Source of the DNA: Paracoccaceae bacterium | GTDB lineage: Bacteria; Pseudomonadota; Alphaproteobacteria; Rhodobacterales; Rhodobacteraceae | Direction of reading: 5' to 3' | Length of the DNA stretch: 58,487 bases | NCBI GenBank assembly: GCA_029243395.1 | Contig: JAQWSE010000006.1 | Coordinates: forward strand, 1 to 58,487 | Shown: in pieces, positions 1 to 58,487 of the stretch | Position numbering within the stretch: the first letter of the stretch is position 1 | Layout of the letters: each line of letters begins with the position of its first letter | The notes under the pieces: generated by a model | Told to the model about the DNA's origin: nothing | Database searches by the model: none | The model's input: the letters and a program-made list of their open reading frames with translations, nothing else | Made by a program: the position numbers and the translations under genes

Positions 1-1
1 T

Positions 2-613
2 ATGGCTAGTAAAATTGATCCCACTGCAGCCTCAAATCACGACATTGGTACTAACGAAAATGCTCACAAAGATACCGTATATTTAACAGTTGTTGATGAG
101 AACAGATGTATGGTTTCATTAATCTTTTCAATCTTTAATAGTTTTGGTTCTGGTTATGCGTCGGAAAAGTTTGGACTATTATTTCATAATAGGGGGGCAG
201 GATTTTCCTTGGAGAAGGGTCATCCAAATGAGCTAGACGGTGGAAAGCGGCCTTTGCATACAATCATTCCAGCCTTTTTAAAAAAGAAGAATGAATTCAT
301 AATGCCCTTCGGTGTTATGGGTGGGCAATATCAGGCCAATGGGCATGCTAGACTCATTTCCAATATCATTGATTATGGAATGGATATTCAAAGTGCTATA
401 GATTTTCCTAGAAGTTTTCCGGAGGCAGGCCATCTTAAGTTAGAGAATGGTTATTCAAATTCGATAGCAGTGGAACTAGAAAAAAAGGGTCACGAGATTT
501 TGAGACCAAGTCAACCAATTGGCGGTGCTCAAGCAATTATTTGTGATAATATCACAGGTACATTAATTGGGGGGTCTGATCCAAGAAAAGATGGGTGTGC
601 TTTAGGCTATTAA
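2..613 (+). CDS. Gamma-glutamyltransferase family protein, C-terminal part (5' end outside window)
   Basis: The 3' part of a gamma-glutamyltransferase (Ntn hydrolase) gene, open at the left edge. What is visible corresponds to the small, catalytic subunit. The segment DTVYLTVVD aligns with the autocleavage site, so the Thr near residue 25 should be the new N-terminal nucleophile. The stretch FSLEKGHPNELDGGKRP and the following GVMGG resemble the YwrD-like subgroup more than E. coli Ggt. The second Thr and His that follow the nucleophile in E. coli Ggt are Val and Tyr here. Family function is hydrolysis or transfer of gamma-glutamyl groups, usually from glutathione, in the periplasm. Export cannot be judged because the N-terminus is missing. 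It converges with hspQ. Confidence 0.85.
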   Translation: MASKIDPTAASNHDIGTNENAHKDTVYLTVVDENRCMVSLIFSIFNSFGSGYASEKFGLLFHNRGAGFSLEKGHPNELDGGKRPLHTIIPAFLKKKNEFIMPFGVMGGQYQANGHARLISNIIDYGMDIQSAIDFPRSFPEAGHLKLENGYSNSIAVELEKKGHEILRPSQPIGGAQAIICDNITGTLIGGSDPRKDGCALGY

Positions 614-616
614 TTA

Positions 617-635
617 TGAGCTTTTGAAGGGCTCA
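617..635. other. Small inverted repeat between convergent genes
   Basis: A perfect 5-bp stem (TGAGC/GCTCA) with a 9-nt loop lies between the convergent ends of the gamma-glutamyltransferase gene and hspQ. No T-run follows on either strand, so a role as intrinsic terminator is doubtful. Confidence 0.25.
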
Positions 636-641
636 GCCGTT

Positions 642-968
642 TCAGTGCAATCTGTCTGTGAGGGTATATTTCCCATCTGACAAGTTTTCAAATAATTCTG
701 ATACTTCAGGATGCTCAATGGGATCACCGCTGTCATCGGCAAGAAGATTTTGCTCTGAAACATATGCCACATAATAGCTGGTATCATTTTCTGCAAGGAG
801 ATGATAAAATGGCTGATCTTTCTTGGGTCTATAACTTTCTGGGATCGAATTCCACCATTCTTCCGTATTAGAAAAAGTTGGATCCACATCGAATATCACA
901 CCCCTAAAAGGATGGACTTTATGCTTCACCACCGCACCGATAGAAAATTTTGCTTTTTTCTCTTCCAT
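642..968 (-). CDS. hspQ: HspQ / YccV-like hemimethylated-DNA-binding family protein
   Basis: A 108-residue protein, close to the 105 residues of E. coli HspQ. It shows the family pattern FSIGAVVKHKVHPFRGVIFDVDP near the start (quoted in part), then YRPKKDQPFYHLLAEND and the YVSEQNLL segment, the typical YccV-like beta-barrel. E. coli HspQ was described as a heat-shock protein affecting DnaA stability and later as a Lon protease enhancer; either role is by homology only. The ATG is preceded by a GTGAGGA ribosome-binding site about 9 nt upstream, supporting the start. It stands alone on the minus strand. Confidence 0.9.
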   Translation of the reverse strand: MEEKKAKFSIGAVVKHKVHPFRGVIFDVDPTFSNTEEWWNSIPESYRPKKDQPFYHLLAENDTSYYVAYVSEQNLLADDSGDPIEHPEVSELFENLSDGKYTLTDRLH

Positions 969-1107
969 ACTAGAATCCTCACACCTTCCAAGTTAATATG
1001 TATCTATATTTTCTTTTCCTGTCTACAAGGTAATCAGCTAAAATTTTGTTAGACCTTTTGGTTCTCTAGTTATATAATTTGGGTAAAAAGGGCAGCCAGA
1101 TAATCTA

Positions 1108-1683
1108 ATGAAGATAAAATTTTTAGTCGTTTTGGCGATTTTACTGATTAGTTCCTGTGGAATTTTCAGCCGTGTGCCAAATTCGCAGAGTAATGCTTGT
1201 GATCTTTTAGAATACAAAAGTTCTTGGAGGAGAGCTGTGAATACTGCGGCCAAGAAATGGGGAGTGGCGCCATCTTTACAACTGGCTTTCATTAAGACGG
1301 AATCGAATTTCAGAGCAAGAGCTAAGACTCCAAGAAAATATTTTTTAGGTTTACTTCCTACAGGGCGGATATCTTCAGCTTATGGCTATGCCCAAGCATT
1401 GGATGGAACTTGGGATTGGTATCGCAAGGATAGTGGAAACCGATCAGCTAGTAGGACCAATTTTTCTGACTCTACAGATTTTATAGGGTGGTATGTTAAT
1501 AAAACCCAGGAAAAACTGAACATTTCTAAATCTAATGTTTACAAGCAGTATTTAGCTTATCATCAGGGTCATGCTGGCTATGCTAGCGGTAGATATAAGT
1601 CTAGTGATGCGATTAAGGCTGTGGCAAGACGGACCTCTGACACTGCTAAATTATTCAAGACACAGCTTACTAAATGTAATTAA
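1108..1683 (+). CDS. Lytic transglycosylase (SLT-domain) lipoprotein
   Basis: A 191-residue exported protein. It starts with a basic, hydrophobic signal peptide ending in the lipobox ISSC (Cys17), so it should be a lipoprotein of the periplasmic face. The mature part looks like a compact soluble-lytic-transglycosylase domain: the segment QLAFIKTESNF contains the likely catalytic Glu65, followed by an AYGYAQALDGTW block (substrate-binding GxxQ-like motif) and AYHQGHAGY near the end. Expected reaction is non-hydrolytic cleavage of peptidoglycan glycan strands. It lies upstream of the F0 genes with a gap of about 110 bp, so a shared operon is possible but not evident. Confidence 0.85.
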   Translation: MKIKFLVVLAILLISSCGIFSRVPNSQSNACDLLEYKSSWRRAVNTAAKKWGVAPSLQLAFIKTESNFRARAKTPRKYFLGLLPTGRISSAYGYAQALDGTWDWYRKDSGNRSASRTNFSDSTDFIGWYVNKTQEKLNISKSNVYKQYLAYHQGHAGYASGRYKSSDAIKAVARRTSDTAKLFKTQLTKCN

Positions 1684-1720
1684 GAAGTTTTGGAGGTCTC
1701 ATTTACCAAGTATTTTGAGC

Positions 1721-1750
1721 TTGACTATTCATGGTGCCCTTTATTAGGTT
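1721..1750 (+). promoter_or_regulatory. Candidate promoter of the F0 operon
   Basis: TTGACT at 1721-1726 and TAGGTT at 1745-1750 are separated by 18 nt and lie about 40 bp before the first F0 gene. The -35 is good; the -10 is weak. Confidence 0.35.
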
Positions 1751-1792
1751 GCGGTTCATGTAAAGTGGTCATATTGTAAGTAAAAACTTGAT

Positions 1793-2086
1793 ATGCCAAA
1801 CCAAAAGAAAAAGAATGGAGAATTAGAGAACTTAAGTCAGAGATTAAGTAATGTAAGGGCCAGAGAAACAAAAAGCGCACCCGAAAAAAAAGTTTTTAGT
1901 TCTGCCAACTTAGGGTGGAGAATGATTTTGGAGTTAGTAATAGGTATGTTGTTTGGTTTTCTGCTGGGTCTTGGTCTGGATCATGTGTTTGGGACAAGAC
2001 CAATATTTTTGATCATTATGGCTTTGCTTGGTTTCGCGGGTGGTATTCGGGCAATGATGAGAACTGCGAAGGAACTCGACAAATAA
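1793..2086 (+). CDS. atpI: ATP synthase accessory protein AtpI
   Basis: A 97-residue protein with a hydrophilic, Lys-rich N-terminus and two C-terminal transmembrane helices joined by a short DHVFGTRPIF loop. This matches the short alphaproteobacterial AtpI form, which includes the GLGLDHVFGTRP-like motif. Family role: assists assembly or Mg2+ handling of the F-type ATP synthase membrane sector; it is not a structural subunit. It is first in the F0 cluster, followed after about 80 bp by subunit a. No strong Shine-Dalgarno is seen before the ATG. Confidence 0.88.
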   Translation: MPNQKKKNGELENLSQRLSNVRARETKSAPEKKVFSSANLGWRMILELVIGMLFGFLLGLGLDHVFGTRPIFLIIMALLGFAGGIRAMMRTAKELDK

Positions 2087-2166
2087 TGTGTGACTTGCTA
2101 AAGAGAGCTGAAGCGTCTTTGATGAACACCCAGAAAAAATAATTTTGGAAATAGGATAATAAAAGA

Positions 2167-2916
2167 GTGGCAACTGGATCTGATAGTACTTTTGACATAA
2201 GGCCGATGGACCAATTCATCATTAGCCCACTTTTTTCTGAAGGGGAGCTGAATTGGTATACCTTTACAAATCAATCCCTTTGGATGCTTGTAGGCCTAAT
2301 CGGTATTATTCTACTTTTTGTTTTCGGAATAAGAAAAGGTGATGTAGTTCCTGGCAGGATTCAGTCAATTGCTGAGGTTATTTATGTGTTCGTTCATAAG
2401 ATGGTTATAGATATTGCTGGTCAGGAAGGATTAAAATATTTTCCATACATTTTTACATTATTCTTGTTGATCTTATTTGGTAATGTTTTGGGCCTTTTAC
2501 CTTACAGCTTTACGTTCACGAGCCACATAGCAGTTACGGGAATTCTTGCGCTGTTAGTATTCATTTCAGTAACCGTTTTGGGTTTTGTTAAGAATGGCTT
2601 GAAATTCTTAGGTCTTTTTTGGATTTCAAGTGCTCCTCTTGCTTTGAGACCAGTCTTATTAATAATTGAAGTAATTTCTTATTTTGTAAGACCTGTCAGC
2701 CATTCAATAAGATTAGCTGGTAATATGATGGCTGGCCACGCTGTAATAAAGGTTTTTGCTGGCTTTGCGGGAGTAATGGGATTGGGTGCTATAGCACCGA
2801 TATTGGCAATCGTTGCGGTTTATGGGTTAGAGATGTTAGTAGTCGTAATTCAAGCCTATGTGTTTACTATTTTGACTTGTGTTTATTTAAATGATGCATT
2901 GCATCCTGGTCATTAG
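2167..2916 (+). CDS. atpB: ATP synthase F0 subunit a
   Basis: A 249-residue polytopic membrane protein, the stator subunit that forms the proton half-channels of the ATP synthase. The essential Arg is present as R182 in the helix segment [14 protein letters not shown]. The earlier [17 protein letters not shown] block is also typical of alphaproteobacterial subunit a. The start codon is GTG. A possible ATG-free N-terminus of this length agrees with relatives, which begin with a short hydrophilic segment including PMDQF. Second gene of the F0 cluster, followed 31 bp later by atpE. Confidence 0.96.
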
Positions 2917-2947
2917 ATTTAAAATTTATTTAGAAAAGGAGAATAAA

Positions 2948-3184
2948 ATGGAAGGTGAATTTGTAGAAATGGGGAAACTCATCGGTGCTGGTTTAGCGTG
3001 CACTGGAATGGGTGGCGCTGCTGTAGGTGTCGGCCATGTCGTTGGTAATTTTTTGTCAGGAGCTTTAAGGAATCCAAATGCTGCTGCTGGGCAGACAGCA
3101 ACGATGTTTATAGGCATTGCATTTGCTGAAGCACTAGGTATTTTTAGTTTCTTGGTAGCTTTATTACTCATGTATGCAATGTAG
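2948..3184 (+). CDS. atpE: ATP synthase F0 subunit c (proteolipid ring)
   Basis: A 78-residue two-helix proteolipid. The first helix carries the Gly-rich packing motif around [14 protein letters not shown] and the loop has RNP (RNPNAAAG). The second helix carries the proton-binding Glu61 in AFAEALGIF. The start was chosen at the ATG with an AAAAGGAG Shine-Dalgarno 7 nt upstream. A longer in-frame reading from 2891 would overlap atpB and add an unrelated hydrophilic tail. A Glu carboxylate with no additional Na+-type Gln/Ser ligand pattern visible suggests H+ coupling (inference). A stable hairpin follows the stop codon. Confidence 0.97.
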
Positions 3185-3188
3185 AGTG

Positions 3189-3209
3189 GAATAGTGGATA
3201 AAACTATTC
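3189..3209 (+). other. Intergenic stem-loop directly after atpE
   Basis: GAATAGT and ACTATTC form a perfect 7-bp stem with a 7-nt loop, starting 4 nt after the atpE stop. AGA/TCT flanks could extend it past a bulge. No T-run follows, so it is more likely an mRNA-stability or translation-control element than a terminator. Confidence 0.55.
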
Positions 3210-3256
3210 TCTAACGACAAGGTTTTCTGTGATTAAACAAAAGTGGACAGAATTTT

Positions 3257-3727
3257 ATGGCGAGTAGTGGTGGGAAAGAAGAAGCAGTAGGTATGCCTCA
3301 ACTAGACTTTTCCAATTTTGACAACCAATCTTTTTGGCTGGTCGTTTTCTTGGTTGCGGTCTTTGTGGTTATTAAAGTTCTGGTAATGCCTCGAATGGAA
3401 GCAACACTCACTAATAGAAGGAAGATCATAGAAGAGGATATACAGGAAGCAGAGGAATTTAGAGATAAAGCCGTAGAGATAGAAAAAACACTTAACCTGG
3501 AATTGGAGTCGGCACGTAAAAAAGCCAATGGAATCTTACGGACTGGAAAAGATCAGATAAAAGAAAATATGACCGAAGCATTGTCTGACATAGATGAAAA
3601 AATTGACGAGATGGTGCAGGAGTCAAATAAAAATATAAGTAAGATCAAGCAAAAAGCCGATAAAGAAGTCCAAACTTTGTCAAAGAAATTAGCCCCAGAG
3701 ATTGTTAGGGCAATTTTACCTTCATAG
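3257..3727 (+). CDS. atpF': ATP synthase F0 subunit b'
   Basis: A 156-residue peripheral-stalk subunit: a short N-terminal region with MPQLDFSNFDNQSFW, one transmembrane helix (about residues 28-45), the conserved VMPRMEATLTNR turn, then a long charged amphipathic coil to the end. This is the diverged b' form (sometimes called atpG or atpX) found alongside b in alphaproteobacteria, where b and b' form a heterodimeric stator. It lies 72 bp after atpE, past a hairpin, and 17 bp before the b gene. The Shine-Dalgarno is poor. Confidence 0.93.
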   Translation: MASSGGKEEAVGMPQLDFSNFDNQSFWLVVFLVAVFVVIKVLVMPRMEATLTNRRKIIEEDIQEAEEFRDKAVEIEKTLNLELESARKKANGILRTGKDQIKENMTEALSDIDEKIDEMVQESNKNISKIKQKADKEVQTLSKKLAPEIVRAILPS

Positions 3728-3744
3728 TATTCGAGAATAAAAAT

Positions 3745-4365
3745 ATGAGAAATAAAGTTCTGAAAAATCGACAAGTTCATGAAGGAAAAAAACTTTTCAG
3801 TAGGTGCTTTAGCTGTATAGTTCTAATGCCTTTGGCCTATACTGACATTGGCTATGCAGCTAGTGATGCCCCTATGTTTAGTATGGCTAATACAGATTTT
3901 GTGGTAGCTATAGCATTTGTTATATTTGTTGGTGTTTTAGTTTACTTTAAGGTGCCGCGAATCATTGGAAATCTCCTAGACAAGAGAGCAGGCACTATTA
4001 GAAATGAAATTGATGAAGCTCATAGATTGCTTGAAGAAGCAAAAACTTTGCTGGCCAAATTAGAGCGAGAACACAAGGAAAATATAGAAAAGGCTAAAAA
4101 TATTGTCAATGACGCTGAATTAACGAGCAAAAAGGTTTTAGAAGATTCTAAATCAGAAATTAAAGATGCAGTGGCGAGAAAACTGCAGATGGCTGAAAGA
4201 CAAATCCAGACCAATGAAAAGGAAGTTATAAAGTCAATCAAAGATGATTTGATTGAAGCAGCATTTAAAGAAGCACAAGAACAGATTGAGAAAAAAGTAG
4301 ATTCGAATCTTGCTAATTTAGTTGTTGAAGAATCAGTTGAGGAAATAAAAGCCCGATTATCCTGA
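3745..4365 (+). CDS. atpF: ATP synthase F0 subunit b
   Basis: A 206-residue peripheral-stalk subunit. After the block FSMANTDFVVAIAFVIFVGV (transmembrane helix) comes YFKVPRIIGNLLDKRAGTI and then a long coiled-coil, the canonical alphaproteobacterial b pattern. Ahead of this is a 45-residue extension with a basic start, a hydrophobic stretch (SCIVLMPLAYTDIGYAA) and an AxA-like end, resembling a cleavable signal peptide. I recall such leaders in related Rhodobacter-type b subunits. Last gene of the F0 set; the F1 genes are not in the window, as usual for the group. Confidence 0.95.
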   Translation: MRNKVLKNRQVHEGKKLFSRCFSCIVLMPLAYTDIGYAASDAPMFSMANTDFVVAIAFVIFVGVLVYFKVPRIIGNLLDKRAGTIRNEIDEAHRLLEEAKTLLAKLEREHKENIEKAKNIVNDAELTSKKVLEDSKSEIKDAVARKLQMAERQIQTNEKEVIKSIKDDLIEAAFKEAQEQIEKKVDSNLANLVVEESVEEIKARLS

Positions 4366-4374
4366 GTACAATGA

Positions 4375-4396
4375 ATTTAAAGTATATTTAAAGTAT
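4375..4396. repeat. Tandem 11-bp direct repeat (two copies)
   Basis: ATTTAAAGTAT occurs twice back to back, 10 bp after the atpF stop, in the gap between atpF and the convergent ogt gene. No hairpin or T-run is associated with it. Confidence 0.6.
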
Positions 4397-4486
4397 AAAT
4401 GAGACGAATTTATGCTAATTCTTAGATAGCTATTTGCATTAACCTACTTTCCCCGAATGTTATTTTTGGTGGGCAAAGTTGGACTT

Positions 4487-5185
4487 TTAATTAGAAGTCA
4501 GGTTATTTTGGTCAAGAGAATTTAGCAGCAGCTCATGATTCAAAAGTTTCCTCTTTAGATCTGAACCCCAACGGTATCCTCCAATTTCCCCAGATTTTCT
4601 TACAACACGATGGCAAGGAATAAAAAGGAAAATTGGATTTTGACCAATGGCCGTTCCTACTGATCGCACTGAACTAGGTATATTTAGGCTATTAGCTATG
4701 TCGATATAATTTCTAGTTTCACCAGGACTCATGGTAAGTAATTCATTCCAAACAGCTATTTGAAAGGGACTACCAGCGGCTGTTATATTGATTTCTTTAT
4801 TTGTGAATATTACTTTGTGCCATAGTTCTTTTACTTTCCTGGTGCTCTCCAAAAAGGTAAAGTGACGCCAAATCGCTTTTGTTCTATTAAAAGGAATTTC
4901 TATAGAGGCATCATCGCAGATCTCTAGACCAATGAGCATTTCATTATGAAAGAAGGATGCCACAGTACCCAAGGCAGATTCAAAATATGACCAAATAATA
5001 GTATGATCATCAATTCCTATAATATCCTGGGGTATATTTTTGTTTCGAAAAGTTGTCCGCACTTTAATGATAAAATCATCACAAACTACTTCAGTTAAGT
5101 TGGTTGGTTTTTTAAAAATAAGCTCTGACAGAAGGCTTGAATTAAAATTCAGTGAGATTTCAGTTATTTTTTCCCCTGCAATCAT
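4487..5185 (-). CDS. ogt: Methylated-DNA-[protein]-cysteine S-methyltransferase (Ada C-terminal type)
   Basis: A 232-residue suicide DNA-repair protein that removes alkyl groups from O6-alkylguanine. The C-terminal half is diagnostic: SPFQIAVWNELL, the RSVGTAIGQNP helix, and the active-site motif FIPCHRVV with acceptor Cys191, followed by GGYRWG as in Ada proteins. About 60 N-terminal residues precede the ribonuclease-H-like MGMT domain and show no recognisable AraC helix-turn-helix, so this is probably not a transcription activator. The start is supported by AAGGAAG 6 nt before the ATG. It is divergent from adenosine kinase and convergent with the F0 cluster. Confidence 0.92.
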   Translation of the reverse strand: MIAGEKITEISLNFNSSLLSELIFKKPTNLTEVVCDDFIIKVRTTFRNKNIPQDIIGIDDHTIIWSYFESALGTVASFFHNEMLIGLEICDDASIEIPFNRTKAIWRHFTFLESTRKVKELWHKVIFTNKEINITAAGSPFQIAVWNELLTMSPGETRNYIDIANSLNIPSSVRSVGTAIGQNPIFLFIPCHRVVRKSGEIGGYRWGSDLKRKLLNHELLLNSLDQNNLTSN

Positions 5186-5277
5186 GTTAGCTTCCTTTGA
5201 TTAGAAATCCAGTGTAATTTAAACAAAAAGTCTGTTATGAAGCAAACGCTCAATTTTTAAAATTCAAGGAGATGATG

Positions 5278-6261
5278 ATGGCTAAGGATTTTCAAGTAGT
5301 TGGAATTGGAAACGCCATCGTTGATATTTTTGCACAGGTAAATGAAAGCTTCTTGAAAAGCCATAATATTAAAAAGAATGTGATGAACTTAACGAGCTAT
5401 GAGGAAGCGCAATTACTGTTAAATAAAATTAGGATTTCTGAGAAAGTGGCAGGCGGGTCAGCTGCAAATACGATCGTGGGGCTTTCACAGTTGGGGGTAA
5501 AGGTAGGTTATGTAGGGAAAGTTTGTGATGACAATCTGGGTGATTTTTTTTCAAATGATTTGATTGATAATAAGGTTTTATTTGTAACCAATAAATATAA
5601 GCCATCTGGGGAAATTTGTACGGGCCATTGTGTTGTTTTGATTACTCCTGATGGGGAGCGCACTATGAACACTTATTTAGGGGTTACAGAATTTCTTACT
5701 AAAGATGATCTAGACAAAAAATTGTTAAGGAGTTGTGATTGGCTTTACCTTGAAGGATATAGGTATGATGGTATCGATAGTAAGACTGCTTTTTCTATTG
5801 CTATTAATGAAACAAAAGAAGCTGGTGGGAAAATAGCTATTTCCTTATCTGATCCTTTTTGTGTTGAAAGACATAGAAAGGATTTTCTTGATATTATCAA
5901 AGATGGAATAGATCTTATTTTTTGTAATGAGTACGAGTTAATTTCATTAACAAAACAAGAAGATTTGGATTCTGCCTTGAGGAAAGCATTAGATTATAAT
6001 TGCAATATTGTATGTACGGCTTCTTTACGGGGTGCATTCATTACAGAGGGATCTTCATGGATCCATGTGACCACAAATAAAATAAGTCCACATGATACGA
6101 CGGGTGCAGGAGACCTTTTTGCAACCGGTTTTTTATTTGGAATAGTTACTGGAAGAAACAATCCTGATTCAGGAAGATTGGGCAATAGATTTGCTGCTGA
6201 AGTAATACAAACTATTGGTTGTAGACTTGATAAGAGTAAAATGTTGGAATTGAGAAAATGA
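5278..6261 (+). CDS. Adenosine kinase (PfkB-family sugar/nucleoside kinase)
   Basis: A 327-residue PfkB-family kinase, most like bacterial adenosine kinases: GIGNAIVDIFA at the N-terminus, AGGSAANTIVGLSQLG (substrate-binding Gly-Gly motif) and the catalytic DTTGAGD anion-hole/base motif in the C-terminal third. Expected reaction is ATP-dependent phosphorylation of adenosine to AMP. Ribokinase-like substrates cannot be excluded by sequence alone. Three ATGs occur in tandem (5272, 5275, 5278) after AAGGAG; the third has the best 6-nt spacing and was chosen. It is followed 21 bp later by the HIT gene, also linked to adenine nucleotides, suggesting co-transcription. Confidence 0.88.
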   Translation: MAKDFQVVGIGNAIVDIFAQVNESFLKSHNIKKNVMNLTSYEEAQLLLNKIRISEKVAGGSAANTIVGLSQLGVKVGYVGKVCDDNLGDFFSNDLIDNKVLFVTNKYKPSGEICTGHCVVLITPDGERTMNTYLGVTEFLTKDDLDKKLLRSCDWLYLEGYRYDGIDSKTAFSIAINETKEAGGKIAISLSDPFCVERHRKDFLDIIKDGIDLIFCNEYELISLTKQEDLDSALRKALDYNCNIVCTASLRGAFITEGSSWIHVTTNKISPHDTTGAGDLFATGFLFGIVTGRNNPDSGRLGNRFAAEVIQTIGCRLDKSKMLELRK

Positions 6262-6282
6262 CAATTAGGAGAGGTATATAGA

Positions 6283-6660
6283 ATGGGGTATCAGTATGAT
6301 CAGGATAATATTTTTGCTAAGATCTTAAGAAAGGAAATACCTTGCGACACAGTTTGCGAGACTAAACATAGCCTGGCTTTTAAGGATATCAACCCAGCTT
6401 CTCCAATACATATCTTAATCATCCCGAAAGGTGCTTACATTAATTTTGATCATTTCGTCAAAGAAGCATCAGAAGAAGAAATTATAGATTTTAATAGAAC
6501 AATTGCAGAAGTTGTTCAGTTGGAAAAATTAAATCCTGACCTAGATGGACATGGCTATCGATTAATTGCAAATACAGGCTTGCATGGAGTACAGGAAGTA
6601 CCGCATCTGCACTTTCATGTCTTAGGAGGTAAAGCACTGGGCCCAATGGTTGTGAGATAA
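6283..6660 (+). CDS. HIT-family (HINT-type) nucleotide-binding hydrolase
   Basis: A 125-residue histidine-triad protein. The catalytic signature is PHLHFHVLGG, with the triad His108, His110 and His112. The N-terminal FAKILRKEIPCDTV is the typical HINT start and HILIIPK the central strand. HINT proteins hydrolyse AMP-lysine and other adenosine phosphoramidates. GGAGAGG lies 9 nt before the ATG, and the gene follows adenosine kinase closely. Confidence 0.94.
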   Translation: MGYQYDQDNIFAKILRKEIPCDTVCETKHSLAFKDINPASPIHILIIPKGAYINFDHFVKEASEEEIIDFNRTIAEVVQLEKLNPDLDGHGYRLIANTGLHGVQEVPHLHFHVLGGKALGPMVVR

Positions 6661-6755
6661 AAAATCTGGTATTTATTATTCAATGGATAAATAATTAACT
6701 AGCTAAATTGACTACGAGAAGAATTTGAAAAGTAAGTTCAAGAGGTGCGATTAGG

Positions 6756-6962
6756 ATGTCAAAGGATAAAGCAAAACTAGAGGTGGTATCAGCTCATAAA
6801 GTATCATGCAGTGGGGAATTAAATGATCCCTCACAAGGTCACCCAGTCGTGTGGCTTCAAATTCCTGAGGAGATAGGTTATGTGATTTGTCCCTACTGCG
6901 AGAAGAAATTCGTTTATGACAAAGAAAAGTCAGGTACTGACCAGTCAGCTAATGAACATTAA
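6756..6962 (+). CDS. Zinc-finger domain protein (NDUFS6/complex I accessory-like)
   Basis: A 68-residue protein with the metal-binding pattern of the zf-CHCC family: Cys18, His29, Cys45 and Cys48, the last two in the CPYC motif. The flanking words GHPVVWL and CPYCEKKFVY match the alphaproteobacterial homologues of mitochondrial complex I subunit NDUFS6. The mitochondrial protein binds zinc and is needed for complex I assembly; the bacterial role is less clear. Its 3' end overlaps the polA start by 11 bp, so the two are probably translated from one message. Confidence 0.85.
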   Translation: MSKDKAKLEVVSAHKVSCSGELNDPSQGHPVVWLQIPEEIGYVICPYCEKKFVYDKEKSGTDQSANEH

Positions 6963-9816
6963 AAAAGAATCAGAGAATCACCTCCATTTAATTGATGGAT
7001 CTGGCTTTATCTTTCGAGCCTATTATGCTTTGCCTCCACTAACGAGATCTGACGGTTTGCCTGTTGGTGCTGTGGCGGGATTCTGTAATATGATTTATAA
7101 ACTCATGAAAGACAATGAGCAAAGAAGCTCCCCTAGCCATATTGCAATTGTTTTCGATCATAAAGAGAAGACTTTTCGCTCCAAGATTTATCCAGATTAC
7201 AAGAAGAATAGGTCTAGTCCGCCAGAAGATCTAATTCCACAATTTGACTTAATAAGAGAAGCTACCCGTTCTTTTGGGTTAGCCTGCATAGAGCGAGCAG
7301 GTTATGAAGCTGATGACATCATAGCTACTTATGCCGAAATTGGGGCAAGAAGAGGTTGGAAAGTTACTATAATATCTTCTGATAAGGATCTGATGCAACT
7401 CGTTAGCGATCGTGTGACTATGTTAGATACTATGAAAAATAGAAAAATTGGACCAGTTGAAGTGAAAGAAAAATTCGGAGTAACTCCTAATTTAGTAATA
7501 GATGTGCAAGCACTGGCAGGAGATAGTATTGACAATATACCTGGAGCTACGGGGATTGGAATTAAAACAGCTTCTCTGCTTATCAATCAATTTGGGTCTT
7601 TAGAAGAACTTCTTGATAAAGCAGATCAAGTCAAGCAACCAAAAAGAAGAGAGGCTCTCATAAATGAGAGGGACAAAATAAGGATTTCAAAAGAGTTGGT
7701 CACTCTATGCAAAGACGTTCCTTTAGAACAGTCAATTGATGATTTAACCGTGGCAAGTTTGAATCCTTCATCTTTTTTGTCTTTTATTAGAAAGATGGAA
7801 TTTAGAACACTTTCAGAACGTTTGAAAAAAGAACTTTCAATTTCTGAAGTCAACATTAATCAATTTGAAATTGGTGGGCAAACAGAGGGCGACACAAAAA
7901 AACAATCGTCAGAGGAAGATAGTCAGGTCTTTGAATTAGAAAATCAAGCGAACGAAACGATTAGCGCAAGCTATGCATTATACGAAAAAATAGTGAATCG
8001 AGAACAGTTGGAGGAGTGGATAATCGAGATAGAGCACCTGCATTATTGTGCTATTGATGTTGAAACCACTTCATTAGATGAACTAGAGACAGATTTAGTA
8101 GGTATTTCACTTGCCACAAAGCCAGGCAAAGCCTGTTATATTCCATTGGGTCATACAACAGGTAACCAACAAGAATCAAACATTGTTGCCAACCTTTCTG
8201 ACAATCAACTTCCTTCAGATTACGTTCTTCAAAGATTGAAAACTATTTTTGAGAATCCGTCGATTTTGAAAATTGGTCAAAACATCAAATTTGACCTTAA
8301 GGTGTTGAGGAAAAATAAAATTTTCTTGAATACTTTTGAAGATACCATGCTAATGTCTTACGCTCTACATTCAGGGTTACATAGGCACGGCTTGGATTTT
8401 CTTTCTGAAAAATATCTTAGTCACAATCCAATACCTATTGCTTCCCTAATAGGTTCTGGTTCAGGTAAGAAGAAATTTTCAGAAGTAAGCATTCTTGAGG
8501 CCACTCAATATGCATCAGAAGATGCTGATATTACTATCAGGCTTTGGAATATTTTCAGACCAATGCTTAGTGAAAAAAGAGTGACTGGGGTTTACAAACA
8601 GATAGAATTAGATTTGGTTTCATCATTGGCACAAATGGAACTTAACGGTATTTTAGTTGATAGAAGGATTCTAGAAAATTTATCAAAGGAATTTGGAACA
8701 AAAATTGATAAACTGGAAGGTCAAATTTTTGAGATTTCCAAAGAAAAATTTAATGTTGGTTCGCCTAAGCAGTTGGGTTCAATTTTGTTTGACAAGCTTG
8801 GCATTAAGGGTGGGAAAAAGGGTAAAACAGGCTCTTATACTACTGATGCAGAGGTTTTAGAAACCTTAGCAGCGGAAGGACATCTATTGCCAGAAATTGT
8901 TTTGCAATGGAGACAACTCTCCAAGCTTAGATCGACCTATACAGAGGCTTTGCAAAATCATATCAAGAAAACTACCGGTCGGGTTCATTCATCCTTTTTA
9001 TCTTCGGGTGCTTCTACAGGTAGGCTGTCTTCTACTAATCCTAATTTACAGAACATTCCCATTAGAACTGAAGATGGAAGGAAAATCAGAGAGGCATTTA
9101 TAGCTCCAAAGGGTAAGAAACTCATAAGTTTTGATTATAGTCAAATCGAATTGCGAATTTTAGCTCATATAGCAAGAATACAAAACCTTAAGAAGGCATT
9201 TTTGAATGGACAAGATATTCATTCTCAGACCGCTTCCGAGGTATTTCAAGTTTCTATAGAAAACTTGACTCCTGAATTAAGAAGACAGGCAAAGGCAATA
9301 AATTTTGGAGTAATCTATGGAATTTCACCTTTTGGGTTAGCCAATAATCTTAGAATATCTAGAGAGATGGCTAAGGATTTTATTGAAAAATATTTCCAAC
9401 GTTATCCTGGTATCCAGGCCTACATGGATTGGACCATAGCTGAAGCAAAGCAACGTGGTTATGTGCGGACATTATTTGGTCGAAAAATTCACACACCCAA
9501 TATGAACTCTAAGGGACCAGCTGCTGGTTTTGCCAAACGATCTGCTATTAATGCACCGATTCAAGGCTCAGCGGCAGATATAATAAAAATGGCTATGATA
9601 AATATTCCTAAAGTCTTGAAAAAGGAAAACTTGATTGGAAAGATGATCTTACAAGTGCACGACGAATTATTGTTTGAGGTCCCTGACAATGAAGTTGAAC
9701 TAACGCTTGGGACAGTTACCAAAGAAATGGAGAATGCTTGTCATCCTTTTGTAGAGTTAGATGTTCCCTTGAAAGTAGATGTTGGAGTCGGAGTTAATTG
9801 GAACAGCGCCCATTAG
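6952..9816 (+). CDS. polA: DNA polymerase I with active-looking proofreading domain
   Basis: A 954-residue family A DNA polymerase with three domains. The 5'-nuclease is at about 1-290 (LIDGSGFIFRAYYALPPL start, YEADDIIATYA acidic motif). The 3'-5' exonuclease, at about 345-540, has the catalytic motifs DVETTSLD, GQNIKFDLKVL and YASEDADIT all intact. The polymerase has motif A FDYSQIELRIL, motif B RRQAKAINFGVIYG and motif C QVHDELLFEV. It functions in Okazaki fragment maturation and repair synthesis. An in-frame ATG at 6916 is possible, but the ATG at 6952 gives the usual N-terminus and only an 11-bp overlap with the upstream gene. Confidence 0.97.
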   Translation: MNIKKESENHLHLIDGSGFIFRAYYALPPLTRSDGLPVGAVAGFCNMIYKLMKDNEQRSSPSHIAIVFDHKEKTFRSKIYPDYKKNRSSPPEDLIPQFDLIREATRSFGLACIERAGYEADDIIATYAEIGARRGWKVTIISSDKDLMQLVSDRVTMLDTMKNRKIGPVEVKEKFGVTPNLVIDVQALAGDSIDNIPGATGIGIKTASLLINQFGSLEELLDKADQVKQPKRREALINERDKIRISKELVTLCKDVPLEQSIDDLTVASLNPSSFLSFIRKMEFRTLSERLKKELSISEVNINQFEIGGQTEGDTKKQSSEEDSQVFELENQANETISASYALYEKIVNREQLEEWIIEIEHLHYCAIDVETTSLDELETDLVGISLATKPGKACYIPLGHTTGNQQESNIVANLSDNQLPSDYVLQRLKTIFENPSILKIGQNIKFDLKVLRKNKIFLNTFEDTMLMSYALHSGLHRHGLDFLSEKYLSHNPIPIASLIGSGSGKKKFSEVSILEATQYASEDADITIRLWNIFRPMLSEKRVTGVYKQIELDLVSSLAQMELNGILVDRRILENLSKEFGTKIDKLEGQIFEISKEKFNVGSPKQLGSILFDKLGIKGGKKGKTGSYTTDAEVLETLAAEGHLLPEIVLQWRQLSKLRSTYTEALQNHIKKTTGRVHSSFLSSGASTGRLSSTNPNLQNIPIRTEDGRKIREAFIAPKGKKLISFDYSQIELRILAHIARIQNLKKAFLNGQDIHSQTASEVFQVSIENLTPELRRQAKAINFGVIYGISPFGLANNLRISREMAKDFIEKYFQRYPGIQAYMDWTIAEAKQRGYVRTLFGRKIHTPNMNSKGPAAGFAKRSAINAPIQGSAADIIKMAMINIPKVLKKENLIGKMILQVHDELLFEVPDNEVELTLGTVTKEMENACHPFVELDVPLKVDVGVGVNWNSAH

Positions 9817-9841
9817 CATAGACATAGATCAAGAACTAACC

Positions 9842-10564
9842 TCATATTTTTGAAATTTGAGAAACAACCTGTCGAATTATTTTCATATTTCTGTGCATTA
9901 TCACAAGATTTGTTCCTATCTTTCCATTATGTTTAAATGGGTATGATCCAATTGAAACATCAGGAAATTCTAATGCAACCTTTTCAAGTTTTTCCGCTAT
10001 TTCTCCTTCTGGTTTATCGATCTTAATGGTTTTTGAAATGATAGGATCCGTGGAATCTAATTTGCGCAAAACAAAATTAACCATGACTTGAAAAATTTTT
10101 GGAACCCCAGCTAAGACAAAAACATTTTCGATCTGGAAACCAGGTGCTTTTGAGATTGGATTTTCGATCATCGATGCCCCAGTCGGTATTCTAGCCATTC
10201 TAAGCCTTGCCTCATTAAGGTCATTCTCCCCTCTCGGATAATGGGAAGCAAGAATTCTTTTGGCTTCTTCACTAATGGGTAAAGTCACTCCAAATGCTTC
10301 TGCTACACAATCGGCTGTTATATCGTCATGGGTCGGGCCTATCCCACCACTCGTGAATACGTAAGTATATTTTTTTCTTAAGGAATTTAGCGTGGTTATG
10401 ATCTGACTTTTATCATCTCTTACAACTCTTATTTCATTAATACTGATGCCCAAGTGGAGCAATTTTTGCGCCAAATAACTGCTATTTAGGTCTTTAGTCC
10501 GTCCAGATAGTATTTCGTTCCCAATGATTATAATAGCTGCACTGGGGATGTTTTTCTCTGCCAT
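9842..10564 (-). CDS. Molybdopterin-binding (MoaB/CinA N-terminal-like) domain protein
   Basis: About 240 residues. The N-terminal two thirds is a MoCF/competence-damage-type domain: IIGNEILSGRTKDLNS, FTSGGIGPTHDDITADCVAEAF and the PGF...VFVLAGVP segment are all characteristic. The C-terminal amidase part of full CinA is absent, as in the many alphaproteobacterial competence/damage-inducible A family proteins of about 250 residues. Real function is uncertain: pyridine-nucleotide (ADP-ribose) pyrophosphatase-type activity or a molybdopterin-related role have both been proposed for the family. The ATG at 10564 was chosen; ATG at 10576 and TTG at 10600 are in-frame alternatives. Divergent from sfsA. 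Confidence 0.85.
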   Translation of the reverse strand: MAEKNIPSAAIIIIGNEILSGRTKDLNSSYLAQKLLHLGISINEIRVVRDDKSQIITTLNSLRKKYTYVFTSGGIGPTHDDITADCVAEAFGVTLPISEEAKRILASHYPRGENDLNEARLRMARIPTGASMIENPISKAPGFQIENVFVLAGVPKIFQVMVNFVLRKLDSTDPIISKTIKIDKPEGEIAEKLEKVALEFPDVSIGSYPFKHNGKIGTNLVIMHRNMKIIRQVVSQISKI

Positions 10565-10637
10565 TTTGTTGTACATACATTCATACTTGATTTTTTTCAA
10601 TGATTTAAAATTAAAGCCAGAAATGTGTTCTTAAACA

Positions 10638-11342
10638 ATGGATTTTACTTCCGAGCTCATAGAAGCGAAATTAGTTAGAAGATACAAAAGATTTTTAGCA
10701 GATGTTATTTTTTTAGATGGCAACTCAAGTACAGTCTACTGCCCAAATCCGGGCTCTATGTTAGGTTTAATTGAAAAAGGTACCAAGATTTGGGTGCAAA
10801 AGGCCAAAAACCCTAAAGCCAAGTTACCATTTGTTTGGAAGTTAGTTGAAAGAGAGGATGGTACTTTAGTTTGTATCGACACGCAAATTGCAAACGAAAT
10901 AGTTTTCGAGGCTTTATCAAGAAAAATAATTCCAGGGCTGGAGAATTATGAAAAGATAATTTCTGAACCAAAGATGGAAGATGGAAGCAGACTCGATTTC
11001 CTTGTAAAATCAATGGATTGTGAATCCTGCTTTTTAGAAGTGAAATCAGTAACCCTATCTAGATCTTTTGGCCTTGCTGAATTTCCTGACTCAGTGACTT
11101 CCAGAGGAGCAAAGCACTTACGATTGCTAGCAAACTTGAAGTCAAAAGGTGTTAGAGCAATTCAGTTGTATGTTGTTCAAAGAGAAGATGCTACTTATTT
11201 TAAGATAGCAAAGGATATAGATGAAGTTTATCAAGAGGCCTTTGAACATGCCAAGCGTGTTGGGGTAGAGGTTTTAGTCTTTAGAAGTGAAATTACCAAA
11301 AAGGGAATAAAACTGAGTGTTTTTAGCCCATCAGTACTATAA
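10638..11342 (+). CDS. sfsA: Sugar fermentation stimulation protein homolog SfsA
   Basis: A 234-residue protein of normal SfsA length. Family signatures include RRYKRFLADV near the N-terminus, CPNPGSMLGL, the central EVKSVTL acidic/basic motif (nuclease-like PD-(D/E)XK fold in related structures), FPDSVTSRGAKHL and LYVVQREDA. E. coli SfsA was found as a multicopy activator of maltose genes and binds DNA non-specifically; its biochemical role is still unsettled. It lies 74 bp upstream of map, and sfsA-map adjacency is common in alphaproteobacteria. Confidence 0.94.
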   Translation: MDFTSELIEAKLVRRYKRFLADVIFLDGNSSTVYCPNPGSMLGLIEKGTKIWVQKAKNPKAKLPFVWKLVEREDGTLVCIDTQIANEIVFEALSRKIIPGLENYEKIISEPKMEDGSRLDFLVKSMDCESCFLEVKSVTLSRSFGLAEFPDSVTSRGAKHLRLLANLKSKGVRAIQLYVVQREDATYFKIAKDIDEVYQEAFEHAKRVGVEVLVFRSEITKKGIKLSVFSPSVL

Positions 11343-11416
11343 AATATTTTATTTTAAGTCGTTAACAATTGATAGCCCTTGCTAGCAAGGGAAATTATTT
11401 ATATAGCAGGTTGGGT

Positions 11417-12250
11417 ATGTTGAATTTGATTAAGGGTTTATTATTGGATACTAATAATCTGAATAAAGATGGAATTCGAATCCATAAGGAACCCGACATT
11501 TCTGAGATGAGAAAATCCTGTCAGTTAGCAGCAGAAACCCTGGATATGATTGGAGATTATGTTGAGCCTGGTGTTACAACAGAAAGATTAAATACGCTTT
11601 GTCATGAGTTCATGATTGATAACGGTTCCATCCCTGCAACTTTGGGCTATAGGGGATTTCCAAAATCTTGCTGTATTTCACTTAATCATGTGGTGTGCCA
11701 TGGAATTCCTGGAGCTAAGCGGCTTAAGGAAAATGACATTTTAAATATTGATGTGACTTGTATTCTTGGTGGTTGGTTTGGTGATAGTAGTAGGATGTAT
11801 GTAGCAGGGAAGGCGACTAAGAAAGCTAGTAGATTAATTGAAGTGACCCACGAATCTTTAATGCGTGGTATATCTGCAGTAAAACCTGGAAATACGTTTG
11901 GGGATATTGGGGCGGCAATACAACAATTTGTTGAAGGCAAGAAGATGTCAGTAGTTAGGGATTTTTGTGGCCATGGGGTAGGTAGAAGTTTTCACTCTGC
12001 TCCAAATGTTTTACATTTTGGTCACAAGAACACAGGCGCTGTTTTGGAGCAAGGCATGTTTTTTACTATTGAGCCAATGGTGAATTTGGGCAGGCCAGAA
12101 ACAAAAATCTTATCAGACAATTGGACAGCCGTGACAAAGGATAAGTCTCTGTCAGCGCAATTTGAACATACAGTAGCAGTAACGGCTGAAGGAGTAGAAA
12201 TTCTAACCCTTTCTCCTGATGAAAAATTTTTCCCTAACATAGCCACCTGA
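11417..12250 (+). CDS. map: Type I methionine aminopeptidase
   Basis: About 277 residues, a dinuclear metalloprotease that removes the initiator Met from nascent proteins. Metal ligands are recognisable: the Asp pair in NIDVT and FGDSSRMY, His in FCGHGVGRSFH, Glu in FFTIEPMV and Glu in QFEHTVAVT. HGIPG before the first Asp provides the conserved substrate-binding His. The reading frame extends upstream to a TTG at 11369. The ATG at 11417 is preferred but still leaves an N-terminal extension of roughly 20 residues relative to E. coli Map; the exact start is not certain. Confidence 0.95.
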   Translation: MLNLIKGLLLDTNNLNKDGIRIHKEPDISEMRKSCQLAAETLDMIGDYVEPGVTTERLNTLCHEFMIDNGSIPATLGYRGFPKSCCISLNHVVCHGIPGAKRLKENDILNIDVTCILGGWFGDSSRMYVAGKATKKASRLIEVTHESLMRGISAVKPGNTFGDIGAAIQQFVEGKKMSVVRDFCGHGVGRSFHSAPNVLHFGHKNTGAVLEQGMFFTIEPMVNLGRPETKILSDNWTAVTKDKSLSAQFEHTVAVTAEGVEILTLSPDEKFFPNIAT

Positions 12251-12356
12251 TCAATAAGGATTAGCTCATTTAACTGGGCTGATTATTGGCATTTGGGTAT
12301 ATTAATTGTAATGATTTTAAGCATGGATATCCCTTTAAGGTCAAAAGTAGACCCAA

Positions 12357-15020
12357 TTAATTTTTGCCATGGCAGTGTTTAAATTTTGAGCCTGAACCAC
12401 AGGGACAAGGTGCATTTCTACCAATTTTTCCCCAGTTTTTTGTATTTTCTTTTCGTGAGTCCGAGCTGATTGGCAATGAATTAGGACTATTCTCGGATTG
12501 ATGACCATCCTCTTTCACATTTTTATTATCTATATTCTTAGTATCTACTAATTGAAAGAATGCCATGAATTTGGTCACCTCTTCCGATATATTTTGTAGT
12601 AAGACTTCAAATATATCATATGCCTCAGTTTTATACTCATTTAAAGGATCTCTTTGAGCATAACCTCTGAATCCAATTACAGATCTAAGATGTTCTAGTT
12701 TTAGAAGATGTTCTCGCCAAGATTTATCAATAGTTTGCAGGAGCACTTGTTTTTCTATATTTTGCATTAACTCTTCGCCATAGTTCTTGGTTTTAATTTC
12801 TAGCACTGTAGCAGTTCTAGAAGAGATTCGGTCTTGGAGTTCTTCATCTGTGAAGTTTTCTTCGTTTATCCAAGATTCTAATGGTAAATTTAATCCAAAA
12901 ACTTCGAGCAACTTTTTCTCAAGAGAGCCAATGTCCCATTGATCTGGATTTTTTCCATCTGAAATGCAACTCCAAACTAAGTTATCAATCACCTTTTCTC
13001 TCATTTCAGTAATCGTTTCGGAAACGCTTTCCGCTTCCATAATATCACGTCTCTGACTGAATATTGATTTTCTTTGTAAATTCATCACATTATCATATTT
13101 TAATAGGTTCTTTCTTATATCAAAATTTCTACCTTCAACTTTACTTTGGGCTCTTTCTAGAGCCTTGTTCACCCACGGATGGGCAATACTCTCGCCATCT
13201 TTCATACCCAGTCGTTTTAACATAGAATCCAACTTATCTGAGCCAAAAATTCGCATCAAATCATCTTCTAAACTAAGATAAAATGCAGTTCTACCAGGGT
13301 CACCTTGTCTTCCTGAACGTCCCCTCAACTGGTTATCTATTCTCCTGCTCTCATGTCTTTCCGTAGCTAGAACAAACAGTCCTCCAGCCTCGATGACTAT
13401 CTTTTTTTCTTTCTCTACCTCAGCAGTTATATCTTGTCTAAGTACCTTTGGATCTTTGCTAGACTTAGTGAGTTCTTGATGTAAGATCATGTCCACATTT
13501 CCACCAAGCTGAATATCTGTACCTCGCCCTGCCATGTTTGTAGCTATGGTCACAGCCCCAGGCACTCCAGCATTAGCAATGATTTGCGCTTCTTCTTCAT
13601 GATATCTAGCATTTAGGACTTTGTGAGGAATTTGGCTGTTCTTGAGTTGCTTTGATAGTAGCTCTGATTTCTCAATTGATGTAGTCCCGACTAGTACAGG
13701 TTGGTTTTTTTTATGCGCTTTCTTGATTTCCTGGATTATAGCATCATATTTCTCTTTTTTGGTTCGAAAAACTTGGTCATCTTCATCAATTCTTACAACT
13801 GTTTTGTTGGTAGGAATTTCAATCACACCTAAATTATAAATTTCTTGAAATTCTTCAGCTTCTGTTAAAGCTGTTCCAGTCATCCCAGCAAGTTTATCGT
13901 AAAGTCGAAAGTAATTTTGGAAAGTTACAGAAGCAAATGTTACATTTTCTGGTTGAATGGATACATTTTCTTTCGCTTCAATAGCTTGGTGGAGTCCATT
14001 AGACAATCTTCTTCCGCTCATCATCCTACCAGTAAACTCATCAATGAGGATGACTTCGTTATTTCTTACAATATAATCAGTATTCTTTTTGAAAAGCTTG
14101 TGAGCAAGCAAAGCTTGGTTGATATGATGAACTAGGCTTGTGCTTTCTGGGTCATATAAAGAATGGGTTTCAGGCATGAGACCACTTTCCCTGAGTATTA
14201 CTTCCAAAACTTCTATGCCGGGATCAGTCAGATTTACCGTTCTTGATTTTTCTTCAAGCTCAAAGTGGTCTTCTTTTAAATCGGGAATAAATGAATCAAT
14301 ATTTGTATAAAGGTGAGATTTATCTTCGGTTGGTCCAGAAATGATCAAAGGGGTACGTGCTTCGTCGATAAGGATACTGTCCACCTCGTCCACTATAGCA
14401 AAAGATGGTTTTCTTTGAAAAATTTCCTTGATATCTGATTTCATGTTATCCCGTAAGTAATCAAAGCCTAATTCATTATTGGTAGCGTAGGTTACATCTG
14501 CTAAATATGCTGATAGTTTGAGGTCGTCGGGCATTTCTGGGTATATTGCAGCTACATCAAGATTCAAAAAGTTATATATTTCCCCCATCCATTCAGCATC
14601 CCGTTTGGCTAGATAGTCATTCACAGTAACAATATGTACTCCGCACTCAGTTAATGAATTTAGATAGACAGGCATAACTGCAGTCAGGGTTTTTCCTTCT
14701 CCAGTTTTCATTTCTGCTATATTGCCTTGGTGTAGAAATATTCCGCCCAAAAGTTGTACATCGAAAGGTCTCAATCCAATTGTTCGTACAGATGCTTCCC
14801 GTACAACCGCAAATGCTTCTGGAAGTAAGTCATCTAAAGTTTTACCAGCCTTAAGGCAGTCCTTAAAGTAAGCAGTTTTTCTTCCAAGCTCCTCGTCAGG
14901 CAGTTTTTGCATTTCTGACTCGAATGAATTGATTATTTCCACTATTGATGAAACGGATTTCAATTTGCGATCATTGGCTGAGCCAAAGACTTGTTTAGCC
15001 AGTTTTCCAATCCCTAACAT
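12357..15020 (-). CDS. secA: Preprotein translocase ATPase SecA
   Basis: An 887-residue motor of the Sec export pathway. Visible motifs are the N-terminal [11 protein letters not shown], Walker [13 protein letters not shown], the [15 protein letters not shown] Walker B/helicase block, [16 protein letters not shown], and [10 protein letters not shown] (motif VI). The C-terminus ends in the SecB/lipid-binding zinc motif [17 protein letters not shown] (Cys-Cys-Cys-His). The ATG at 15020 is preceded by TTGAGGT; an in-frame TTG at 15032 lies on top of that ribosome-binding site and was rejected. It converges with map and diverges from argJ across a gap of about 200 bp. Confidence 0.98.
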
Positions 15021-15181
15021 TTTGTACCTCAAATAGTCTGTAGAGAGCTCATCATAATTATCTCAAACCAAGATTTGTTTTGTCGAATTCAAACACTGGT
15101 TTTTAGGATGTTATTGATTTTGTTGTAGTAGATAGTAATCTTAAGGTAAAGCAGTAAAGAAGCTTTAATTTGCTAGTCAAG

Positions 15182-15210
15182 TTGACATTAAAATTATGGA
15201 GCATTTAACT
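15182..15210 (+). promoter_or_regulatory. Candidate argJ promoter
   Basis: A consensus TTGACA at 15182-15187 is followed after 17 nt by TTAACT (15205-15210), a poor -10. It would give a very short leader before the argJ ATG at 15222 or 15234. Confidence 0.3.
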
Positions 15211-15221
15211 CATCAAAAATC

Positions 15222-16466
15222 ATGGGCTTTCGAATGAAAAAATCTAAAAAGTCGAATGAAGATCCTATTAAATTGTCGGGAGCAACATTCTCAGCACTTT
15301 GTGCAGAAATAAAGTATAAAGACAGAGCAGATTTAATGTTAATTTATCTAGATGTAGGAAGTACTTTAGCGGGGGTATTTACAAAATCTTCTACCCAATC
15401 TGCTTCAGTGAAGTGGTCAAGGAAAATAATAGAGAATTATCGTAACCGCGATGATGAACCCTATGCAATATTGGTCAATTCAGGTAATGCAAATGCCTTT
15501 ACAGGCCAAAAGGGTCATGATTCAGTCCAATATATTATGGAATCTCTATCAGGAGCATTAGGCATAAGCCGTGAAAGTGTTTTGATGGCATCAACTGGAG
15601 TTATAGGTGAGGATCTTCCATACAAAAAAATTATTGCCGTAATACCTAAACTTATTAGGGGCCTTTCTTTGAAAAAGATTGAAGCATGTTCAAGAGCTAT
15701 CATGACCACTGATACTTATCCAAAACTATGTCATAAGAAAATTAAATTAAATGATGACATTGTTACTATTGTGGGTCTAGCTAAAGGTTCTGGCATGATA
15801 GCCCCTAATATGGCAACTATGCTTGCATTTATTATGACAGATGCTAAAATTTCTCAGGAAATTTTGCAGAAATTAACAAGAAGTTCGTGCGAAAAAACTT
15901 TTAACTCTATTACTGTTGATAGTGATACGTCGACTTCGGATATGGTATTGGTAGCTGCTACTTCAAAGGTTAACATGTCAACTATAGAAAAGAATTCTGA
16001 TCACAGGATCAAGAATTTTTCTGATGCTTTAGAGAGCATTATGAAGGATCTCGCGCTTGAAATTGTGCGAGATGGAGAAGGGGCTAGTAAATTAGTGGAA
16101 TATCAGGTTGTTGGTGCAATGAGTGATAGTAGCGCAAGAAAAATTGCCTTCTCCATAGCAAATTCCCCTTTAGTCAAAACTGCTATAGCAGGTGAAGACC
16201 CGAATTGGGGAAGAATAGTGATGGCAATAGGGAAGTCGGGTGAACGAATAGAGCAAGAAAGAATAGTCATCCATATTGGACAAAATATTATCACTCAGCA
16301 GGGTCGTGTCGCAGTGAATTATGACGAAGAAAGTACAAAAAAATATATGAGGAAAACTGATTTGAATATTAAAGTAGACATAGGCTTAGGTAATGGAGAA
16401 TCACGAGTTTGGGGATGTGATTTTACGAAGAAATATATTGAAATTAATGCCGATTATCGGTCCTAG
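15222..16466 (+). CDS. argJ: Bifunctional glutamate N-acetyltransferase / ornithine acetyltransferase
   Basis: A 414-residue Ntn-type autoprocessing enzyme that recycles the acetyl group between N-acetylornithine and glutamate in arginine synthesis. The internal cleavage site is recognisable as APNMATMLAFIMTD, where the Thr of ATML becomes the nucleophile of the beta subunit. The N-terminal VNSGNANAFTG and the GEDPNWGRIVMAIGKSG block near the C-terminus are conserved. Whether it also makes acetylglutamate from acetyl-CoA cannot be told from this reading. A second ATG at 15234 is a possible start. Its end abuts mutT, a common alphaproteobacterial pair. Confidence 0.95.
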   Translation: MGFRMKKSKKSNEDPIKLSGATFSALCAEIKYKDRADLMLIYLDVGSTLAGVFTKSSTQSASVKWSRKIIENYRNRDDEPYAILVNSGNANAFTGQKGHDSVQYIMESLSGALGISRESVLMASTGVIGEDLPYKKIIAVIPKLIRGLSLKKIEACSRAIMTTDTYPKLCHKKIKLNDDIVTIVGLAKGSGMIAPNMATMLAFIMTDAKISQEILQKLTRSSCEKTFNSITVDSDTSTSDMVLVAATSKVNMSTIEKNSDHRIKNFSDALESIMKDLALEIVRDGEGASKLVEYQVVGAMSDSSARKIAFSIANSPLVKTAIAGEDPNWGRIVMAIGKSGERIEQERIVIHIGQNIITQQGRVAVNYDEESTKKYMRKTDLNIKVDIGLGNGESRVWGCDFTKKYIEINADYRS

Positions 16467-16467
16467 A

Positions 16468-16860
16468 ATGATAATTGTTTCTGCAGGGGCTCTGATAGAT
16501 ATTGATGGGAGGGTTTTAATATCAAAACGCCCAGAGGAGAAAGTTTTGGGAGGACTCTGGGAGTTTCCTGGAGGTAAGTTAGAGCCTAACGAAAACCCTG
16601 AAGAGGCCTTGATGAGGGAGTTGTATGAAGAACTAGGGATAAATACCTGGAAAAGTTGTTTAGCTCCAATTAGCTTCTCTTATCATGAATATGATAATTT
16701 TGATTTGTTGTTGTTATTATTTGTTTGTAGGAAATGGAAGGGCATGGTTCAATCTCATGAAGGACAGACTCTCAAATGGGTTTTTCCTCAAGAAATCCAG
16801 AAATACCCAATGCCTGATGCTGACAAGCCATTCATCCCCGTATTAAGAGATCTATTATAA
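16468..16860 (+). CDS. mutT: 8-oxo-dGTP diphosphatase MutT (Nudix hydrolase)
   Basis: About 130 residues, the typical MutT size. It carries a complete Nudix box, GGKLEPNENPEEALMREL followed by YEELGI, with the REL and EE metal-binding residues in place. GLWEFPGGK upstream is the MutT-specific pattern. It cleans oxidised guanine nucleotides from the pool. The ATG at 16468 begins 1 bp after the argJ stop; an ATG at 16447 would overlap argJ by 20 bp and is a possible alternative. Translational coupling with argJ is likely. Confidence 0.9.
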   Translation: MIIVSAGALIDIDGRVLISKRPEEKVLGGLWEFPGGKLEPNENPEEALMRELYEELGINTWKSCLAPISFSYHEYDNFDLLLLLFVCRKWKGMVQSHEGQTLKWVFPQEIQKYPMPDADKPFIPVLRDLL

Positions 16861-16992
16861 ACTGAATGGTAAGAATAGTAATCTATGCATTTTTAGCTAG
16901 TGAGAAAAAAATGATAGACCTAGTAAAGATAATATCTCAAGAATTTAGTAAGAGATTTTTTACAATTCATTACAATTTGGAGACATTTAGTT

Positions 16993-17637
16993 ATGAACAG
17001 AAGTATTGAAAAAATGGAAGAAAGTCTGAAGGAATTTTTTGGTTCCCAAAAACTTTTACCAATATTGACAGTCGATGACAAAGAGGTGTCAGAAGATTTG
17101 GCAAGCGTGATGTGTGAGTCTGGGTTGAAGACCTATGAGGTAACTCTGCGAACACAAGCTTCCTTGGAAGTCATTGCTCAGATGTCTAGTTTTGATAATT
17201 GTATTGTGGGTGCTGGAACTTTGATTTCACCTTCAGACGTTCGTTCAGCAATAAAGGCAGGCGCCAAGTTTGGTATTTCGCCCGGGATAACCCCGGAATT
17301 GCTTAATGAGTGCGAGAAGAACTGCTTTCCCTTGATACCGGGCGTGTCAACTGCGTCAGAGATCATGAATGCATACGCTAGGGGCTACAAAATATTGAAA
17401 TTTTTTCCCTCTGAAAACTTGGGAGGTGTAAAAACTCTAAAAGCACTTCATGGACCATTCCCGGGATGCAAATTTTTCCCTACTGGTGGAATTAATCAGG
17501 ATAACGCACTCGATTATTTAAGTTTGCCTAATGTGTATGCTATTGCTGGGAGTTGGGTTGCACCAAGAGAACTTATAAGAAGTAGAGATTGGTCTCAAAT
17601 TCGAAAAATAATACAAATGTCAGATTGGAAAATTTAA
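16993..17637 (+). CDS. eda: KDPG/KHG aldolase (Entner-Doudoroff pathway)
   Basis: A 214-residue class I aldolase that splits 2-keto-3-deoxy-6-phosphogluconate into pyruvate and glyceraldehyde 3-phosphate. The Schiff-base Lys is K136 in YKILKFFPSE. The general acid/base Glu49 and phosphate-region Arg lie in YEVTLRT. GAGTLISP and PTGGI loops complete the TIM-barrel signature. Its stop codon is immediately followed by the pgi ATG, so the two are surely co-transcribed. Other Entner-Doudoroff genes (edd, zwf, pgl) are not in the window. Confidence 0.95.
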   Translation: MNRSIEKMEESLKEFFGSQKLLPILTVDDKEVSEDLASVMCESGLKTYEVTLRTQASLEVIAQMSSFDNCIVGAGTLISPSDVRSAIKAGAKFGISPGITPELLNECEKNCFPLIPGVSTASEIMNAYARGYKILKFFPSENLGGVKTLKALHGPFPGCKFFPTGGINQDNALDYLSLPNVYAIAGSWVAPRELIRSRDWSQIRKIIQMSDWKI

Positions 17638-19263
17638 ATGACTGAGAAATACTGGAAACTACTTCAAAAAAATAGAGAACAGACATCTGGGAGGCGAATT
17701 AACAGCCTTTTTGAAGAAGATAGATCCAGATTTAATAATTTTAGTGTAATCACAGAGGATCTTATTTTGGATTACTCGAAAACTAATATTGATCAGCATG
17801 CCAAGACTAATCTAGTTAACTTGGTAAAATTTGGGTCTGTACAGTCAAAGGTAAATGACATGTTTTCTGGAAAGAAAATCAATGTCACGGAAAATCGATC
17901 GGTTTTGCATACGGCACTTAGAAATTTGAACTCATCATTATTGGTTAATGGGATAGATATTAATTTGAAGGTCAACCAATCCTTAGAGAAAGTATCAAAA
18001 TTTTCTGAGAAAATTCGCTCTGGTCAAATGACTTCCCAGTCTGGCGAACCTTTTACAGACATTGTTAATATTGGTATTGGAGGATCTGATCTTGGTCCGA
18101 GAATGGTTGTACGAGCATTATCTCCATATCAAAATGGCCCAAAGGTTCATTTCGTTTCAAACTTAGATTCTTCTGATATTACTGACGCCATATCCCTCTT
18201 GAATCCAATGACTACTCTCTTCATCATTTCTTCGAAGTCTTTTACCACCCTGGAAACCTTAACAAATGCTGAGACAGCCAAGAGATGGATCATCTCAGCA
18301 CTTGGCAAGACTGGTATGAGAAATTTTGTGGCAGTCTGTTCTTCCAGAGATAGTGCTTTAAAATTTGGGATACTGGAGGACCAAATTTTTGAGTTTGAAG
18401 ATTGGGTCGGTGGACGATTTTCTGTTTGGGGACCTATCGGTCTACCCGTTATGTTGGCCGTGGGTACGGCCACATTTAGGAAATTCTTGGAGGGAGCGAG
18501 ATCATTAGATAAGCAATTTCAAAAGTCAAAAACAGTTGAAAATTTGCCTACAATGCTAGCTTTGATAGGAATTTGGCATGCCAGTATTTGTCAATATCCT
18601 TCCAGAGCTATTTTGCCATATGAACATCGCTTGGAATATTTAACAATGTATTTACAACAACTTGATATGGAAAGTAATGGAAAATCTGTTGATCGAAATG
18701 GAGACTTTATTGTAAAACCATCGACACCTATATCTTGGGGTCAAACTGGAACAAATGGGCAGCATGCCTTTTACCAATTTCTGCATCAAAGTAATCAAGT
18801 AGTGCCTTGTGAGTTCATTTTAGGTGCAAATGGTTTTGAAGAAGATTTACAAATTGCCCACCACGAAGGCCTTATAGCAAATTGTTTAGCTCAATCAGAG
18901 GCATTAATGACTGGGATGGATAATGAAAAATATTTCAAGGACAAAAGAAAAGATCAAAAGCAATTGATTATTCCTAATTCACATCTTTTTTGCTCCGGTA
19001 ATAGGCCTTCGACAACATTATTATATTCCAAATTGACCCCAGAAATTCTTGGAAAATTACTAGCATTGTTCGAGCATAGAACTTTTGTGGAAGGTGCAAT
19101 TTGGAATATAAATTCATTCGATCAATGGGGGGTGGAATTTGGGAAAAAACTGGCTAGGAAAATAAATGATTCAATCAAGGACAAAGATTATTTTGAAGCT
19201 TTTAGCAGTTCGACAATCGGCTTAACTAATCAAATTAAGAGATTAAAGAAACAAAAGATATGA
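17638..19263 (+). CDS. pgi: Glucose-6-phosphate isomerase
   Basis: A 541-residue phosphoglucose isomerase interconverting glucose 6-phosphate and fructose 6-phosphate. Motifs are NIGIGGSDLGPRM and SKSFTTLET in the sugar-phosphate site, and WGQTGTNGQHAFYQFLHQ with the catalytic His. It begins directly after eda (0-bp gap), so the pair links hexose phosphate isomerisation to the Entner-Doudoroff split. It runs into waaA after about 48 bp. Confidence 0.97.
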   Translation: MTEKYWKLLQKNREQTSGRRINSLFEEDRSRFNNFSVITEDLILDYSKTNIDQHAKTNLVNLVKFGSVQSKVNDMFSGKKINVTENRSVLHTALRNLNSSLLVNGIDINLKVNQSLEKVSKFSEKIRSGQMTSQSGEPFTDIVNIGIGGSDLGPRMVVRALSPYQNGPKVHFVSNLDSSDITDAISLLNPMTTLFIISSKSFTTLETLTNAETAKRWIISALGKTGMRNFVAVCSSRDSALKFGILEDQIFEFEDWVGGRFSVWGPIGLPVMLAVGTATFRKFLEGARSLDKQFQKSKTVENLPTMLALIGIWHASICQYPSRAILPYEHRLEYLTMYLQQLDMESNGKSVDRNGDFIVKPSTPISWGQTGTNGQHAFYQFLHQSNQVVPCEFILGANGFEEDLQIAHHEGLIANCLAQSEALMTGMDNEKYFKDKRKDQKQLIIPNSHLFCSGNRPSTTLLYSKLTPEILGKLLALFEHRTFVEGAIWNINSFDQWGVEFGKKLARKINDSIKDKDYFEAFSSSTIGLTNQIKRLKKQKI

Positions 19264-19310
19264 CTTAAATCCAATGCTAGGATAATTAATCAAAAGCTAA
19301 AGGTGATATT

Positions 19311-20591
19311 TTGAAGCAAGAAAGCATGCCGAGTTTATTATTTATTTACTTATTTATCACGCGTTATTTTGAAATTCTTTTTACCCTTATTTTAAAATAT
19401 CGGTTGATAATAGGAAAAGAAGATAAGGAGCGCATTCATGAAAGAAAAGGTGTTTCCAGATTTAAGCGCCCTGACGGTCAGTTGATTTGGTTTAATGCCG
19501 CTAGTGTTGGTGAAGTATTGTCTGTGTTACAACTTATTAGATCACTAAATAAAAAAGACAAGAAACTTAATTTTTTGATAACGTCTACAACAGTCACTTC
19601 CGCTAAAATTATTGGAAAGATGATTCCTGAAAAATGCCAGCATCAATTTGCACCTATAGATACTTTTTCAGCTACGACGTCTTTTCTTGGTCATTGGAAA
19701 CCAGACTTAGCTATTTTTGTGGAAGGAGAGTTTTGGCCAAGGTTATTACTTGAAGCAAAAGAAAGAAAAATACCGCTGGGGCTAATAAATGCTCGAATGG
19801 AGAAACAATCATTTGAGAATTGGAACAAAGTAAATCAAACAGCTAAAAGAATAATGGAGACATTTAATTTTGCATTTGCTCAAAATGAAGTCACAGCAAA
19901 TAGACTTTTGGCCTTGGGGATGAATCGGGAGGTTTTGTTGGGGATTTGTTCAATAAAGGAACAAGCTCAGCCACTAGGCTTCGATCCAATAGAGTTGCAA
20001 AAATTAAAGGAGGTTTTTCTTGGGCGAAAGATCTGGGTTGCTGCTTCTACCCATCCAGGAGAAGAAGAGATTTTGGCCATGGCTCAGAGAAAATTATACA
20101 CTTATGATAAGAGCTATGTTCTTATATTGGTTCCTAGACACCCTGAAAGAGGTGAACTAATCGCAAAAAACCTAACTACTACAGTGCACGGAATTGCATT
20201 AAGGAGTAAGGAACACGAAGTTAATTCTGAAACCGAAATTTACTTAGCTGATACCCTGGGTGAGTTAGGCCTCTGGTATAATTTGTCTGAAATAGCTTTT
20301 CTTGGGGGATCGATGGTTAATATCGGAGGACACAACCCTTATGAGCCTTGTCGATTTGGAACTGCTATAATTCATGGTTCTTTTGTGCACAATTTTCAGG
20401 AAATATTTGATCTATTACTTTCTGAGGGTGCCTCAATTTTGGTTAAAAATTCTAGTAACTTAGTTCAACAAATCAAGAATTTAAATCAAGATGAAAAGGC
20501 TCATAAGATAGGGTCAAAAGGTATGAAGTTGGTAAATTCTTTGACTGACAAGTCAAAACTAATAGTGAAAACAATCGATTCATATCTTTAG
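19311..20591 (+). CDS. waaA: 3-deoxy-D-manno-octulosonic acid (Kdo) transferase
   Basis: A 426-residue GT-B glycosyltransferase that attaches Kdo to lipid A precursors at the inner membrane. N-terminal hydrophobic anchor, then the catalytic-region motif NAASVGEVLS, VEGEFWPRL, PLGLINARMEKQSF and ASTHPGEEE match the family. GGSMVNIGGHNPYEP in the C-terminal domain is also diagnostic. The start is TTG, supported by AAAGGTGAT 6-7 nt upstream; an ATG five codons later is possible. It indicates an LPS-type outer membrane with Kdo. It is followed by the nonulosonate genes on the same strand. Confidence 0.94.
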   Translation: MKQESMPSLLFIYLFITRYFEILFTLILKYRLIIGKEDKERIHERKGVSRFKRPDGQLIWFNAASVGEVLSVLQLIRSLNKKDKKLNFLITSTTVTSAKIIGKMIPEKCQHQFAPIDTFSATTSFLGHWKPDLAIFVEGEFWPRLLLEAKERKIPLGLINARMEKQSFENWNKVNQTAKRIMETFNFAFAQNEVTANRLLALGMNREVLLGICSIKEQAQPLGFDPIELQKLKEVFLGRKIWVAASTHPGEEEILAMAQRKLYTYDKSYVLILVPRHPERGELIAKNLTTTVHGIALRSKEHEVNSETEIYLADTLGELGLWYNLSEIAFLGGSMVNIGGHNPYEPCRFGTAIIHGSFVHNFQEIFDLLLSEGASILVKNSSNLVQQIKNLNQDEKAHKIGSKGMKLVNSLTDKSKLIVKTIDSYL

Positions 20592-20657
20592 ATTTATCCT
20601 AATTGCTTTTATAAACGTTTGTAGTTAATAAGGCATGAAGGGCTTAGAGGTTTTGAT

Positions 20658-21656
20658 TTGGAACAGAATTCTAATATACTTGTAACCGGAGGAACGGGAT
20701 CTTTTGGTTCTAAGTTTATTCCACTTACACTAAAGAAATACAATCCAAGCAGACTAGTAGTATTCTCTCGTGATGAAATGAAGCAGTGGGATATGCAAAA
20801 AGCCTATGAAGATGATCCTAGAGTTAGGTTTTTCATTGGTGATGTCAGAGATCGTGAAAGGTTAATGCGTGCGTTGGATGGTATCGATTATGTCGTACAT
20901 GCTGCTGCCACTAAGATAGTGACAACAGCTGAATACAATCCATTCGAATGTGTTAAGACTAATGTTCTTGGCGCAATGAATGTGATTGATGCCTGTCTTG
21001 ATAAAAATGTAAGAAGATGCGTGGCTTTATCTACAGATAAAGCTTCAAATCCGATAAATCTTTATGGAGCAACGAAATTAGCTTCGGATAAAATGTTTGT
21101 TGCAGGGAATTCTTACTCAGGCTCTTCGAAATGTAAGTTTGCCGTTGTACGCTATGGTAATGTCATGGGATCTCGAGGTTCAGTTATTCCTTTTTTTCTT
21201 TCCAAACAAAAGGATGGTTATTTGCCAATAACTGATAAGCGAATGACAAGATTCATGATTACTCTTGAGGAAGGAGTCAGATTAGTTTGGAAAGCTTTTG
21301 AAGATATGGAAGGTGGTGAGATTTACGTAAAGAAAATCCCATCGATGAAAGTTGTAGACATTGCTTCCGCCATTAACCCAAAGCTTGAACACAAGGTAGT
21401 TGGTATAAGACCCGGAGAAAAGCTTCATGAACAGATGATTGGTTCAGAGGATGCTACCTTTACTTATGAGTATGCCGACCACTACAAAATATTTCCAGCA
21501 ATTCATAATTGGTCTAAGGACAAAGCCAGAATTAAGGGAGGTAAGAAGGTACCACAAGATTTTGTTTATGCATCAGACAGCAATTTAGAATGGCTTAGCC
21601 AGGAAGAATTTAGCATATGGCTTTCTAATAATCAGGAGCATATCGGTAAATACTAA
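20658..21656 (+). CDS. pseB: UDP-N-acetylglucosamine 4,6-dehydratase (inverting)
   Basis: A 332-residue short-chain dehydrogenase, the first step of CMP-pseudaminic acid synthesis (UDP-GlcNAc to the 4-keto-6-deoxy-L-arabino sugar). It shows the Rossmann motif GGTGSFGSKF, VFSRDEMKQWDMQ (a PseB/FlaA1 hallmark), and STDKASNPINLYGATK containing the Asp-Lys and Tyr-Lys catalytic residues of the inverting class. RPGEKLHEQMI near the end is also conserved. The likely start is TTG, with AGAGG upstream. Its stop overlaps the pseC ATG by one base. Confidence 0.95.
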   Translation: MEQNSNILVTGGTGSFGSKFIPLTLKKYNPSRLVVFSRDEMKQWDMQKAYEDDPRVRFFIGDVRDRERLMRALDGIDYVVHAAATKIVTTAEYNPFECVKTNVLGAMNVIDACLDKNVRRCVALSTDKASNPINLYGATKLASDKMFVAGNSYSGSSKCKFAVVRYGNVMGSRGSVIPFFLSKQKDGYLPITDKRMTRFMITLEEGVRLVWKAFEDMEGGEIYVKKIPSMKVVDIASAINPKLEHKVVGIRPGEKLHEQMIGSEDATFTYEYADHYKIFPAIHNWSKDKARIKGGKKVPQDFVYASDSNLEWLSQEEFSIWLSNNQEHIGKY

Positions 21657-22789
21657 TGATACCTTACAGCCGACAAAGTATTAATGAGCAGGATATTGAA
21701 GAGGTTATAAAGGTTTTAAGATCTGACTTAATTACTCAAGGTCCTATTAATAAAAAGTTTGAGGAAGAAATTTGTTCCTACACGGGTTGTAAGTATTCTG
21801 TAGTAACTAACTCTGCTACTTCCGCCTTACATTTAGCTTGTCTAGCTCTTGGATTAGGGCCAGGCGATATACTTTGGACTTCTCCAAACTCTTATGTTGC
21901 ATCTGCAAATGTTGGTCTTCTTTGCAATGCTGAAGTTGATTTTGTAGATATTGATTCCAAAACTTATAACATGTGTGTAAAGTCTCTAGATAAAAAATTA
22001 AGAAAAGCAGAAGTTGATGGTAAGCTGCCCAAAATAGTTATGCCCGTACATTTTGCCGGGCAATCCTGTGACATGATTTCTATAAAAAAATTAGCTGAAA
22101 AATATGGTTTTAAGATTGTTGAGGATGCGTCTCATGCCATTGGTGGAAGGTATAATGGGGAACCAATAGGATCTTGTTCATTTTCTGACATTGTAGTTTT
22201 TTCATTTCACCCAGTTAAAATTATTACTACAGGTGAGGGCGGCTCCGCACTTACTAATGATTTGCTTCTATTGGAACGCTTAAGGCTCATGTGTTCCCAT
22301 GGTGTGACTCGTGATCCCAGTAAAATGGTAACTAAGTCAGGAGATGCATGGGTTTACGATCAAATAAGTTTGGGGTTTAATTTTCGAATGAGTGATTTAC
22401 ATGCGGCATTAGGTTTGAGTCAACTGAAGAGAATAGACCAATTCATCAGAAAAAGGAATGAAATTGCTAAGAGATATGATGAAGAATTAAGTCAACTAAA
22501 TTTAAAACTTCCTTTCCGCGATTTTGCCAATCCTTCCTCCCTTCATCTTTACCCTATTCAGACTAACCAAAGGGGAAGAGTTTTCAATTTATGCCATAAA
22601 GAAGGAATAAAAGTGAATGTTCATTATAAACCTATACATATTCAACCCTTTTGGCAGAAAAAAGGCTTTTTGCCTGGTGATCACCCCAATTCTGAAGCTT
22701 ATTACTCAAATGCTATAAGTCTTCCAATTCATCCTGAACTATCGGATGAGCAGCAAGAGAAAGTGATAAAGGTACTAAAGTCTATTTGA
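21656..22789 (+). CDS. pseC: UDP-4-amino-4,6-dideoxy-N-acetyl-beta-L-altrosamine transaminase
   Basis: A 377-residue DegT/DnrJ/EryC1 aminotransferase, the second step of pseudaminic acid synthesis. The PLP Lys is K188 in SFHPVKIITTGEGG. The N-terminus IPYSRQSINEQDI is typical of PseC, and VEDASHAIGG supplies the conserved Asp contacting the cofactor pyridine. It is translationally coupled to pseB (TAATG). Its 3' end overlaps the converging 497-residue gene by 8 bp, so the locus is split into two converging transcripts. Confidence 0.95.
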   Translation: MIPYSRQSINEQDIEEVIKVLRSDLITQGPINKKFEEEICSYTGCKYSVVTNSATSALHLACLALGLGPGDILWTSPNSYVASANVGLLCNAEVDFVDIDSKTYNMCVKSLDKKLRKAEVDGKLPKIVMPVHFAGQSCDMISIKKLAEKYGFKIVEDASHAIGGRYNGEPIGSCSFSDIVVFSFHPVKIITTGEGGSALTNDLLLLERLRLMCSHGVTRDPSKMVTKSGDAWVYDQISLGFNFRMSDLHAALGLSQLKRIDQFIRKRNEIAKRYDEELSQLNLKLPFRDFANPSSLHLYPIQTNQRGRVFNLCHKEGIKVNVHYKPIHIQPFWQKKGFLPGDHPNSEAYYSNAISLPIHPELSDEQQEKVIKVLKSI

Positions 22790-24275
22790 GAGTAGTAAAA
22801 GTTACTTCTTTTTCCTTTAGAATTAGGTTGGTTAAGATTTTGGCTGTATTAATCTTGTTCGTTTTTAAATCATAATTTTCAACCAAACGGGTGTAGGCTC
22901 TATCTATGACACCCTTATGGGCCCTTTCAATCAATCGACCGAATGCTATAGAAATATCATTCTTCTTCGGGATGTTATTAATAATTTTTTCAAAAGAAAT
23001 ATGTTTAGAAAATTCAGTTACACCAGGAAAATCTTTGTACCAAGCATGCCCAAAAACCAATACACTTTTTCCAAGACAGAGAGATTCCCATCCCACGGTA
23101 CCAGTAACTGTAGCTATGAAAAGAGCTTTTCTTGTGAGTTCATTAGTATCTGCAAATGAAGGAACAAACGTAACTGATTTAATTCTCGATATCCTGTGAA
23201 AAAACAAGGGGCCTCTAGCAAAAGAACCTTGTTTAGGGTTTTCTTTAACAAATATTTTAACGCCCTTAGGCAAGATCTTTGATAGATGTTCGAGTGCTAG
23301 CAGTTGATCTCTATATGCGCCACCAATAGCTGAGGTGGTCATTTCAGGTTGCATTGGTAGGGGGAAATACACAAATCTTTCATTTAAGTCAAAATTAGTG
23401 GTTTCAAATTCCGCTAAGTGTTCAAAATAAGCAAGTTCATTTACATGAAAAAAATTTGCAAAAGGATCACGCCATTTTGGAAAACTCTTATATATCTTAT
23501 GAATTCTAGTTAGAATTCTTGACAAATAGATAGGACGGAAAATAAGCCTAGGGTTCTTAAAAAAAATGAACAGTATCAAGTTGATTATTGTTTTAACATT
23601 CACTCTTCCATTATTTTCTGCCTTTTGTTTGATCTTTTTCATGTAAAATAATTCTAGTTCCGGGATTTTTGGAGTTTTTTTTCTGACAGAGACCTTGGCA
23701 TTATTGATCTCACCATAGTGTTCAACATCTCTTAGGGAAAAGAAATTGTTGGGGAAAAGAGACTGGGTCACGATAGTTGTTTCAATTTTCAGAGACCGAG
23801 CAATTTGGTAAATTATCGTGTCATATGCAAGATGCGGAATATTGAAGAAAAGGACATGGTCAATATCATTAGCAAGCATTTTGTCTGCCATAGCGTCTGT
23901 CAAGATATGATAATAATCTAGATAGTCCTGAAGATTCTGAAGGTTATGAGATTTATACCTATAAGCATTTGAATGTCGAAAGAGTTGGTCAACAAGTGTT
24001 TCCAGGTCTTTTCTGAAACTTTCAGAAGCCATTAGTTGAAGATCAACTCCGGAATACTTTTTAGATTCATTAAAAAGATGCCCAAGTGATCCAGGCTTTG
24101 CATTCATCCTTACTAGAGAAGATGCCTTAAAGTCACTAGCCGAGTCGCCGAGGTGTAATTTTAGCAAAATTTTATCCTGCGAACTCTTAATTAACTCTGA
24201 GAGTATTTCATTTGTATTTTTTGCTGTAGAAACTGCCAAAAGATTGATCGGTTTCACATTTTGATTTTCTCCCAA
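22782..24275 (-). CDS. Putative capsule-synthesis-like glycosyltransferase of the nonulosonate locus
   Basis: A 497-residue protein I do not recognise confidently. Its C-terminal half looks like a GT-B nucleotide-binding domain of the KpsS/capsule-synthesis type: VYFPLPMQPEM, GVKIFVKENPKQG and ATVTGTVGWESLCLGKSVLV followed by FGHAWY. The N-terminal half is charged, with a hydrophobic patch near INLILFIFF, and no signal peptide. Being last in the minus-strand pse operon, it is a natural candidate for the transferase that uses the CMP-sugar, or for capsule polymer synthesis (inference). It lacks the features I associate with the flagellin-modifying Maf family. The ATG overlaps pseI by 22 bp. 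Confidence 0.55.
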   Translation of the reverse strand: MGENQNVKPINLLAVSTAKNTNEILSELIKSSQDKILLKLHLGDSASDFKASSLVRMNAKPGSLGHLFNESKKYSGVDLQLMASESFRKDLETLVDQLFRHSNAYRYKSHNLQNLQDYLDYYHILTDAMADKMLANDIDHVLFFNIPHLAYDTIIYQIARSLKIETTIVTQSLFPNNFFSLRDVEHYGEINNAKVSVRKKTPKIPELELFYMKKIKQKAENNGRVNVKTIINLILFIFFKNPRLIFRPIYLSRILTRIHKIYKSFPKWRDPFANFFHVNELAYFEHLAEFETTNFDLNERFVYFPLPMQPEMTTSAIGGAYRDQLLALEHLSKILPKGVKIFVKENPKQGSFARGPLFFHRISRIKSVTFVPSFADTNELTRKALFIATVTGTVGWESLCLGKSVLVFGHAWYKDFPGVTEFSKHISFEKIINNIPKKNDISIAFGRLIERAHKGVIDRAYTRLVENYDLKTNKINTAKILTNLILKEKEVTFTTLK

Positions 24276-25306
24276 CTTAAGGGCTCTCCTTTACTCAGGT
24301 TAATCTTTGCGCTTTTGCCGATGATATCATTTAAGTATTTTGGAGGAATCCCCATCCCTGGCCTTATTGATCTTACGTTTGTTTCGTTTAGAAGTTCTCC
24401 AGCCTTAATATCTTTTGTGACAAAGAGAGATCTTCGAAATATGGCATTAGATTTTTTTATACCAGGCCTATTGTCATATCCTTGTGATAAGCCTTCATAG
24501 GCACTACTACAGTCTTCAACAAGTCTTTTGAACTCTTCTGGTTCAAGTGAGAAATCAGCATCCGGTCCACCGTCAGATCTGTTAAGAGTAATGTGTTTCT
24601 CTATGATGGTAGCTCCCAATGCTATTGAGGCAATTGCCATTGTCGAACCCAGTGTATGATCAGACAAGCCAATTGGCACTTTAAACTTTGCTTCCAATTC
24701 GTTAATTGTAGCAAGCCTCATGTCTTTTGGTTGAGCGGGATATTCAGAAATACAATGTAACAAGGCATAACCATCTGCGCCAGCATTCTTAGCAGCAATA
24801 CAAGCATCATTAATCTCTTCAAAATCGGCTACTCCTGTGGACATGATCAAAGGCTTACCCTTACTTGCAGCTTTTTGTATTAGGGGTAGGTCTACTAACT
24901 CAAAGGAAGCTATCTTAAAAGCTGGTGAAGATAGTTTGTCCAAGAAGTCCACTGCAGACTCATCAAAAGGAGAAGAAAAACAGTGAATATTTTTCTTTTC
25001 TGCATAGTTAAAGAGAGTTTCATGCCAGTTCCATGGAGTGCTAGCCTCACTATAAAGTTCATAAAGATTTCTACCAGCCCAAAGACCACTTTTTATCATA
25101 AATTCTGGCCGATTGGAATTAATTGTAATGGTGTCAGCAGTGTAAGTTTGCAATTTTATGGCGTTAGCCCCTGCATCTGAAGCGGCATCGATTAATCTTA
25201 TAGCTCTATTGATGTCACCATTATGATTCCCTGACAATTCAGCAATTATGTAAGGTGGTGAATTAGATCCTATTGTGACATTTTTTATTTTAATATTATT
25301 TTTCAC
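24254..25306 (-). CDS. pseI: Pseudaminic acid synthase
   Basis: A 350-residue NeuB-family enzyme that condenses the free 2,4-diacetamido-trideoxy hexose with phosphoenolpyruvate to give pseudaminic acid. Marks are IAELSGNHNGD, AIKLQTYTADTIT, the PseI-specific SGLWAGRNLYELYSEASTPW (versus NeuB/LegI), MSTGVADFEEI, EKHITL and a C-terminal SAF/antifreeze-like domain (RRSLFVTKDIKAGE). The start codon is GTG with a weak ribosome-binding site. It sits between the PseG-PseH gene (14-bp gap) and the putative glycosyltransferase. Confidence 0.95.
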   Translation of the reverse strand: MKNNIKIKNVTIGSNSPPYIIAELSGNHNGDINRAIRLIDAASDAGANAIKLQTYTADTITINSNRPEFMIKSGLWAGRNLYELYSEASTPWNWHETLFNYAEKKNIHCFSSPFDESAVDFLDKLSSPAFKIASFELVDLPLIQKAASKGKPLIMSTGVADFEEINDACIAAKNAGADGYALLHCISEYPAQPKDMRLATINELEAKFKVPIGLSDHTLGSTMAIASIALGATIIEKHITLNRSDGGPDADFSLEPEEFKRLVEDCSSAYEGLSQGYDNRPGIKKSNAIFRRSLFVTKDIKAGELLNETNVRSIRPGMGIPPKYLNDIIGKSAKINLSKGEPLSWEKIKM

Positions 25307-25320
25307 GTGTGCTTCTTGGT

Positions 25321-26910
25321 TTAATATGGTCTATAAAATCGACATTCGAATTTTGGCCTTGATAGACTATAAGTAGAGTATTCTTTACTTTTGTTTATGC
25401 AAGAAAATCCAAGATGTTGATGGATGAGTTTTGATTTTAGATTTTGATTTAAAACCTTGGCATTGATAGTTTTGATTCCTTTCTCGTAGAAAAGTTTTTT
25501 AAGGAAAAAAGCCAGCATTCTTTTGCCAGAACCTTTGGAAAAACTATTTTCGCCAATATAAAAGCTCCAGAAAACTTCATTCTTCGAGATAAAAACTGAA
25601 TTACAATGGCCAATTTCTTCATTGCCTTCAGAATATATCAACCAGATTCCTTTTAAAACATTTTGTGTCTTTTGCATCCATTTTCTGTGTTCTTCTTCAG
25701 ATAGAGTTTTCTTGTCAAGACTCATTTCTCTGACAAATGACTTATTGCGCCATGTCAATAGCTTTCTTGAATCTGTGATCTTAACAGATCTCAGGTTAGC
25801 TTCTAAGAAATCCATCACTCTTTTTGCGCCGAAACCATCACACAAATCCTTTGAATTTTTTGAGAGTTTTTTCAAGATTTCAGGAGAATTAACCAGATTA
25901 CTTACAGTATCATAGAGATTTTTCTTACTTTTTGCTTGGGTAATAGTTATAATTTTAGCAGCTTTAATTTTTTTTAGTTCCTTAGTTAGATTTCTTTGAT
26001 TTTGGGCGATTGAAATCGTTAAAGTAGGAAGTCCCATGCAGCACCTTTCCCAAGTGCTCATTCCAGTAGCTCCTATACAAAGATCAGCTTTAAGCATCAA
26101 AAAACTTATGTCGGATTTATCTAGGTGCAGGTTTATGTTTGCGTATACCTTTGCTAATCTTCTTACTTGTGAAAGGGTTTGGCTATCTGAAGACATTGCG
26201 ACATCAATCTGCACGTTTTCTATTATAGCAGTAGCCCTTAACAAATAAGGCATGATTTTTTTGGGATCGTACATGCCTACCGAAATCAGGATGCAAAATT
26301 TCTTGCCAATACAATTCTTAGATTGTCTTATAGATCTTTCCAAAATGCTTTGAGTTCTTAGCTCTCTGAAATTTTTTGTGAGTAATGTAAACGTTGGACC
26401 TTCCAGAAAGGCTACACTTTTATATTTTCTTTTTCTTTTGCGTAGAGAAGTTTGGTCTAATAAAAAATCAGCACCTAGGTTCCTATTGTCCAGATCATCT
26501 ATAGCGAGGAAAGACACCCTAATTAAATTTTTCCTTACTATATTTACCCATTCAAAATCCAAAGCATAATTGTCAAAAATTACCCAATTCGGTTTGAAGT
26601 TCTCCAAAACTTCTCTTGTACCTTTAGCATCCTGTGTTTTGGGTAGTTCTAACCAGTTCCCATAAACGCTATAGCTCTCGGGCTTCAGTATCTTTTGTGT
26701 CTTTGCTGACGGTTCAAGGACTTTGTAGTTAAAGCCTGAAGTTTTCAACATTTGGCGTAGTTTCAGGGGTAAGGAGGTTGAGATAAACAAGGTTGTATGT
26801 CCACGCGCCTTAATTTCTTCTGCTAGGCTAAAACATCTTCTAAAATGACCTCCCCCTATTTGGTCATTAGCATCGACCCGTATAGCAATTTTAAGTGGAT
26901 TTTTTTGCAC
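25321..26910 (-). CDS. pseG-pseH: PseG-PseH fusion: UDP-sugar hydrolase plus GNAT N-acetyltransferase
   Basis: A 529-residue bifunctional protein. Residues about 1-350 are PseG/SpsG-like: RVDANDQIGGGHFRRC with catalytic His22, a VIFDNYALD segment, and GATGMSTWERCCMGLP in the GT-B-like C-terminal lobe; PseG releases UDP from the diacetamido sugar. Residues about 367-520 are a GNAT domain (LLTWRNKSFVREMS, FYIGENSFSKGSGKRML containing the acetyl-CoA loop), matching PseH, the 4-amino N-acetyltransferase. The two reactions are consecutive (acetylation then hydrolysis), so fusion may channel the intermediate. Separate genes are the norm in Campylobacter and Helicobacter; fused forms are known. Confidence 0.92.
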   Translation of the reverse strand: MQKNPLKIAIRVDANDQIGGGHFRRCFSLAEEIKARGHTTLFISTSLPLKLRQMLKTSGFNYKVLEPSAKTQKILKPESYSVYGNWLELPKTQDAKGTREVLENFKPNWVIFDNYALDFEWVNIVRKNLIRVSFLAIDDLDNRNLGADFLLDQTSLRKRKRKYKSVAFLEGPTFTLLTKNFRELRTQSILERSIRQSKNCIGKKFCILISVGMYDPKKIMPYLLRATAIIENVQIDVAMSSDSQTLSQVRRLAKVYANINLHLDKSDISFLMLKADLCIGATGMSTWERCCMGLPTLTISIAQNQRNLTKELKKIKAAKIITITQAKSKKNLYDTVSNLVNSPEILKKLSKNSKDLCDGFGAKRVMDFLEANLRSVKITDSRKLLTWRNKSFVREMSLDKKTLSEEEHRKWMQKTQNVLKGIWLIYSEGNEEIGHCNSVFISKNEVFWSFYIGENSFSKGSGKRMLAFFLKKLFYEKGIKTINAKVLNQNLKSKLIHQHLGFSCINKSKEYSTYSLSRPKFECRFYRPY

Positions 26911-26920
26911 TTTTTAGGCC

Positions 26921-28963
26921 TCAATTCAGTCTATGAAAACCTTCATGACATACTGATCCCTCAATTAATTTTTCAACATTGAGTTTTTGGTTTTCACAAT
27001 CTGCGATAAGCCCAAATACCTTGCTTAATTCATTTGAGTAATTATCAATTATATCTGGTTTGTGTGCTACGGTACTATATATTGCATTGCTAGTCAGGAA
27101 ATGCTTCTTTAGCATTTCCTGTGTGATCAGAGTTTTATACTTTAGATTATTCTCACTACAAAATTTATAAGAGGACAAAGAAGGTATTCCTGAAATTTCA
27201 ATTTTTAGGCCATGCGTGGTTGCTAAATCTTTCCATATGCTCTGTATCTTGTTTCCTATCTCGGTAATTATATGCCATGTTTGATCTCTTTCCATAATTT
27301 CCAAGGTTTTCAAAGCTGCCGTAACCCCTATTCTTTCAGTCCAAAAAGTACTACTGATAAAGCTATTCTGTGCTTCTTCCATGACAATTCGACTTCCTAA
27401 TATAGCTGTAATAGCATAGCCATTTCCTAATGCTTTACCAAAAATGGCTAGATCTGGGTTAACACCATATTTGAGGTGTATTCCTCCAAAGTTTTCTCTA
27501 AAGCCTGATGTGCATTCATCAAAAATTAAAAGTAACCCATTTTCGGTAGCCAGCTGTTTTACGGATTTGAGAAAGTTTTTGTTTGGTTGTTTATTTCTAG
27601 TTACCTCCATTTTTATGACACCAATATCATTTTCAGCAACTATTTTTTTTAAGCCAGCTATGTCGTTATATCTAAATGGAAATGTGGTATTTTTTAGGGC
27701 TTTAGGTACACCATTAGTAGGTAAACCTGGGAGCAAATGTTCCTTCAAGCCGTCATGAAAACTCAGATTAGTTGCGAGATACCAGTCATGCCAACCATGA
27801 TATCCACAGATGGCAACACCGTCTTTACCAGTGGCTGCACGTGCAATTCTTATAGCGATGGAGTTTGCTTCTCCTCCAGTTCTGGCAAATCGAGCCATTT
27901 CTGACCATGGATGCATACTAATCAATTTTTCCGCCAGAAACACCTCTTCAGGGCAATTCAGAGTACTCATATTACTTTTATCGATGTTACGCTTTACTAC
28001 TTGATCGACTTCTTCGTTTGCATAACCCAATATATTAGTGCCTACGCCCATCAAAGACATGTCAGTATATTTTTTGCCATCGAGATCCCAAATCATACAT
28101 CCTTTAGCCTTTTCGAAATAGGCAGGCCAGTTATCTGGATGAAATAATTCTGTCCTTTTTGACAACAACATATTCCCTCCTGGTATTATAGTTTTAGCTT
28201 TTGTCCAAAGTTTCTGGCCACTACTCCTGGTAGAGCCCTCATTTCTAGTCAAATGGGCATTTTTTTCAAAGATACTGGGACTTTGATCATACAAGTTGAT
28301 TATCTCTTTTAATGTGAAATCTATTCTAGGGTGAAAATGTTTTACTATTGAAGATATAACTTCCAAGTCTGAATTCTCATCTAAAGTTAAGCGCAATTTG
28401 GATAGATTTTTTGAGGCCTTTAAATTAGCTTTGGTGTAATGTTTATTTTCGCGTATGAATGATGTTACATGCTCGAGGTGCCTAATTTCTAATGAACATT
28501 CTGACAATCTTTCCAGACATTTTCGATCTATTACTTCCACATCCATACCATCTGGAAAAGAAGGAGGATCAATGTTGCTAGCATACATTACATTTGCACT
28601 TTTGTAGGCTTCTATCACTTTGTCGACTACAACTGAGTCAATTAATGGACAATCGCCAGTGATCCTAACAATGGTTTTTGCGACGGTTTTTTGAATAGCG
28701 TCTATGTAACGTTGAAGGACATTATTTTCACTTCCTCTTGAACAGTGGAAGCCCAGATTTGTTACCATTTCATAAAGGCTATCATCCGCAGGATTAATAG
28801 AAGTAGCCACAACAATTTCATCAATTAATTTACTTTTTTGAAGGCGTTTCAATAGTAATTCTAACGAGGGCATGGTCCCAATTTTTTTAAGAACTTTACC
28901 AGGTAATCTAGAGGAATTCATTCTGGCCTGTACTAGAGCAACTATGTTTTGTTTTGGTTCCAT
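26921..28963 (-). CDS. SpsF-type cytidylyltransferase fused to class III (GSA-aminomutase-like) aminotransferase
   Basis: A 680-residue two-domain protein. Residues 1 to about 240 form a nucleotidyltransferase with the SpsF signature VQARMNSSRLPGKVL and RITGDCPLID, rather than the PARGGSKRIP start of classical PseF/NeuA. Residues about 250-670 form a fold-type I class III aminotransferase resembling glutamate-1-semialdehyde aminomutase: TGGEANSIAIRIARA, GYHGWHDWY, FDECTSGFRENFGG, and the PLP Lys510 in FGKALGNGYA. Position in the pse operon suggests CTP activation of the nonulosonate plus an additional amination or amino-shift. Its ATG overlaps the preceding aldo/keto reductase gene by 22 bp. 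The precise substrates are unknown. Confidence 0.85.
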   Translation of the reverse strand: MEPKQNIVALVQARMNSSRLPGKVLKKIGTMPSLELLLKRLQKSKLIDEIVVATSINPADDSLYEMVTNLGFHCSRGSENNVLQRYIDAIQKTVAKTIVRITGDCPLIDSVVVDKVIEAYKSANVMYASNIDPPSFPDGMDVEVIDRKCLERLSECSLEIRHLEHVTSFIRENKHYTKANLKASKNLSKLRLTLDENSDLEVISSIVKHFHPRIDFTLKEIINLYDQSPSIFEKNAHLTRNEGSTRSSGQKLWTKAKTIIPGGNMLLSKRTELFHPDNWPAYFEKAKGCMIWDLDGKKYTDMSLMGVGTNILGYANEEVDQVVKRNIDKSNMSTLNCPEEVFLAEKLISMHPWSEMARFARTGGEANSIAIRIARAATGKDGVAICGYHGWHDWYLATNLSFHDGLKEHLLPGLPTNGVPKALKNTTFPFRYNDIAGLKKIVAENDIGVIKMEVTRNKQPNKNFLKSVKQLATENGLLLIFDECTSGFRENFGGIHLKYGVNPDLAIFGKALGNGYAITAILGSRIVMEEAQNSFISSTFWTERIGVTAALKTLEIMERDQTWHIITEIGNKIQSIWKDLATTHGLKIEISGIPSLSSYKFCSENNLKYKTLITQEMLKKHFLTSNAIYSTVAHKPDIIDNYSNELSKVFGLIADCENQKLNVEKLIEGSVCHEGFHRLN

Positions 28964-29823
28964 AATCTAGGGTCAATCAATTCTGTTTCTAAATCAGAAC
29001 CCCATTTAGGTTCTTCTTCTATAGGTGGTTTGCTAAAATAATGAAAAATTTCCTTCAGATGTAAAGTTGAATTCACTCCAATAACAATCTTATCAATACC
29101 TTGAATCGAATTTACAAAGCGAACACATGCCTCAACGGGGGTTAGTTTTTGTGAGCTTAACCATGATTTCCAATTTTGCCAAAAATCTTTAAATCTTGCG
29201 AACTCGACCGGTATATTCTCAGTGGCATATGTTAGCAAGCCCTGAAGAAAAATTGATCTTATATGCACCTCTATTCCCATATTGGAAATATCATGCAAAT
29301 ATTTATTTTTTAGCAATCTTTTGTCAACAATATTAACTGGGCATTGCACAATTTCAGGTTGAAAAATATTTAAAATAGTTTCCAAATCTTTTTTTTCATA
29401 GACTGACACGCCAATTTTTCTTGTAACCCCATTTTTCTTAAGGTCTTTCAATGACCATAGTAATTCTTTGCCATATTCCCCAACAAAATCTTTGGGGTTA
29501 TGGATTAAAATAGCTTCAAACATAGAGACGCCTATTTCTTGAGCCGATTGACTAATACAATGCTTAACCCAGTCATTTACGTCATTGATGCCATTAGGAA
29601 TTTTCGGTATTTTTGTTATGACTTTCCAATCTTCAATTCCTATAATACCTAGTCTTTTTGAGCAATCGCCATAACTAATAGCCGTGTCCAAAGTCTTTAT
29701 TCCTAGTCTTTGGGCAAACTGAAGGATCTCTTTAGTGGTTTGTTCTGAGAGCCTTCTTGAATCCATTCCTTGTCCATAATTCATACCAAAATTCGCTGTA
29801 CCAATAACTAATTTATTTTCCAT
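28942..29823 (-). CDS. Aldo/keto reductase family oxidoreductase of the nonulosonate locus
   Basis: A 293-residue TIM-barrel NAD(P)-dependent oxidoreductase with the full family tetrad: Asp46 and Tyr51 (TLDTAISYGD), Lys71 (VITKIPK) and His108 (AILIHNPKD). The C-terminal cofactor segment includes KIVIGVNS. It is the first gene of the minus-strand operon, preceded by a good promoter, and overlaps the start of the cytidylyltransferase-aminotransferase gene. Such reductases occur in other SpsF/pseudaminate-like loci. A role in oxidising or reducing a hydroxyl of the sugar before or after amination is inference. Confidence 0.87.
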   Translation of the reverse strand: MENKLVIGTANFGMNYGQGMDSRRLSEQTTKEILQFAQRLGIKTLDTAISYGDCSKRLGIIGIEDWKVITKIPKIPNGINDVNDWVKHCISQSAQEIGVSMFEAILIHNPKDFVGEYGKELLWSLKDLKKNGVTRKIGVSVYEKKDLETILNIFQPEIVQCPVNIVDKRLLKNKYLHDISNMGIEVHIRSIFLQGLLTYATENIPVEFARFKDFWQNWKSWLSSQKLTPVEACVRFVNSIQGIDKIVIGVNSTLHLKEIFHYFSKPPIEEEPKWGSDLETELIDPRLWNQNKT

Positions 29824-29874
29824 GGAACTGATTAGTCCAAAATTAAAAAATTATTTTTTATCATTTCAGAAATT

Positions 29875-29904
29875 ATTATAAGTCTTTTTATTTTAAAATT
29901 GCAA
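29875..29904 (-). promoter_or_regulatory. Promoter of the minus-strand nonulosonate operon
   Basis: Read on the minus strand: TTGCAA (29899-29904), an 18-nt AT-rich spacer, and a perfect TATAAT (29875-29880). The predicted start is near 29868, about 45 bp before the aldo/keto reductase ATG. Confidence 0.55.
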
Positions 29905-29976
29905 TTTTTCCTGTAAGATTGAAAGAGCCAATTCCAGAAAATATCTAAGGACCTAAAATTAAGTTAGGAAAACTAA

Positions 29977-30717
29977 ATGAGTTCTAGGCAAAGAAGTCAA
30001 CTTATAGATGCACTTAGGGCGACAGCTGTATTGGCGATGATGATATATCACTTCGCATGGGATCTGGGTTTTTTCAATATAGTAGATCCAGTAATAGTAA
30101 ATTCAGGAATATGGAAACTTTTTGCAGTTTCTATTGGTAGCAGTTTTCTTTTTCTATCTGGGATCAGCTTTTGGTTAGCCTCAGCCAAGGGCATAAATTT
30201 AAAAAAGTTTCTTTATCGATTGGCAATTTTGCTTGGAGCCGCCCTTCTAGTTACAGTGGGGACTTATAAAGCAAATCCCGACACATTTGTATTCTTTGGA
30301 ATACTTCACCTACTGGCTGTATGTACGTTACTAGGCTTACTAATTTACAGGTTACCCGCATTTCTTCTACTCTTTTTAGGTTTGGCCATAATTATTGGCA
30401 AGCCTTATTTGATGTCCGTTGATTTTCAACCTAAATATCTTGCCTGGACAGGCCTTTTCCCAGGCCCAACGGGCTCTGCTGATTTTTATGGCTTTTTCCC
30501 TTGGTCATCAGCATATATTTTTGGGTTGGGGGTGGCCAAGCTTATCATTGGTGTACGACAAGAAAATATATGGGATTCTTCACTCTTTATGAAACCCTAT
30601 AAGAGAGGAATACTGCAGCTTAGTTTTTTCTGGATTGGGCGTAATTCGTTATTAGTGTATCTAATTCATCAACCAATTTTGATGGCTATGATTTTTGGAT
30701 ATTTGCATTATTTATGA
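29977..30717 (+). CDS. DUF1624 / heparan-alpha-glucosaminide N-acetyltransferase-like membrane protein
   Basis: A 246-residue polytopic membrane protein with about seven hydrophobic segments. The N-terminal RSQLIDALRATAVLAMMIYH ending in His and the FLFLSGISFWLA block are typical of the DUF1624 family, distantly related to the human lysosomal heparan acetyltransferase. The C-terminal LVYLIHQPILMAM resembles acyltransferase-3-type helices. It may acetylate a periplasmic glycan using cytosolic acetyl-CoA, but this is not demonstrated for bacterial members. AGGA precedes the ATG. It is divergent from the nonulosonate operon, so a link to surface-glycan acetylation is only suggestive. Confidence 0.8.
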   Translation: MSSRQRSQLIDALRATAVLAMMIYHFAWDLGFFNIVDPVIVNSGIWKLFAVSIGSSFLFLSGISFWLASAKGINLKKFLYRLAILLGAALLVTVGTYKANPDTFVFFGILHLLAVCTLLGLLIYRLPAFLLLFLGLAIIIGKPYLMSVDFQPKYLAWTGLFPGPTGSADFYGFFPWSSAYIFGLGVAKLIIGVRQENIWDSSLFMKPYKRGILQLSFFWIGRNSLLVYLIHQPILMAMIFGYLHYL

Positions 30718-30754
30718 ATGCTTATACTTTATCAGGAGCTTCACAGAATTTGAG

Positions 30755-32545
30755 TTAAACTATCACAAGGTGTTCAAATGTGATTGTGTTTGTAGTAATG
30801 CCTACCAATGACATACAAGTGTCGCTGGACCCATCTCCATCACTATCATAGAACAGTAAGCTAAAGCCATCCGTAGCAGTCGCCACATTGTAGGAAAAGT
30901 AATAGGTCTTTCCTGAACTCATTGCCGTGTTAGCCTTTGAAAGGGCATCGGAAAATGAAGTCGCACCAGTTTCTGAAACAAAATTGTTGGCATTTGATGT
31001 AATTGATCCAAAACCAATTTTATCAGCGGTTGGATCGAAATTTATTATTTTGTCAGCTATTATAGAAGCATGACTATTAGCTGATCCATCAATAGTCAAA
31101 ACATTCGTACCTCCAGGTTGAACAACATCTATGCCTTTGAGGCTAGATAAAGTTATAATATCAACCCCATCACCACCCCTTATGTCGGCATTTCCTGTCG
31201 CATTAGCTGCTATTGAAATAGTGTCGTCTCCTGCTCCACTAATTACTTTACCTGAACCAACTCCCAATGAAACTTGATCATTTTGGTTTGTAGTGGTCAC
31301 ATCTACAATGCCTTTGAGAGCAGAAAAATTTAGTGATATTCCTTTTTTAGACATGCTACTTGCATCTATATTCACAGTTCCATCACCTGAAAAACTACCG
31401 ACGTTCATATCGCCAGCTCCACTAAGAGTGAAATCCACAATTGCTTCCTCAATTGTTGTGTTCCCAATATTGATAGATGAGAATTCTGTTCCGCTAACAA
31501 TAATACTATCGATTTTCTTAGCATTGATTGAACCGATATTGATGGGCGCTCCCTTTGTGGCCATAGCAAGGCTCAAAAGGTTGTCCACAGGGGTTGAGCC
31601 CCCTAAATCCCCAATAGTGATGGTACCAGTTTCAGAAGCATCTATAGCTATCGAGCTTAGTTTTTGCAAATCAGGAAGACCAGAAGTTCCAGGAGTACCT
31701 AGAGTTATATCTCCATCATTCCATGTAGTTAAGGATATGGTTCTTAGTGCTGTTGTTCCAGTTAGGTCAGTAGCAGCAGCAATGATTATATTGCCATCAT
31801 TGTCATTATCAATTTCAATTCGTTGGGTATCTTCAGGATCCAAATTTAGTAAAGGTATGGTGACAGGTTCATTGCCGGAGTTTTTAAATAGTAATTGACC
31901 AGCTTCGTTGAGAGTTAAAGAGGTAAGATCAACAGACGCCCCTGAGTTATTGATCCAATCAAAATAGAGAACAGCAAAGCTATTTGGCTTAAAGTCTATA
32001 GTCCAATCGCCTGATTGAGTTTCCTTAACAAAAATTTTCTCAATATCTGTAGTCAAACTTGTAAGGTTAACGCCAGCTGTTGAATTACTGATAGAAATAT
32101 TCTTGACGTCTGTTACATTTGTAAAGTCCACTGTACCAGCTGCTGAAAAAGTAAAATCAAGTAGGGGATAGCCGCTTATAATGGGGCTAGCCACAACTGC
32201 GCCAGTTACTTCTATTGGTAAGCTATTTGATCCATCTCCAGTTGAAGATAAAGGAGTGGTTGAGCTTATTGTATAAGGATTAGTAATAGATGGATTTTCT
32301 TGAAAATGTTTCTCTATTCCCTCAGAAGCTGCATTGCCAGCTAAACCTAAGAGCTTTTTGTTATCATTGTTGCAAGCTGTTAGAAGTAACGGTGCCGTCA
32401 ACCAAGATTTTCTTACAAAGATATTTTTTTTCCTGATCCTCCAAAGCATATTCTGCTTAGCTTTGTTGGTTTTATCTAAGGACTCAGAATTTAAAGCCTT
32501 TTTTACGCTCCAGGAACTATATAAACTTGCTTTTATTGCACCCAA
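30755..32545 (-). CDS. RTX-like repeat surface protein with N-terminal lipobox
   Basis: Up to 596 residues from a TTG; an ATG at 32449 (residue 33) is an alternative start. The segment WLTAPLLLTAC ends in a good lipobox (Cys58 in the long form). Then come about 360 residues of low-complexity Ser/Thr/Ile/Asp-rich beta-type sequence, likely a beta-helix or stacked beta-strands. Residues about 435-475 have RTX-like calcium motifs (GAGDDTI, GGDGVDII), followed by FDPTADKIGFG and a Ca-loop-like DSDGDGSSD near 567. The C-terminus resembles type I secretion substrates. The protein should be surface-located or secreted; it has almost no Cys. Function unknown: S-layer, sheath or adhesin are options. 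It lies alone between convergent and divergent neighbours. Confidence 0.6.
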   Translation of the reverse strand: MGAIKASLYSSWSVKKALNSESLDKTNKAKQNMLWRIRKKNIFVRKSWLTAPLLLTACNNDNKKLLGLAGNAASEGIEKHFQENPSITNPYTISSTTPLSSTGDGSNSLPIEVTGAVVASPIISGYPLLDFTFSAAGTVDFTNVTDVKNISISNSTAGVNLTSLTTDIEKIFVKETQSGDWTIDFKPNSFAVLYFDWINNSGASVDLTSLTLNEAGQLLFKNSGNEPVTIPLLNLDPEDTQRIEIDNDNDGNIIIAAATDLTGTTALRTISLTTWNDGDITLGTPGTSGLPDLQKLSSIAIDASETGTITIGDLGGSTPVDNLLSLAMATKGAPINIGSINAKKIDSIIVSGTEFSSINIGNTTIEEAIVDFTLSGAGDMNVGSFSGDGTVNIDASSMSKKGISLNFSALKGIVDVTTTNQNDQVSLGVGSGKVISGAGDDTISIAANATGNADIRGGDGVDIITLSSLKGIDVVQPGGTNVLTIDGSANSHASIIADKIINFDPTADKIGFGSITSNANNFVSETGATSFSDALSKANTAMSSGKTYYFSYNVATATDGFSLLFYDSDGDGSSDTCMSLVGITTNTITFEHLVIV

Positions 32546-32709
32546 TTTCGAAAATTCCTCTTATGTTAAGAACGAATAAATTAGTATTTTCATTTATTAA
32601 TGCAATAACCGTGCTATCCTGAGGGAAATCTGAAAGATTATTTTTTAAAGCATATTTATTTGGAATAAGACTTGCAGTATTAAATATTTCCATTCTGGCA
32701 AAAGAGTAG

Positions 32710-33159
32710 ATGATGTTGATTAAATTTAAAATTGTTGTTTGTTTATTATGCTTCTTTCTGTTCCAGAGTTGTGCTACGTCTCAACAAGGCACACAGCAGA
32801 CCGTAAGCTTTTCTAGTTTTCCGGCGGGAGCTAATGTGAAAACGTCTCATGGTTTTAGTTGTGCATTGACTCCATGCAAAATCAAACTCCCAAGGAATAG
32901 GTCCTTTGAAGTTGTGGTTTCTAAACCAGGTTTTACAACTGAGCGTGTTAACGTTGAGTCAGTTCCAAGCGGTTTGGGTGCAGTTGGTGCAGTAGGAAGT
33001 GCTTTAATAGGCGGAGTGATAGCGACAGGATATGATGTCTACAAGGGTGGGGTTTTTGAATTAACACCCAGCACTGTAGAAGTTAAAATGCAGAGCACTT
33101 CGGCGATGGTTCTTGAAGAAGTCCGGAGCATTTCTAATATGAATCTTTTTGGGGAATAA
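32710..33159 (+). CDS. Small PEGA-like lipoprotein
   Basis: A 149-residue exported protein with a signal peptide ending in FQSC (Cys21), so a probable lipoprotein. The mature part begins with a beta-strand pattern, VSFSSFPAGANVKT...LTPCKIKLPRN, that resembles PEGA-type surface repeats, followed by a Gly-rich possibly membrane-associated segment (GLGAVGAVGSALIGGVIATG). Two ATGs in tandem (32710, 32713) are possible starts. Function unknown; it is divergent from the RTX-like lipoprotein gene and may be part of the same envelope region. Confidence 0.7.
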   Translation: MMLIKFKIVVCLLCFFLFQSCATSQQGTQQTVSFSSFPAGANVKTSHGFSCALTPCKIKLPRNRSFEVVVSKPGFTTERVNVESVPSGLGAVGAVGSALIGGVIATGYDVYKGGVFELTPSTVEVKMQSTSAMVLEEVRSISNMNLFGE

Positions 33160-33287
33160 TAGTACAAATAGCTGCTTATTAATTTTTTAACGAGAATGTT
33201 CTTTAAATTAAGTTTTGATTTTCCGTCTAGGTAAATGTATATGCTTTACCTAAGGAAAAGTTGGCATCAAATAAGAATGGGAAAAAG

Positions 33288-34604
33288 ATGACAGAGAATG
33301 ACAATACTCATGAACAAGAAGGTGGTTGGTTAGCAAAAACTGCCTACGCCTTATTTGATGTGGGAAATTCAGCTGTTGGGGCTATGCATGCAACCTTTAT
33401 TTTTGCGGTATATTTCGCTAGTGTAGTCGCCCCGGAGAATGGCACTTCATATTGGGGTTATACTACTGGTGCGGCAGCTTTGGTGGTTGCTATTCTGGGC
33501 CCCATTCTTGGTGGGTTGGCTGATTCAAAGGCACAAAGGAAGATGTTCTTAGCAGTAGTTGTTATGATCGGTGTTATCGCTAACATTATTTTATGGAAAG
33601 TCGAACCCAATCAGGCTTTCATATGGTTTGCTTTAATTTTTTCTTTCTTTTCCATTTTAGCAAATGAACTAATGTTTGTTTTTTATAATGCGTTATTACC
33701 GTCTGTTGCGTCCAAGAAAAATATGGGCCGTGTGTCTGGAATAGGTTGGGCTGTAGGGTATTTTGGTGCGATAATAGCACTAGTGCTAGCATTAGTAGTT
33801 TTTATTATGCCAGAGGAAGCTCCTTTTGGATTGGACAAGGACAATTCTGAGCATGTAAGGGCAACTATGATTTTGGCAGGTCTATGGTTACTAATATTTA
33901 GTATACCATTGTTCATGTTTGTTAAAGAAGGTCAGGCAGCTTCGAATTTGTCAAAGCCTTGGCAAATTATCAAAACTGGGTGGGCAGAGATTGGAAAAAT
34001 ACCGGGGCTGCGACGTTTTCTAATTGCCCGAATGTTATATGTTGATGGACTTACTGTTGTATTTGCATTCATAGGGATCTTTGCGGCTAAGGTTTTTGGA
34101 TTCAGTGGTCAAGATGTTCTCTTATTTGCAATAGCTGTTAATTTCACGTGTGGAGTAGGAGCCCTCATGGGTGGATGGTTTGACGATAAGCTGGGCTCTT
34201 TCAGAACTATAAGAATAGCACTTATTTTTTTAATAATCATAGGAGTTCTCGTGCTATTGTCCCCTAATGCACTATCTTTTTGGATATTTAGTTTGATAGC
34301 TGGTTTATTTATTGGACCTGTGCAATCAGCAAGCCGATCGTTAGTGTCACATCTATCTCCAGCAGAGCATAGGGCGCAAATATTTGGATTTTATATGTTG
34401 GCTGGAAAGATAACTTCTTTCTCAGGCCCTGTGGTATATGCTACAGTCGTATTGTGGGCAACTCAAAGCCCGTTGGTTGAGAATTTATCTTTTTCGATAT
34501 TTGGTGAAGGCAATGGAACTTTGGGAGAAAGAGCCGGGATGATAACAGTGGTGTTATTTTTAGTTGCTGGTTTTTTTGTTTTAGGTAGAAAGAGCCCCGG
34601 TTGA
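33288..34604 (+). CDS. UMF1-family MFS transporter (Atg22-like)
   Basis: About 438 residues with 11-12 transmembrane segments. The N-terminal motif AYALFDVGNSAVGAM followed by FAVYF is the hallmark of the UMF1/Atg22 branch of the major facilitator superfamily. GGLADSKAQRKMFL is the loop 2-3 MFS signature and GPVQSASRSLVSHLSP is also typical. The yeast homologue exports amino acids from the vacuole; bacterial substrates are not established. The ATG at 33288 was chosen; a TTG at 33261 with AAGGAAAAG upstream is an in-frame alternative. Confidence 0.88.
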   Translation: MTENDNTHEQEGGWLAKTAYALFDVGNSAVGAMHATFIFAVYFASVVAPENGTSYWGYTTGAAALVVAILGPILGGLADSKAQRKMFLAVVVMIGVIANIILWKVEPNQAFIWFALIFSFFSILANELMFVFYNALLPSVASKKNMGRVSGIGWAVGYFGAIIALVLALVVFIMPEEAPFGLDKDNSEHVRATMILAGLWLLIFSIPLFMFVKEGQAASNLSKPWQIIKTGWAEIGKIPGLRRFLIARMLYVDGLTVVFAFIGIFAAKVFGFSGQDVLLFAIAVNFTCGVGALMGGWFDDKLGSFRTIRIALIFLIIIGVLVLLSPNALSFWIFSLIAGLFIGPVQSASRSLVSHLSPAEHRAQIFGFYMLAGKITSFSGPVVYATVVLWATQSPLVENLSFSIFGEGNGTLGERAGMITVVLFLVAGFFVLGRKSPG

Positions 34605-34679
34605 TATATGGATCTGAGATTTTTTCCCAGGCACTAAGCTTCTTCCAAATTTTTGAATATTAGGATATTAGGTTTGATA

Positions 34680-35027
34680 CTACTTAATTATCTGATGTGT
34701 AATATAAAAAAGAATGACAGTCACAGAAGATCCGACAAAAAGTGCAAGAGAGAAGTGTAATCCTTTGTTGATAAGTGCAGGTATAATTAAAAACATTGGT
34801 AGACTTGGAAGCACGAACCAAAAAATTTGAGAACTTAAAGCAGATATTTTTGAGACATCTTTAGTCTCTATCCATACCCAAGTCAGAGAAATTATAGATA
34901 CTAGTGGTAATGCAATTATTAAAGCGGCAAGAATTGTTGACCTATTACTAACCTCAGTGGCAATCAAAATAATTAGACCAGAAGTTACGGCTTTTACAAT
35001 TTGTATCAAGGATAGCATTTGAAGCAC
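34680..35027 (-). CDS. DUF3147 family membrane protein
   Basis: A 115-residue protein with four predicted transmembrane helices. The pattern ATEVSNRST...ALPLVSIISLTWVW, then SSQIFWFVLPSLPMFLI, matches the DUF3147 family of small inner-membrane proteins. No function is known for the family. It converges with the MFS transporter gene and is separated from yjbQ by about 250 bp in which I see no gene. Confidence 0.78.
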   Translation of the reverse strand: MLQMLSLIQIVKAVTSGLIILIATEVSNRSTILAALIIALPLVSIISLTWVWIETKDVSKISALSSQIFWFVLPSLPMFLIIPALINKGLHFSLALFVGSSVTVILFYITHQIIK

Positions 35028-35279
35028 TTAAACTATTTGACGAATTATATAGATATCAGGTGATTCAATTATTGTCCAAGGCAGAAGGTCAAATTTTCTT
35101 CTCAATAGCACCAATCTTATGGTTAGTTATTTTGTGGAAGTTGTTCATTGAGTAAAAGTTAAAAGACAACATTATGCTTTGGCCGTAAGGTTAAGGTGTT
35201 GTAAAATGATGATGGTAAATGCTAGATTTGCTATGCAGCTAGTTTTAATTCAAACATATAATTCCTTCTTGGGGGTTTT

Positions 35280-35702
35280 TTGTTACAATATTCTTTTGAA
35301 ATGGAGATCAACACCACGGGCCGACGATTGATAGACATCACGGCACAATTAAAAAGTTTTGTTAAAGATTCAAGAATAAAGCTGGGGTTTTTGAATATTT
35401 CTATACTTCATACCAGTGCTTCTTTACTTATCCAGGAGAACGCTTCAAGAGATGTACTAGTGGATATATTAAATTTCTATGACAAGCTAGTCCCAATGGG
35501 TAAAACACTATATAATCATTCTATGGAGGGCGAAGATGATATGCCTGCTCATATAAAGACATCCTTAACAAATACTAATCTTACTCTCAGTGTTGTTGAT
35601 GGTATAATTAAGTTGGGTGTTTGGCAGGGAATTTTTCTATTTGAACATCGTGTTGAAAATCATATACGTGTCGTTTTTTGCCATATAATGGGAGAAAACT
35701 AA
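35280..35702 (+). CDS. YjbQ family protein (UPF0047)
   Basis: A 140-residue protein, the usual length of YjbQ (about 138). Motifs are ILHTSASLLIQENA (with the conserved His), MEGEDDMPAHIK (acidic-His site) and KLGVWQGIFLFEHR. Members show weak thiamine-phosphate-synthase activity, but the physiological role is unclear. The start appears to be TTG with a GGGGG run 4-5 nt upstream; starting at the ATG 21 bp later would truncate the first strand. It is followed after 34 bp by the alpha/beta hydrolase. Confidence 0.9.
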   Translation: MLQYSFEMEINTTGRRLIDITAQLKSFVKDSRIKLGFLNISILHTSASLLIQENASRDVLVDILNFYDKLVPMGKTLYNHSMEGEDDMPAHIKTSLTNTNLTLSVVDGIIKLGVWQGIFLFEHRVENHIRVVFCHIMGEN

Positions 35703-35736
35703 TTTTTTTATTAAATTTTCAGACGTAGAGATTTAT

Positions 35737-36519
35737 ATGATTAAAGGCCAAACGATTTTATTGATACATGGAGCAGGAAGTGTAGGTAAGGAATGGGAGA
35801 ATTTTAAGGAAGCTTTTGAGAACTTAGGAAATAAAGTGATTATTCCTACTTTAAGACTACATCAGTTAGGTCAGGCAATGGATCCTGAATTAGGAAAAGT
35901 AAGTATTCTTGACTATGTTTCCGACATAGAATTAATAATCAGATCGTTGGATCAAGAACCAATTATCATTGGGCATTCTATGGGAGGGCTCATAGCTTTG
36001 ATTTTATGTTCCAGAGGTTTCGGAAAACTGGGAGTATTTATTACACCAGCAGCCCCAAGAGGGATCAATGCCATTACCCCCAGTGTGCTGAGGATATTTT
36101 TTCGGAACCTATTTAGATGGAAGTTTTGGAGCAAACCTGTACCACCTAATTTTTCCGCAGCTTATTATGGAGTGCTTCATGATTTAGAAAGAAGTCATGC
36201 AAAGGAAGTATTTAATAGGAGTCACTCGGCTGAGTCTGGTCGTGCTCTTTGTGAAATAGGCTTTCCTTTCCTAGATCCTTTTTGTGCTACCAAAGTTAAA
36301 GAGGAAAATATTGAATGCCCTACCCTTATAATAGGAGCAGGAAGAGATAGAATAACTCCTATTCAGATATCGAGAAAGTTAAAGAAGAAATTAAGATCTA
36401 AAGTTGACCTTATAGAGTTCCCAAGATTTTCTCATTATATTATGGAAGGTTTAGAATTTGATCAGGTTTTCGAAAAAATCATGGAGTGGATGGTTGGCAA
36501 AATAAGAACTAAGAAATAA
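35737..36519 (+). CDS. Alpha/beta hydrolase family protein
   Basis: A 260-residue alpha/beta-fold hydrolase. The oxyanion strand LLIHGAGSVGKEW is near the N-terminus, the nucleophile elbow GHSMGG carries Ser81, the acid is probably in IIGAGRDRITP, and the catalytic His in FSHYIMEG near the C-terminus. Substrate unknown; lipase, thioesterase or esterase activities are all compatible. It is located just before the tRNA-Ser gene, which is on the opposite strand. Confidence 0.85.
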   Translation: MIKGQTILLIHGAGSVGKEWENFKEAFENLGNKVIIPTLRLHQLGQAMDPELGKVSILDYVSDIELIIRSLDQEPIIIGHSMGGLIALILCSRGFGKLGVFITPAAPRGINAITPSVLRIFFRNLFRWKFWSKPVPPNFSAAYYGVLHDLERSHAKEVFNRSHSAESGRALCEIGFPFLDPFCATKVKEENIECPTLIIGAGRDRITPIQISRKLKKKLRSKVDLIEFPRFSHYIMEGLEFDQVFEKIMEWMVGKIRTKK

Positions 36520-36564
36520 ATAATTACCATAGCAACTTAAGAAAGTTTTAAGAAAGGAAAAATT

Positions 36565-36654
36565 TGGCGGACAGGATGGGATTCGAACCCACGAGAGGGT
36601 TGCCCCTCTACTCCCTTAGCAGGGGAGCGCCTTCAACCACTCGGCCACCTGTCC
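36565..36654 (-). tRNA. tRNA-Ser(GCU)
   Basis: Read on the minus strand the gene begins GGACAGGTGGCCGAGTGG and ends with the T-arm GGTTCGAATCC, acceptor CCTGTCC, discriminator G and an encoded CCA. The anticodon stem CTCCC/GGGAG encloses CTGCTAA, giving anticodon GCU (AGC/AGU codons). A long variable arm (AGAGGGGCAACCCTCT-like hairpin) confirms a class II serine tRNA. Total 90 nt including CCA. Confidence 0.95.
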
Positions 36655-36735
36655 ACCTACCCCTGTATAATGAGGCTCGTTTCTAATCAAGGAGTTTTTA
36701 CAAATGATAGCATATTATTAATGAAGAGGTTTAGG

Positions 36736-37251
36736 ATGAATCCCCAAATTAAAAGCAATTGGTATTCAGTATTCTTAATACTTAGCTATTCTCTCATTAT
36801 ACTGTTGCTTGACCAAGTTTCAAAGATTTACGTTGTCCATATTTTAGATTTGTCAAACAAGCTTTCGATAGTGGCAATACCTGGATTCTTTAATTTGAAA
36901 ATGGCCTGGAATGAGGGGATAAATTTTGGTTTATTCGCTTCAGGTAGTTATAGTATTAGGATCATTCTAATATCTATTTCTAGCATTATTTGCCTTGTAC
37001 TTTTTCTTTGGTCAATTAAACAAAAAAGTCATAGAGTGTATCTCTTCGCAGCTGCTATCATTGGAGGTGCCTTTGGTAATGTTCTAGACAGAATCGTTTA
37101 TGGAGCAGTAGCAGATTTTTTAAATTTTACCTGCTGTGGTATTCAAAATCCATATTCTTTTAACGTGGCTGACATTGCAATATTTTTGGGTGCAGCAGGT
37201 CTTATATTGTACCCTAATTCTTTTAAAGACGAAAAAGATTTGCATTCTTAG
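36736..37251 (+). CDS. lspA: Lipoprotein signal peptidase (SPase II)
   Basis: About 171 residues with four transmembrane helices. It is the aspartyl protease that cleaves prolipoproteins after diacylglyceryl modification. Motifs are LLLDQVSK, FFNLKMAWNEGINFGLF, GGAFGNVLDRIVYGAVADFL with the first catalytic Asp, and SFNVADIAI with the second. The ATG at 36736 was chosen because GAGG lies 6 nt upstream and the length fits the family; ATGs at 36670 and 36721 are in frame. Several lipobox proteins in the window are its presumed substrates. Confidence 0.93.
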   Translation: MNPQIKSNWYSVFLILSYSLIILLLDQVSKIYVVHILDLSNKLSIVAIPGFFNLKMAWNEGINFGLFASGSYSIRIILISISSIICLVLFLWSIKQKSHRVYLFAAAIIGGAFGNVLDRIVYGAVADFLNFTCCGIQNPYSFNVADIAIFLGAAGLILYPNSFKDEKDLHS

Positions 37252-37351
37252 AATACACTAACATGATTTTCGAAAAATGGCTATCCAGAGTGGCCGAATC
37301 GATCTGTTATGTGCTATATGTAGTATCATGTTAGAAGAAAAAAACCATATA

Positions 37352-39256
37352 ATGAAGCAGAGCCCAATAAGGAGGGCAATCGTCAAACTTGATCAGAAAG
37401 TAGCAAATCGAATAGCGGCAGGCGAAGTCATTGAGCGACCATCGGCCATTGTAAAGGAATTGCTAGAAAACTCTATAGACGCTTCAGCATCAAAAATTGA
37501 GGTCTTTTTGTCTGATGGGGGTAAATCGCTAATTCAAGTCAAAGACAATGGTTGGGGTATGAAGAAATGGGAGTTACCATTAGCTGTTTGCAGACATGCT
37601 ACTTCCAAGCTGGTTGATAATGAGTTGACTAAGGTTATTACGTATGGGTTCAGGGGAGAGGCTTTACCCTCTATTGGGGCCTCAGCTCGACTTAAGATTC
37701 AATCAAATTTAAGAGGCAGTGATGATTCTTGGGAAATCTTTGTTGATAACGGTGCAATTGGGAACATAAAGCCTTCAGCTATAAATTCGGGAACAGTTGT
37801 GGAAGTCAGGGATCTTTTTGTGGCGACCCCAGCACGACTAAAGTTCTTAAAGTCCGATCGCAGCGAGACTCAGTCTATCATTGATATATTGAAGAAAATA
37901 GCTTTAGCAAATCCGGAAATTGATTTTTCTTTGACAGATATTTCAACTATAGATAAAGCGAAGTTAATTGGTGACTACAAATTCCACTCGAAAAAAAATA
38001 CTAATTTGACCTTAGTCAAGGATCCTTTAGGCGAAGCTAATTCGCAAAGAATGAAACAGATTTTTGGTAGGGAAATATTTGAGAATTTACTTGCCATTAA
38101 ATTCTCAGGACCGAGAATAACCATTTCTGGTTATATTTCGCTACCGACTTATTCCAGAAGCAATTCAAGTCACCAATACTTTTTCGTCAATGGCCGGCCG
38201 GTATGGGATAAGCAGTTATTGGGTGCTCTCAGAGCTAGTTATTCTGATTTTATTATGAGGGGGAGGTATCCTGTCACAGTCATTTTCATTAATTGTCCTT
38301 CGGACTTGGTGGATGCAAATGTTCATCCAGCCAAGACAGAAATCAGATTTCATGATTATCCATCTGTGAGAAGTTCTCTCATTTCAACTATCAAGGAAGC
38401 AATAGCTAATGCTAACACCAAGACTTCAACTGCTGTTTCAGAAAAAATGATGGAAGCATTTAAGGTCAGCGGTCACAATCAAAAACTAGGAAACAATATC
38501 AGATGGAACAACAGACCTCAAACCCTGTCTAGAAAGGTTAATTCAAGTCAAATAAATGAACCGGATTATCAGAATGCTTTGTTCTCTGACATTTCTGCAA
38601 AGACTTTTCAAAATAGTTCAAAAGAACTGATAAAGGATTCAGAAATTGTAGAATGTGACAATGACAAAGATCATGATTTGCCATTGGGTACGCCAGTTGC
38701 TCATGTTCATCAAAATTACATAATTTCACAAACTTCTAAGGGACTCATCATAGTGGATCAACATGCTGCACATGAACGAATAGTTTATGAAGAATTAAAA
38801 TCTGTTTGGAGCAAGTCTTTAGTAACCTCTCAAGCGTTATTAATTCCTGAGATAGTAGAATTAGGAGATGAACGTGTTTCGGTTCTGCTCAAATTTAGAA
38901 CGGACTTAGATAGGTTAGGAGTTGTGTTAGAACCATTTGGAAATAAATCCATATGCTTGAGATCCCTACCCGCAATTTTGGGCCAAGTAAATGGATCGAT
39001 GCTTGTAAATGATTTGGCAGATGAATTGTTAGAACATAAGGATGTTTCAGTGTTAGAAGAAAAGATAGAAAAAATTATTTCCAAAATAGCGTGCCATGGT
39101 TCAGTCAGGTCGGGCAGAAAACTTAATCCAGAGGAAATGACAGCACTTTTAAGAAAGATGGAGGGCACACCATTTTCTAACCAGTGTAACCACGGAAGAC
39201 CTACCTTTGTGGAACTTAAACTAACAGAAATTGAAAGATTGTTTGAGAGGAATTAG
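37352..39256 (+). CDS. mutL: DNA mismatch repair protein MutL (endonuclease type)
   Basis: About 634 residues. The N-terminal GHKL ATPase is clear: LDQKVANRIAAGEVIERP, NSIDASASKIEV, and YGFRGEALPSIG. The C-terminal dimerisation domain carries DQHAAHERIVYE, which fits the DQHA(X)2E(X)4E metal-binding endonuclease motif, plus ACHGSVRSG and CNHGRPT zinc-site motifs. It therefore should nick the nascent strand itself, as in bacteria lacking MutH. The ATG at 37352 is chosen; frames open upstream to 37277, but that N-terminus is unlike MutL. rmuC starts 5 bp downstream. Confidence 0.95.
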   Translation: MKQSPIRRAIVKLDQKVANRIAAGEVIERPSAIVKELLENSIDASASKIEVFLSDGGKSLIQVKDNGWGMKKWELPLAVCRHATSKLVDNELTKVITYGFRGEALPSIGASARLKIQSNLRGSDDSWEIFVDNGAIGNIKPSAINSGTVVEVRDLFVATPARLKFLKSDRSETQSIIDILKKIALANPEIDFSLTDISTIDKAKLIGDYKFHSKKNTNLTLVKDPLGEANSQRMKQIFGREIFENLLAIKFSGPRITISGYISLPTYSRSNSSHQYFFVNGRPVWDKQLLGALRASYSDFIMRGRYPVTVIFINCPSDLVDANVHPAKTEIRFHDYPSVRSSLISTIKEAIANANTKTSTAVSEKMMEAFKVSGHNQKLGNNIRWNNRPQTLSRKVNSSQINEPDYQNALFSDISAKTFQNSSKELIKDSEIVECDNDKDHDLPLGTPVAHVHQNYIISQTSKGLIIVDQHAAHERIVYEELKSVWSKSLVTSQALLIPEIVELGDERVSVLLKFRTDLDRLGVVLEPFGNKSICLRSLPAILGQVNGSMLVNDLADELLEHKDVSVLEEKIEKIISKIACHGSVRSGRKLNPEEMTALLRKMEGTPFSNQCNHGRPTFVELKLTEIERLFERN

Positions 39257-39261
39257 AGTAG

Positions 39262-40395
39262 TTGGAAAGTGTTTCAGATAATTGGGTTTTGGTGTTTCTC
39301 GGTGTAGCATTTTTCTTTACAGCCTTTGTGAGCATCAGTTTTTGGAAAAGGCCAAATTTGGGAAAAGGTGATACAGAACTTTTAGCTTATTTGGAGCAAC
39401 TAAAAGAAGGACAGCATAAGTTGTCTGGTACTGTGGAAACTCTTTCAAATAACCAGAGTGCAAACAATTCACATTTGATTGGTCACATGGAAGTACGATT
39501 GTCCGAAGTTCAAAAGCAGATTTTTGATAGTTTAAATGGTTCGGCCACACAGACTGCTAAATCATTGGGTGCTCTTCAGGAACGATTGGTGGCAATTGAC
39601 AAAGCTCAAGATAATCTGGAGAAGTTATCTGGAAATGTATTGAGCTTACAAGATATTTTGTCCAACAAGCAGACTCGGGGTGCATTTGGGGAAATCCAAT
39701 TAAACGACATCGTTTCTAAGGCTTTACCTCCCGATTCTTTCTCATTTCAAGTATTACTTAGTAACGGTAAACGTGTGGATTGTATGATTTATTTACCTAA
39801 TCCACCGGGCCCAATTGCCGTAGATAGTAAGTTTCCTTTGGAAGCTTATGATGCAATGAGATCTGCCAAAGATGATAACCAGAAAAAAAAGGCAGTTCAG
39901 GAATTTAGAAAATCAATCAAGATGCATATTAACTCCATATCCGAAAAATACATTCTTGAGGGTGAGACTGCTGATGGAGCAATAATGTTTTTACCATCAG
40001 AGTCTATTTATGCGGAACTTCATGCCAATTTCTCAGATTTAGTACGAGAAGGTTTTTCTAAGAGAGTTTGGGTGGTTTCCCCTACAACATGCATGGCTAC
40101 ATTAAATACAATAAGGGCTATTTTAAAAGATGCCAAGTTTAAAGAGCATTCCAGTCAAGTAAGAGACAATTTGGCCTTACTGTTCAAAGATGTTTCTAGG
40201 TTAGGTGATCGTATTGAAAATTTAAACAAGCATTTCTCTCTAGCCAGTAAAGACCTAGAGGAGGTGAAAGTTTCAGCAAGTAAAGTTACTGGTCGTGCCG
40301 ACAAACTAGATTCTCTCAATTTTGAAGAAGTAAATACGCATGATAATGATAAGATAGAAAATCAAAGATCGAAACTAAATGTGATAAGGTCTTGA
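39262..40395 (+). CDS. rmuC: DNA recombination protein RmuC homolog
   Basis: A 377-residue protein. It has an N-terminal transmembrane anchor (VLVFLGVAFFFTAFVSISF), a central coiled coil, then the RmuC nuclease-like core: RGAFGEIQLNDIV, PIAVDSKFPLEAYDAM, and MFLPSESIYAELH. E. coli RmuC limits inversions and other rearrangements; the PD-(D/E)XK-like DSKFP motif suggests a nuclease. The start is TTG at 39262, 5 bp after mutL, so the pair looks translationally linked. Confidence 0.93.
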   Translation: MESVSDNWVLVFLGVAFFFTAFVSISFWKRPNLGKGDTELLAYLEQLKEGQHKLSGTVETLSNNQSANNSHLIGHMEVRLSEVQKQIFDSLNGSATQTAKSLGALQERLVAIDKAQDNLEKLSGNVLSLQDILSNKQTRGAFGEIQLNDIVSKALPPDSFSFQVLLSNGKRVDCMIYLPNPPGPIAVDSKFPLEAYDAMRSAKDDNQKKKAVQEFRKSIKMHINSISEKYILEGETADGAIMFLPSESIYAELHANFSDLVREGFSKRVWVVSPTTCMATLNTIRAILKDAKFKEHSSQVRDNLALLFKDVSRLGDRIENLNKHFSLASKDLEEVKVSASKVTGRADKLDSLNFEEVNTHDNDKIENQRSKLNVIRS

Positions 40396-40454
40396 GGTTG
40401 GATTTTTATGAAGTTCTTAACTAATTTATATAGTAAAATGAAAGTGAGAGATAC

Positions 40455-40577
40455 ATGAAATACTTAATTATAATTCTCTTTTGCGCGGCTTTATCTGGCT
40501 GCGGCACAGTCGGAGGTGCAATACAAGGTTTTGGATCTGATTTGGACCTTGTTGGCGGTTACATAACTGATTTTTAA
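40455..40577 (+). CDS. Entericidin-like small lipoprotein (40 residues)
   Basis: A 40-codon gene. The peptide starts MKYLIIILFCAALSGC, a signal peptide with lipobox LSGC at Cys16, and continues GTVGGAIQGFGSDLDLVG in the mature part. The C-G/N-T-V-x-G-x-G pattern after the cysteine resembles entericidin A/B and related very small bacterial lipoproteins. A GTGAGAG ribosome-binding site lies 5 nt before the ATG. It sits alone between rmuC and dut. Entericidins were described as a toxin/antidote lipoprotein pair in E. coli, but most homologues are uncharacterised; no second copy is visible here. Confidence 0.8.
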   Translation: MKYLIIILFCAALSGCGTVGGAIQGFGSDLDLVGGYITDF

Positions 40578-40679
40578 TTGCTTATTTTGAGTAAAGATCC
40601 TTAGTATAGTTTTAGATAAAGTTTATGGATTTTCTGCTGAATTTTGTGAATAGACATAGGTTTTGTATAAGGTAGAAAA

Positions 40680-41150
40680 ATGATGGAAGACTGCTCACTC
40701 TTGATAAAGAGATTGACTGGTTACGAAATTTTGAAACTTCCCAGCTATCAGAGTGAACTTGCTGCTGGAATGGATTTATATGCTAACTTTCCTGAGCAAT
40801 ACAAAGAATCAGGAGTTAATATATCGGTTGGGGAAAGAGCTATAATTACGACAGGAATTTCTATTGAAATCCCCAATTATTGTGAGGCTCAGATTCGATC
40901 TCGTTCAGGACTTGCAGCAAATAATGGGATTATCGTACTTAATTCTCCTGGTACTATAGATGCTGATTATCGTGGGCATTTAAAGATAATTTTAGCCAAT
41001 TTTGGCACTCAGGATTTTTTAGTGAAACAAGGAAATAGGATAGCCCAGCTGGTAATTTCACCAGTAATAAGACCAAAGATTCATGAGGTTACTAATTTGA
41101 GTTCTTCTGGTAGAGGTTTGAAGGGCTTTGGGTCTACCGGGTTGAGTTAA
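40680..41150 (+). CDS. dut: dUTP diphosphatase (dUTPase)
   Basis: A 156-residue trimeric dUTPase that removes dUTP and supplies dUMP for thymidylate synthesis. All five motifs are present: AAGMDLYA (motif 1, Asp32), RSRSGLAANNG (2), NSPGTIDADYRG (3, with the Tyr that excludes ribose), RIAQLVI (4) and the flexible C-terminal GRGLKGFGSTG (5). Two ATGs in tandem start the gene. Confidence 0.96.
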   Translation: MMEDCSLLIKRLTGYEILKLPSYQSELAAGMDLYANFPEQYKESGVNISVGERAIITTGISIEIPNYCEAQIRSRSGLAANNGIIVLNSPGTIDADYRGHLKIILANFGTQDFLVKQGNRIAQLVISPVIRPKIHEVTNLSSSGRGLKGFGSTGLS

Positions 41151-41276
41151 TAATGAGTTGGCTAACTAGTTTAACCTAGGGTTAATTAAAATGATGATAA
41201 AAAGATAATTCTTAAATAGGCGGGCATTAAAATGTCAAAATTTGGAAGAAATGATATCTATTAGAAGGTTACTGAG

Positions 41277-41299
41277 ACCAGAGGTAGAAATACTCTGGT
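41277..41299 (+). other. Stem-loop in the dut to moeB-like gap
   Basis: ACCAGAG and CTCTGGT form a perfect 7-bp stem around a 9-nt loop; TGA/TCA flanks could extend it past unpaired bases. No T-run follows. The whole 225-bp gap has no gene I can support; this hairpin lies about 75 bp before the TTG start of the moeB-like gene. Confidence 0.4.
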
Positions 41300-41375
41300 G
41301 AGGTCATAAAGATTGGTTGAGGATCTAGATTAATTTAAGATTTGCTCGATTAGAATTAAAAGCTTGTGAGGTATT

Positions 41376-42119
41376 TTGGAGAGTGTTGAATTAGAAAGGT
41401 ATGCAAGGCATATCCTATTAAAAGAAATAGGAGGCTCTGGCCAAATAAAAATTTCTAATACTAAGATTACAATGATTGGGGCAGGTGGTTTAGGATCCGT
41501 AGCTTTATATTATCTTGTTGCTTCTGGAGTAGGTAAAATAAAAATCGTGGATGAGGATGTAGTCAGTTTATCTAATTTGCAGAGACAGATCTTGTTTAAA
41601 GATTCAGACCTTGGTGAGAAAAAAGTTCTCGCAGCAAGGAAAAACCTTTTGGAATTGAATCCAAATGTTGAAATCTGTGTGGTAGATGAAAGTTTTTCTA
41701 TGAATAATAGCTCAAAAATAATAGCTGGATCTGATTTAATTCTCGACGGAACTGATAATTTTGAAACTAAAGCACTTATCTGCAGAGAAGCATACAGGCA
41801 TCGAATACCTTCGGTTTATGGAGGATTAAGCCAATGGGAAGGTCAAGTATGCATTTTTGATCCTAATTTGTCTTCTGTATGTTTTGATTGCATTTATCCA
41901 AATAAGCCTAATCAAGATGTGGAAGAGAATTGTGCTGATTTAGGTATAATTGGCCCTACCGTAGGGGTGATAGGCTCCTTGATGGCCGGTGAAACGATTA
42001 AATGGATTACTTCCTCTGGAAAACCTTTGGTTGATCAGATCTTAATTTATGATTGTTTGCAAGGTGATTTCCAAAAATTTCAGGTAGAAAAACGAAAAAA
42101 CTGTCCAGTTTGTGCTTAG
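41376..42119 (+). CDS. moeB: MoeB/ThiF-family sulfur-carrier adenylyltransferase
   Basis: A 247-residue E1-like enzyme. Motifs are the ATP-binding GAGGLGSVALYYL, VVSLSNLQRQILF (Arg finger and Asn), DGTDNFETK, and paired zinc cysteines in CFDCIYP and KNCPVCA at the very C-terminus. Members adenylate the C-terminus of MoaD or ThiS sulfur carriers; which partner applies is not shown here because neither carrier gene is nearby. The rhodanese domain of the longer MoeZ type is absent. The likely start is TTG, preceded by GTGAGG. Confidence 0.88.
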   Translation: MESVELERYARHILLKEIGGSGQIKISNTKITMIGAGGLGSVALYYLVASGVGKIKIVDEDVVSLSNLQRQILFKDSDLGEKKVLAARKNLLELNPNVEICVVDESFSMNNSSKIIAGSDLILDGTDNFETKALICREAYRHRIPSVYGGLSQWEGQVCIFDPNLSSVCFDCIYPNKPNQDVEENCADLGIIGPTVGVIGSLMAGETIKWITSSGKPLVDQILIYDCLQGDFQKFQVEKRKNCPVCA

Positions 42120-42133
42120 AAAATTTAGATAAC

Positions 42134-43114
42134 TCAGTTAATTAGAACAAGATCTGGTGGGGTGTGCCCATCTACAAATGTCTTGATATTTACTATGACT
42201 TTTTCTCCCATTTCAATTCGACCCTCGATAGTAGCTGAACTCATATGGGGTAAAAGAAATACATTTTCCAACTCTCTTAATCTAGGGTTAATCTTATTAC
42301 CTTTCTCAAAAACATCTAAAGCAGCACCAGCCAATTTCCCTGATCGCAACATTCTAGTAAGTGCATTTTCATCTATCAGTTCTCCCCTAGCAGTATTAAT
42401 AATGTAGGAGGTATTTTTCATTAGTTTTAAACGCCTGGCATTCATGAGATGAAATGTTGCAGGAGTGTGCGGAGCATTTATTGATAGAAAGTCGATTCTT
42501 GTTAACATTTGATCAAGGCTTTCCCAAAATGTAGCTTCAAGATTTTGTTCTATCTTAGTCGGTAATCTATTTCTATTATGATAGTGCACCTGAATTCCAA
42601 AAGCATTTGCTCTTCTTGCTATTGCTTGACCGATTCTACCCATTCCCAATATACCTAATTTTTTGCCATAGATTCTGTGCCCCAATAAGGCATTAGGGGC
42701 CCAGCCATCCCAATCATCATCTTGCAGTTTCTTTACACCCTCTTTGATGCGTCTGGGGACACTTAAGATTAAAGCCATTGCCATATCGGCAGTATCTTCG
42801 GTTAAAACATTTGGGGTATTAGTCACTGTAATATTCTTGCTGTTTGCAAAGTGAACATCTATGTGATCAAAACCAGCTCCATAGTTGGCAATTAGACTGA
42901 GCTTTTTCCCAGAATTTTGTATCACGTGGCTATCAATTCTATCACCTATGGTGGGTACAAGAACGTCAAAATCTTTGACTATATCCAAAATTTGTGTTGT
43001 GGACATCGGTACGTGGGAACAAGATAATTTCACATCAAACAGTTCTTTCAACCTAGTTTCCACTGGTTCTGGCAACTGTCTAGTCACTGCAACTTTAATT
43101 CTTTTCGCATTCAT
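42134..43114 (-). CDS. D-2-hydroxyacid dehydrogenase (glyoxylate/hydroxypyruvate reductase type)
   Basis: A 326-residue NAD(P)-dependent dehydrogenase. The Rossmann loop GILGMGRIGQAIARR is followed by HYHNRNRL, where the Arg residues suggest NADPH preference. The catalytic Arg is in INTARGELIDE, the Glu in ALDVFEKG, and the His in LLPHMSSAT. The overall pattern is like GyaR-type glyoxylate reductases of alphaproteobacteria. It converges with moeB and diverges from the SH3-domain gene. Confidence 0.9.
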   Translation of the reverse strand: MNAKRIKVAVTRQLPEPVETRLKELFDVKLSCSHVPMSTTQILDIVKDFDVLVPTIGDRIDSHVIQNSGKKLSLIANYGAGFDHIDVHFANSKNITVTNTPNVLTEDTADMAMALILSVPRRIKEGVKKLQDDDWDGWAPNALLGHRIYGKKLGILGMGRIGQAIARRANAFGIQVHYHNRNRLPTKIEQNLEATFWESLDQMLTRIDFLSINAPHTPATFHLMNARRLKLMKNTSYIINTARGELIDENALTRMLRSGKLAGAALDVFEKGNKINPRLRELENVFLLPHMSSATIEGRIEMGEKVIVNIKTFVDGHTPPDLVLIN

Positions 43115-43232
43115 TGTTTAATGTTATCTAACATTCAAAGCTAATTCCAATTTAATTTGGCAAAATTGTTTAGTGGAGTATGATTCTAACAAGCACCGTA
43201 GTTATTAAGAATGAATTTAGTTATCGCTTAAC

Positions 43233-43718
43233 ATGCATAAATTTTTATTTCTATTCATATTAATTTTTGTTCATTTAAATGGCAGCATAACTTTTGGGGA
43301 ACTCATCCCTAGAAAGGGTAGAGTTACTGGCTTAGAAATTCCAAGGTTTGTCTCTCTAAAGAGTAATAAAACTTTTGTGAGGAGAGGGCCAGGAAAATCT
43401 TATAGGATTGATTGGGTTTTTGAAAAACCTGGTTTGCCTTTGAAAATTATTGGAGAACACAATCACTGGCGACAAGTTGAAGATTTTCAGGGAGACATAG
43501 GTTGGATCTATTTCCGACTTTTATCAGGAAAACGAACGATAATAACGACCCAGGAAGAAATTTTATTAAGAAAAAAGGTTAGTCAGACAGCAAAACCTAT
43601 AGCTCTTTTGGGGTCAGGTGTGATAGGTGAGCTCATCAAAACTAGTGAAGAGTCTTGTCAGGCCGTTTTTCAAAATTATAAGGGATGGGTTGATAAAGTG
43701 AAGGTCTGGGGTTGTTAA
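43233..43718 (+). CDS. Exported SH3-like domain protein
   Basis: A 161-residue protein with an N-terminal signal peptide (MHKFLFLFILIFVHLNG...FG). The mature part contains two SH3b-like units: RFVSLKSNKTFVRRGPGKSY...WVFEKPGLPLKII with WRQVEDFQGDIGWIY, then a second, more degenerate half ending CQAVFQNYKGWVDKVKVWGC. This is the alphaproteobacterial periplasmic SH3-like (DUF1058-type) family, presumably cell-wall associated. It commonly sits beside a D-2-hydroxyacid dehydrogenase gene, as it does here. Confidence 0.85.
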   Translation: MHKFLFLFILIFVHLNGSITFGELIPRKGRVTGLEIPRFVSLKSNKTFVRRGPGKSYRIDWVFEKPGLPLKIIGEHNHWRQVEDFQGDIGWIYFRLLSGKRTIITTQEEILLRKKVSQTAKPIALLGSGVIGELIKTSEESCQAVFQNYKGWVDKVKVWGC

Positions 43719-43746
43719 AGTCAAGTTGATATTCTTGCTTTACTTG

Positions 43747-44508
43747 TTAGCTTTTTATTTTCCTATAGTCTGGAATTAACACGTACCCAATTCCACGTAC
43801 TGTTTTTATGTAACGGGGAGACTTTGGATTTTGTTCAATTTTTTTTCTCAATCTATTTATGTTGACGTCTACACCTCGTTCTCTTTTGAGATTCATCAAG
43901 GATTCATTTGTCCTTAAATCAAGTGAAGAATTAGAATCTCTTTCTTGAAAAATTAATTTTGCCAAAACTTCTCTGCTCACAGGAGTGTTCACACATCTAA
44001 CTAATTCCCTCATTAGCAAGCGCTCTGCGGTTGTAAGAGATAAAAGATTTTTATCTTCCCACAATTCATTTCTATATTCGTCGTATTTCAGGTTTCCTAT
44101 CAGAACAATTTTGGTAGATTCAATTTCATCTTCCTGAACCTTAATTCTTCTTAAGACACTTTCTATCCGTAATATCAATTCTCTTGGGTCAAAAGGTTTA
44201 GAAATATAATCATCGGCTCCAGTTTCCAGCCCTAAAATTCTATCTGAAACTTCTTTTCTCGCGGTGAGTAAAATTATTGGTGTGGATATCTTCCTTAGTA
44301 AAATTTTTGTCAATGTTATACCATTCATGCCTGGCATCATGATGTCCACAACCAGTAAATCAAAATTAATAATTTGAGTAAGTTTGATGGCATCCTCAGA
44401 ATTGCTGGCAGCGGAAACAAGATAATTATTTTCTCTTAAGTATCTTTGAAGTAATTTTCGAATTCTCTCGTCATCGTCAACTACAAGTATATGTTTCTTT
44501 TTGGTCAT
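43747..44508 (-). CDS. OmpR-family response regulator (orphan)
   Basis: A 253-residue two-component regulator. The receiver has the acidic triad in VVDDDERIRKLL, phospho-acceptor Asp55 in LLVVDIMMPGMNG, and Lys104 in YISKPFD. The C-terminal winged helix includes SLTTAERLLMRELV and INRLRKKIEQNPKSPRYIKT...GIGYVL. Between SREVLAKLIF and the recognition helix there is an unusually long, charged stretch (about residues 188-212). No sensor kinase is adjacent. Adjacency to ilvE with opposite orientation is common for the PetR-like regulators of alphaproteobacteria. Target genes unknown. Confidence 0.92.
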   Translation of the reverse strand: MTKKKHILVVDDDERIRKLLQRYLRENNYLVSAASNSEDAIKLTQIINFDLLVVDIMMPGMNGITLTKILLRKISTPIILLTARKEVSDRILGLETGADDYISKPFDPRELILRIESVLRRIKVQEDEIESTKIVLIGNLKYDEYRNELWEDKNLLSLTTAERLLMRELVRCVNTPVSREVLAKLIFQERDSNSSLDLRTNESLMNLKRERGVDVNINRLRKKIEQNPKSPRYIKTVRGIGYVLIPDYRKIKS

Positions 44509-44675
44509 AGAAATAGTCTAAGTAGATGCCTAGGTAATTTGTATATAGAAGCTTTTACGACTTATGAATTAATCATTGATGTTGAACCTTATTGAGGTAT
44601 TTTACAATTAAAGTACTGTCGCTCAGAATTTCAACTAAAGCAATGTAAACTGGGTCTAACTAAGAAGGAAATTTT

Positions 44676-45545
44676 ATGATAAACGCTTATGATGATCGTG
44701 ACGGCCATATATGGATGGATGGCGAATTAGTGCCATGGCGAAATGCTAATGTACACATTTTAACTCATGCTCTTCATTATGGATCATCTATTTTTGAAGG
44801 CGAGAGATCATATAACGGGAAAATATTCAAGAGTAGGCAACATTCCCAAAGACTTATAGAGTCGGGGAATTTAATAGATGTGCCAGTACCGTATAATGTA
44901 GATGAAATTGAAATAGCCAAGCAGAAGATATTGGAAGACTCTAAACTTAAAGAAGCCTACATCAGAGCAATATGTTGGAGAAGTTCGGGTGAGGATATGG
45001 GGGTTGCATCCCAAAAGAATAGAGTCAGGATGGCAATAGCCGCCTGGGAATGGGGTGCTTATTATGGGGATGCAAAGTTTAAGGGTGCAAAGTTAGATAT
45101 ATCTAAATGGAAAAGGCCTAGTCCTGAAACAATACCATCTTTTGCTAAGGCATCAGGTCTTTATATGATTTGTAGCATGTCTAAACATGTGGCTGAGGCC
45201 AATGGTTGCTCAGATTCATTGATGAGAGATTACCGCGGATACGTGGCTGAAGCTACTGGCGCAAATGTATTTTTCCTCAAAGATGGCGAGGTTCACACCC
45301 CTCTTCCAGACTGTTTCCTCAATGGTATCACAAGACAGACTATAATTGGTATTATAAGGAAAATGGGGATCAAGGTTAATGAAAGGCATATTCATCTGGC
45401 GGAATTAGAGAACTTCCAGCAGTGTTGGTTAACTGGTACAGCAGCTGAGGTGACTCCCGTTGGAAAGATAGGTGACTATACTTTTGAAGTGGGAACTTTT
45501 GTTCGAGACTTAACGTCAGCTTATGATTCTATCGTGAGAGAATGA
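44676..45545 (+). CDS. ilvE: Branched-chain amino acid aminotransferase
   Basis: A 289-residue fold-type IV PLP enzyme that makes or degrades leucine, isoleucine and valine. Motifs are THALHYGSSIFEGERSY at the N-terminus, the PLP Lys158 in SFAKASGLYMI, YVAEATGANVFFLKDG and LNGITRQTIIGI, and TGTAAEVTPVGKIG near the end. AGAAGGA precedes the ATG. Divergent from the response regulator across 167 bp. Confidence 0.94.
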   Translation: MINAYDDRDGHIWMDGELVPWRNANVHILTHALHYGSSIFEGERSYNGKIFKSRQHSQRLIESGNLIDVPVPYNVDEIEIAKQKILEDSKLKEAYIRAICWRSSGEDMGVASQKNRVRMAIAAWEWGAYYGDAKFKGAKLDISKWKRPSPETIPSFAKASGLYMICSMSKHVAEANGCSDSLMRDYRGYVAEATGANVFFLKDGEVHTPLPDCFLNGITRQTIIGIIRKMGIKVNERHIHLAELENFQQCWLTGTAAEVTPVGKIGDYTFEVGTFVRDLTSAYDSIVRE

Positions 45546-45705
45546 CAGGGTTGCATTTTCCTTATCCATAGTTGGAAAATAATTAAAGCTGTGCTAATTA
45601 TGATTTTGTATTTGATTGAATAAAGCCAAAATACTGGTTTTGGCTGAATTTTGGTTGAAAAAGGTTTTACAGGATTGGTGCTACAAGTTGAAAAATTCGA
45701 AAGAG

Positions 45706-46068
45706 ATGGTTTCTTCTAAGGCAGTTTTTGATGCTGATCAGCTCAAGAAGGATTTGACAAAATTTTTAGAAGATGAACAGCTAAATGAAATAGTGGCAAT
45801 CCCTTTAAAGGGGAAATCTCAGGAAGCTGATTATATGATAGTAGCTTCTGGACGATCCGCTAGACAAGTGACTTCCGTATCAGAAAAACTAATTCAAAGT
45901 TTGAAATCTAATCATGGCATATTGTGCCGTGTCGAAGGGCTCGGGGGTGCTTTTTGGGTATTAGTTGATGCTGGTGATATATTGATTCACATTTTTAGAC
46001 CTGAAGTTAGAGACTATTATCAGTTAGAAAAGATGTGGAGTATACCCTCAGAATTCTCAGTGGATTAA
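45706..46068 (+). CDS. rsfS: Ribosome silencing factor RsfS
   Basis: About 120 residues. The core LKGKSQEADYMIVASGRSARQV and the end LIHIFRPEVRDYYQLEKMW are diagnostic for the Iojap/RsfS family, which binds L14 and blocks subunit joining in starvation. The frame is open upstream to a TTG at 45616, but the ATG at 45706, with GAAAGAG before it, gives the usual length. It heads the rsfS-rlmH pair. Confidence 0.93.
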   Translation: MVSSKAVFDADQLKKDLTKFLEDEQLNEIVAIPLKGKSQEADYMIVASGRSARQVTSVSEKLIQSLKSNHGILCRVEGLGGAFWVLVDAGDILIHIFRPEVRDYYQLEKMWSIPSEFSVD

Positions 46069-46079
46069 TTAATAAGGCT

Positions 46080-46550
46080 ATGAACATTTCTCTAATTGCT
46101 GTTGGTCGTATGGGTAACTGTCCAGAGGCATATTTGGTTCAAAAATACAAAGAAAGGTTCGACAAACTGAGTCCATTAGTAGGAATGAAACCACTCAAAA
46201 TTATTGAAATAGATGAAAGAAAATTCAGAACACCTAGTGTTCAAGCAAGAAAAATTAGAGAAAAGGTTGGAGCCGAGACGTGTGTATTTTTGTTTGGTGA
46301 AAAAGGGAAGTCTTTGTCATCAAAAGAATTTTCAAAATTTTTGTCAAAACAAAGAGATTTAGGAGTAAGACAACAAACCTTCATAATTGGAGGAGCTTTT
46401 GGTCTCTGTCCAAGTCTAGAAAAGGATTCAGATGGTATTCTATCTTTAGGCAAGATGGTTTGGCCCCATTTCCTAGCCAGAGTGTTGGTTGTCGAACAAA
46501 TATATAGAGCTGTATCTTTGATTACAGGAGGGGCCTATCATAAAGAGTAA
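46080..46550 (+). CDS. rlmH: 23S rRNA (pseudouridine1915-N3)-methyltransferase RlmH
   Basis: A 156-residue SPOUT methyltransferase, matching E. coli RlmH (155). Motifs are ISLIAVGRMG at the N-terminus, FLFGEKGKSLSSKEF, the SAM-binding knot FIIGGAFGLCPS, and LGKMVWPHFLARVLVVEQIYRA with the C-terminal AYHKE. It starts 11 bp after rsfS; both act on the large ribosomal subunit. Confidence 0.95.
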   Translation: MNISLIAVGRMGNCPEAYLVQKYKERFDKLSPLVGMKPLKIIEIDERKFRTPSVQARKIREKVGAETCVFLFGEKGKSLSSKEFSKFLSKQRDLGVRQQTFIIGGAFGLCPSLEKDSDGILSLGKMVWPHFLARVLVVEQIYRAVSLITGGAYHKE

Positions 46551-46577
46551 GGGAATGAATTGGGTTGAGAATTTAGG

Positions 46578-48113
46578 ATGATATTTTTGAGAGAAAAGCC
46601 TGTTATTCTTGCAATCCTAGACGGATGGGGGATCCGGAAGGATAGCATAGGAAATGCTGTGGTTTTGGCCAAGACTCCGAACATGGATCACTTAACATCA
46701 ATTTGTCCTAATGCCGAACTGATTACCTATGGAAAATCTGTTGGGTTACCGCCTTCACAGGTAGGTAATTCAGAAGTTGGTCACATGAATTTGGGATCAG
46801 GTAGAAAAATGTTAATGGATTTACCAAGGATTGACAGGGCAATTGCTAAGGGCTTTTTCAGAAAAGATGCTAATTTTGACCTTTTATCCGAAAAAGTGAA
46901 ACAGGCTGAAGGCGATATCCACCTAGTAGGTTTGTGTTCAGACGGTGGAGTTCATTGTCATCAAAACCACATCTTTGCTGCTATAAAAGCACTCCGTGAT
47001 AAGGGATTGAGAGTATTTTTGCACATGATTGTTGATGGCAGAGATACCCCACCAAAGAGTGCTTTAGAAAGTTTGAAAGAACTTCGCATGATGTCAGAAG
47101 AATTAGATTTTATAGCAACCATTTCTGGTAGGTTTTATGCAATGGATCGGGATCAAAGATGGGAACGAACGGAATTATTTTTTAATAGTTTGGTATCAGG
47201 GCAAGGACAAGTTTTTGGTTCACCTCAGGATTTCATAAAAGAGCAGTACCAATTAGGAATAACCGATGAATTCATTAAGCCAGCTGTATCCAGAAATTAT
47301 AAAGGTGTACAAATCGGAAAAGATGGAATCATCTTCATGAATTTTAGAGCTGACAGAATTCGACAAATTGCTTTTGCCTTATGTGATCCAGAGTTTAACA
47401 ATTTTCCTTCAGTGAAGCAGCCTATTTTTTCAATTGGAGCAAGTTTAGTTAACTATTCAGATAATTTAGCTGAAAGACTCCTAACATTTTTTCCGAAGGG
47501 GCAAACAAAAAATACAGTTGGTGATGTGATTTCGGCAAAAGGTAAGAAGCAGTTGAGGATCGCAGAGACCGAAAAATATGCCCATGTCACTTATTTTTTT
47601 AATTGTGGGGAGGAGACTCCCTTAGAAGGGGAGGATAGGATCCTTATCAAAAGCCCAAGAGTAGCTACTTATGATTTGGAACCAAAAATGTCTATAGAAG
47701 GAGTGACCGCAGAACTACTTAAAGCTATTGATAGTGAGAAATACGAATTTATTGTTGTAAATTTTGCTAACCCTGACATGGTTGGGCATACTGGAAAGAT
47801 TGAAGCAGCAATTAAGGCTTGTGAAGCTGTAGATCAAGCTATAGGTAAATTACTGGAAGTGACTAAAAGAAAAAATGTCATCACATTATTAGTAGCTGAC
47901 CATGGTAATTGCGAGGAGATGATTGATCTTGTGAAAGATCAACCGCATACTTCACATACCCTGAATCCTGTTCCAGTTATATTAATAGGTGAAAAAGATG
48001 TGGTGGGTATCAGAAATGGAACCCTTGCAGATATTGGACCAACGCTATTAGATTTGATGGGTTTATCTCAGCCAATTGAAATGACGGGGTCTACCCTTCT
48101 AAAGAAAAGGTGA
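46578..48113 (+). CDS. gpmI: 2,3-bisphosphoglycerate-independent phosphoglycerate mutase
   Basis: A 511-residue alkaline-phosphatase-superfamily enzyme interconverting 3- and 2-phosphoglycerate. The metal Asp15 is in ILDGWGIRKDS, catalytic Ser65 in VGNSEVGHMNLGSGR, VDGRDTPPKSA in the transferase domain, and NFANPDMVGHTG and VADHGNCEEM supply the C-terminal metal ligands. It provides the lower-glycolysis step following the Entner-Doudoroff products. Confidence 0.97.
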   Translation: MIFLREKPVILAILDGWGIRKDSIGNAVVLAKTPNMDHLTSICPNAELITYGKSVGLPPSQVGNSEVGHMNLGSGRKMLMDLPRIDRAIAKGFFRKDANFDLLSEKVKQAEGDIHLVGLCSDGGVHCHQNHIFAAIKALRDKGLRVFLHMIVDGRDTPPKSALESLKELRMMSEELDFIATISGRFYAMDRDQRWERTELFFNSLVSGQGQVFGSPQDFIKEQYQLGITDEFIKPAVSRNYKGVQIGKDGIIFMNFRADRIRQIAFALCDPEFNNFPSVKQPIFSIGASLVNYSDNLAERLLTFFPKGQTKNTVGDVISAKGKKQLRIAETEKYAHVTYFFNCGEETPLEGEDRILIKSPRVATYDLEPKMSIEGVTAELLKAIDSEKYEFIVVNFANPDMVGHTGKIEAAIKACEAVDQAIGKLLEVTKRKNVITLLVADHGNCEEMIDLVKDQPHTSHTLNPVPVILIGEKDVVGIRNGTLADIGPTLLDLMGLSQPIEMTGSTLLKKR

Positions 48114-48221
48114 CACTGTATGTAATATTGACTTGTAAAATTGCGATTTCAATTTTAATCACTAATTTAAGTATTCAATTTGCTTACGGTATATATGTTA
48201 CGAAACATTAAGGCTTTTATT

Positions 48222-49562
48222 ATGAAACGGTATTTGGCAATTTTGGTAATTGGTTTTTTGGCGGGTGGGCTGGTTGTCGATCAATTTGATCGATCAATTT
48301 TGATGGCTGAGTCGCAAAATGGTTCAGAAGATAGAAACATTGTTTATGAACAACTTAATCTATTTGGAGAGGTTTTTGATCGGATAAGATCTGGATACGT
48401 AGAAGATGTTAACAGTACAGATCTTATCTCAGCCGCTATTAATGGTATGCTAACTTCATTGGATCCTCATTCAGGATATATGCCCCCAGAAAGTTTTGAA
48501 GATATGCAGGTTGACACCAAGGGTGCGTTCGGAGGTCTAGGCATAGAGGTGACCCAAGAAGATGGTTTTGTAAAAGTAGTTGCCCCAATGGACGGAACTC
48601 CAGCAGCAGATGCAGGTATGCAATCAGGCGATTTCATCACTCACGTTGATGGTGAAGCCATCTTAGGATTGACACTTTCAGAAGCTGTTGAAAAAATGCG
48701 AGGTCCGGTTGGATCCGAGGTAACCCTTACTGTTGTTAGAGATCTAGAGTTAGAACCTTTTGATGTACTTATTATTCGAGATATAATTAAGTTAACGGCT
48801 GCTAGGTTAAGAGTTGAAGGTGATGTCATTATAATTAGGATCACTACTTTTAATGAACAAACGACACCCAATATAGAAAAGGGAATCAAGGAGAAAATAA
48901 AAGAGTTAGAAGGAATTGAGAATGTAGCTGGTTTTATAGTCGACCTTAGAAATAATCCTGGAGGATTGCTTTCAGAAGCAATTTCAGTATCCGATATGTT
49001 TTTGCACCAGGGAGAGATAGTGTCTACTAGAGGGCGTACTGCTAGCCAGGCTAATAGATACAGTGCAACTAAAGGTGACCTCGCAGAGCAAAGACCGATA
49101 GTGGTGTTAATAAATGGAGGGTCTGCTTCAGCATCAGAAATAGTGGCAGGTGCTTTACAAGACCATAATAGGGCAATCATATTAGGAACAAAAAGCTTTG
49201 GTAAAGGTTCTGTACAATCAGTCTTACCTTTAGGAGAAAATGGAGCAATGAGGTTAACTACAGCCCGTTATTACACTCCTGCGGGTAGATCAATACAGGC
49301 ATTAGGGGTAGTTCCTGATATAGTTGTGGAACCTTTACCGAGAATAGATGAAAATCAAAGTGAAAATAAAAATAGTAGAATTACTGAAGCTGATTTAAGA
49401 GGAGCTTTGTCTAACGATCGACTAACTGATGATGAAAAGAAATTGTTAGAGTCTGAAAGGGACATACAGGACAAGAAGGCAGAGAGGCGTAGGAAGGATT
49501 ATCAACTTTCTTTTGCCCTGGATGTACTGTCTGGATTAAATATTTATAGAGATCAAAAGTGA
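48222..49562 (+). CDS. ctpA: C-terminal processing peptidase (S41 family)
   Basis: About 446 residues with an N-terminal membrane anchor/signal (MKRYLAILVIGFLAGG), a DPHSGYMPPE segment, a PDZ domain (GAFGGLGIEVTQEDGFVKVV) and the S41 catalytic core: FIVDLRNNPGG, NGGSASASEIVAGAL with the nucleophile Ser and TKSFGKGSVQ with the catalytic Lys. The C-terminal 60 residues are charged. The ATG at 48222 follows AAGG; ATG at 48195 and TTG at 48180 are in frame. A 4-bp GTGA overlap couples it to rppH. Confidence 0.93.
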   Translation: MKRYLAILVIGFLAGGLVVDQFDRSILMAESQNGSEDRNIVYEQLNLFGEVFDRIRSGYVEDVNSTDLISAAINGMLTSLDPHSGYMPPESFEDMQVDTKGAFGGLGIEVTQEDGFVKVVAPMDGTPAADAGMQSGDFITHVDGEAILGLTLSEAVEKMRGPVGSEVTLTVVRDLELEPFDVLIIRDIIKLTAARLRVEGDVIIIRITTFNEQTTPNIEKGIKEKIKELEGIENVAGFIVDLRNNPGGLLSEAISVSDMFLHQGEIVSTRGRTASQANRYSATKGDLAEQRPIVVLINGGSASASEIVAGALQDHNRAIILGTKSFGKGSVQSVLPLGENGAMRLTTARYYTPAGRSIQALGVVPDIVVEPLPRIDENQSENKNSRITEADLRGALSNDRLTDDEKKLLESERDIQDKKAERRRKDYQLSFALDVLSGLNIYRDQK

Positions 49563-50041
49563 AAAAAAAAGAACTGATGAAGTATCGCCCCTGTGTTGGA
49601 ATGGTTCTTGTAAAAGATGGTCTGATCTTTGCCGGTAAGAGAATTGATTACAAATCTGATGCATGGCAGATGCCGCAGGGAGGTATTGAGCTCGGAGAAA
49701 CCTCCAGAAAGGCTGCATTTAGAGAATTAAAAGAAGAAACGGGTTTGTCGAGCAAAAATCTTGAAATGGTCTGTGAAACTGAGAGTTGGCTGAAGTATGA
49801 TTTACCAACAGATTTAGTCCCTAGACTATGGGGAGGTAGATATATTGGCCAGAAGCAAAAGTGGTATGCTATCAATTATTTTGGGTCAGATGAAGATATA
49901 AACATAAATACTGAATCGCCGGAGTTTTGCGCCTGGAGATGGATGAAAAAGGATAAAATTCTGGAGAAGATAGTTCCTTTCAAAAGGGTTGTCTATGAAA
50001 GTGTTTTTGGTCAATTCGCAGGTAAAGTTGACTTACAATGA
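49559..50041 (+). CDS. rppH: RNA pyrophosphohydrolase (Nudix)
   Basis: A 160-residue Nudix enzyme that removes pyrophosphate from mRNA 5' ends to trigger decay. It has YRPCVGMVLV, AWQMPQGGIELGET, the Nudix box ending AFRELKEETGL, and WYAINYFG and FCAWRWM in the RppH-specific C-terminal part. The start is GTG overlapping the ctpA stop codon (GTGA); an ATG six codons later is possible. It converges with the DUF1285 gene, with only 1 bp between them. Confidence 0.93.
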   Translation: MKKKELMKYRPCVGMVLVKDGLIFAGKRIDYKSDAWQMPQGGIELGETSRKAAFRELKEETGLSSKNLEMVCETESWLKYDLPTDLVPRLWGGRYIGQKQKWYAINYFGSDEDININTESPEFCAWRWMKKDKILEKIVPFKRVVYESVFGQFAGKVDLQ

Positions 50042-50042
50042 C

Positions 50043-50657
50043 TTAAACTTCCAGTTCTGATTTAGGGATTATGGGAAAGAAATTATTGTGTGATCGTATT
50101 CCGAAATAATCAACACCATCCGTTTGGGAATACTCTCCCAGTTCTACTAGTCTATAAAAGCTTTTCCGATCAATCCGCGCCTCGATATTTTCTCTAATCA
50201 AAATATATGGAGAAGGTTCTTTTGTTGACTTGTCAAACAATACCCGCATGGGGTTATTGGGACCGAGTAATACCCTGTCATCTATATTAGTCTGAAAAAC
50301 AAGGTACTGTGTGCCAGATTCGATTATTTTTTCAAAATCAATTGCAACAAATGGTACATCATCCACTGTTATTCCTACTTTTTCCACAGGAGTAATCAGG
50401 AAGTACTTGCCCTCTTCTTTTATCAAAATGCTGGAAAACAACTTTACAAGTGTCTTCCTACCTATAGGTGAATTGCAATAATACCAGGTGCCATCTCTGG
50501 CAATTCTCATATCAATTTCGCCACAGTATTTTGGATTCCAGTTTTTTCGATCCCCCTTAGCAATACTCTTTTGCTGGTTTTCGATCGATTGCAATAATGC
50601 TTTACTGCTGAGAGAAAAACTGGAGAGCTGATTTCCTGTTCTGTTTGTTGTAGACAT
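50043..50657 (-). CDS. DUF1285 domain protein
   Basis: A 204-residue protein with the strongly conserved DUF1285 core: CGEIDMRIARDGTWYYCNSP, GRKTLVKLFSSIL, YFLITPVEKVGITVDDVPFV. The two beta-barrel-like subdomains resemble PAS/PH-like sensing folds, but no function has been established. It overlaps the upstream hydroxyacid dehydrogenase by one base (TAATG), so the two are co-translated. Confidence 0.85.
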   Translation of the reverse strand: MSTTNRTGNQLSSFSLSSKALLQSIENQQKSIAKGDRKNWNPKYCGEIDMRIARDGTWYYCNSPIGRKTLVKLFSSILIKEEGKYFLITPVEKVGITVDDVPFVAIDFEKIIESGTQYLVFQTNIDDRVLLGPNNPMRVLFDKSTKEPSPYILIRENIEARIDRKSFYRLVELGEYSQTDGVDYFGIRSHNNFFPIIPKSELEV

Positions 50658-51814
50658 TAAGTGAATGATCTAAATCTTAGATTCTCCCTAGATAGGTCAT
50701 TAATATTGGCGCAACCCATTAGCTTCATGTCTCTTTCAAGTTCCGATTGGATTAGGCCTAAGGCTTTTTCTACACCTGATTGTCCTGCTGCAGCTAAAGC
50801 ATATAGGTACATTCGTCCACCAGAACAAGCCTTTGCTCCTAAAGACAATGCTTTCAAGACATGCGTGCCCCTTTGAATTCCCCCTTCACAAACAACGTCT
50901 ATTTTATCACCCACAGCATCTACTATTTCTGCTAATTGATCAAAAGGTGCTCTAGAGCCATCTAATTGTCTACCACCATGATTTGATACGATGACTGCAG
51001 AACATCCGATGTCAATGGCCTTCTTTGCATCTTCAACGCTCATTATACCTTTAAGAGCAAAATGACCGCCCCATTTAGCATTAAGTTTTTCAGCATCTTT
51101 CCAGTTCATGTTCTGGTCCAGCATGGTAGAGAAATATTGACCAATTGAGGTTACGGTGTTCGTCCCCTCTTTAACATAATTTTGAAGATGAGGTAATTCA
51201 AATGGGGAACTGGTGAGATAATTAAAAAACCAAGTTGGTTTAATTCCAAATTCTATCATGCTTTGAATAGTTAGCTTGGGTGGAATAGTAAAACCTGTTC
51301 TAAGATCTCTCTCTCGATTACCTCCTGTTATGGTATCGACTGTGAGAGCTAAAACATCAAAATTTGATTTTCTTGCGCGTTTTAGTAATTCGTCATTTAA
51401 TCCGCGGTCTTTATGAAAATAAAATTGAAACATTTTCGGGCTATCACTAATTTTTTCAATTTCTTCAACGCTTACTGTACTCAGTGATGATATTCCAAAT
51501 AAAGTGTTAAATTTGCTAGCAGCTTTGGCTACAGCCCTTTCGCCCTGATAATGAAATAGTCTTTGAACTGCGGTTGGAGCACAGTATATAGGTAAGTCTA
51601 GCTTTTTTCCAAAAATCTCAGTTGATAAATCTATTTCATTGACACCTCTTAGTACATTAGGCACTAAATCAACGTCATCATAGGCCGAAGTATTGCGACT
51701 GTAAGTGATTTCATCATCGGCCGCTCCATCTATATAGTTAAATATAGGTGATGGTAGCTTTCTTTTGGCAAGTTTTCTAAAGTCTCTGAAGTTATGGCAA
51801 TCACTTAGATTCAT
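50657..51814 (-). CDS. FMN-dependent L-2-hydroxyacid dehydrogenase (LldD-like)
   Basis: A 385-residue TIM-barrel flavoenzyme of the L-lactate dehydrogenase/glycolate oxidase family. FDNYIDGAADDEITYSRN-like start (FNYIDGAADDEITYSRN), PIYCAPTAVQRLFH, IVSNHGGRQLDG with the catalytic His, and VCEGGIQRGTHVLKAL and GGRMYLYALAAAG for FMN phosphate binding are all clear. Electrons probably go to the quinone pool. Substrate may be L-lactate or another 2-hydroxyacid. It follows rpmJ by 18 bp and is coupled to DUF1285. Confidence 0.9.
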   Translation of the reverse strand: MNLSDCHNFRDFRKLAKRKLPSPIFNYIDGAADDEITYSRNTSAYDDVDLVPNVLRGVNEIDLSTEIFGKKLDLPIYCAPTAVQRLFHYQGERAVAKAASKFNTLFGISSLSTVSVEEIEKISDSPKMFQFYFHKDRGLNDELLKRARKSNFDVLALTVDTITGGNRERDLRTGFTIPPKLTIQSMIEFGIKPTWFFNYLTSSPFELPHLQNYVKEGTNTVTSIGQYFSTMLDQNMNWKDAEKLNAKWGGHFALKGIMSVEDAKKAIDIGCSAVIVSNHGGRQLDGSRAPFDQLAEIVDAVGDKIDVVCEGGIQRGTHVLKALSLGAKACSGGRMYLYALAAAGQSGVEKALGLIQSELERDMKLMGCANINDLSRENLRFRSFT

Positions 51815-51832
51815 AATTTGATCTTACGCAGT

Positions 51833-51958
51833 CTAACCTTGTCTTGCTTTAAACCTTCTTTGGGTCTTATTAATAACGTATATTCGACCTTTTCGTCGAA
51901 CAAGTCGACAATCTCGGTGTCGCTGTTTAAGAGATCTAAGAGAATTTCTTACTTTCAT
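51833..51958 (-). CDS. rpmJ: 50S ribosomal protein L36 (bL36)
   Basis: A 41-codon gene on the minus strand. The peptide begins [20 protein letters not shown] and ends RRFKARQG, unmistakable for the longer, zinc-ligand-poor L36 form of proteobacteria (a single Cys17 instead of the C-C-C-H set). GAGGTAAAG lies 3-5 nt before the ATG. It stands outside any ribosomal operon, as usual for this L36 type in alphaproteobacteria, and precedes the FMN-dehydrogenase gene by 18 bp. Confidence 0.95.
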
Positions 51959-52026
51959 AACTTTACCTCAATCCAAAGATGGTCCTGAATTAACACATTC
52001 CATTGGGAATTCAACCCTAAATTTGG

Positions 52027-52101
52027 TGGTGGGCGTAACTGGGATTGAACCAGTGACCCCTTCGATGTCAACGAAGTGCTCTCCCGCTGAGCTATACGCC
52101 C
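52027..52101 (-). tRNA. tRNA-Val(GAC)
   Basis: On the minus strand: acceptor GGGCGTA, D-arm with AGCTCAGCGGGAGAGC, anticodon stem CTTCG/CGAAG around TTGACAT (anticodon GAC, Val GUC/GUU codons), T-arm with GGTTCAATCC, acceptor TACGCCC, discriminator A and encoded CCA. 75 nt including CCA. Confidence 0.96.
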
Positions 52102-52218
52102 GTCCAAGGTTGTCTTTAAGAATTATACTGTTGCCAAATCTAGAAGCTTTATATATCGCTGTTGACCAGAAGCTTCAAGTCATTTTTGACACTTGCAATT
52201 TAATGATTAATTTAGCCT

Positions 52219-53085
52219 ATGTCTGAAACATTTAAACTAAAACTTAAGAACCGTGGTAGATTTCATACTATTTTCAGTTCACCTCATTCGGGCTGTAATT
52301 ATTTAAAGACGTTTCTAGACAATTCAATTTTAGATATAGATGAGCTCAGATCTTCTGAAGATGCTTTCATTGGTGAACTATTTGAAATTGCAGCAAATTA
52401 TGATTCAGCCTTTATCGAAGCAATTTTCCCACGATGTTTTATCGATTTAAATCGATCTCATTTAGAACTTGACCCAAAATTGATAAAAGGAAATTTTAAA
52501 TTTGAAAGTTCAGCAAGAACTTTTGCTGGCTTGGGTGTGATTCCACGGTTGTCGGGTAGGGGTAATTCTATCTATGAAGGGATGTTAAGTTTTTATGAGG
52601 CACAGAAACGATTAAAGCAATTTTATTTTCCTTATCATGAAGGCTTATCTAACCTCATTCTGAGGGCGAAGCTTTCCTTTGGTTATGCAGTGCTTTTTGA
52701 TTGTCATTCTATGCCTTCATCATTTCTAGCTATTGAAGGATCTGGATACAAGAGTAACAGTACTGATGTTGTGTTAGGGGATTTGAACGGGATTTCATGC
52801 AATCCGCATCTAACTGAAATGACAGGAAAAATATTTAAAAATCATGGTTTTTCCGTTAAGACTAATAGGCCTTTTGCTGGAGGTTTCATTACAAAAAATT
52901 ATGGGAATCCAAGGCAAGGCATTCATGCTTTACAGGTTGAGATCAATAGAGGACTTTATATGAATGAGGAAAAGATTGAGCGAAATGGTAATTTTACAAC
53001 ATTTAAAGAAACATTCGCGGATATTATAAAAGAACTTAGCTCATTACCTATTTTTGAAGATTTTTCTGAGGTTGCAGCAGAGTAG
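52219..53085 (+). CDS. N-formylglutamate amidohydrolase family protein
   Basis: A 288-residue protein of the FGase family. Metal/catalytic-type motifs are FSSPHSGCNY, FIDLNRS, FPYHEGLSNLI and LFDCHSMPS, plus a late LQVEINRGLYMNE segment, a set typical of alphaproteobacterial members. HutG-type enzymes deformylate N-formylglutamate in histidine degradation; no other hut gene is in the window, so the actual substrate is open. It begins after the tRNA-Val gene on the other strand. Confidence 0.87.
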   Translation: MSETFKLKLKNRGRFHTIFSSPHSGCNYLKTFLDNSILDIDELRSSEDAFIGELFEIAANYDSAFIEAIFPRCFIDLNRSHLELDPKLIKGNFKFESSARTFAGLGVIPRLSGRGNSIYEGMLSFYEAQKRLKQFYFPYHEGLSNLILRAKLSFGYAVLFDCHSMPSSFLAIEGSGYKSNSTDVVLGDLNGISCNPHLTEMTGKIFKNHGFSVKTNRPFAGGFITKNYGNPRQGIHALQVEINRGLYMNEEKIERNGNFTTFKETFADIIKELSSLPIFEDFSEVAAE

Positions 53086-53110
53086 AAAGTCCATATCAGA
53101 TTTAATTTCC

Positions 53111-54370
53111 TTAAAAGCTACGACCTTTATTAATGCTGTTTTTTCCAAATTTTGATCTAATTTTATCCATAGCTAATTCTGTCTTTTGTTTTTTTACGTG
53201 GATTGTATCCAAGCTGTTCTCTAACTTACCTCTTCTATCATCAACCAAAAGTTTGGAAACAGATAACCCCATGAGTCTGAAAGGAGATGAAGATAGTTTT
53301 TTAATAAGTAAGGCACGTGAAATTTGGTAAAGATCTTCAGCCATATAAATGGGGTTGAAATGCGTATGCGACAAGGATGAAAGCTGAAAGTTAGGCTGCT
53401 TTAGCTTTATTGTTACTGTCTTGCCCACGATTCCTTTTGTTTTTAGTTCCTCAGAAACGCTTTCTGACAAAATCCACAAAGCTTTTTCCAAATCATTTTC
53501 TTTAGACAAATCATGATCAAATGTGATTTCTTTTGAAATACTTTTTCTGAAATTATTGGGTTTTACGGTTCTGTTATCTTTGCCTCTTGCAAGGTGCCAT
53601 AATCTTTTACCATAAGAACCATATTTTTTTTCTAAAGTATTCAAGTCAAGTTGAATTAGGTGCTCAAATTTTTCTATAGAATCTTGTTTTAGTTTCTTGG
53701 TGAGACTCGGGCCAACACCAGGTATGCAGGTCACTGGTAAATTGTTAATGAAATTCAATTTTTCATGCTTTCCAATAATTGTGAATGCTTTTGGTTTATT
53801 AATTGAGGATGCTAATTTTGCTAGAAAAAGGTTTTCACCCAAGCCTACCGAAATTGTAAGATTGAGTTCGCTTTCTATTTCCGTAGCTAATTTGATTAAG
53901 AGTTCAACTGGGGTTTTACCGTGAAGTTGCAATGTACCAGAAAGATCTAAATATGCTTCATCCAATGCAACTGTTTCCACCAAAGGTGTCAACTTGGTCA
54001 TTTTAGAGAATATCAATCTTGATATCTCTCTGTAAAAATTCATTCTAGGAGGGATTATGACTGCTTTCGGACAAAGTTTTTTTGCAACATAAATAGGCAT
54101 GGCTGATTTAACCCCACTAATTCGAGCGATATAGCAGCATGTCGTCACAATACCTCGCCTTCCACCTCCTACAATTACAGGCTTATTAATCAATTCGGCA
54201 TTTTGGCTTTTTTCAATGGATGCATAAAAGGCATCACAGTCTACATGAGCAATATTTAAGGAAAATAGCTCCCTGTGGAAGAGAATTCTAGGAGAATGAC
54301 ATTTTGGGCATCGGCTTTGCTTTAAGAATGTCCTACCACATTCTTTACATATAGCAGGTTCTTTTATCAT
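53111..54370 (-). CDS. dinB: DNA polymerase IV (Y family) with N-terminal zinc finger
   Basis: A 419-residue translesion polymerase. The first 30 residues form a Cys4 zinc-ribbon-like element (Cys8, Cys11, Cys21, Cys24), a feature of alphaproteobacterial DinB. The catalytic acidic motifs are IAHVDCDAFYASIE and ALDEAYLDLSG. The thumb/little-finger region has ITCIPGVGPSLTKKL (helix-hairpin-helix) and KSISKEITFDHDL. The first motif lies after the zinc element, and length fits the zinc-containing form. It converges with the N-formylglutamate amidohydrolase gene and follows pyrF on the same strand. Confidence 0.94.
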   Translation of the reverse strand: MIKEPAICKECGRTFLKQSRCPKCHSPRILFHRELFSLNIAHVDCDAFYASIEKSQNAELINKPVIVGGGRRGIVTTCCYIARISGVKSAMPIYVAKKLCPKAVIIPPRMNFYREISRLIFSKMTKLTPLVETVALDEAYLDLSGTLQLHGKTPVELLIKLATEIESELNLTISVGLGENLFLAKLASSINKPKAFTIIGKHEKLNFINNLPVTCIPGVGPSLTKKLKQDSIEKFEHLIQLDLNTLEKKYGSYGKRLWHLARGKDNRTVKPNNFRKSISKEITFDHDLSKENDLEKALWILSESVSEELKTKGIVGKTVTIKLKQPNFQLSSLSHTHFNPIYMAEDLYQISRALLIKKLSSSPFRLMGLSVSKLLVDDRRGKLENSLDTIHVKKQKTELAMDKIRSKFGKNSINKGRSF

Positions 54371-54418
54371 ATAGGAAAGGTCGTTAATTGACTTACATAG
54401 ATTGAATTCAACAGTTTT

Positions 54419-55108
54419 TCAAAGATCATTTAAAATCTGCTCTACCATTATTCTTGGATATTTAGACTGCCATATTGGTCTTCCCACGACAATATAGTCT
54501 GCACCTGCATCAAAAGCTTCTGAAGGAGTTGCAACACGTTTTTGATCGCCAAAGCTGGTGTTTTTTGGTCTAATCCCTGGCGTAACAATTAGTTTTCCAG
54601 CTGTACATTTCAAAGATCGGAGTAATTTCACCTCGAGTGGAGAGGCAATTAGGCCATCGGCACCCGCAGAAATGGCATTTGTCGCTCTCTCCAAAACCAA
54701 TTTTCTTATTTGACCTTTCTTAATTAAAGACAGATCTAGGTCTGATCTATTTTGATTCGTAAGAAATGTCACAGCCAATATTCTCATAGCAGTATTTTTT
54801 TTCCCCATCACTGCGGCTTCAACTATTGAAGGATCACCATGAACAGTTAAGAAATCAATGTCCAAATTAGAAAGCTTGGCGACGGTCTCTTCAATAGTGC
54901 TTTGGATATCGAATAGTTTGAGATCAAGAAAAATGCGCTTACCTTTGTTTTTTAGATACGATGCAAAATTAAATCCGTCAGTTACAAAAGTTCTTAATCC
55001 TATTTTATAAAATGATACCAAAGAATCTAATTCATCTGTGAGTCTTCTACTATCATCCAATTCCTTAGAATCTAGAGCAACTATGAGTTTGTCTTTATGA
55101 GAAGGCAT
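54419..55108 (-). CDS. pyrF: Orotidine 5'-phosphate decarboxylase
   Basis: A 229-residue TIM-barrel enzyme producing UMP. The catalytic Lys-Asp-Lys-Asp set is intact: Lys35 in FYKIGL and Asp62, Lys64, Asp67 in FLDLKLFDIQ. LTVHGDPSI, TPGIRP and ADYIVVGRPIW (phosphate binding) complete the signature. One oddity is Gln69 where almost all members have Pro (DIP), and Phe66 where His is usual. Divergent from clpB across about 150 bp. Confidence 0.93.
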   Translation of the reverse strand: MPSHKDKLIVALDSKELDDSRRLTDELDSLVSFYKIGLRTFVTDGFNFASYLKNKGKRIFLDLKLFDIQSTIEETVAKLSNLDIDFLTVHGDPSIVEAAVMGKKNTAMRILAVTFLTNQNRSDLDLSLIKKGQIRKLVLERATNAISAGADGLIASPLEVKLLRSLKCTAGKLIVTPGIRPKNTSFGDQKRVATPSEAFDAGADYIVVGRPIWQSKYPRIMVEQILNDL

Positions 55109-55230
55109 AGTTGAAGTGTATCAGATGATTTTCAGTGACGCCATTGAAAGTTCGGCAAAGAATCTTAACTATAAGTATATGTAATAAATAACGATTTCTC
55201 TTTGGGTCGGTATTTAGGTGCCTTAATTTG

Positions 55231-55247
55231 GGCCTAAAAGCGAGGCC
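55231..55247 (+). other. Hairpin just upstream of the clpB ribosome-binding site
   Basis: GGCCT and AGGCC (5-bp stem, 7-nt loop) end about 7 nt before the GTGGAGGA Shine-Dalgarno of clpB. An upstream TAGG (about 55214-55217) could alternatively pair with the CCTA overlapping the left arm, giving a possible competing fold. Confidence 0.3.
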
Positions 55248-55264
55248 AAGATGTGGAGGATAAA

Positions 55265-57835
55265 ATGAATCTAGAAAAGTTCTCAGAACGTTCTCAGAAA
55301 GTGGTGCAGGATGCTCTATTTTCTGCAAAAAACTTTTCGCACCAGCATGTTACCCCATTACATGTTTTCAAAGCAATTTGCGAGAAGCCAACTGGAGACA
55401 TGTTGAAACTTGTTGAGAGTTCAGGTTTAACCGTCCAGGAAATTCAGAGTGCTTTGATTAAAAATCTTGAACAAAAGCCCAGAGTTCAAGGTTCCTCGGA
55501 TATTTTTTTGGATACAGGTCTTAAAAAGGTCTTAGAGGGAGCAGAAAAAAATGCAAAGCTGAATGGAGATTCTCATGTTGTTATTGATACACTTTTCTTA
55601 AGCTTGTTGGAAAATTCTGAAATAGTCAAAAGCATGAATTCCTTATCATTTGATTTTCAAAATGTTGTGGCTACAGCAAAGAAATTGCGTAAAGAAAGGA
55701 AGGTAACAAGTTCAACGTCGGAGGACAATTTTGAAGCTTTGGAAAAGTATACTAGGGACTTCTGTAAATTAGCGCTAGAAGGTAAAATTGACCCAATAGT
55801 GGGTAGAGATGAAGAGATAAGAAGATCTATGCAGGTTTTGAGTCGTAGAACAAAAAATAATCCTGTTCTTATAGGTCACCCAGGTGTTGGGAAAACAGCT
55901 ATAGCAGAAGGATTATCTTTGCGCATAGTAAATCGAGATGTCCCAGAACCGCTGCTTGATAAGAGGCTCCTTGCACTAGATATGGGAGCATTGATTGCTG
56001 GAGCTAAATTCCGAGGTGAATTTGAAGAAAGACTTAAATCTATCTTGTATGAAGTCGAGTCCTCTGCAGGTGAAATAATTTTGTTTATTGACGAAATGCA
56101 TACGCTGATTGGTGCAGGTAAGACTGATGGTGCTTTAGATGCATCAAACTTGCTAAAACCGGCTTTAGCAAGGGGTGAACTAAATTGTATAGGAGCTACT
56201 ACACTTGATGAGTACCGAAAGTATGTAGAAAAGGATGCAGCTTTAGCAAGGAGATTCCAACCAATTTTAGTGGAGGCTCCAAATGTTGAGGATTCCATCT
56301 CTATTTTGAGAGGTATTAAGGAAAAATATGAATTGCACCATGGAGTTAGGATTTCAGATAGTTCTTTAGTTTCTGCTGCTAATTTAGCTGATCGATATAT
56401 TTCTGATCGTTTCTTGCCGGATAAAGCTATTGATTTGGTTGATGAGGCAGCTAGTCGATTAAGAATGGAAGTCTACAGTAAACCTGAAGAACTTGATGCC
56501 TTGGATAGAGAAATTCTTCAGAAAGAGATAGAAATAATGGCTCTGAAAAAGGAAACTGACCCAAAATCAAGGAAAAGGATGATTAAGCTCGAGAAGGAGA
56601 TGAATGATCAAAAGCAAAAGTCAGACTCTTTGACTGAAGTATGGGAACTTGAACGTGAAAATCTTCAAACACGAAAAAATCTGAAAGAGGAATTAGATTT
56701 AGCTAAAGGGGAACTGGAAGTGGCTAAAAGAGAGGGTGATCTGGGTAAAGCAGGTGAAATTTCTTATGGTATTATTCCAAATCTGGAAAAAAAATTATCT
56801 AGCTATTTGCCAGAAGGTAAAGGAAATAAATTGGTTGCTGAAGCCGTTTTACCTGAACATATTGCTGCTGTGGTAGAAAAATGGACAGGTATTCCTATTA
56901 AGAAGATGTTACAAGGTGAAGAACAAAGATTATTGTCAATGGAGAATGAACTCTCGAAGAACGTAATTGGCCAAATGGAGGCAGTGTCCGCTATTTCTAA
57001 AGCTGTTAGGCGAGCTAGGACAGGTTTGAATGATCCTAATAGACCTTTGGGTAGTTTTCTATTTCTTGGACCTACTGGAGTAGGTAAAACGGAGCTCACC
57101 AAATCTTTGGCGCGGTATCTTTTTGATGATGTTAATGCTTTGCTAAGACTTGATATGTCTGAGTATATGGAAAAACATTCAGTTGCACGGCTTGTAGGAG
57201 CACCGCCCGGTTATGTCGGTTACGACGAAGGAGGAGCTTTAACAGAGGTAGTCCGGAGGCATCCTTATCAGGTAATTCTTTTGGATGAAGTTGAGAAAGC
57301 TCATCCTGATGTGTTTAATATTCTTTTACAGGTTTTAGATGACGGAAGACTAACTGATAATCATGGTAACGTGGTTGATTTCAAGAATACAATCATAATA
57401 CTTACATCTAATTTAGGCTCAGAATTTATGAGCAGTGATGTTTCATTGCAGTCATCTAAGATGGAGGAAAGTGTGCTTTCAACAGTGAAAAGTTTTTTTA
57501 GACCTGAATTTTTAAATCGCTTGGATGATATTTTAATTTTTAAAAATCTACCTTTGGAGGCTATGCAAGAAATAGTAAATCTTCAAATGAATGAAATTGG
57601 TGAGAGGTTGCGGGAAAAGAACATAAACTTGAGAGTTGAAAAGACAGCATTGGAGTGGCTAGCAAGAAAAGGTTATGATCCTTGTTTTGGTGCCAGGCCA
57701 TTAAAAAGATTGATTCAAAAAGAAGTGCAGGACAGGTTTGCTGAAGGATTACTTTCAGGGGGAATAAGAGAGGGAACTGATTTTATGATTTCTGCTGAGA
57801 ATAATCTTTTGCAAATGAACCAGGTGCCTCGTTGA
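55265..57835 (+). CDS. clpB: Disaggregase chaperone ClpB
   Basis: An 856-residue Hsp100 hexameric ATPase that rescues aggregated proteins with DnaK. Domains are the N-terminal Clp repeat (FSERSQKVVQDALFSA), NBD1 Walker A GHPGVGKTAIAEG, the long coiled-coil middle domain (about 400-520) that distinguishes ClpB from ClpA, NBD2 Walker A GPTGVGKTELTKS, and RLVGAPPGYVGYDEGG (pore loop Tyr). No ClpP-binding IGF loop is seen. The ATG is preceded by GTGGAGGATAAA; an in-frame GTG at 55253 overlaps that site and was rejected. Confidence 0.97.
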   Translation: MNLEKFSERSQKVVQDALFSAKNFSHQHVTPLHVFKAICEKPTGDMLKLVESSGLTVQEIQSALIKNLEQKPRVQGSSDIFLDTGLKKVLEGAEKNAKLNGDSHVVIDTLFLSLLENSEIVKSMNSLSFDFQNVVATAKKLRKERKVTSSTSEDNFEALEKYTRDFCKLALEGKIDPIVGRDEEIRRSMQVLSRRTKNNPVLIGHPGVGKTAIAEGLSLRIVNRDVPEPLLDKRLLALDMGALIAGAKFRGEFEERLKSILYEVESSAGEIILFIDEMHTLIGAGKTDGALDASNLLKPALARGELNCIGATTLDEYRKYVEKDAALARRFQPILVEAPNVEDSISILRGIKEKYELHHGVRISDSSLVSAANLADRYISDRFLPDKAIDLVDEAASRLRMEVYSKPEELDALDREILQKEIEIMALKKETDPKSRKRMIKLEKEMNDQKQKSDSLTEVWELERENLQTRKNLKEELDLAKGELEVAKREGDLGKAGEISYGIIPNLEKKLSSYLPEGKGNKLVAEAVLPEHIAAVVEKWTGIPIKKMLQGEEQRLLSMENELSKNVIGQMEAVSAISKAVRRARTGLNDPNRPLGSFLFLGPTGVGKTELTKSLARYLFDDVNALLRLDMSEYMEKHSVARLVGAPPGYVGYDEGGALTEVVRRHPYQVILLDEVEKAHPDVFNILLQVLDDGRLTDNHGNVVDFKNTIIILTSNLGSEFMSSDVSLQSSKMEESVLSTVKSFFRPEFLNRLDDILIFKNLPLEAMQEIVNLQMNEIGERLREKNINLRVEKTALEWLARKGYDPCFGARPLKRLIQKEVQDRFAEGLLSGGIREGTDFMISAENNLLQMNQVPR

Positions 57836-57913
57836 GTAGAAAAAGAGTTTAATTTTATATTCAAGCGTTGGTTCAGAAAAACCATAAAAAACATTAATTT
57901 AATAAAAAAGTTC

Positions 57914-57942
57914 TTGCATGATTCTTAATAAGTACGTATTCA
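57914..57942 (+). promoter_or_regulatory. Candidate rRNA operon promoter with AT-rich upstream element
   Basis: TTGCAT (57914-57919), a 17-nt spacer and TATTCA (57937-57942) lie about 320 bp before the mature 16S start. The 40 bp upstream are almost pure A/T with A-runs, as in UP elements of rRNA promoters. The -10 is weak, so exact placement is uncertain. Confidence 0.4.
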
Positions 57943-58027
57943 ATCCAGACTGGCGTTGAGTAGATTCGATTCTGCGCCAAATGGGGCCATTTGTCATTAG
58001 CAGGAAGTTTGTTAGGCGATGGACTCA

Positions 58028-58039
58028 TGCTCTTTGAAA
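58028..58039 (+). promoter_or_regulatory. boxA antitermination signal in the rRNA leader
   Basis: TGCTCTTTGAAA closely matches the bacterial boxA consensus (TGCTCTTTAACA in E. coli) bound by NusB-S10 in rRNA leaders. Its place, about 235 bp upstream of the 16S gene and downstream of the candidate promoter, is as expected. Confidence 0.7.
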
Positions 58040-58154
58040 TTTGTTTATAAAGACTGAAGAGATTCAAGGATGGTTTGGTTTTGATTACGATAAACGATCC
58101 TGTGAATATCGACTGTTAGGATTAATTCCGATAATGCAGTTTGTCAGCTTCACG

Positions 58155-58174
58155 ATTTGAATTTATTCAAATCA
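58155..58174. repeat. 20-bp palindrome in the 16S leader
   Basis: GATTTGAAT-TT-ATTCAAATC is a perfect dyad with 9-bp arms. It lies between boxA and the 16S gene and is followed by two near-identical 11-mers (58180-58190 TGCACTGTGAT and 58199-58209 TGCAGTGTGAT). It may be a protein site or part of the RNase III processing structure. Confidence 0.6.
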
Positions 58175-58263
58175 TGACTGCACTGTGATCATTTGATTGC
58201 AGTGTGATATGTGCAAGGTCGTCTTTCAAGAAACAGAATCGTACTTAGTATGATGAATGTTTT

Positions 58264-58487
58264 TAATTTGAGAGTTTGATCCTGGCTCAGAACGAACGCT
58301 GGCGGCAGGCTTAATACATGCAAGTCGAGCGGCCTCTTTCGGGAGGCAGCGGCGGACGGGTTAGTAACGCGTGGGAACGTGCCCTTTAGTACGGAATAGC
58401 CATTGGAAACGATGATTAATACCGTATACGCCCTATGGGGGAAAGATTTATCGCTAAAGGATCGGCCCGCGTTAGATTAGGTTGTTG
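58264..58487 (+). rRNA. rrs: 16S ribosomal RNA, 5' part (runs off right edge)
   Basis: The conserved start AGAGTTTGATCCTGGCTCAG begins at 58271; the mature 5' end is probably about 7 nt earlier. AACGAACGCTGGCGGCAGGC and the short V1 hairpin (CCTCTTTCGGGAGG) are typical of Alphaproteobacteria, as is ACCGTATACGCCC further on. Only about the first 220 nt are present. The rest of the rRNA operon would lie to the right. Confidence 0.97.

Follow-up and report, generated by a model that had tools for sequence, protein, structure and literature searches.

An aldo/keto reductase (AKR) gene overlaps a gene for a two-domain protein, an SpsF-type cytidylyltransferase (CTP_transf_3) fused to a class III aminotransferase, within a pseudaminic acid (Pse) locus of a Paracoccaceae bacterium (contig JAQWSE010000006.1; the window, meaning the whole stretch of DNA analyzed, is 58,487 nucleotides long). 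The AKR reading frame ends within the opening codons of the fusion gene, giving a 22-base overlap with the annotated ATG, and both genes are upstream of those for a PseG-PseH fusion and PseI (Table 1). Open reading frame coordinates and Pfam and NCBIfam matches confirm this arrangement, which had been described in the first-pass annotation. PseB and PseC are encoded on the forward strand, convergent with the AKR, the cytidylyltransferase-aminotransferase (CTP-AT) fusion, PseG-PseH and PseI on the reverse strand. All four of PseB, PseC, PseG and PseI exceed their NCBIfam cut-offs, while the PseH part, the C-terminal domain of the PseG fusion, scores 59.1 bits against TIGR03585, below the cut-off of 93.1. 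A Capsule_synth-family protein whose gene overlaps that of PseI may be the transferase for the CMP-activated sugar. Scans for promoters and terminators gave counts no higher than the shuffled background.

Table 1. Genes and domains of the pseudaminic acid locus in the window
Feature	Coordinates	Strand	Size and evidence
PseB, UDP-GlcNAc 4,6-dehydratase (inverting)	20658..21656	+	TIGR03589 525.9 bits, cut-off 407.75
PseC, UDP-sugar 4-aminotransferase	21656..22789	+	TIGR03588 502.4 bits, cut-off 423.5
Capsule_synth-family protein, overlaps PseI	22782..24275	-	Pfam PF05159 33.9 bits, cut-off 20
PseI, pseudaminic acid synthase	24254..25306	-	TIGR03586 474.9 bits, cut-off 340.25
PseG-PseH fusion (UDP-sugar hydrolase + GNAT N-acyltransferase)	25321..26910	-	TIGR03590 211.2 bits, cut-off 153.55
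CTP_transf_3 + class III aminotransferase fusion	26921..28963	-	680 aa; Pfam
Fusion: class III aminotransferase domain	26924..28231	-	residues ~245-680; Aminotran_3 121.8 bits, residues 279-585
Fusion: SpsF-type cytidylyltransferase domain	28259..28963	-	residues ~1-235; CTP_transf_3 93.1 bits, residues 8-176
Aldo/keto reductase (AKR)	28942..29823	-	293 aa; Pfam PF00248 Aldo_ket_red 75.8 bits

We predict that the SpsF-type domain is the CMP-nonulosonate (CMP-NulO) synthetase of the locus, replacing PseF. The only other CTP_transf_3 matches in the source genome (E ≤ 0.001; completeness 97.94) are KdsB and GlmU, and no separate PseF was seen among them. Conversely, two AKR loci without an SpsF-type domain (L148 and L149) encode a cytidylyltransferase resembling PseF (176 and 182 bits; cut-off 205.7), which is what replacement of PseF by the SpsF-type domain in the other loci would lead one to expect.

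The presumed catalytic residues of the AKR and the fusion appear intact, judging from alignments that took one domain per locus, the best-scoring. In the aminotransferase domain, G363, G364, E365, Y388, D482, K510 and T539 are identical in 81/81 aligned rows. By analogy with glutamate-1-semialdehyde aminomutase (GSAM), we take K510 to be the Schiff-base lysine, D482 to face the pyridine nitrogen, and T539 and Y388 to be phosphate and stacking residues, so that the fusion has the class III set of PLP residues. In the cytidylyltransferase domain R14, S17, R19 and K23 are kept in 77/78 rows (the other has a gap) and D104 in 78/78, and what we presume to be the AKR catalytic tetrad, Asp-Tyr-Lys-His, is kept in all rows that cover it (69–70/71, the remainder being gaps). 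The AlphaFold2 model of the fusion (mean pLDDT 86.5) matches FumI, GSAM and the cytidylyltransferase 6oew in Foldseek, where FumI ranks first in a near-tie with GSAM. The fusion thus shares the class III fold and presumed PLP residues with both enzymes but differs in its low identity (24–27% over the first ten matches), its additional cytidylyltransferase and its failure to reach the GSAM cut-offs. The closest curated families of the aminotransferase domain are GSAM-like (PRK06209, 238.1 bits, cut-off 486; hemL, 188.5 bits, cut-off 527.3), and scores so far below these cut-offs do not support an ordinary GSAM. FumI acts on an amine of the type CH3-CH(NH2)-R, which matches the local structure expected at C8-C9 of an 8-amino-nonulosonate.

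The fusion is widespread and not peculiar to the source genome. A scan of genome contigs returned at least 583 relatives, so a one-off or chimeric gene can be rejected, and the module spans Pelagibacteraceae, Prochlorococcus, Bacteroidota and one haloarchaeon. Within the genus, a full-length fusion is present in 7/12 genomes, window counted, which indicates that the gene arrangement exceeds chance; an eighth genome (G005) has a C-terminal piece at a contig end. We surveyed the loci of the best 80 of the at least 583 relatives by score, a nonrandom draw. Among these, an AKR is present in 71/77 assessable loci and a NeuB-family synthase in 39/43 loci of at least 20 kb. The AKR adjoins the fusion in 64 of the 71 AKR loci, and 22 of these 64 share an identical 13-base overlap. 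AKR and CTP-AT therefore constitute a recurrent NulO module. The fusion is not found mostly in loci lacking a nonulosonate synthase, an outcome that the first-pass annotation had named as counting against its reading. The constant company of AKR and synthase that it had proposed to test for holds for the large majority of loci and fails in a minority, with no synthase match in 4/43 loci of at least 20 kb and no AKR in 6/77 (L080, L081, L082, L083, L096 and L100).

Several AKR-less loci carry another oxidoreductase. A Gfo/Idh/MocA oxidoreductase gene lies directly upstream in L100 and in the Halorussus locus L020, and downstream on the opposite strand in L080, and L082 has a gene for an NAD-binding protein ~1.2 kb upstream; no substitute oxidoreductase was seen in L081, L083 or L096. 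A further locus, L182, likewise has no AKR next to its aminotransferase. Co-occurrence also extends to neighborhoods sampled by taxonomy. In the family of the Polaribacter locus L087, the aminotransferase is present in 11/397 genomes including that of L087 itself, and the ten further neighborhoods (one of them the L088 genome again) have a synthase in 10/10, a CTP domain in 10/10 and an AKR in 9/10. Within the order that contains Marinobacter, 16/293 genomes carry the AKR, counting the central one (L034), and all 16 AKRs adjoin PseB- or PseC-like genes. Finally, in three loci (L027, L061 and L067) the AKR bears its own CTP domain beside the CTP-AT fusion. The presence of CTP domains on both AKR and aminotransferase suggests that both steps are tied to the activated sugar.

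Although the window has a PseI, the nonulosonate scaffold appears to vary among loci. PseB and PseC both accompany the aminotransferase in 25/27 long PseI-type loci, and a PseH-like GNAT match is present in 23/27. These counts use a home-made line of 425 bits for PseI-type synthases, which misfiles at least one locus (L074, a PseI according to NCBIfam at 396.7 versus 340.25). In 20/61 synthase-bearing loci the sole synthase scores under this line, and 8/10 synthases run against NCBIfam fall below the PseI and NeuB cut-offs alike, suggesting that the scaffold is not pseudaminate in every locus.

The AKR subfamily associates with exchangeable partners. Among the 16 AKRs in the order of Marinobacter, nine are partnered by an aminotransferase (six fused CTP-AT, three with separate CTP and AT), three by an EpaB-like short-chain dehydrogenase/reductase (SDR; 306–310 bits) and two by a Gfo/Idh/MocA protein with a weaker SDR and a PseF-like gene, while one has no partner in sight and one more lies at a contig cut. 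Of the five AKR loci with an SDR, L148 and L149 have weak SDR matches (117 and 134 bits), and aminotransferase loci L142, L143 and L153 also have SDR matches (98–110 bits), farther from the AKR. In a phylogeny that includes nine other AKRs from the source genome, 42/42 NulO-locus AKRs form one clade apart from these nine, together with four KidO or KidO-like rows (support 100/99). A larger clade (100/99) holds both the window AKR and a separate branch (100/99) of EpaA-like AKRs, the tree covering EpaA-like sequences rather than EpaA. The AKR + CTP-AT label requires eight changes on this tree, and the type of partner is thus no simple reflection of AKR descent; the three AKR + SDR rows include L148 and L149, where the SDR is weakly EpaB-like. 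We read the eight changes as partner exchange, although the tree alone does not assign function.

One of these partnerships has an experimental precedent. In Acinetobacter baumannii prophages, EpaA (CTP_transf_3 + Aldo_ket_red, 542 aa) and the SDR EpaB are reported to convert Pse5Ac7Ac into its 8-epimer, on evidence from NMR of the capsule after complementation (PMC12053666, as far as its available text goes). As at our locus, an SpsF-type CTP_transf_3 domain works with an AKR on pseudaminate, C8 is altered and a second enzyme finishes the reaction; unlike at our locus, that enzyme is an SDR yielding the 8-epimer rather than a PLP aminotransferase, and it is the AKR, not the second enzyme, that bears the CTP domain (PMC12053666, same text). 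In the window, the SpsF-type domain and the AKR are overlapping neighbors but separate proteins, and an EpaB-like SDR is absent, the sole SDR-superfamily member among nine scanned locus proteins being PseB. Pairs of CTP-AKR (539–543 aa) and SDR also occur in pse operons (L155–L157) and on plasmids (L101 and L103), where NulO genes adjoin them. Replacement of the SDR by a transaminase beside the CTP-AKR would predict an 8-amino-NulO. A search of viral contigs for EpaA with Marinovum and Maritalea CTP-AKR proteins gave 65 pattern matches and no relative, and the window AKR had no match in the phage collection.

Together, these results suggest that the AKR and the fusion constitute a module that tailors and activates the sugar as the last part of the pseudaminic acid pathway. 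By family assignment, PseB, PseC, PseH, PseG and PseI would supply a 5,7-diamino-3,5,7,9-tetradeoxynonulosonate. The AKR, predicted to act as the NulO C8 alcohol oxidase, would convert the C8 hydroxyl to a methyl ketone (8-keto-NulO), the class III aminotransferase domain, the predicted C8-amine former, would turn this ketone into the 8-amine, and the fused SpsF-type domain would make the CMP sugar, taking over from the absent PseF. These steps would yield CMP-5,7,8-triamino-3,5,7,8,9-pentadeoxynonulosonate, with oxidation and amination either preceding or following CMP activation. An 8-amino-nonulosonate CMP-sugar module acting by C8 oxidation, amination and cytidylylation is probably the correct reading, although its chemistry, position and order are ones that we infer. 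The logic of oxidation, transamination and cytidylylation, most simply at C8, had been put forward in the first-pass annotation and gains independent support from EpaA/EpaB, the variety of AKR partners and a known 8-amino-nonulosonate (PMC12053666 and PMC3210612, each in the portion available).

Other readings of the same genes deserve weight. The same module and chemistry could instead oxidize and aminate a different hydroxyl and yield a different triamino nonulosonate. Pseudaminate has one other free hydroxyl, at C4, and the sequence itself does not dictate which of the two is used. We nevertheless consider C4 or another position unlikely, as the experimentally tied CTP-AKR and SDR pair alters C8 and the extra-aminated nonulosonate described in the literature bears its amine at C8 (available parts of PMC12053666 and PMC3210612, respectively). 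The aminotransferase might also replace PseC where PseC is missing, aminating the UDP-4-keto sugar, and 5/43 long loci do combine PseB and a NeuB-family synthase without a PseC match above 400 bits. PseB and PseC coexist with the aminotransferase in the window and in nearly all long PseI-type loci, however, and the AKR would be left without a role, making this reading highly improbable.

An aminomutase-like amino shift, which had been offered early on as an alternative, would have a GSAM-like class III domain move an existing amine to the adjacent carbon. The nearest curated sequence families are indeed GSAM-like and GSAM structures share the top of the Foldseek list with FumI, but the domain scores far under the curated cut-offs of those families. 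In the known pathway, moreover, PseH normally acylates N7 ahead of the formation of the nine-carbon sugar, which would leave N7 unable to form a PLP aldimine. Given PseH-like GNAT matches in most long PseI-type loci, the aminomutase is disfavored and, in our view, quite unlikely. Alternatively, the AKR and aminotransferase could make an unusual amino- or hydroxy-acyl group with which pseudaminate is then N-acylated, with the CTP fusion serving only co-expression. Nonulosonates carry a wide range of N-acyl groups, and omega- or beta-amino acids are frequent products of class III aminotransferases; either point would suit this explanation. It too seems a slim prospect, because AKR and aminotransferase each occur fused to SpsF-type domains, side by side in three loci, and the CTP-AKR and SDR counterpart modifies a carbon of the sugar itself (PMC12053666, available text).

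Extra-aminated nonulosonates and related chemistry are already known. In Shewanella, 8-amino-Kdo is formed by KdnB, an iron-type alcohol dehydrogenase, and KdnA, a DegT-type aminotransferase, acting on the primary alcohol of Kdo. There too a C8 alcohol is oxidized and transaminated and the sugar is CMP-activated, but the family assignments of the enzymes differ, the alcohol is primary and there is no CTP-aminotransferase fusion. Among nonulosonates proper, 5,7-diacylamido-8-amino-3,5,7,8,9-pentadeoxynonulosonate, of the product type predicted for the window module, occurs in the O-polysaccharide of Flexibacter (Tenacibaculum) maritimus, its C8 configuration being reported without assignment (PMC3210612, available portion). 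We found no biosynthetic genes for an 8-amino-nonulosonate in the open-licence literature searched and no printed account of the function of the module in the literature searched.

A similar gene set lies in the group I flagellin islands of Aeromonas, where subgroup IA has the same order of pseB, pseC, “alpha/keto reductase,” pseF, class III aminotransferase, pseG and pseI (available text of PMC7874193). This likeness rests on gene descriptions, and the cytidylyltransferase and aminotransferase are separate genes there; the extra genes are called just modifiers of functional groups (PMC7874193, same text). The flagellin of A. hydrophila AH-1 carries a 403 Da Pse-like glycan, for which the authors’ top formula is nitrogen-free and the data look low-resolution (PMC4691044, in the part available). 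We note, as a hint outside the main argument, that an odd nominal mass corresponds to an odd nitrogen count, as in a triamino sugar, and that 403.159 fits an 8-N-glyceroyl form. Separately, 8-amino-Pse5Ac7Ac (315.143) is isomeric with an acetamidino form. Placement of AH-1 in the subgroup with AKR and aminotransferase was not found in the portions of the literature searched.

More broadly, 8-keto-nonulosonate could be a shared branch point, made by one AKR subfamily, at which the partner decides the outcome (SDR to the 8-epimer, class III aminotransferase to the 8-amine). 8-Amino-nonulosonates would then be common and largely unrecognized surface sugars of marine bacteria (Pelagibacteraceae, Prochlorococcus, SAR86 and SAR116), Bacteroidota and some haloarchaea, on a pseudaminate-type and a second NulO scaffold; we regard the case for and against this wider proposal as evenly balanced. 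The module would provide a specific gene set for 8-amino-nonulosonate, a sugar class for which the open-licence literature searched offered none. If the C8 amine is free, the sugar would be zwitterionic, and lectins, phages and immune receptors should then recognize it differently. Given the recurrence of the module in lineages ranging from Pelagibacteraceae and Prochlorococcus to a haloarchaeon and Bacteroidota, its presence could help to predict nonulosonate structure from genomes, and it could prompt reexamination of flagellin-glycan masses, for example in Aeromonas strains with group I islands.

Beside genes for pseudaminic acid (Pse) synthesis, the window carries an aldo/keto reductase (AKR) gene and a gene that fuses a SpsF-type cytidylyltransferase (CTP) domain to a class III aminotransferase (AT) domain. 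PseB and PseC are convergent with the minus-strand genes from the AKR to PseI, and the PseH domain, at 59.1 bits, falls below its curated NCBIfam cut-off of 93.1. Matches to CTP_transf_3 in the window's own genome (completeness 97.94) comprise, besides the fusion, two proteins, KdsB and GlmU, with no separate PseF seen among them; the fusion is therefore the only candidate seen for nonulosonate (NulO) activation. The Capsule_synth-family protein might transfer the CMP-activated sugar. Near the AKR, at that end of the locus, lies a 596-residue protein that has no Pfam or NCBIfam match and may be a surface protein.

Genes of the window locus and related gene groups in other loci
Feature	Location	Strand	Remark
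AKR	28942-29823	-	overlaps fusion by 22 bases
CTP-AT fusion, 680 residues	26921-28963	-	SpsF-type cytidylyltransferase and class III aminotransferase domains
PseG-PseH fusion	25321-26910	-	PseG above NCBIfam cut-off
PseI	24254-25306	-	above NCBIfam cut-off
Capsule_synth-family protein	22782-24275	-	overlaps PseI by 22 bases
PseC	21656-22789	+	above NCBIfam cut-off
PseB	20658-21656	+	above NCBIfam cut-off
596-residue protein	30755-32545
Adjacent pair of SpsF-domain proteins	L027:8375-12016		one domain on AKR, one on AT
Adjacent pair of SpsF-domain proteins	L067:3337-7067		one domain on AKR, one on AT
Adjacent pair of SpsF-domain proteins	L061:8439-12037		one domain on AKR, one on AT
Gfo/Idh/MocA, CTP, PseB-like, AT genes in a row	L122:4199-7748		viral contig
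Gfo/Idh/MocA, CTP, PseB-like, AT genes in a row	L123:3-3332		viral contig

The fusion looks like an intact enzyme pair. With 37 members of the family as input, AF2 gave a model of mean pLDDT 86.5 and pTM 0.69; Foldseek matched its N-terminal part to a Leptospira cytidylyltransferase (6oew; TM-score 0.92 on target length, rmsd 2.0) and its C-terminal part first to FumI, practically tied with glutamate-1-semialdehyde aminomutases. AT residues G363, G364, E365, Y388, D482, K510, and T539 are identical in all 81 aligned sequences (80 loci and the window); CTP-domain R14, S17, R19, and K23 are kept in 77/78 rows (the remaining row has a gap) and D104 in 78/78, while the presumed AKR tetrad D46, Y51, K71, and H108 is kept in all covering rows (69 or 70 of 71). 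The catalytic roles of these residues are presumed, by analogy. Assignment of the AT as a curated glutamate-1-semialdehyde aminomutase was not supported (188.5 of 527.3 bits for hemL, 238.1 of 486 for PRK06209).

A scan of genome contigs gave at least 589 pattern matches, at least 583 of them relatives, from which the best 80 were kept (L021-L100). Record titles of these best 80 (of at least 583) include Alpha-, Beta-, and Gammaproteobacteria, Pelagibacteraceae, SAR86, and SAR116, along with Prochlorococcus, Synechococcus, Chlorobium, Bacteroidota, Verrucomicrobia, and others. Within the same 80, CTP and AT are fused in 66 loci and adjacent but separate in 11, and in 3 the AT has no neighboring SpsF-type domain. 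A Pseudosulfitobacter plasmid record reads pseB, pseC, AKR, GNAT, hypothetical protein, fusion, pseG, pseI; on a plasmid record of the archaeon Halorussus the SpsF-type and AT genes are separate. One divergent fusion found in the same class (L185, 33% identity) lies in the order PseB, PseC, AKR, fusion, PseG/PseH, with PseI farther on.

The fusion accompanies NulO synthesis genes and the AKR. Among the 77 of the best 80 loci with enough upstream DNA (the other 3 being not assessable), the AKR is directly adjacent in 64, within 6 kb upstream in 4, and elsewhere in the locus in 3 (two overlapping a start-extended fusion ORF, one on the other strand). NeuB-family synthases occur in 61/80 best loci; among the 43 loci of at least 20 kb, 39 have one, and 25 of the 43 hold a PseI-type synthase, PseB, and PseC together. 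Because these 80 are the best-scoring loci, two further samples were taken. In the family of L087, a Polaribacter locus, the AT is present in 11/397 genomes including L087's own, and the ten other neighborhoods (the L088 genome among them a second time) have a NeuB-family synthase in 10/10, a cytidylyltransferase domain in 10/10, and an AKR in 9/10. Two PseH-like GNAT matches occur in 7/27 long PseI-type loci, consistent with an extra amine to acylate, though no proof of it. Separately, NeuB-family synthases in seven module-linked loci (L036, L043, L055, L060, L090, L031, L045) fall below both PseI and NeuB cut-offs, often with PseB and without PseC, and perhaps make a different 9-deoxy scaffold that also receives an 8-amine.

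The second sample, an AKR-only search in the order of Marinobacter, found the AKR in 16/293 genomes (the sample's centre, L034, included), always near PseB- or PseC-like genes. Its companion is the fused CTP-AT in six neighborhoods (L142-L146, L150), separate CTP and AT genes in three (L151, L153, L154), and an EpaB-like SDR (306–310 bits) in three (L155-L157), where the AKR is itself fused to a CTP domain (539–543 aa). In two more (L148, L149) a Gfo/Idh/MocA gene is accompanied by a PseF-like cytidylyltransferase and by an SDR that scores lower (117 and 134 bits); L152 shows no AKR companion, and the L147 contig is truncated. SDR matches of 98–110 bits lie farther from the AKR in L142, L143, and L153. 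The SDR profile was built from plasmid records that alternate alike, Priestia with AKR and SDR, Marinovum and Maritalea with CTP-AKR and SDR. A tree of 55 AKRs set all 42 from NulO loci and 4 KidO or KidO-like proteins apart from 9 other own-genome AKRs (branch 100/99). The five EpaA-like sequences group on a separate branch (100/99), whereas L148 falls inside a clade of otherwise AT-partnered AKRs (95/81). Judged from sequence, one AKR subfamily has different partners. In L027, L061, and L067 an AKR with its own CTP domain sits right beside a CTP-AT fusion, so the oxidizing and aminating enzymes are each found fused to the activating domain. AKR-less L100 and the Halorussus locus have a Gfo/Idh/MocA oxidoreductase directly upstream of CTP and AT, and viral contigs hold a similar gene row.

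The Caulobacter-type regulator KidO nests within the NulO-locus AKR clade (99/96), as if it were a recruited NulO enzyme. The contig of KidO-like L117 (L188) also encodes a NeuB-family synthase and a CTP domain, and L118 adjoins a CTP gene (L189); the two KidO proteins above cut-off in this set (L115-L118, L186-L189) have no NeuB-family or CTP neighbors.

Others have shown both C8 epimerization by a CTP-AKR and SDR pair and the existence of an 8-amino-NulO. Acinetobacter baumannii prophage EpaA (542 aa; CTP_transf_3 at 5-192, Aldo_ket_red at 239-525) and EpaB, an SDR with an adh_short_C2 domain, changed capsule Pse5Ac7Ac to 8ePse5Ac7Ac, by NMR, once both genes had been introduced (PMC12053666). 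Our CTP-AKR and SDR loci have the same arrangement, and the SDRs of L101, L102, L103, and L155 share the adh_short_C2 domain. The pair would most naturally act by oxidizing C8 and then reducing it again. In Vibrio, a gene cluster pairs a CTP-AKR protein with a dehydrogenase, and the fragmentation of its PseAc2 is unlike that of Moritella PseAc2; the authors suggest a possible epimer or N-acetyl groups at other positions (PMC7371886), and the case fits epimerization. Flexibacter maritimus O-polysaccharide contains a 5,7-diacylamido-8-amino-3,5,7,8,9-pentadeoxynonulosonic acid (PMC3210612), so the product type is already known. Aeromonas islands carry pseB, pseC, an 'alpha/keto reductase', pseF, a class III aminotransferase, pseG, and pseI, and the accessible text describes the extra genes only generally, as modifiers of functional groups (PMC7874193). 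Bacillus subtilis SpsF is supported as a putative cytidylyltransferase of the legionaminate pathway (PMC7439481). Searches of open-licence papers, covering titles, abstracts, and selected passages, found no function described for the module and no 8-amino- or triamino-NulO biosynthesis.

Domain content, conserved presumed active sites, the conserved module, and varied AKR partners are established at the sequence level. Against C8 amination stand the 6/77 assessable loci (of the best 80) without an AKR, the 4/43 loci of at least 20 kb without a synthase match, and the 8/10 tested synthases of unassigned type, so that the scaffold is not always pseudaminate. Clear SDR partners number 3/16 rather than the 5/16 obtained when the weaker SDRs of L148 and L149 are counted, but PseF-like genes are present where the SpsF-type domain is missing, and our estimate is left unchanged: C8 amination by AKR and aminotransferase is fairly likely. 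The AKR is the key to the position of amination. It would oxidize C8 of the NulO to the 8-ketone, and, if so, exchanging the SDR for a PLP aminotransferase would give the 8-amine, on which the CTP domain would act, with oxidation, amination, and activation perhaps in that order.
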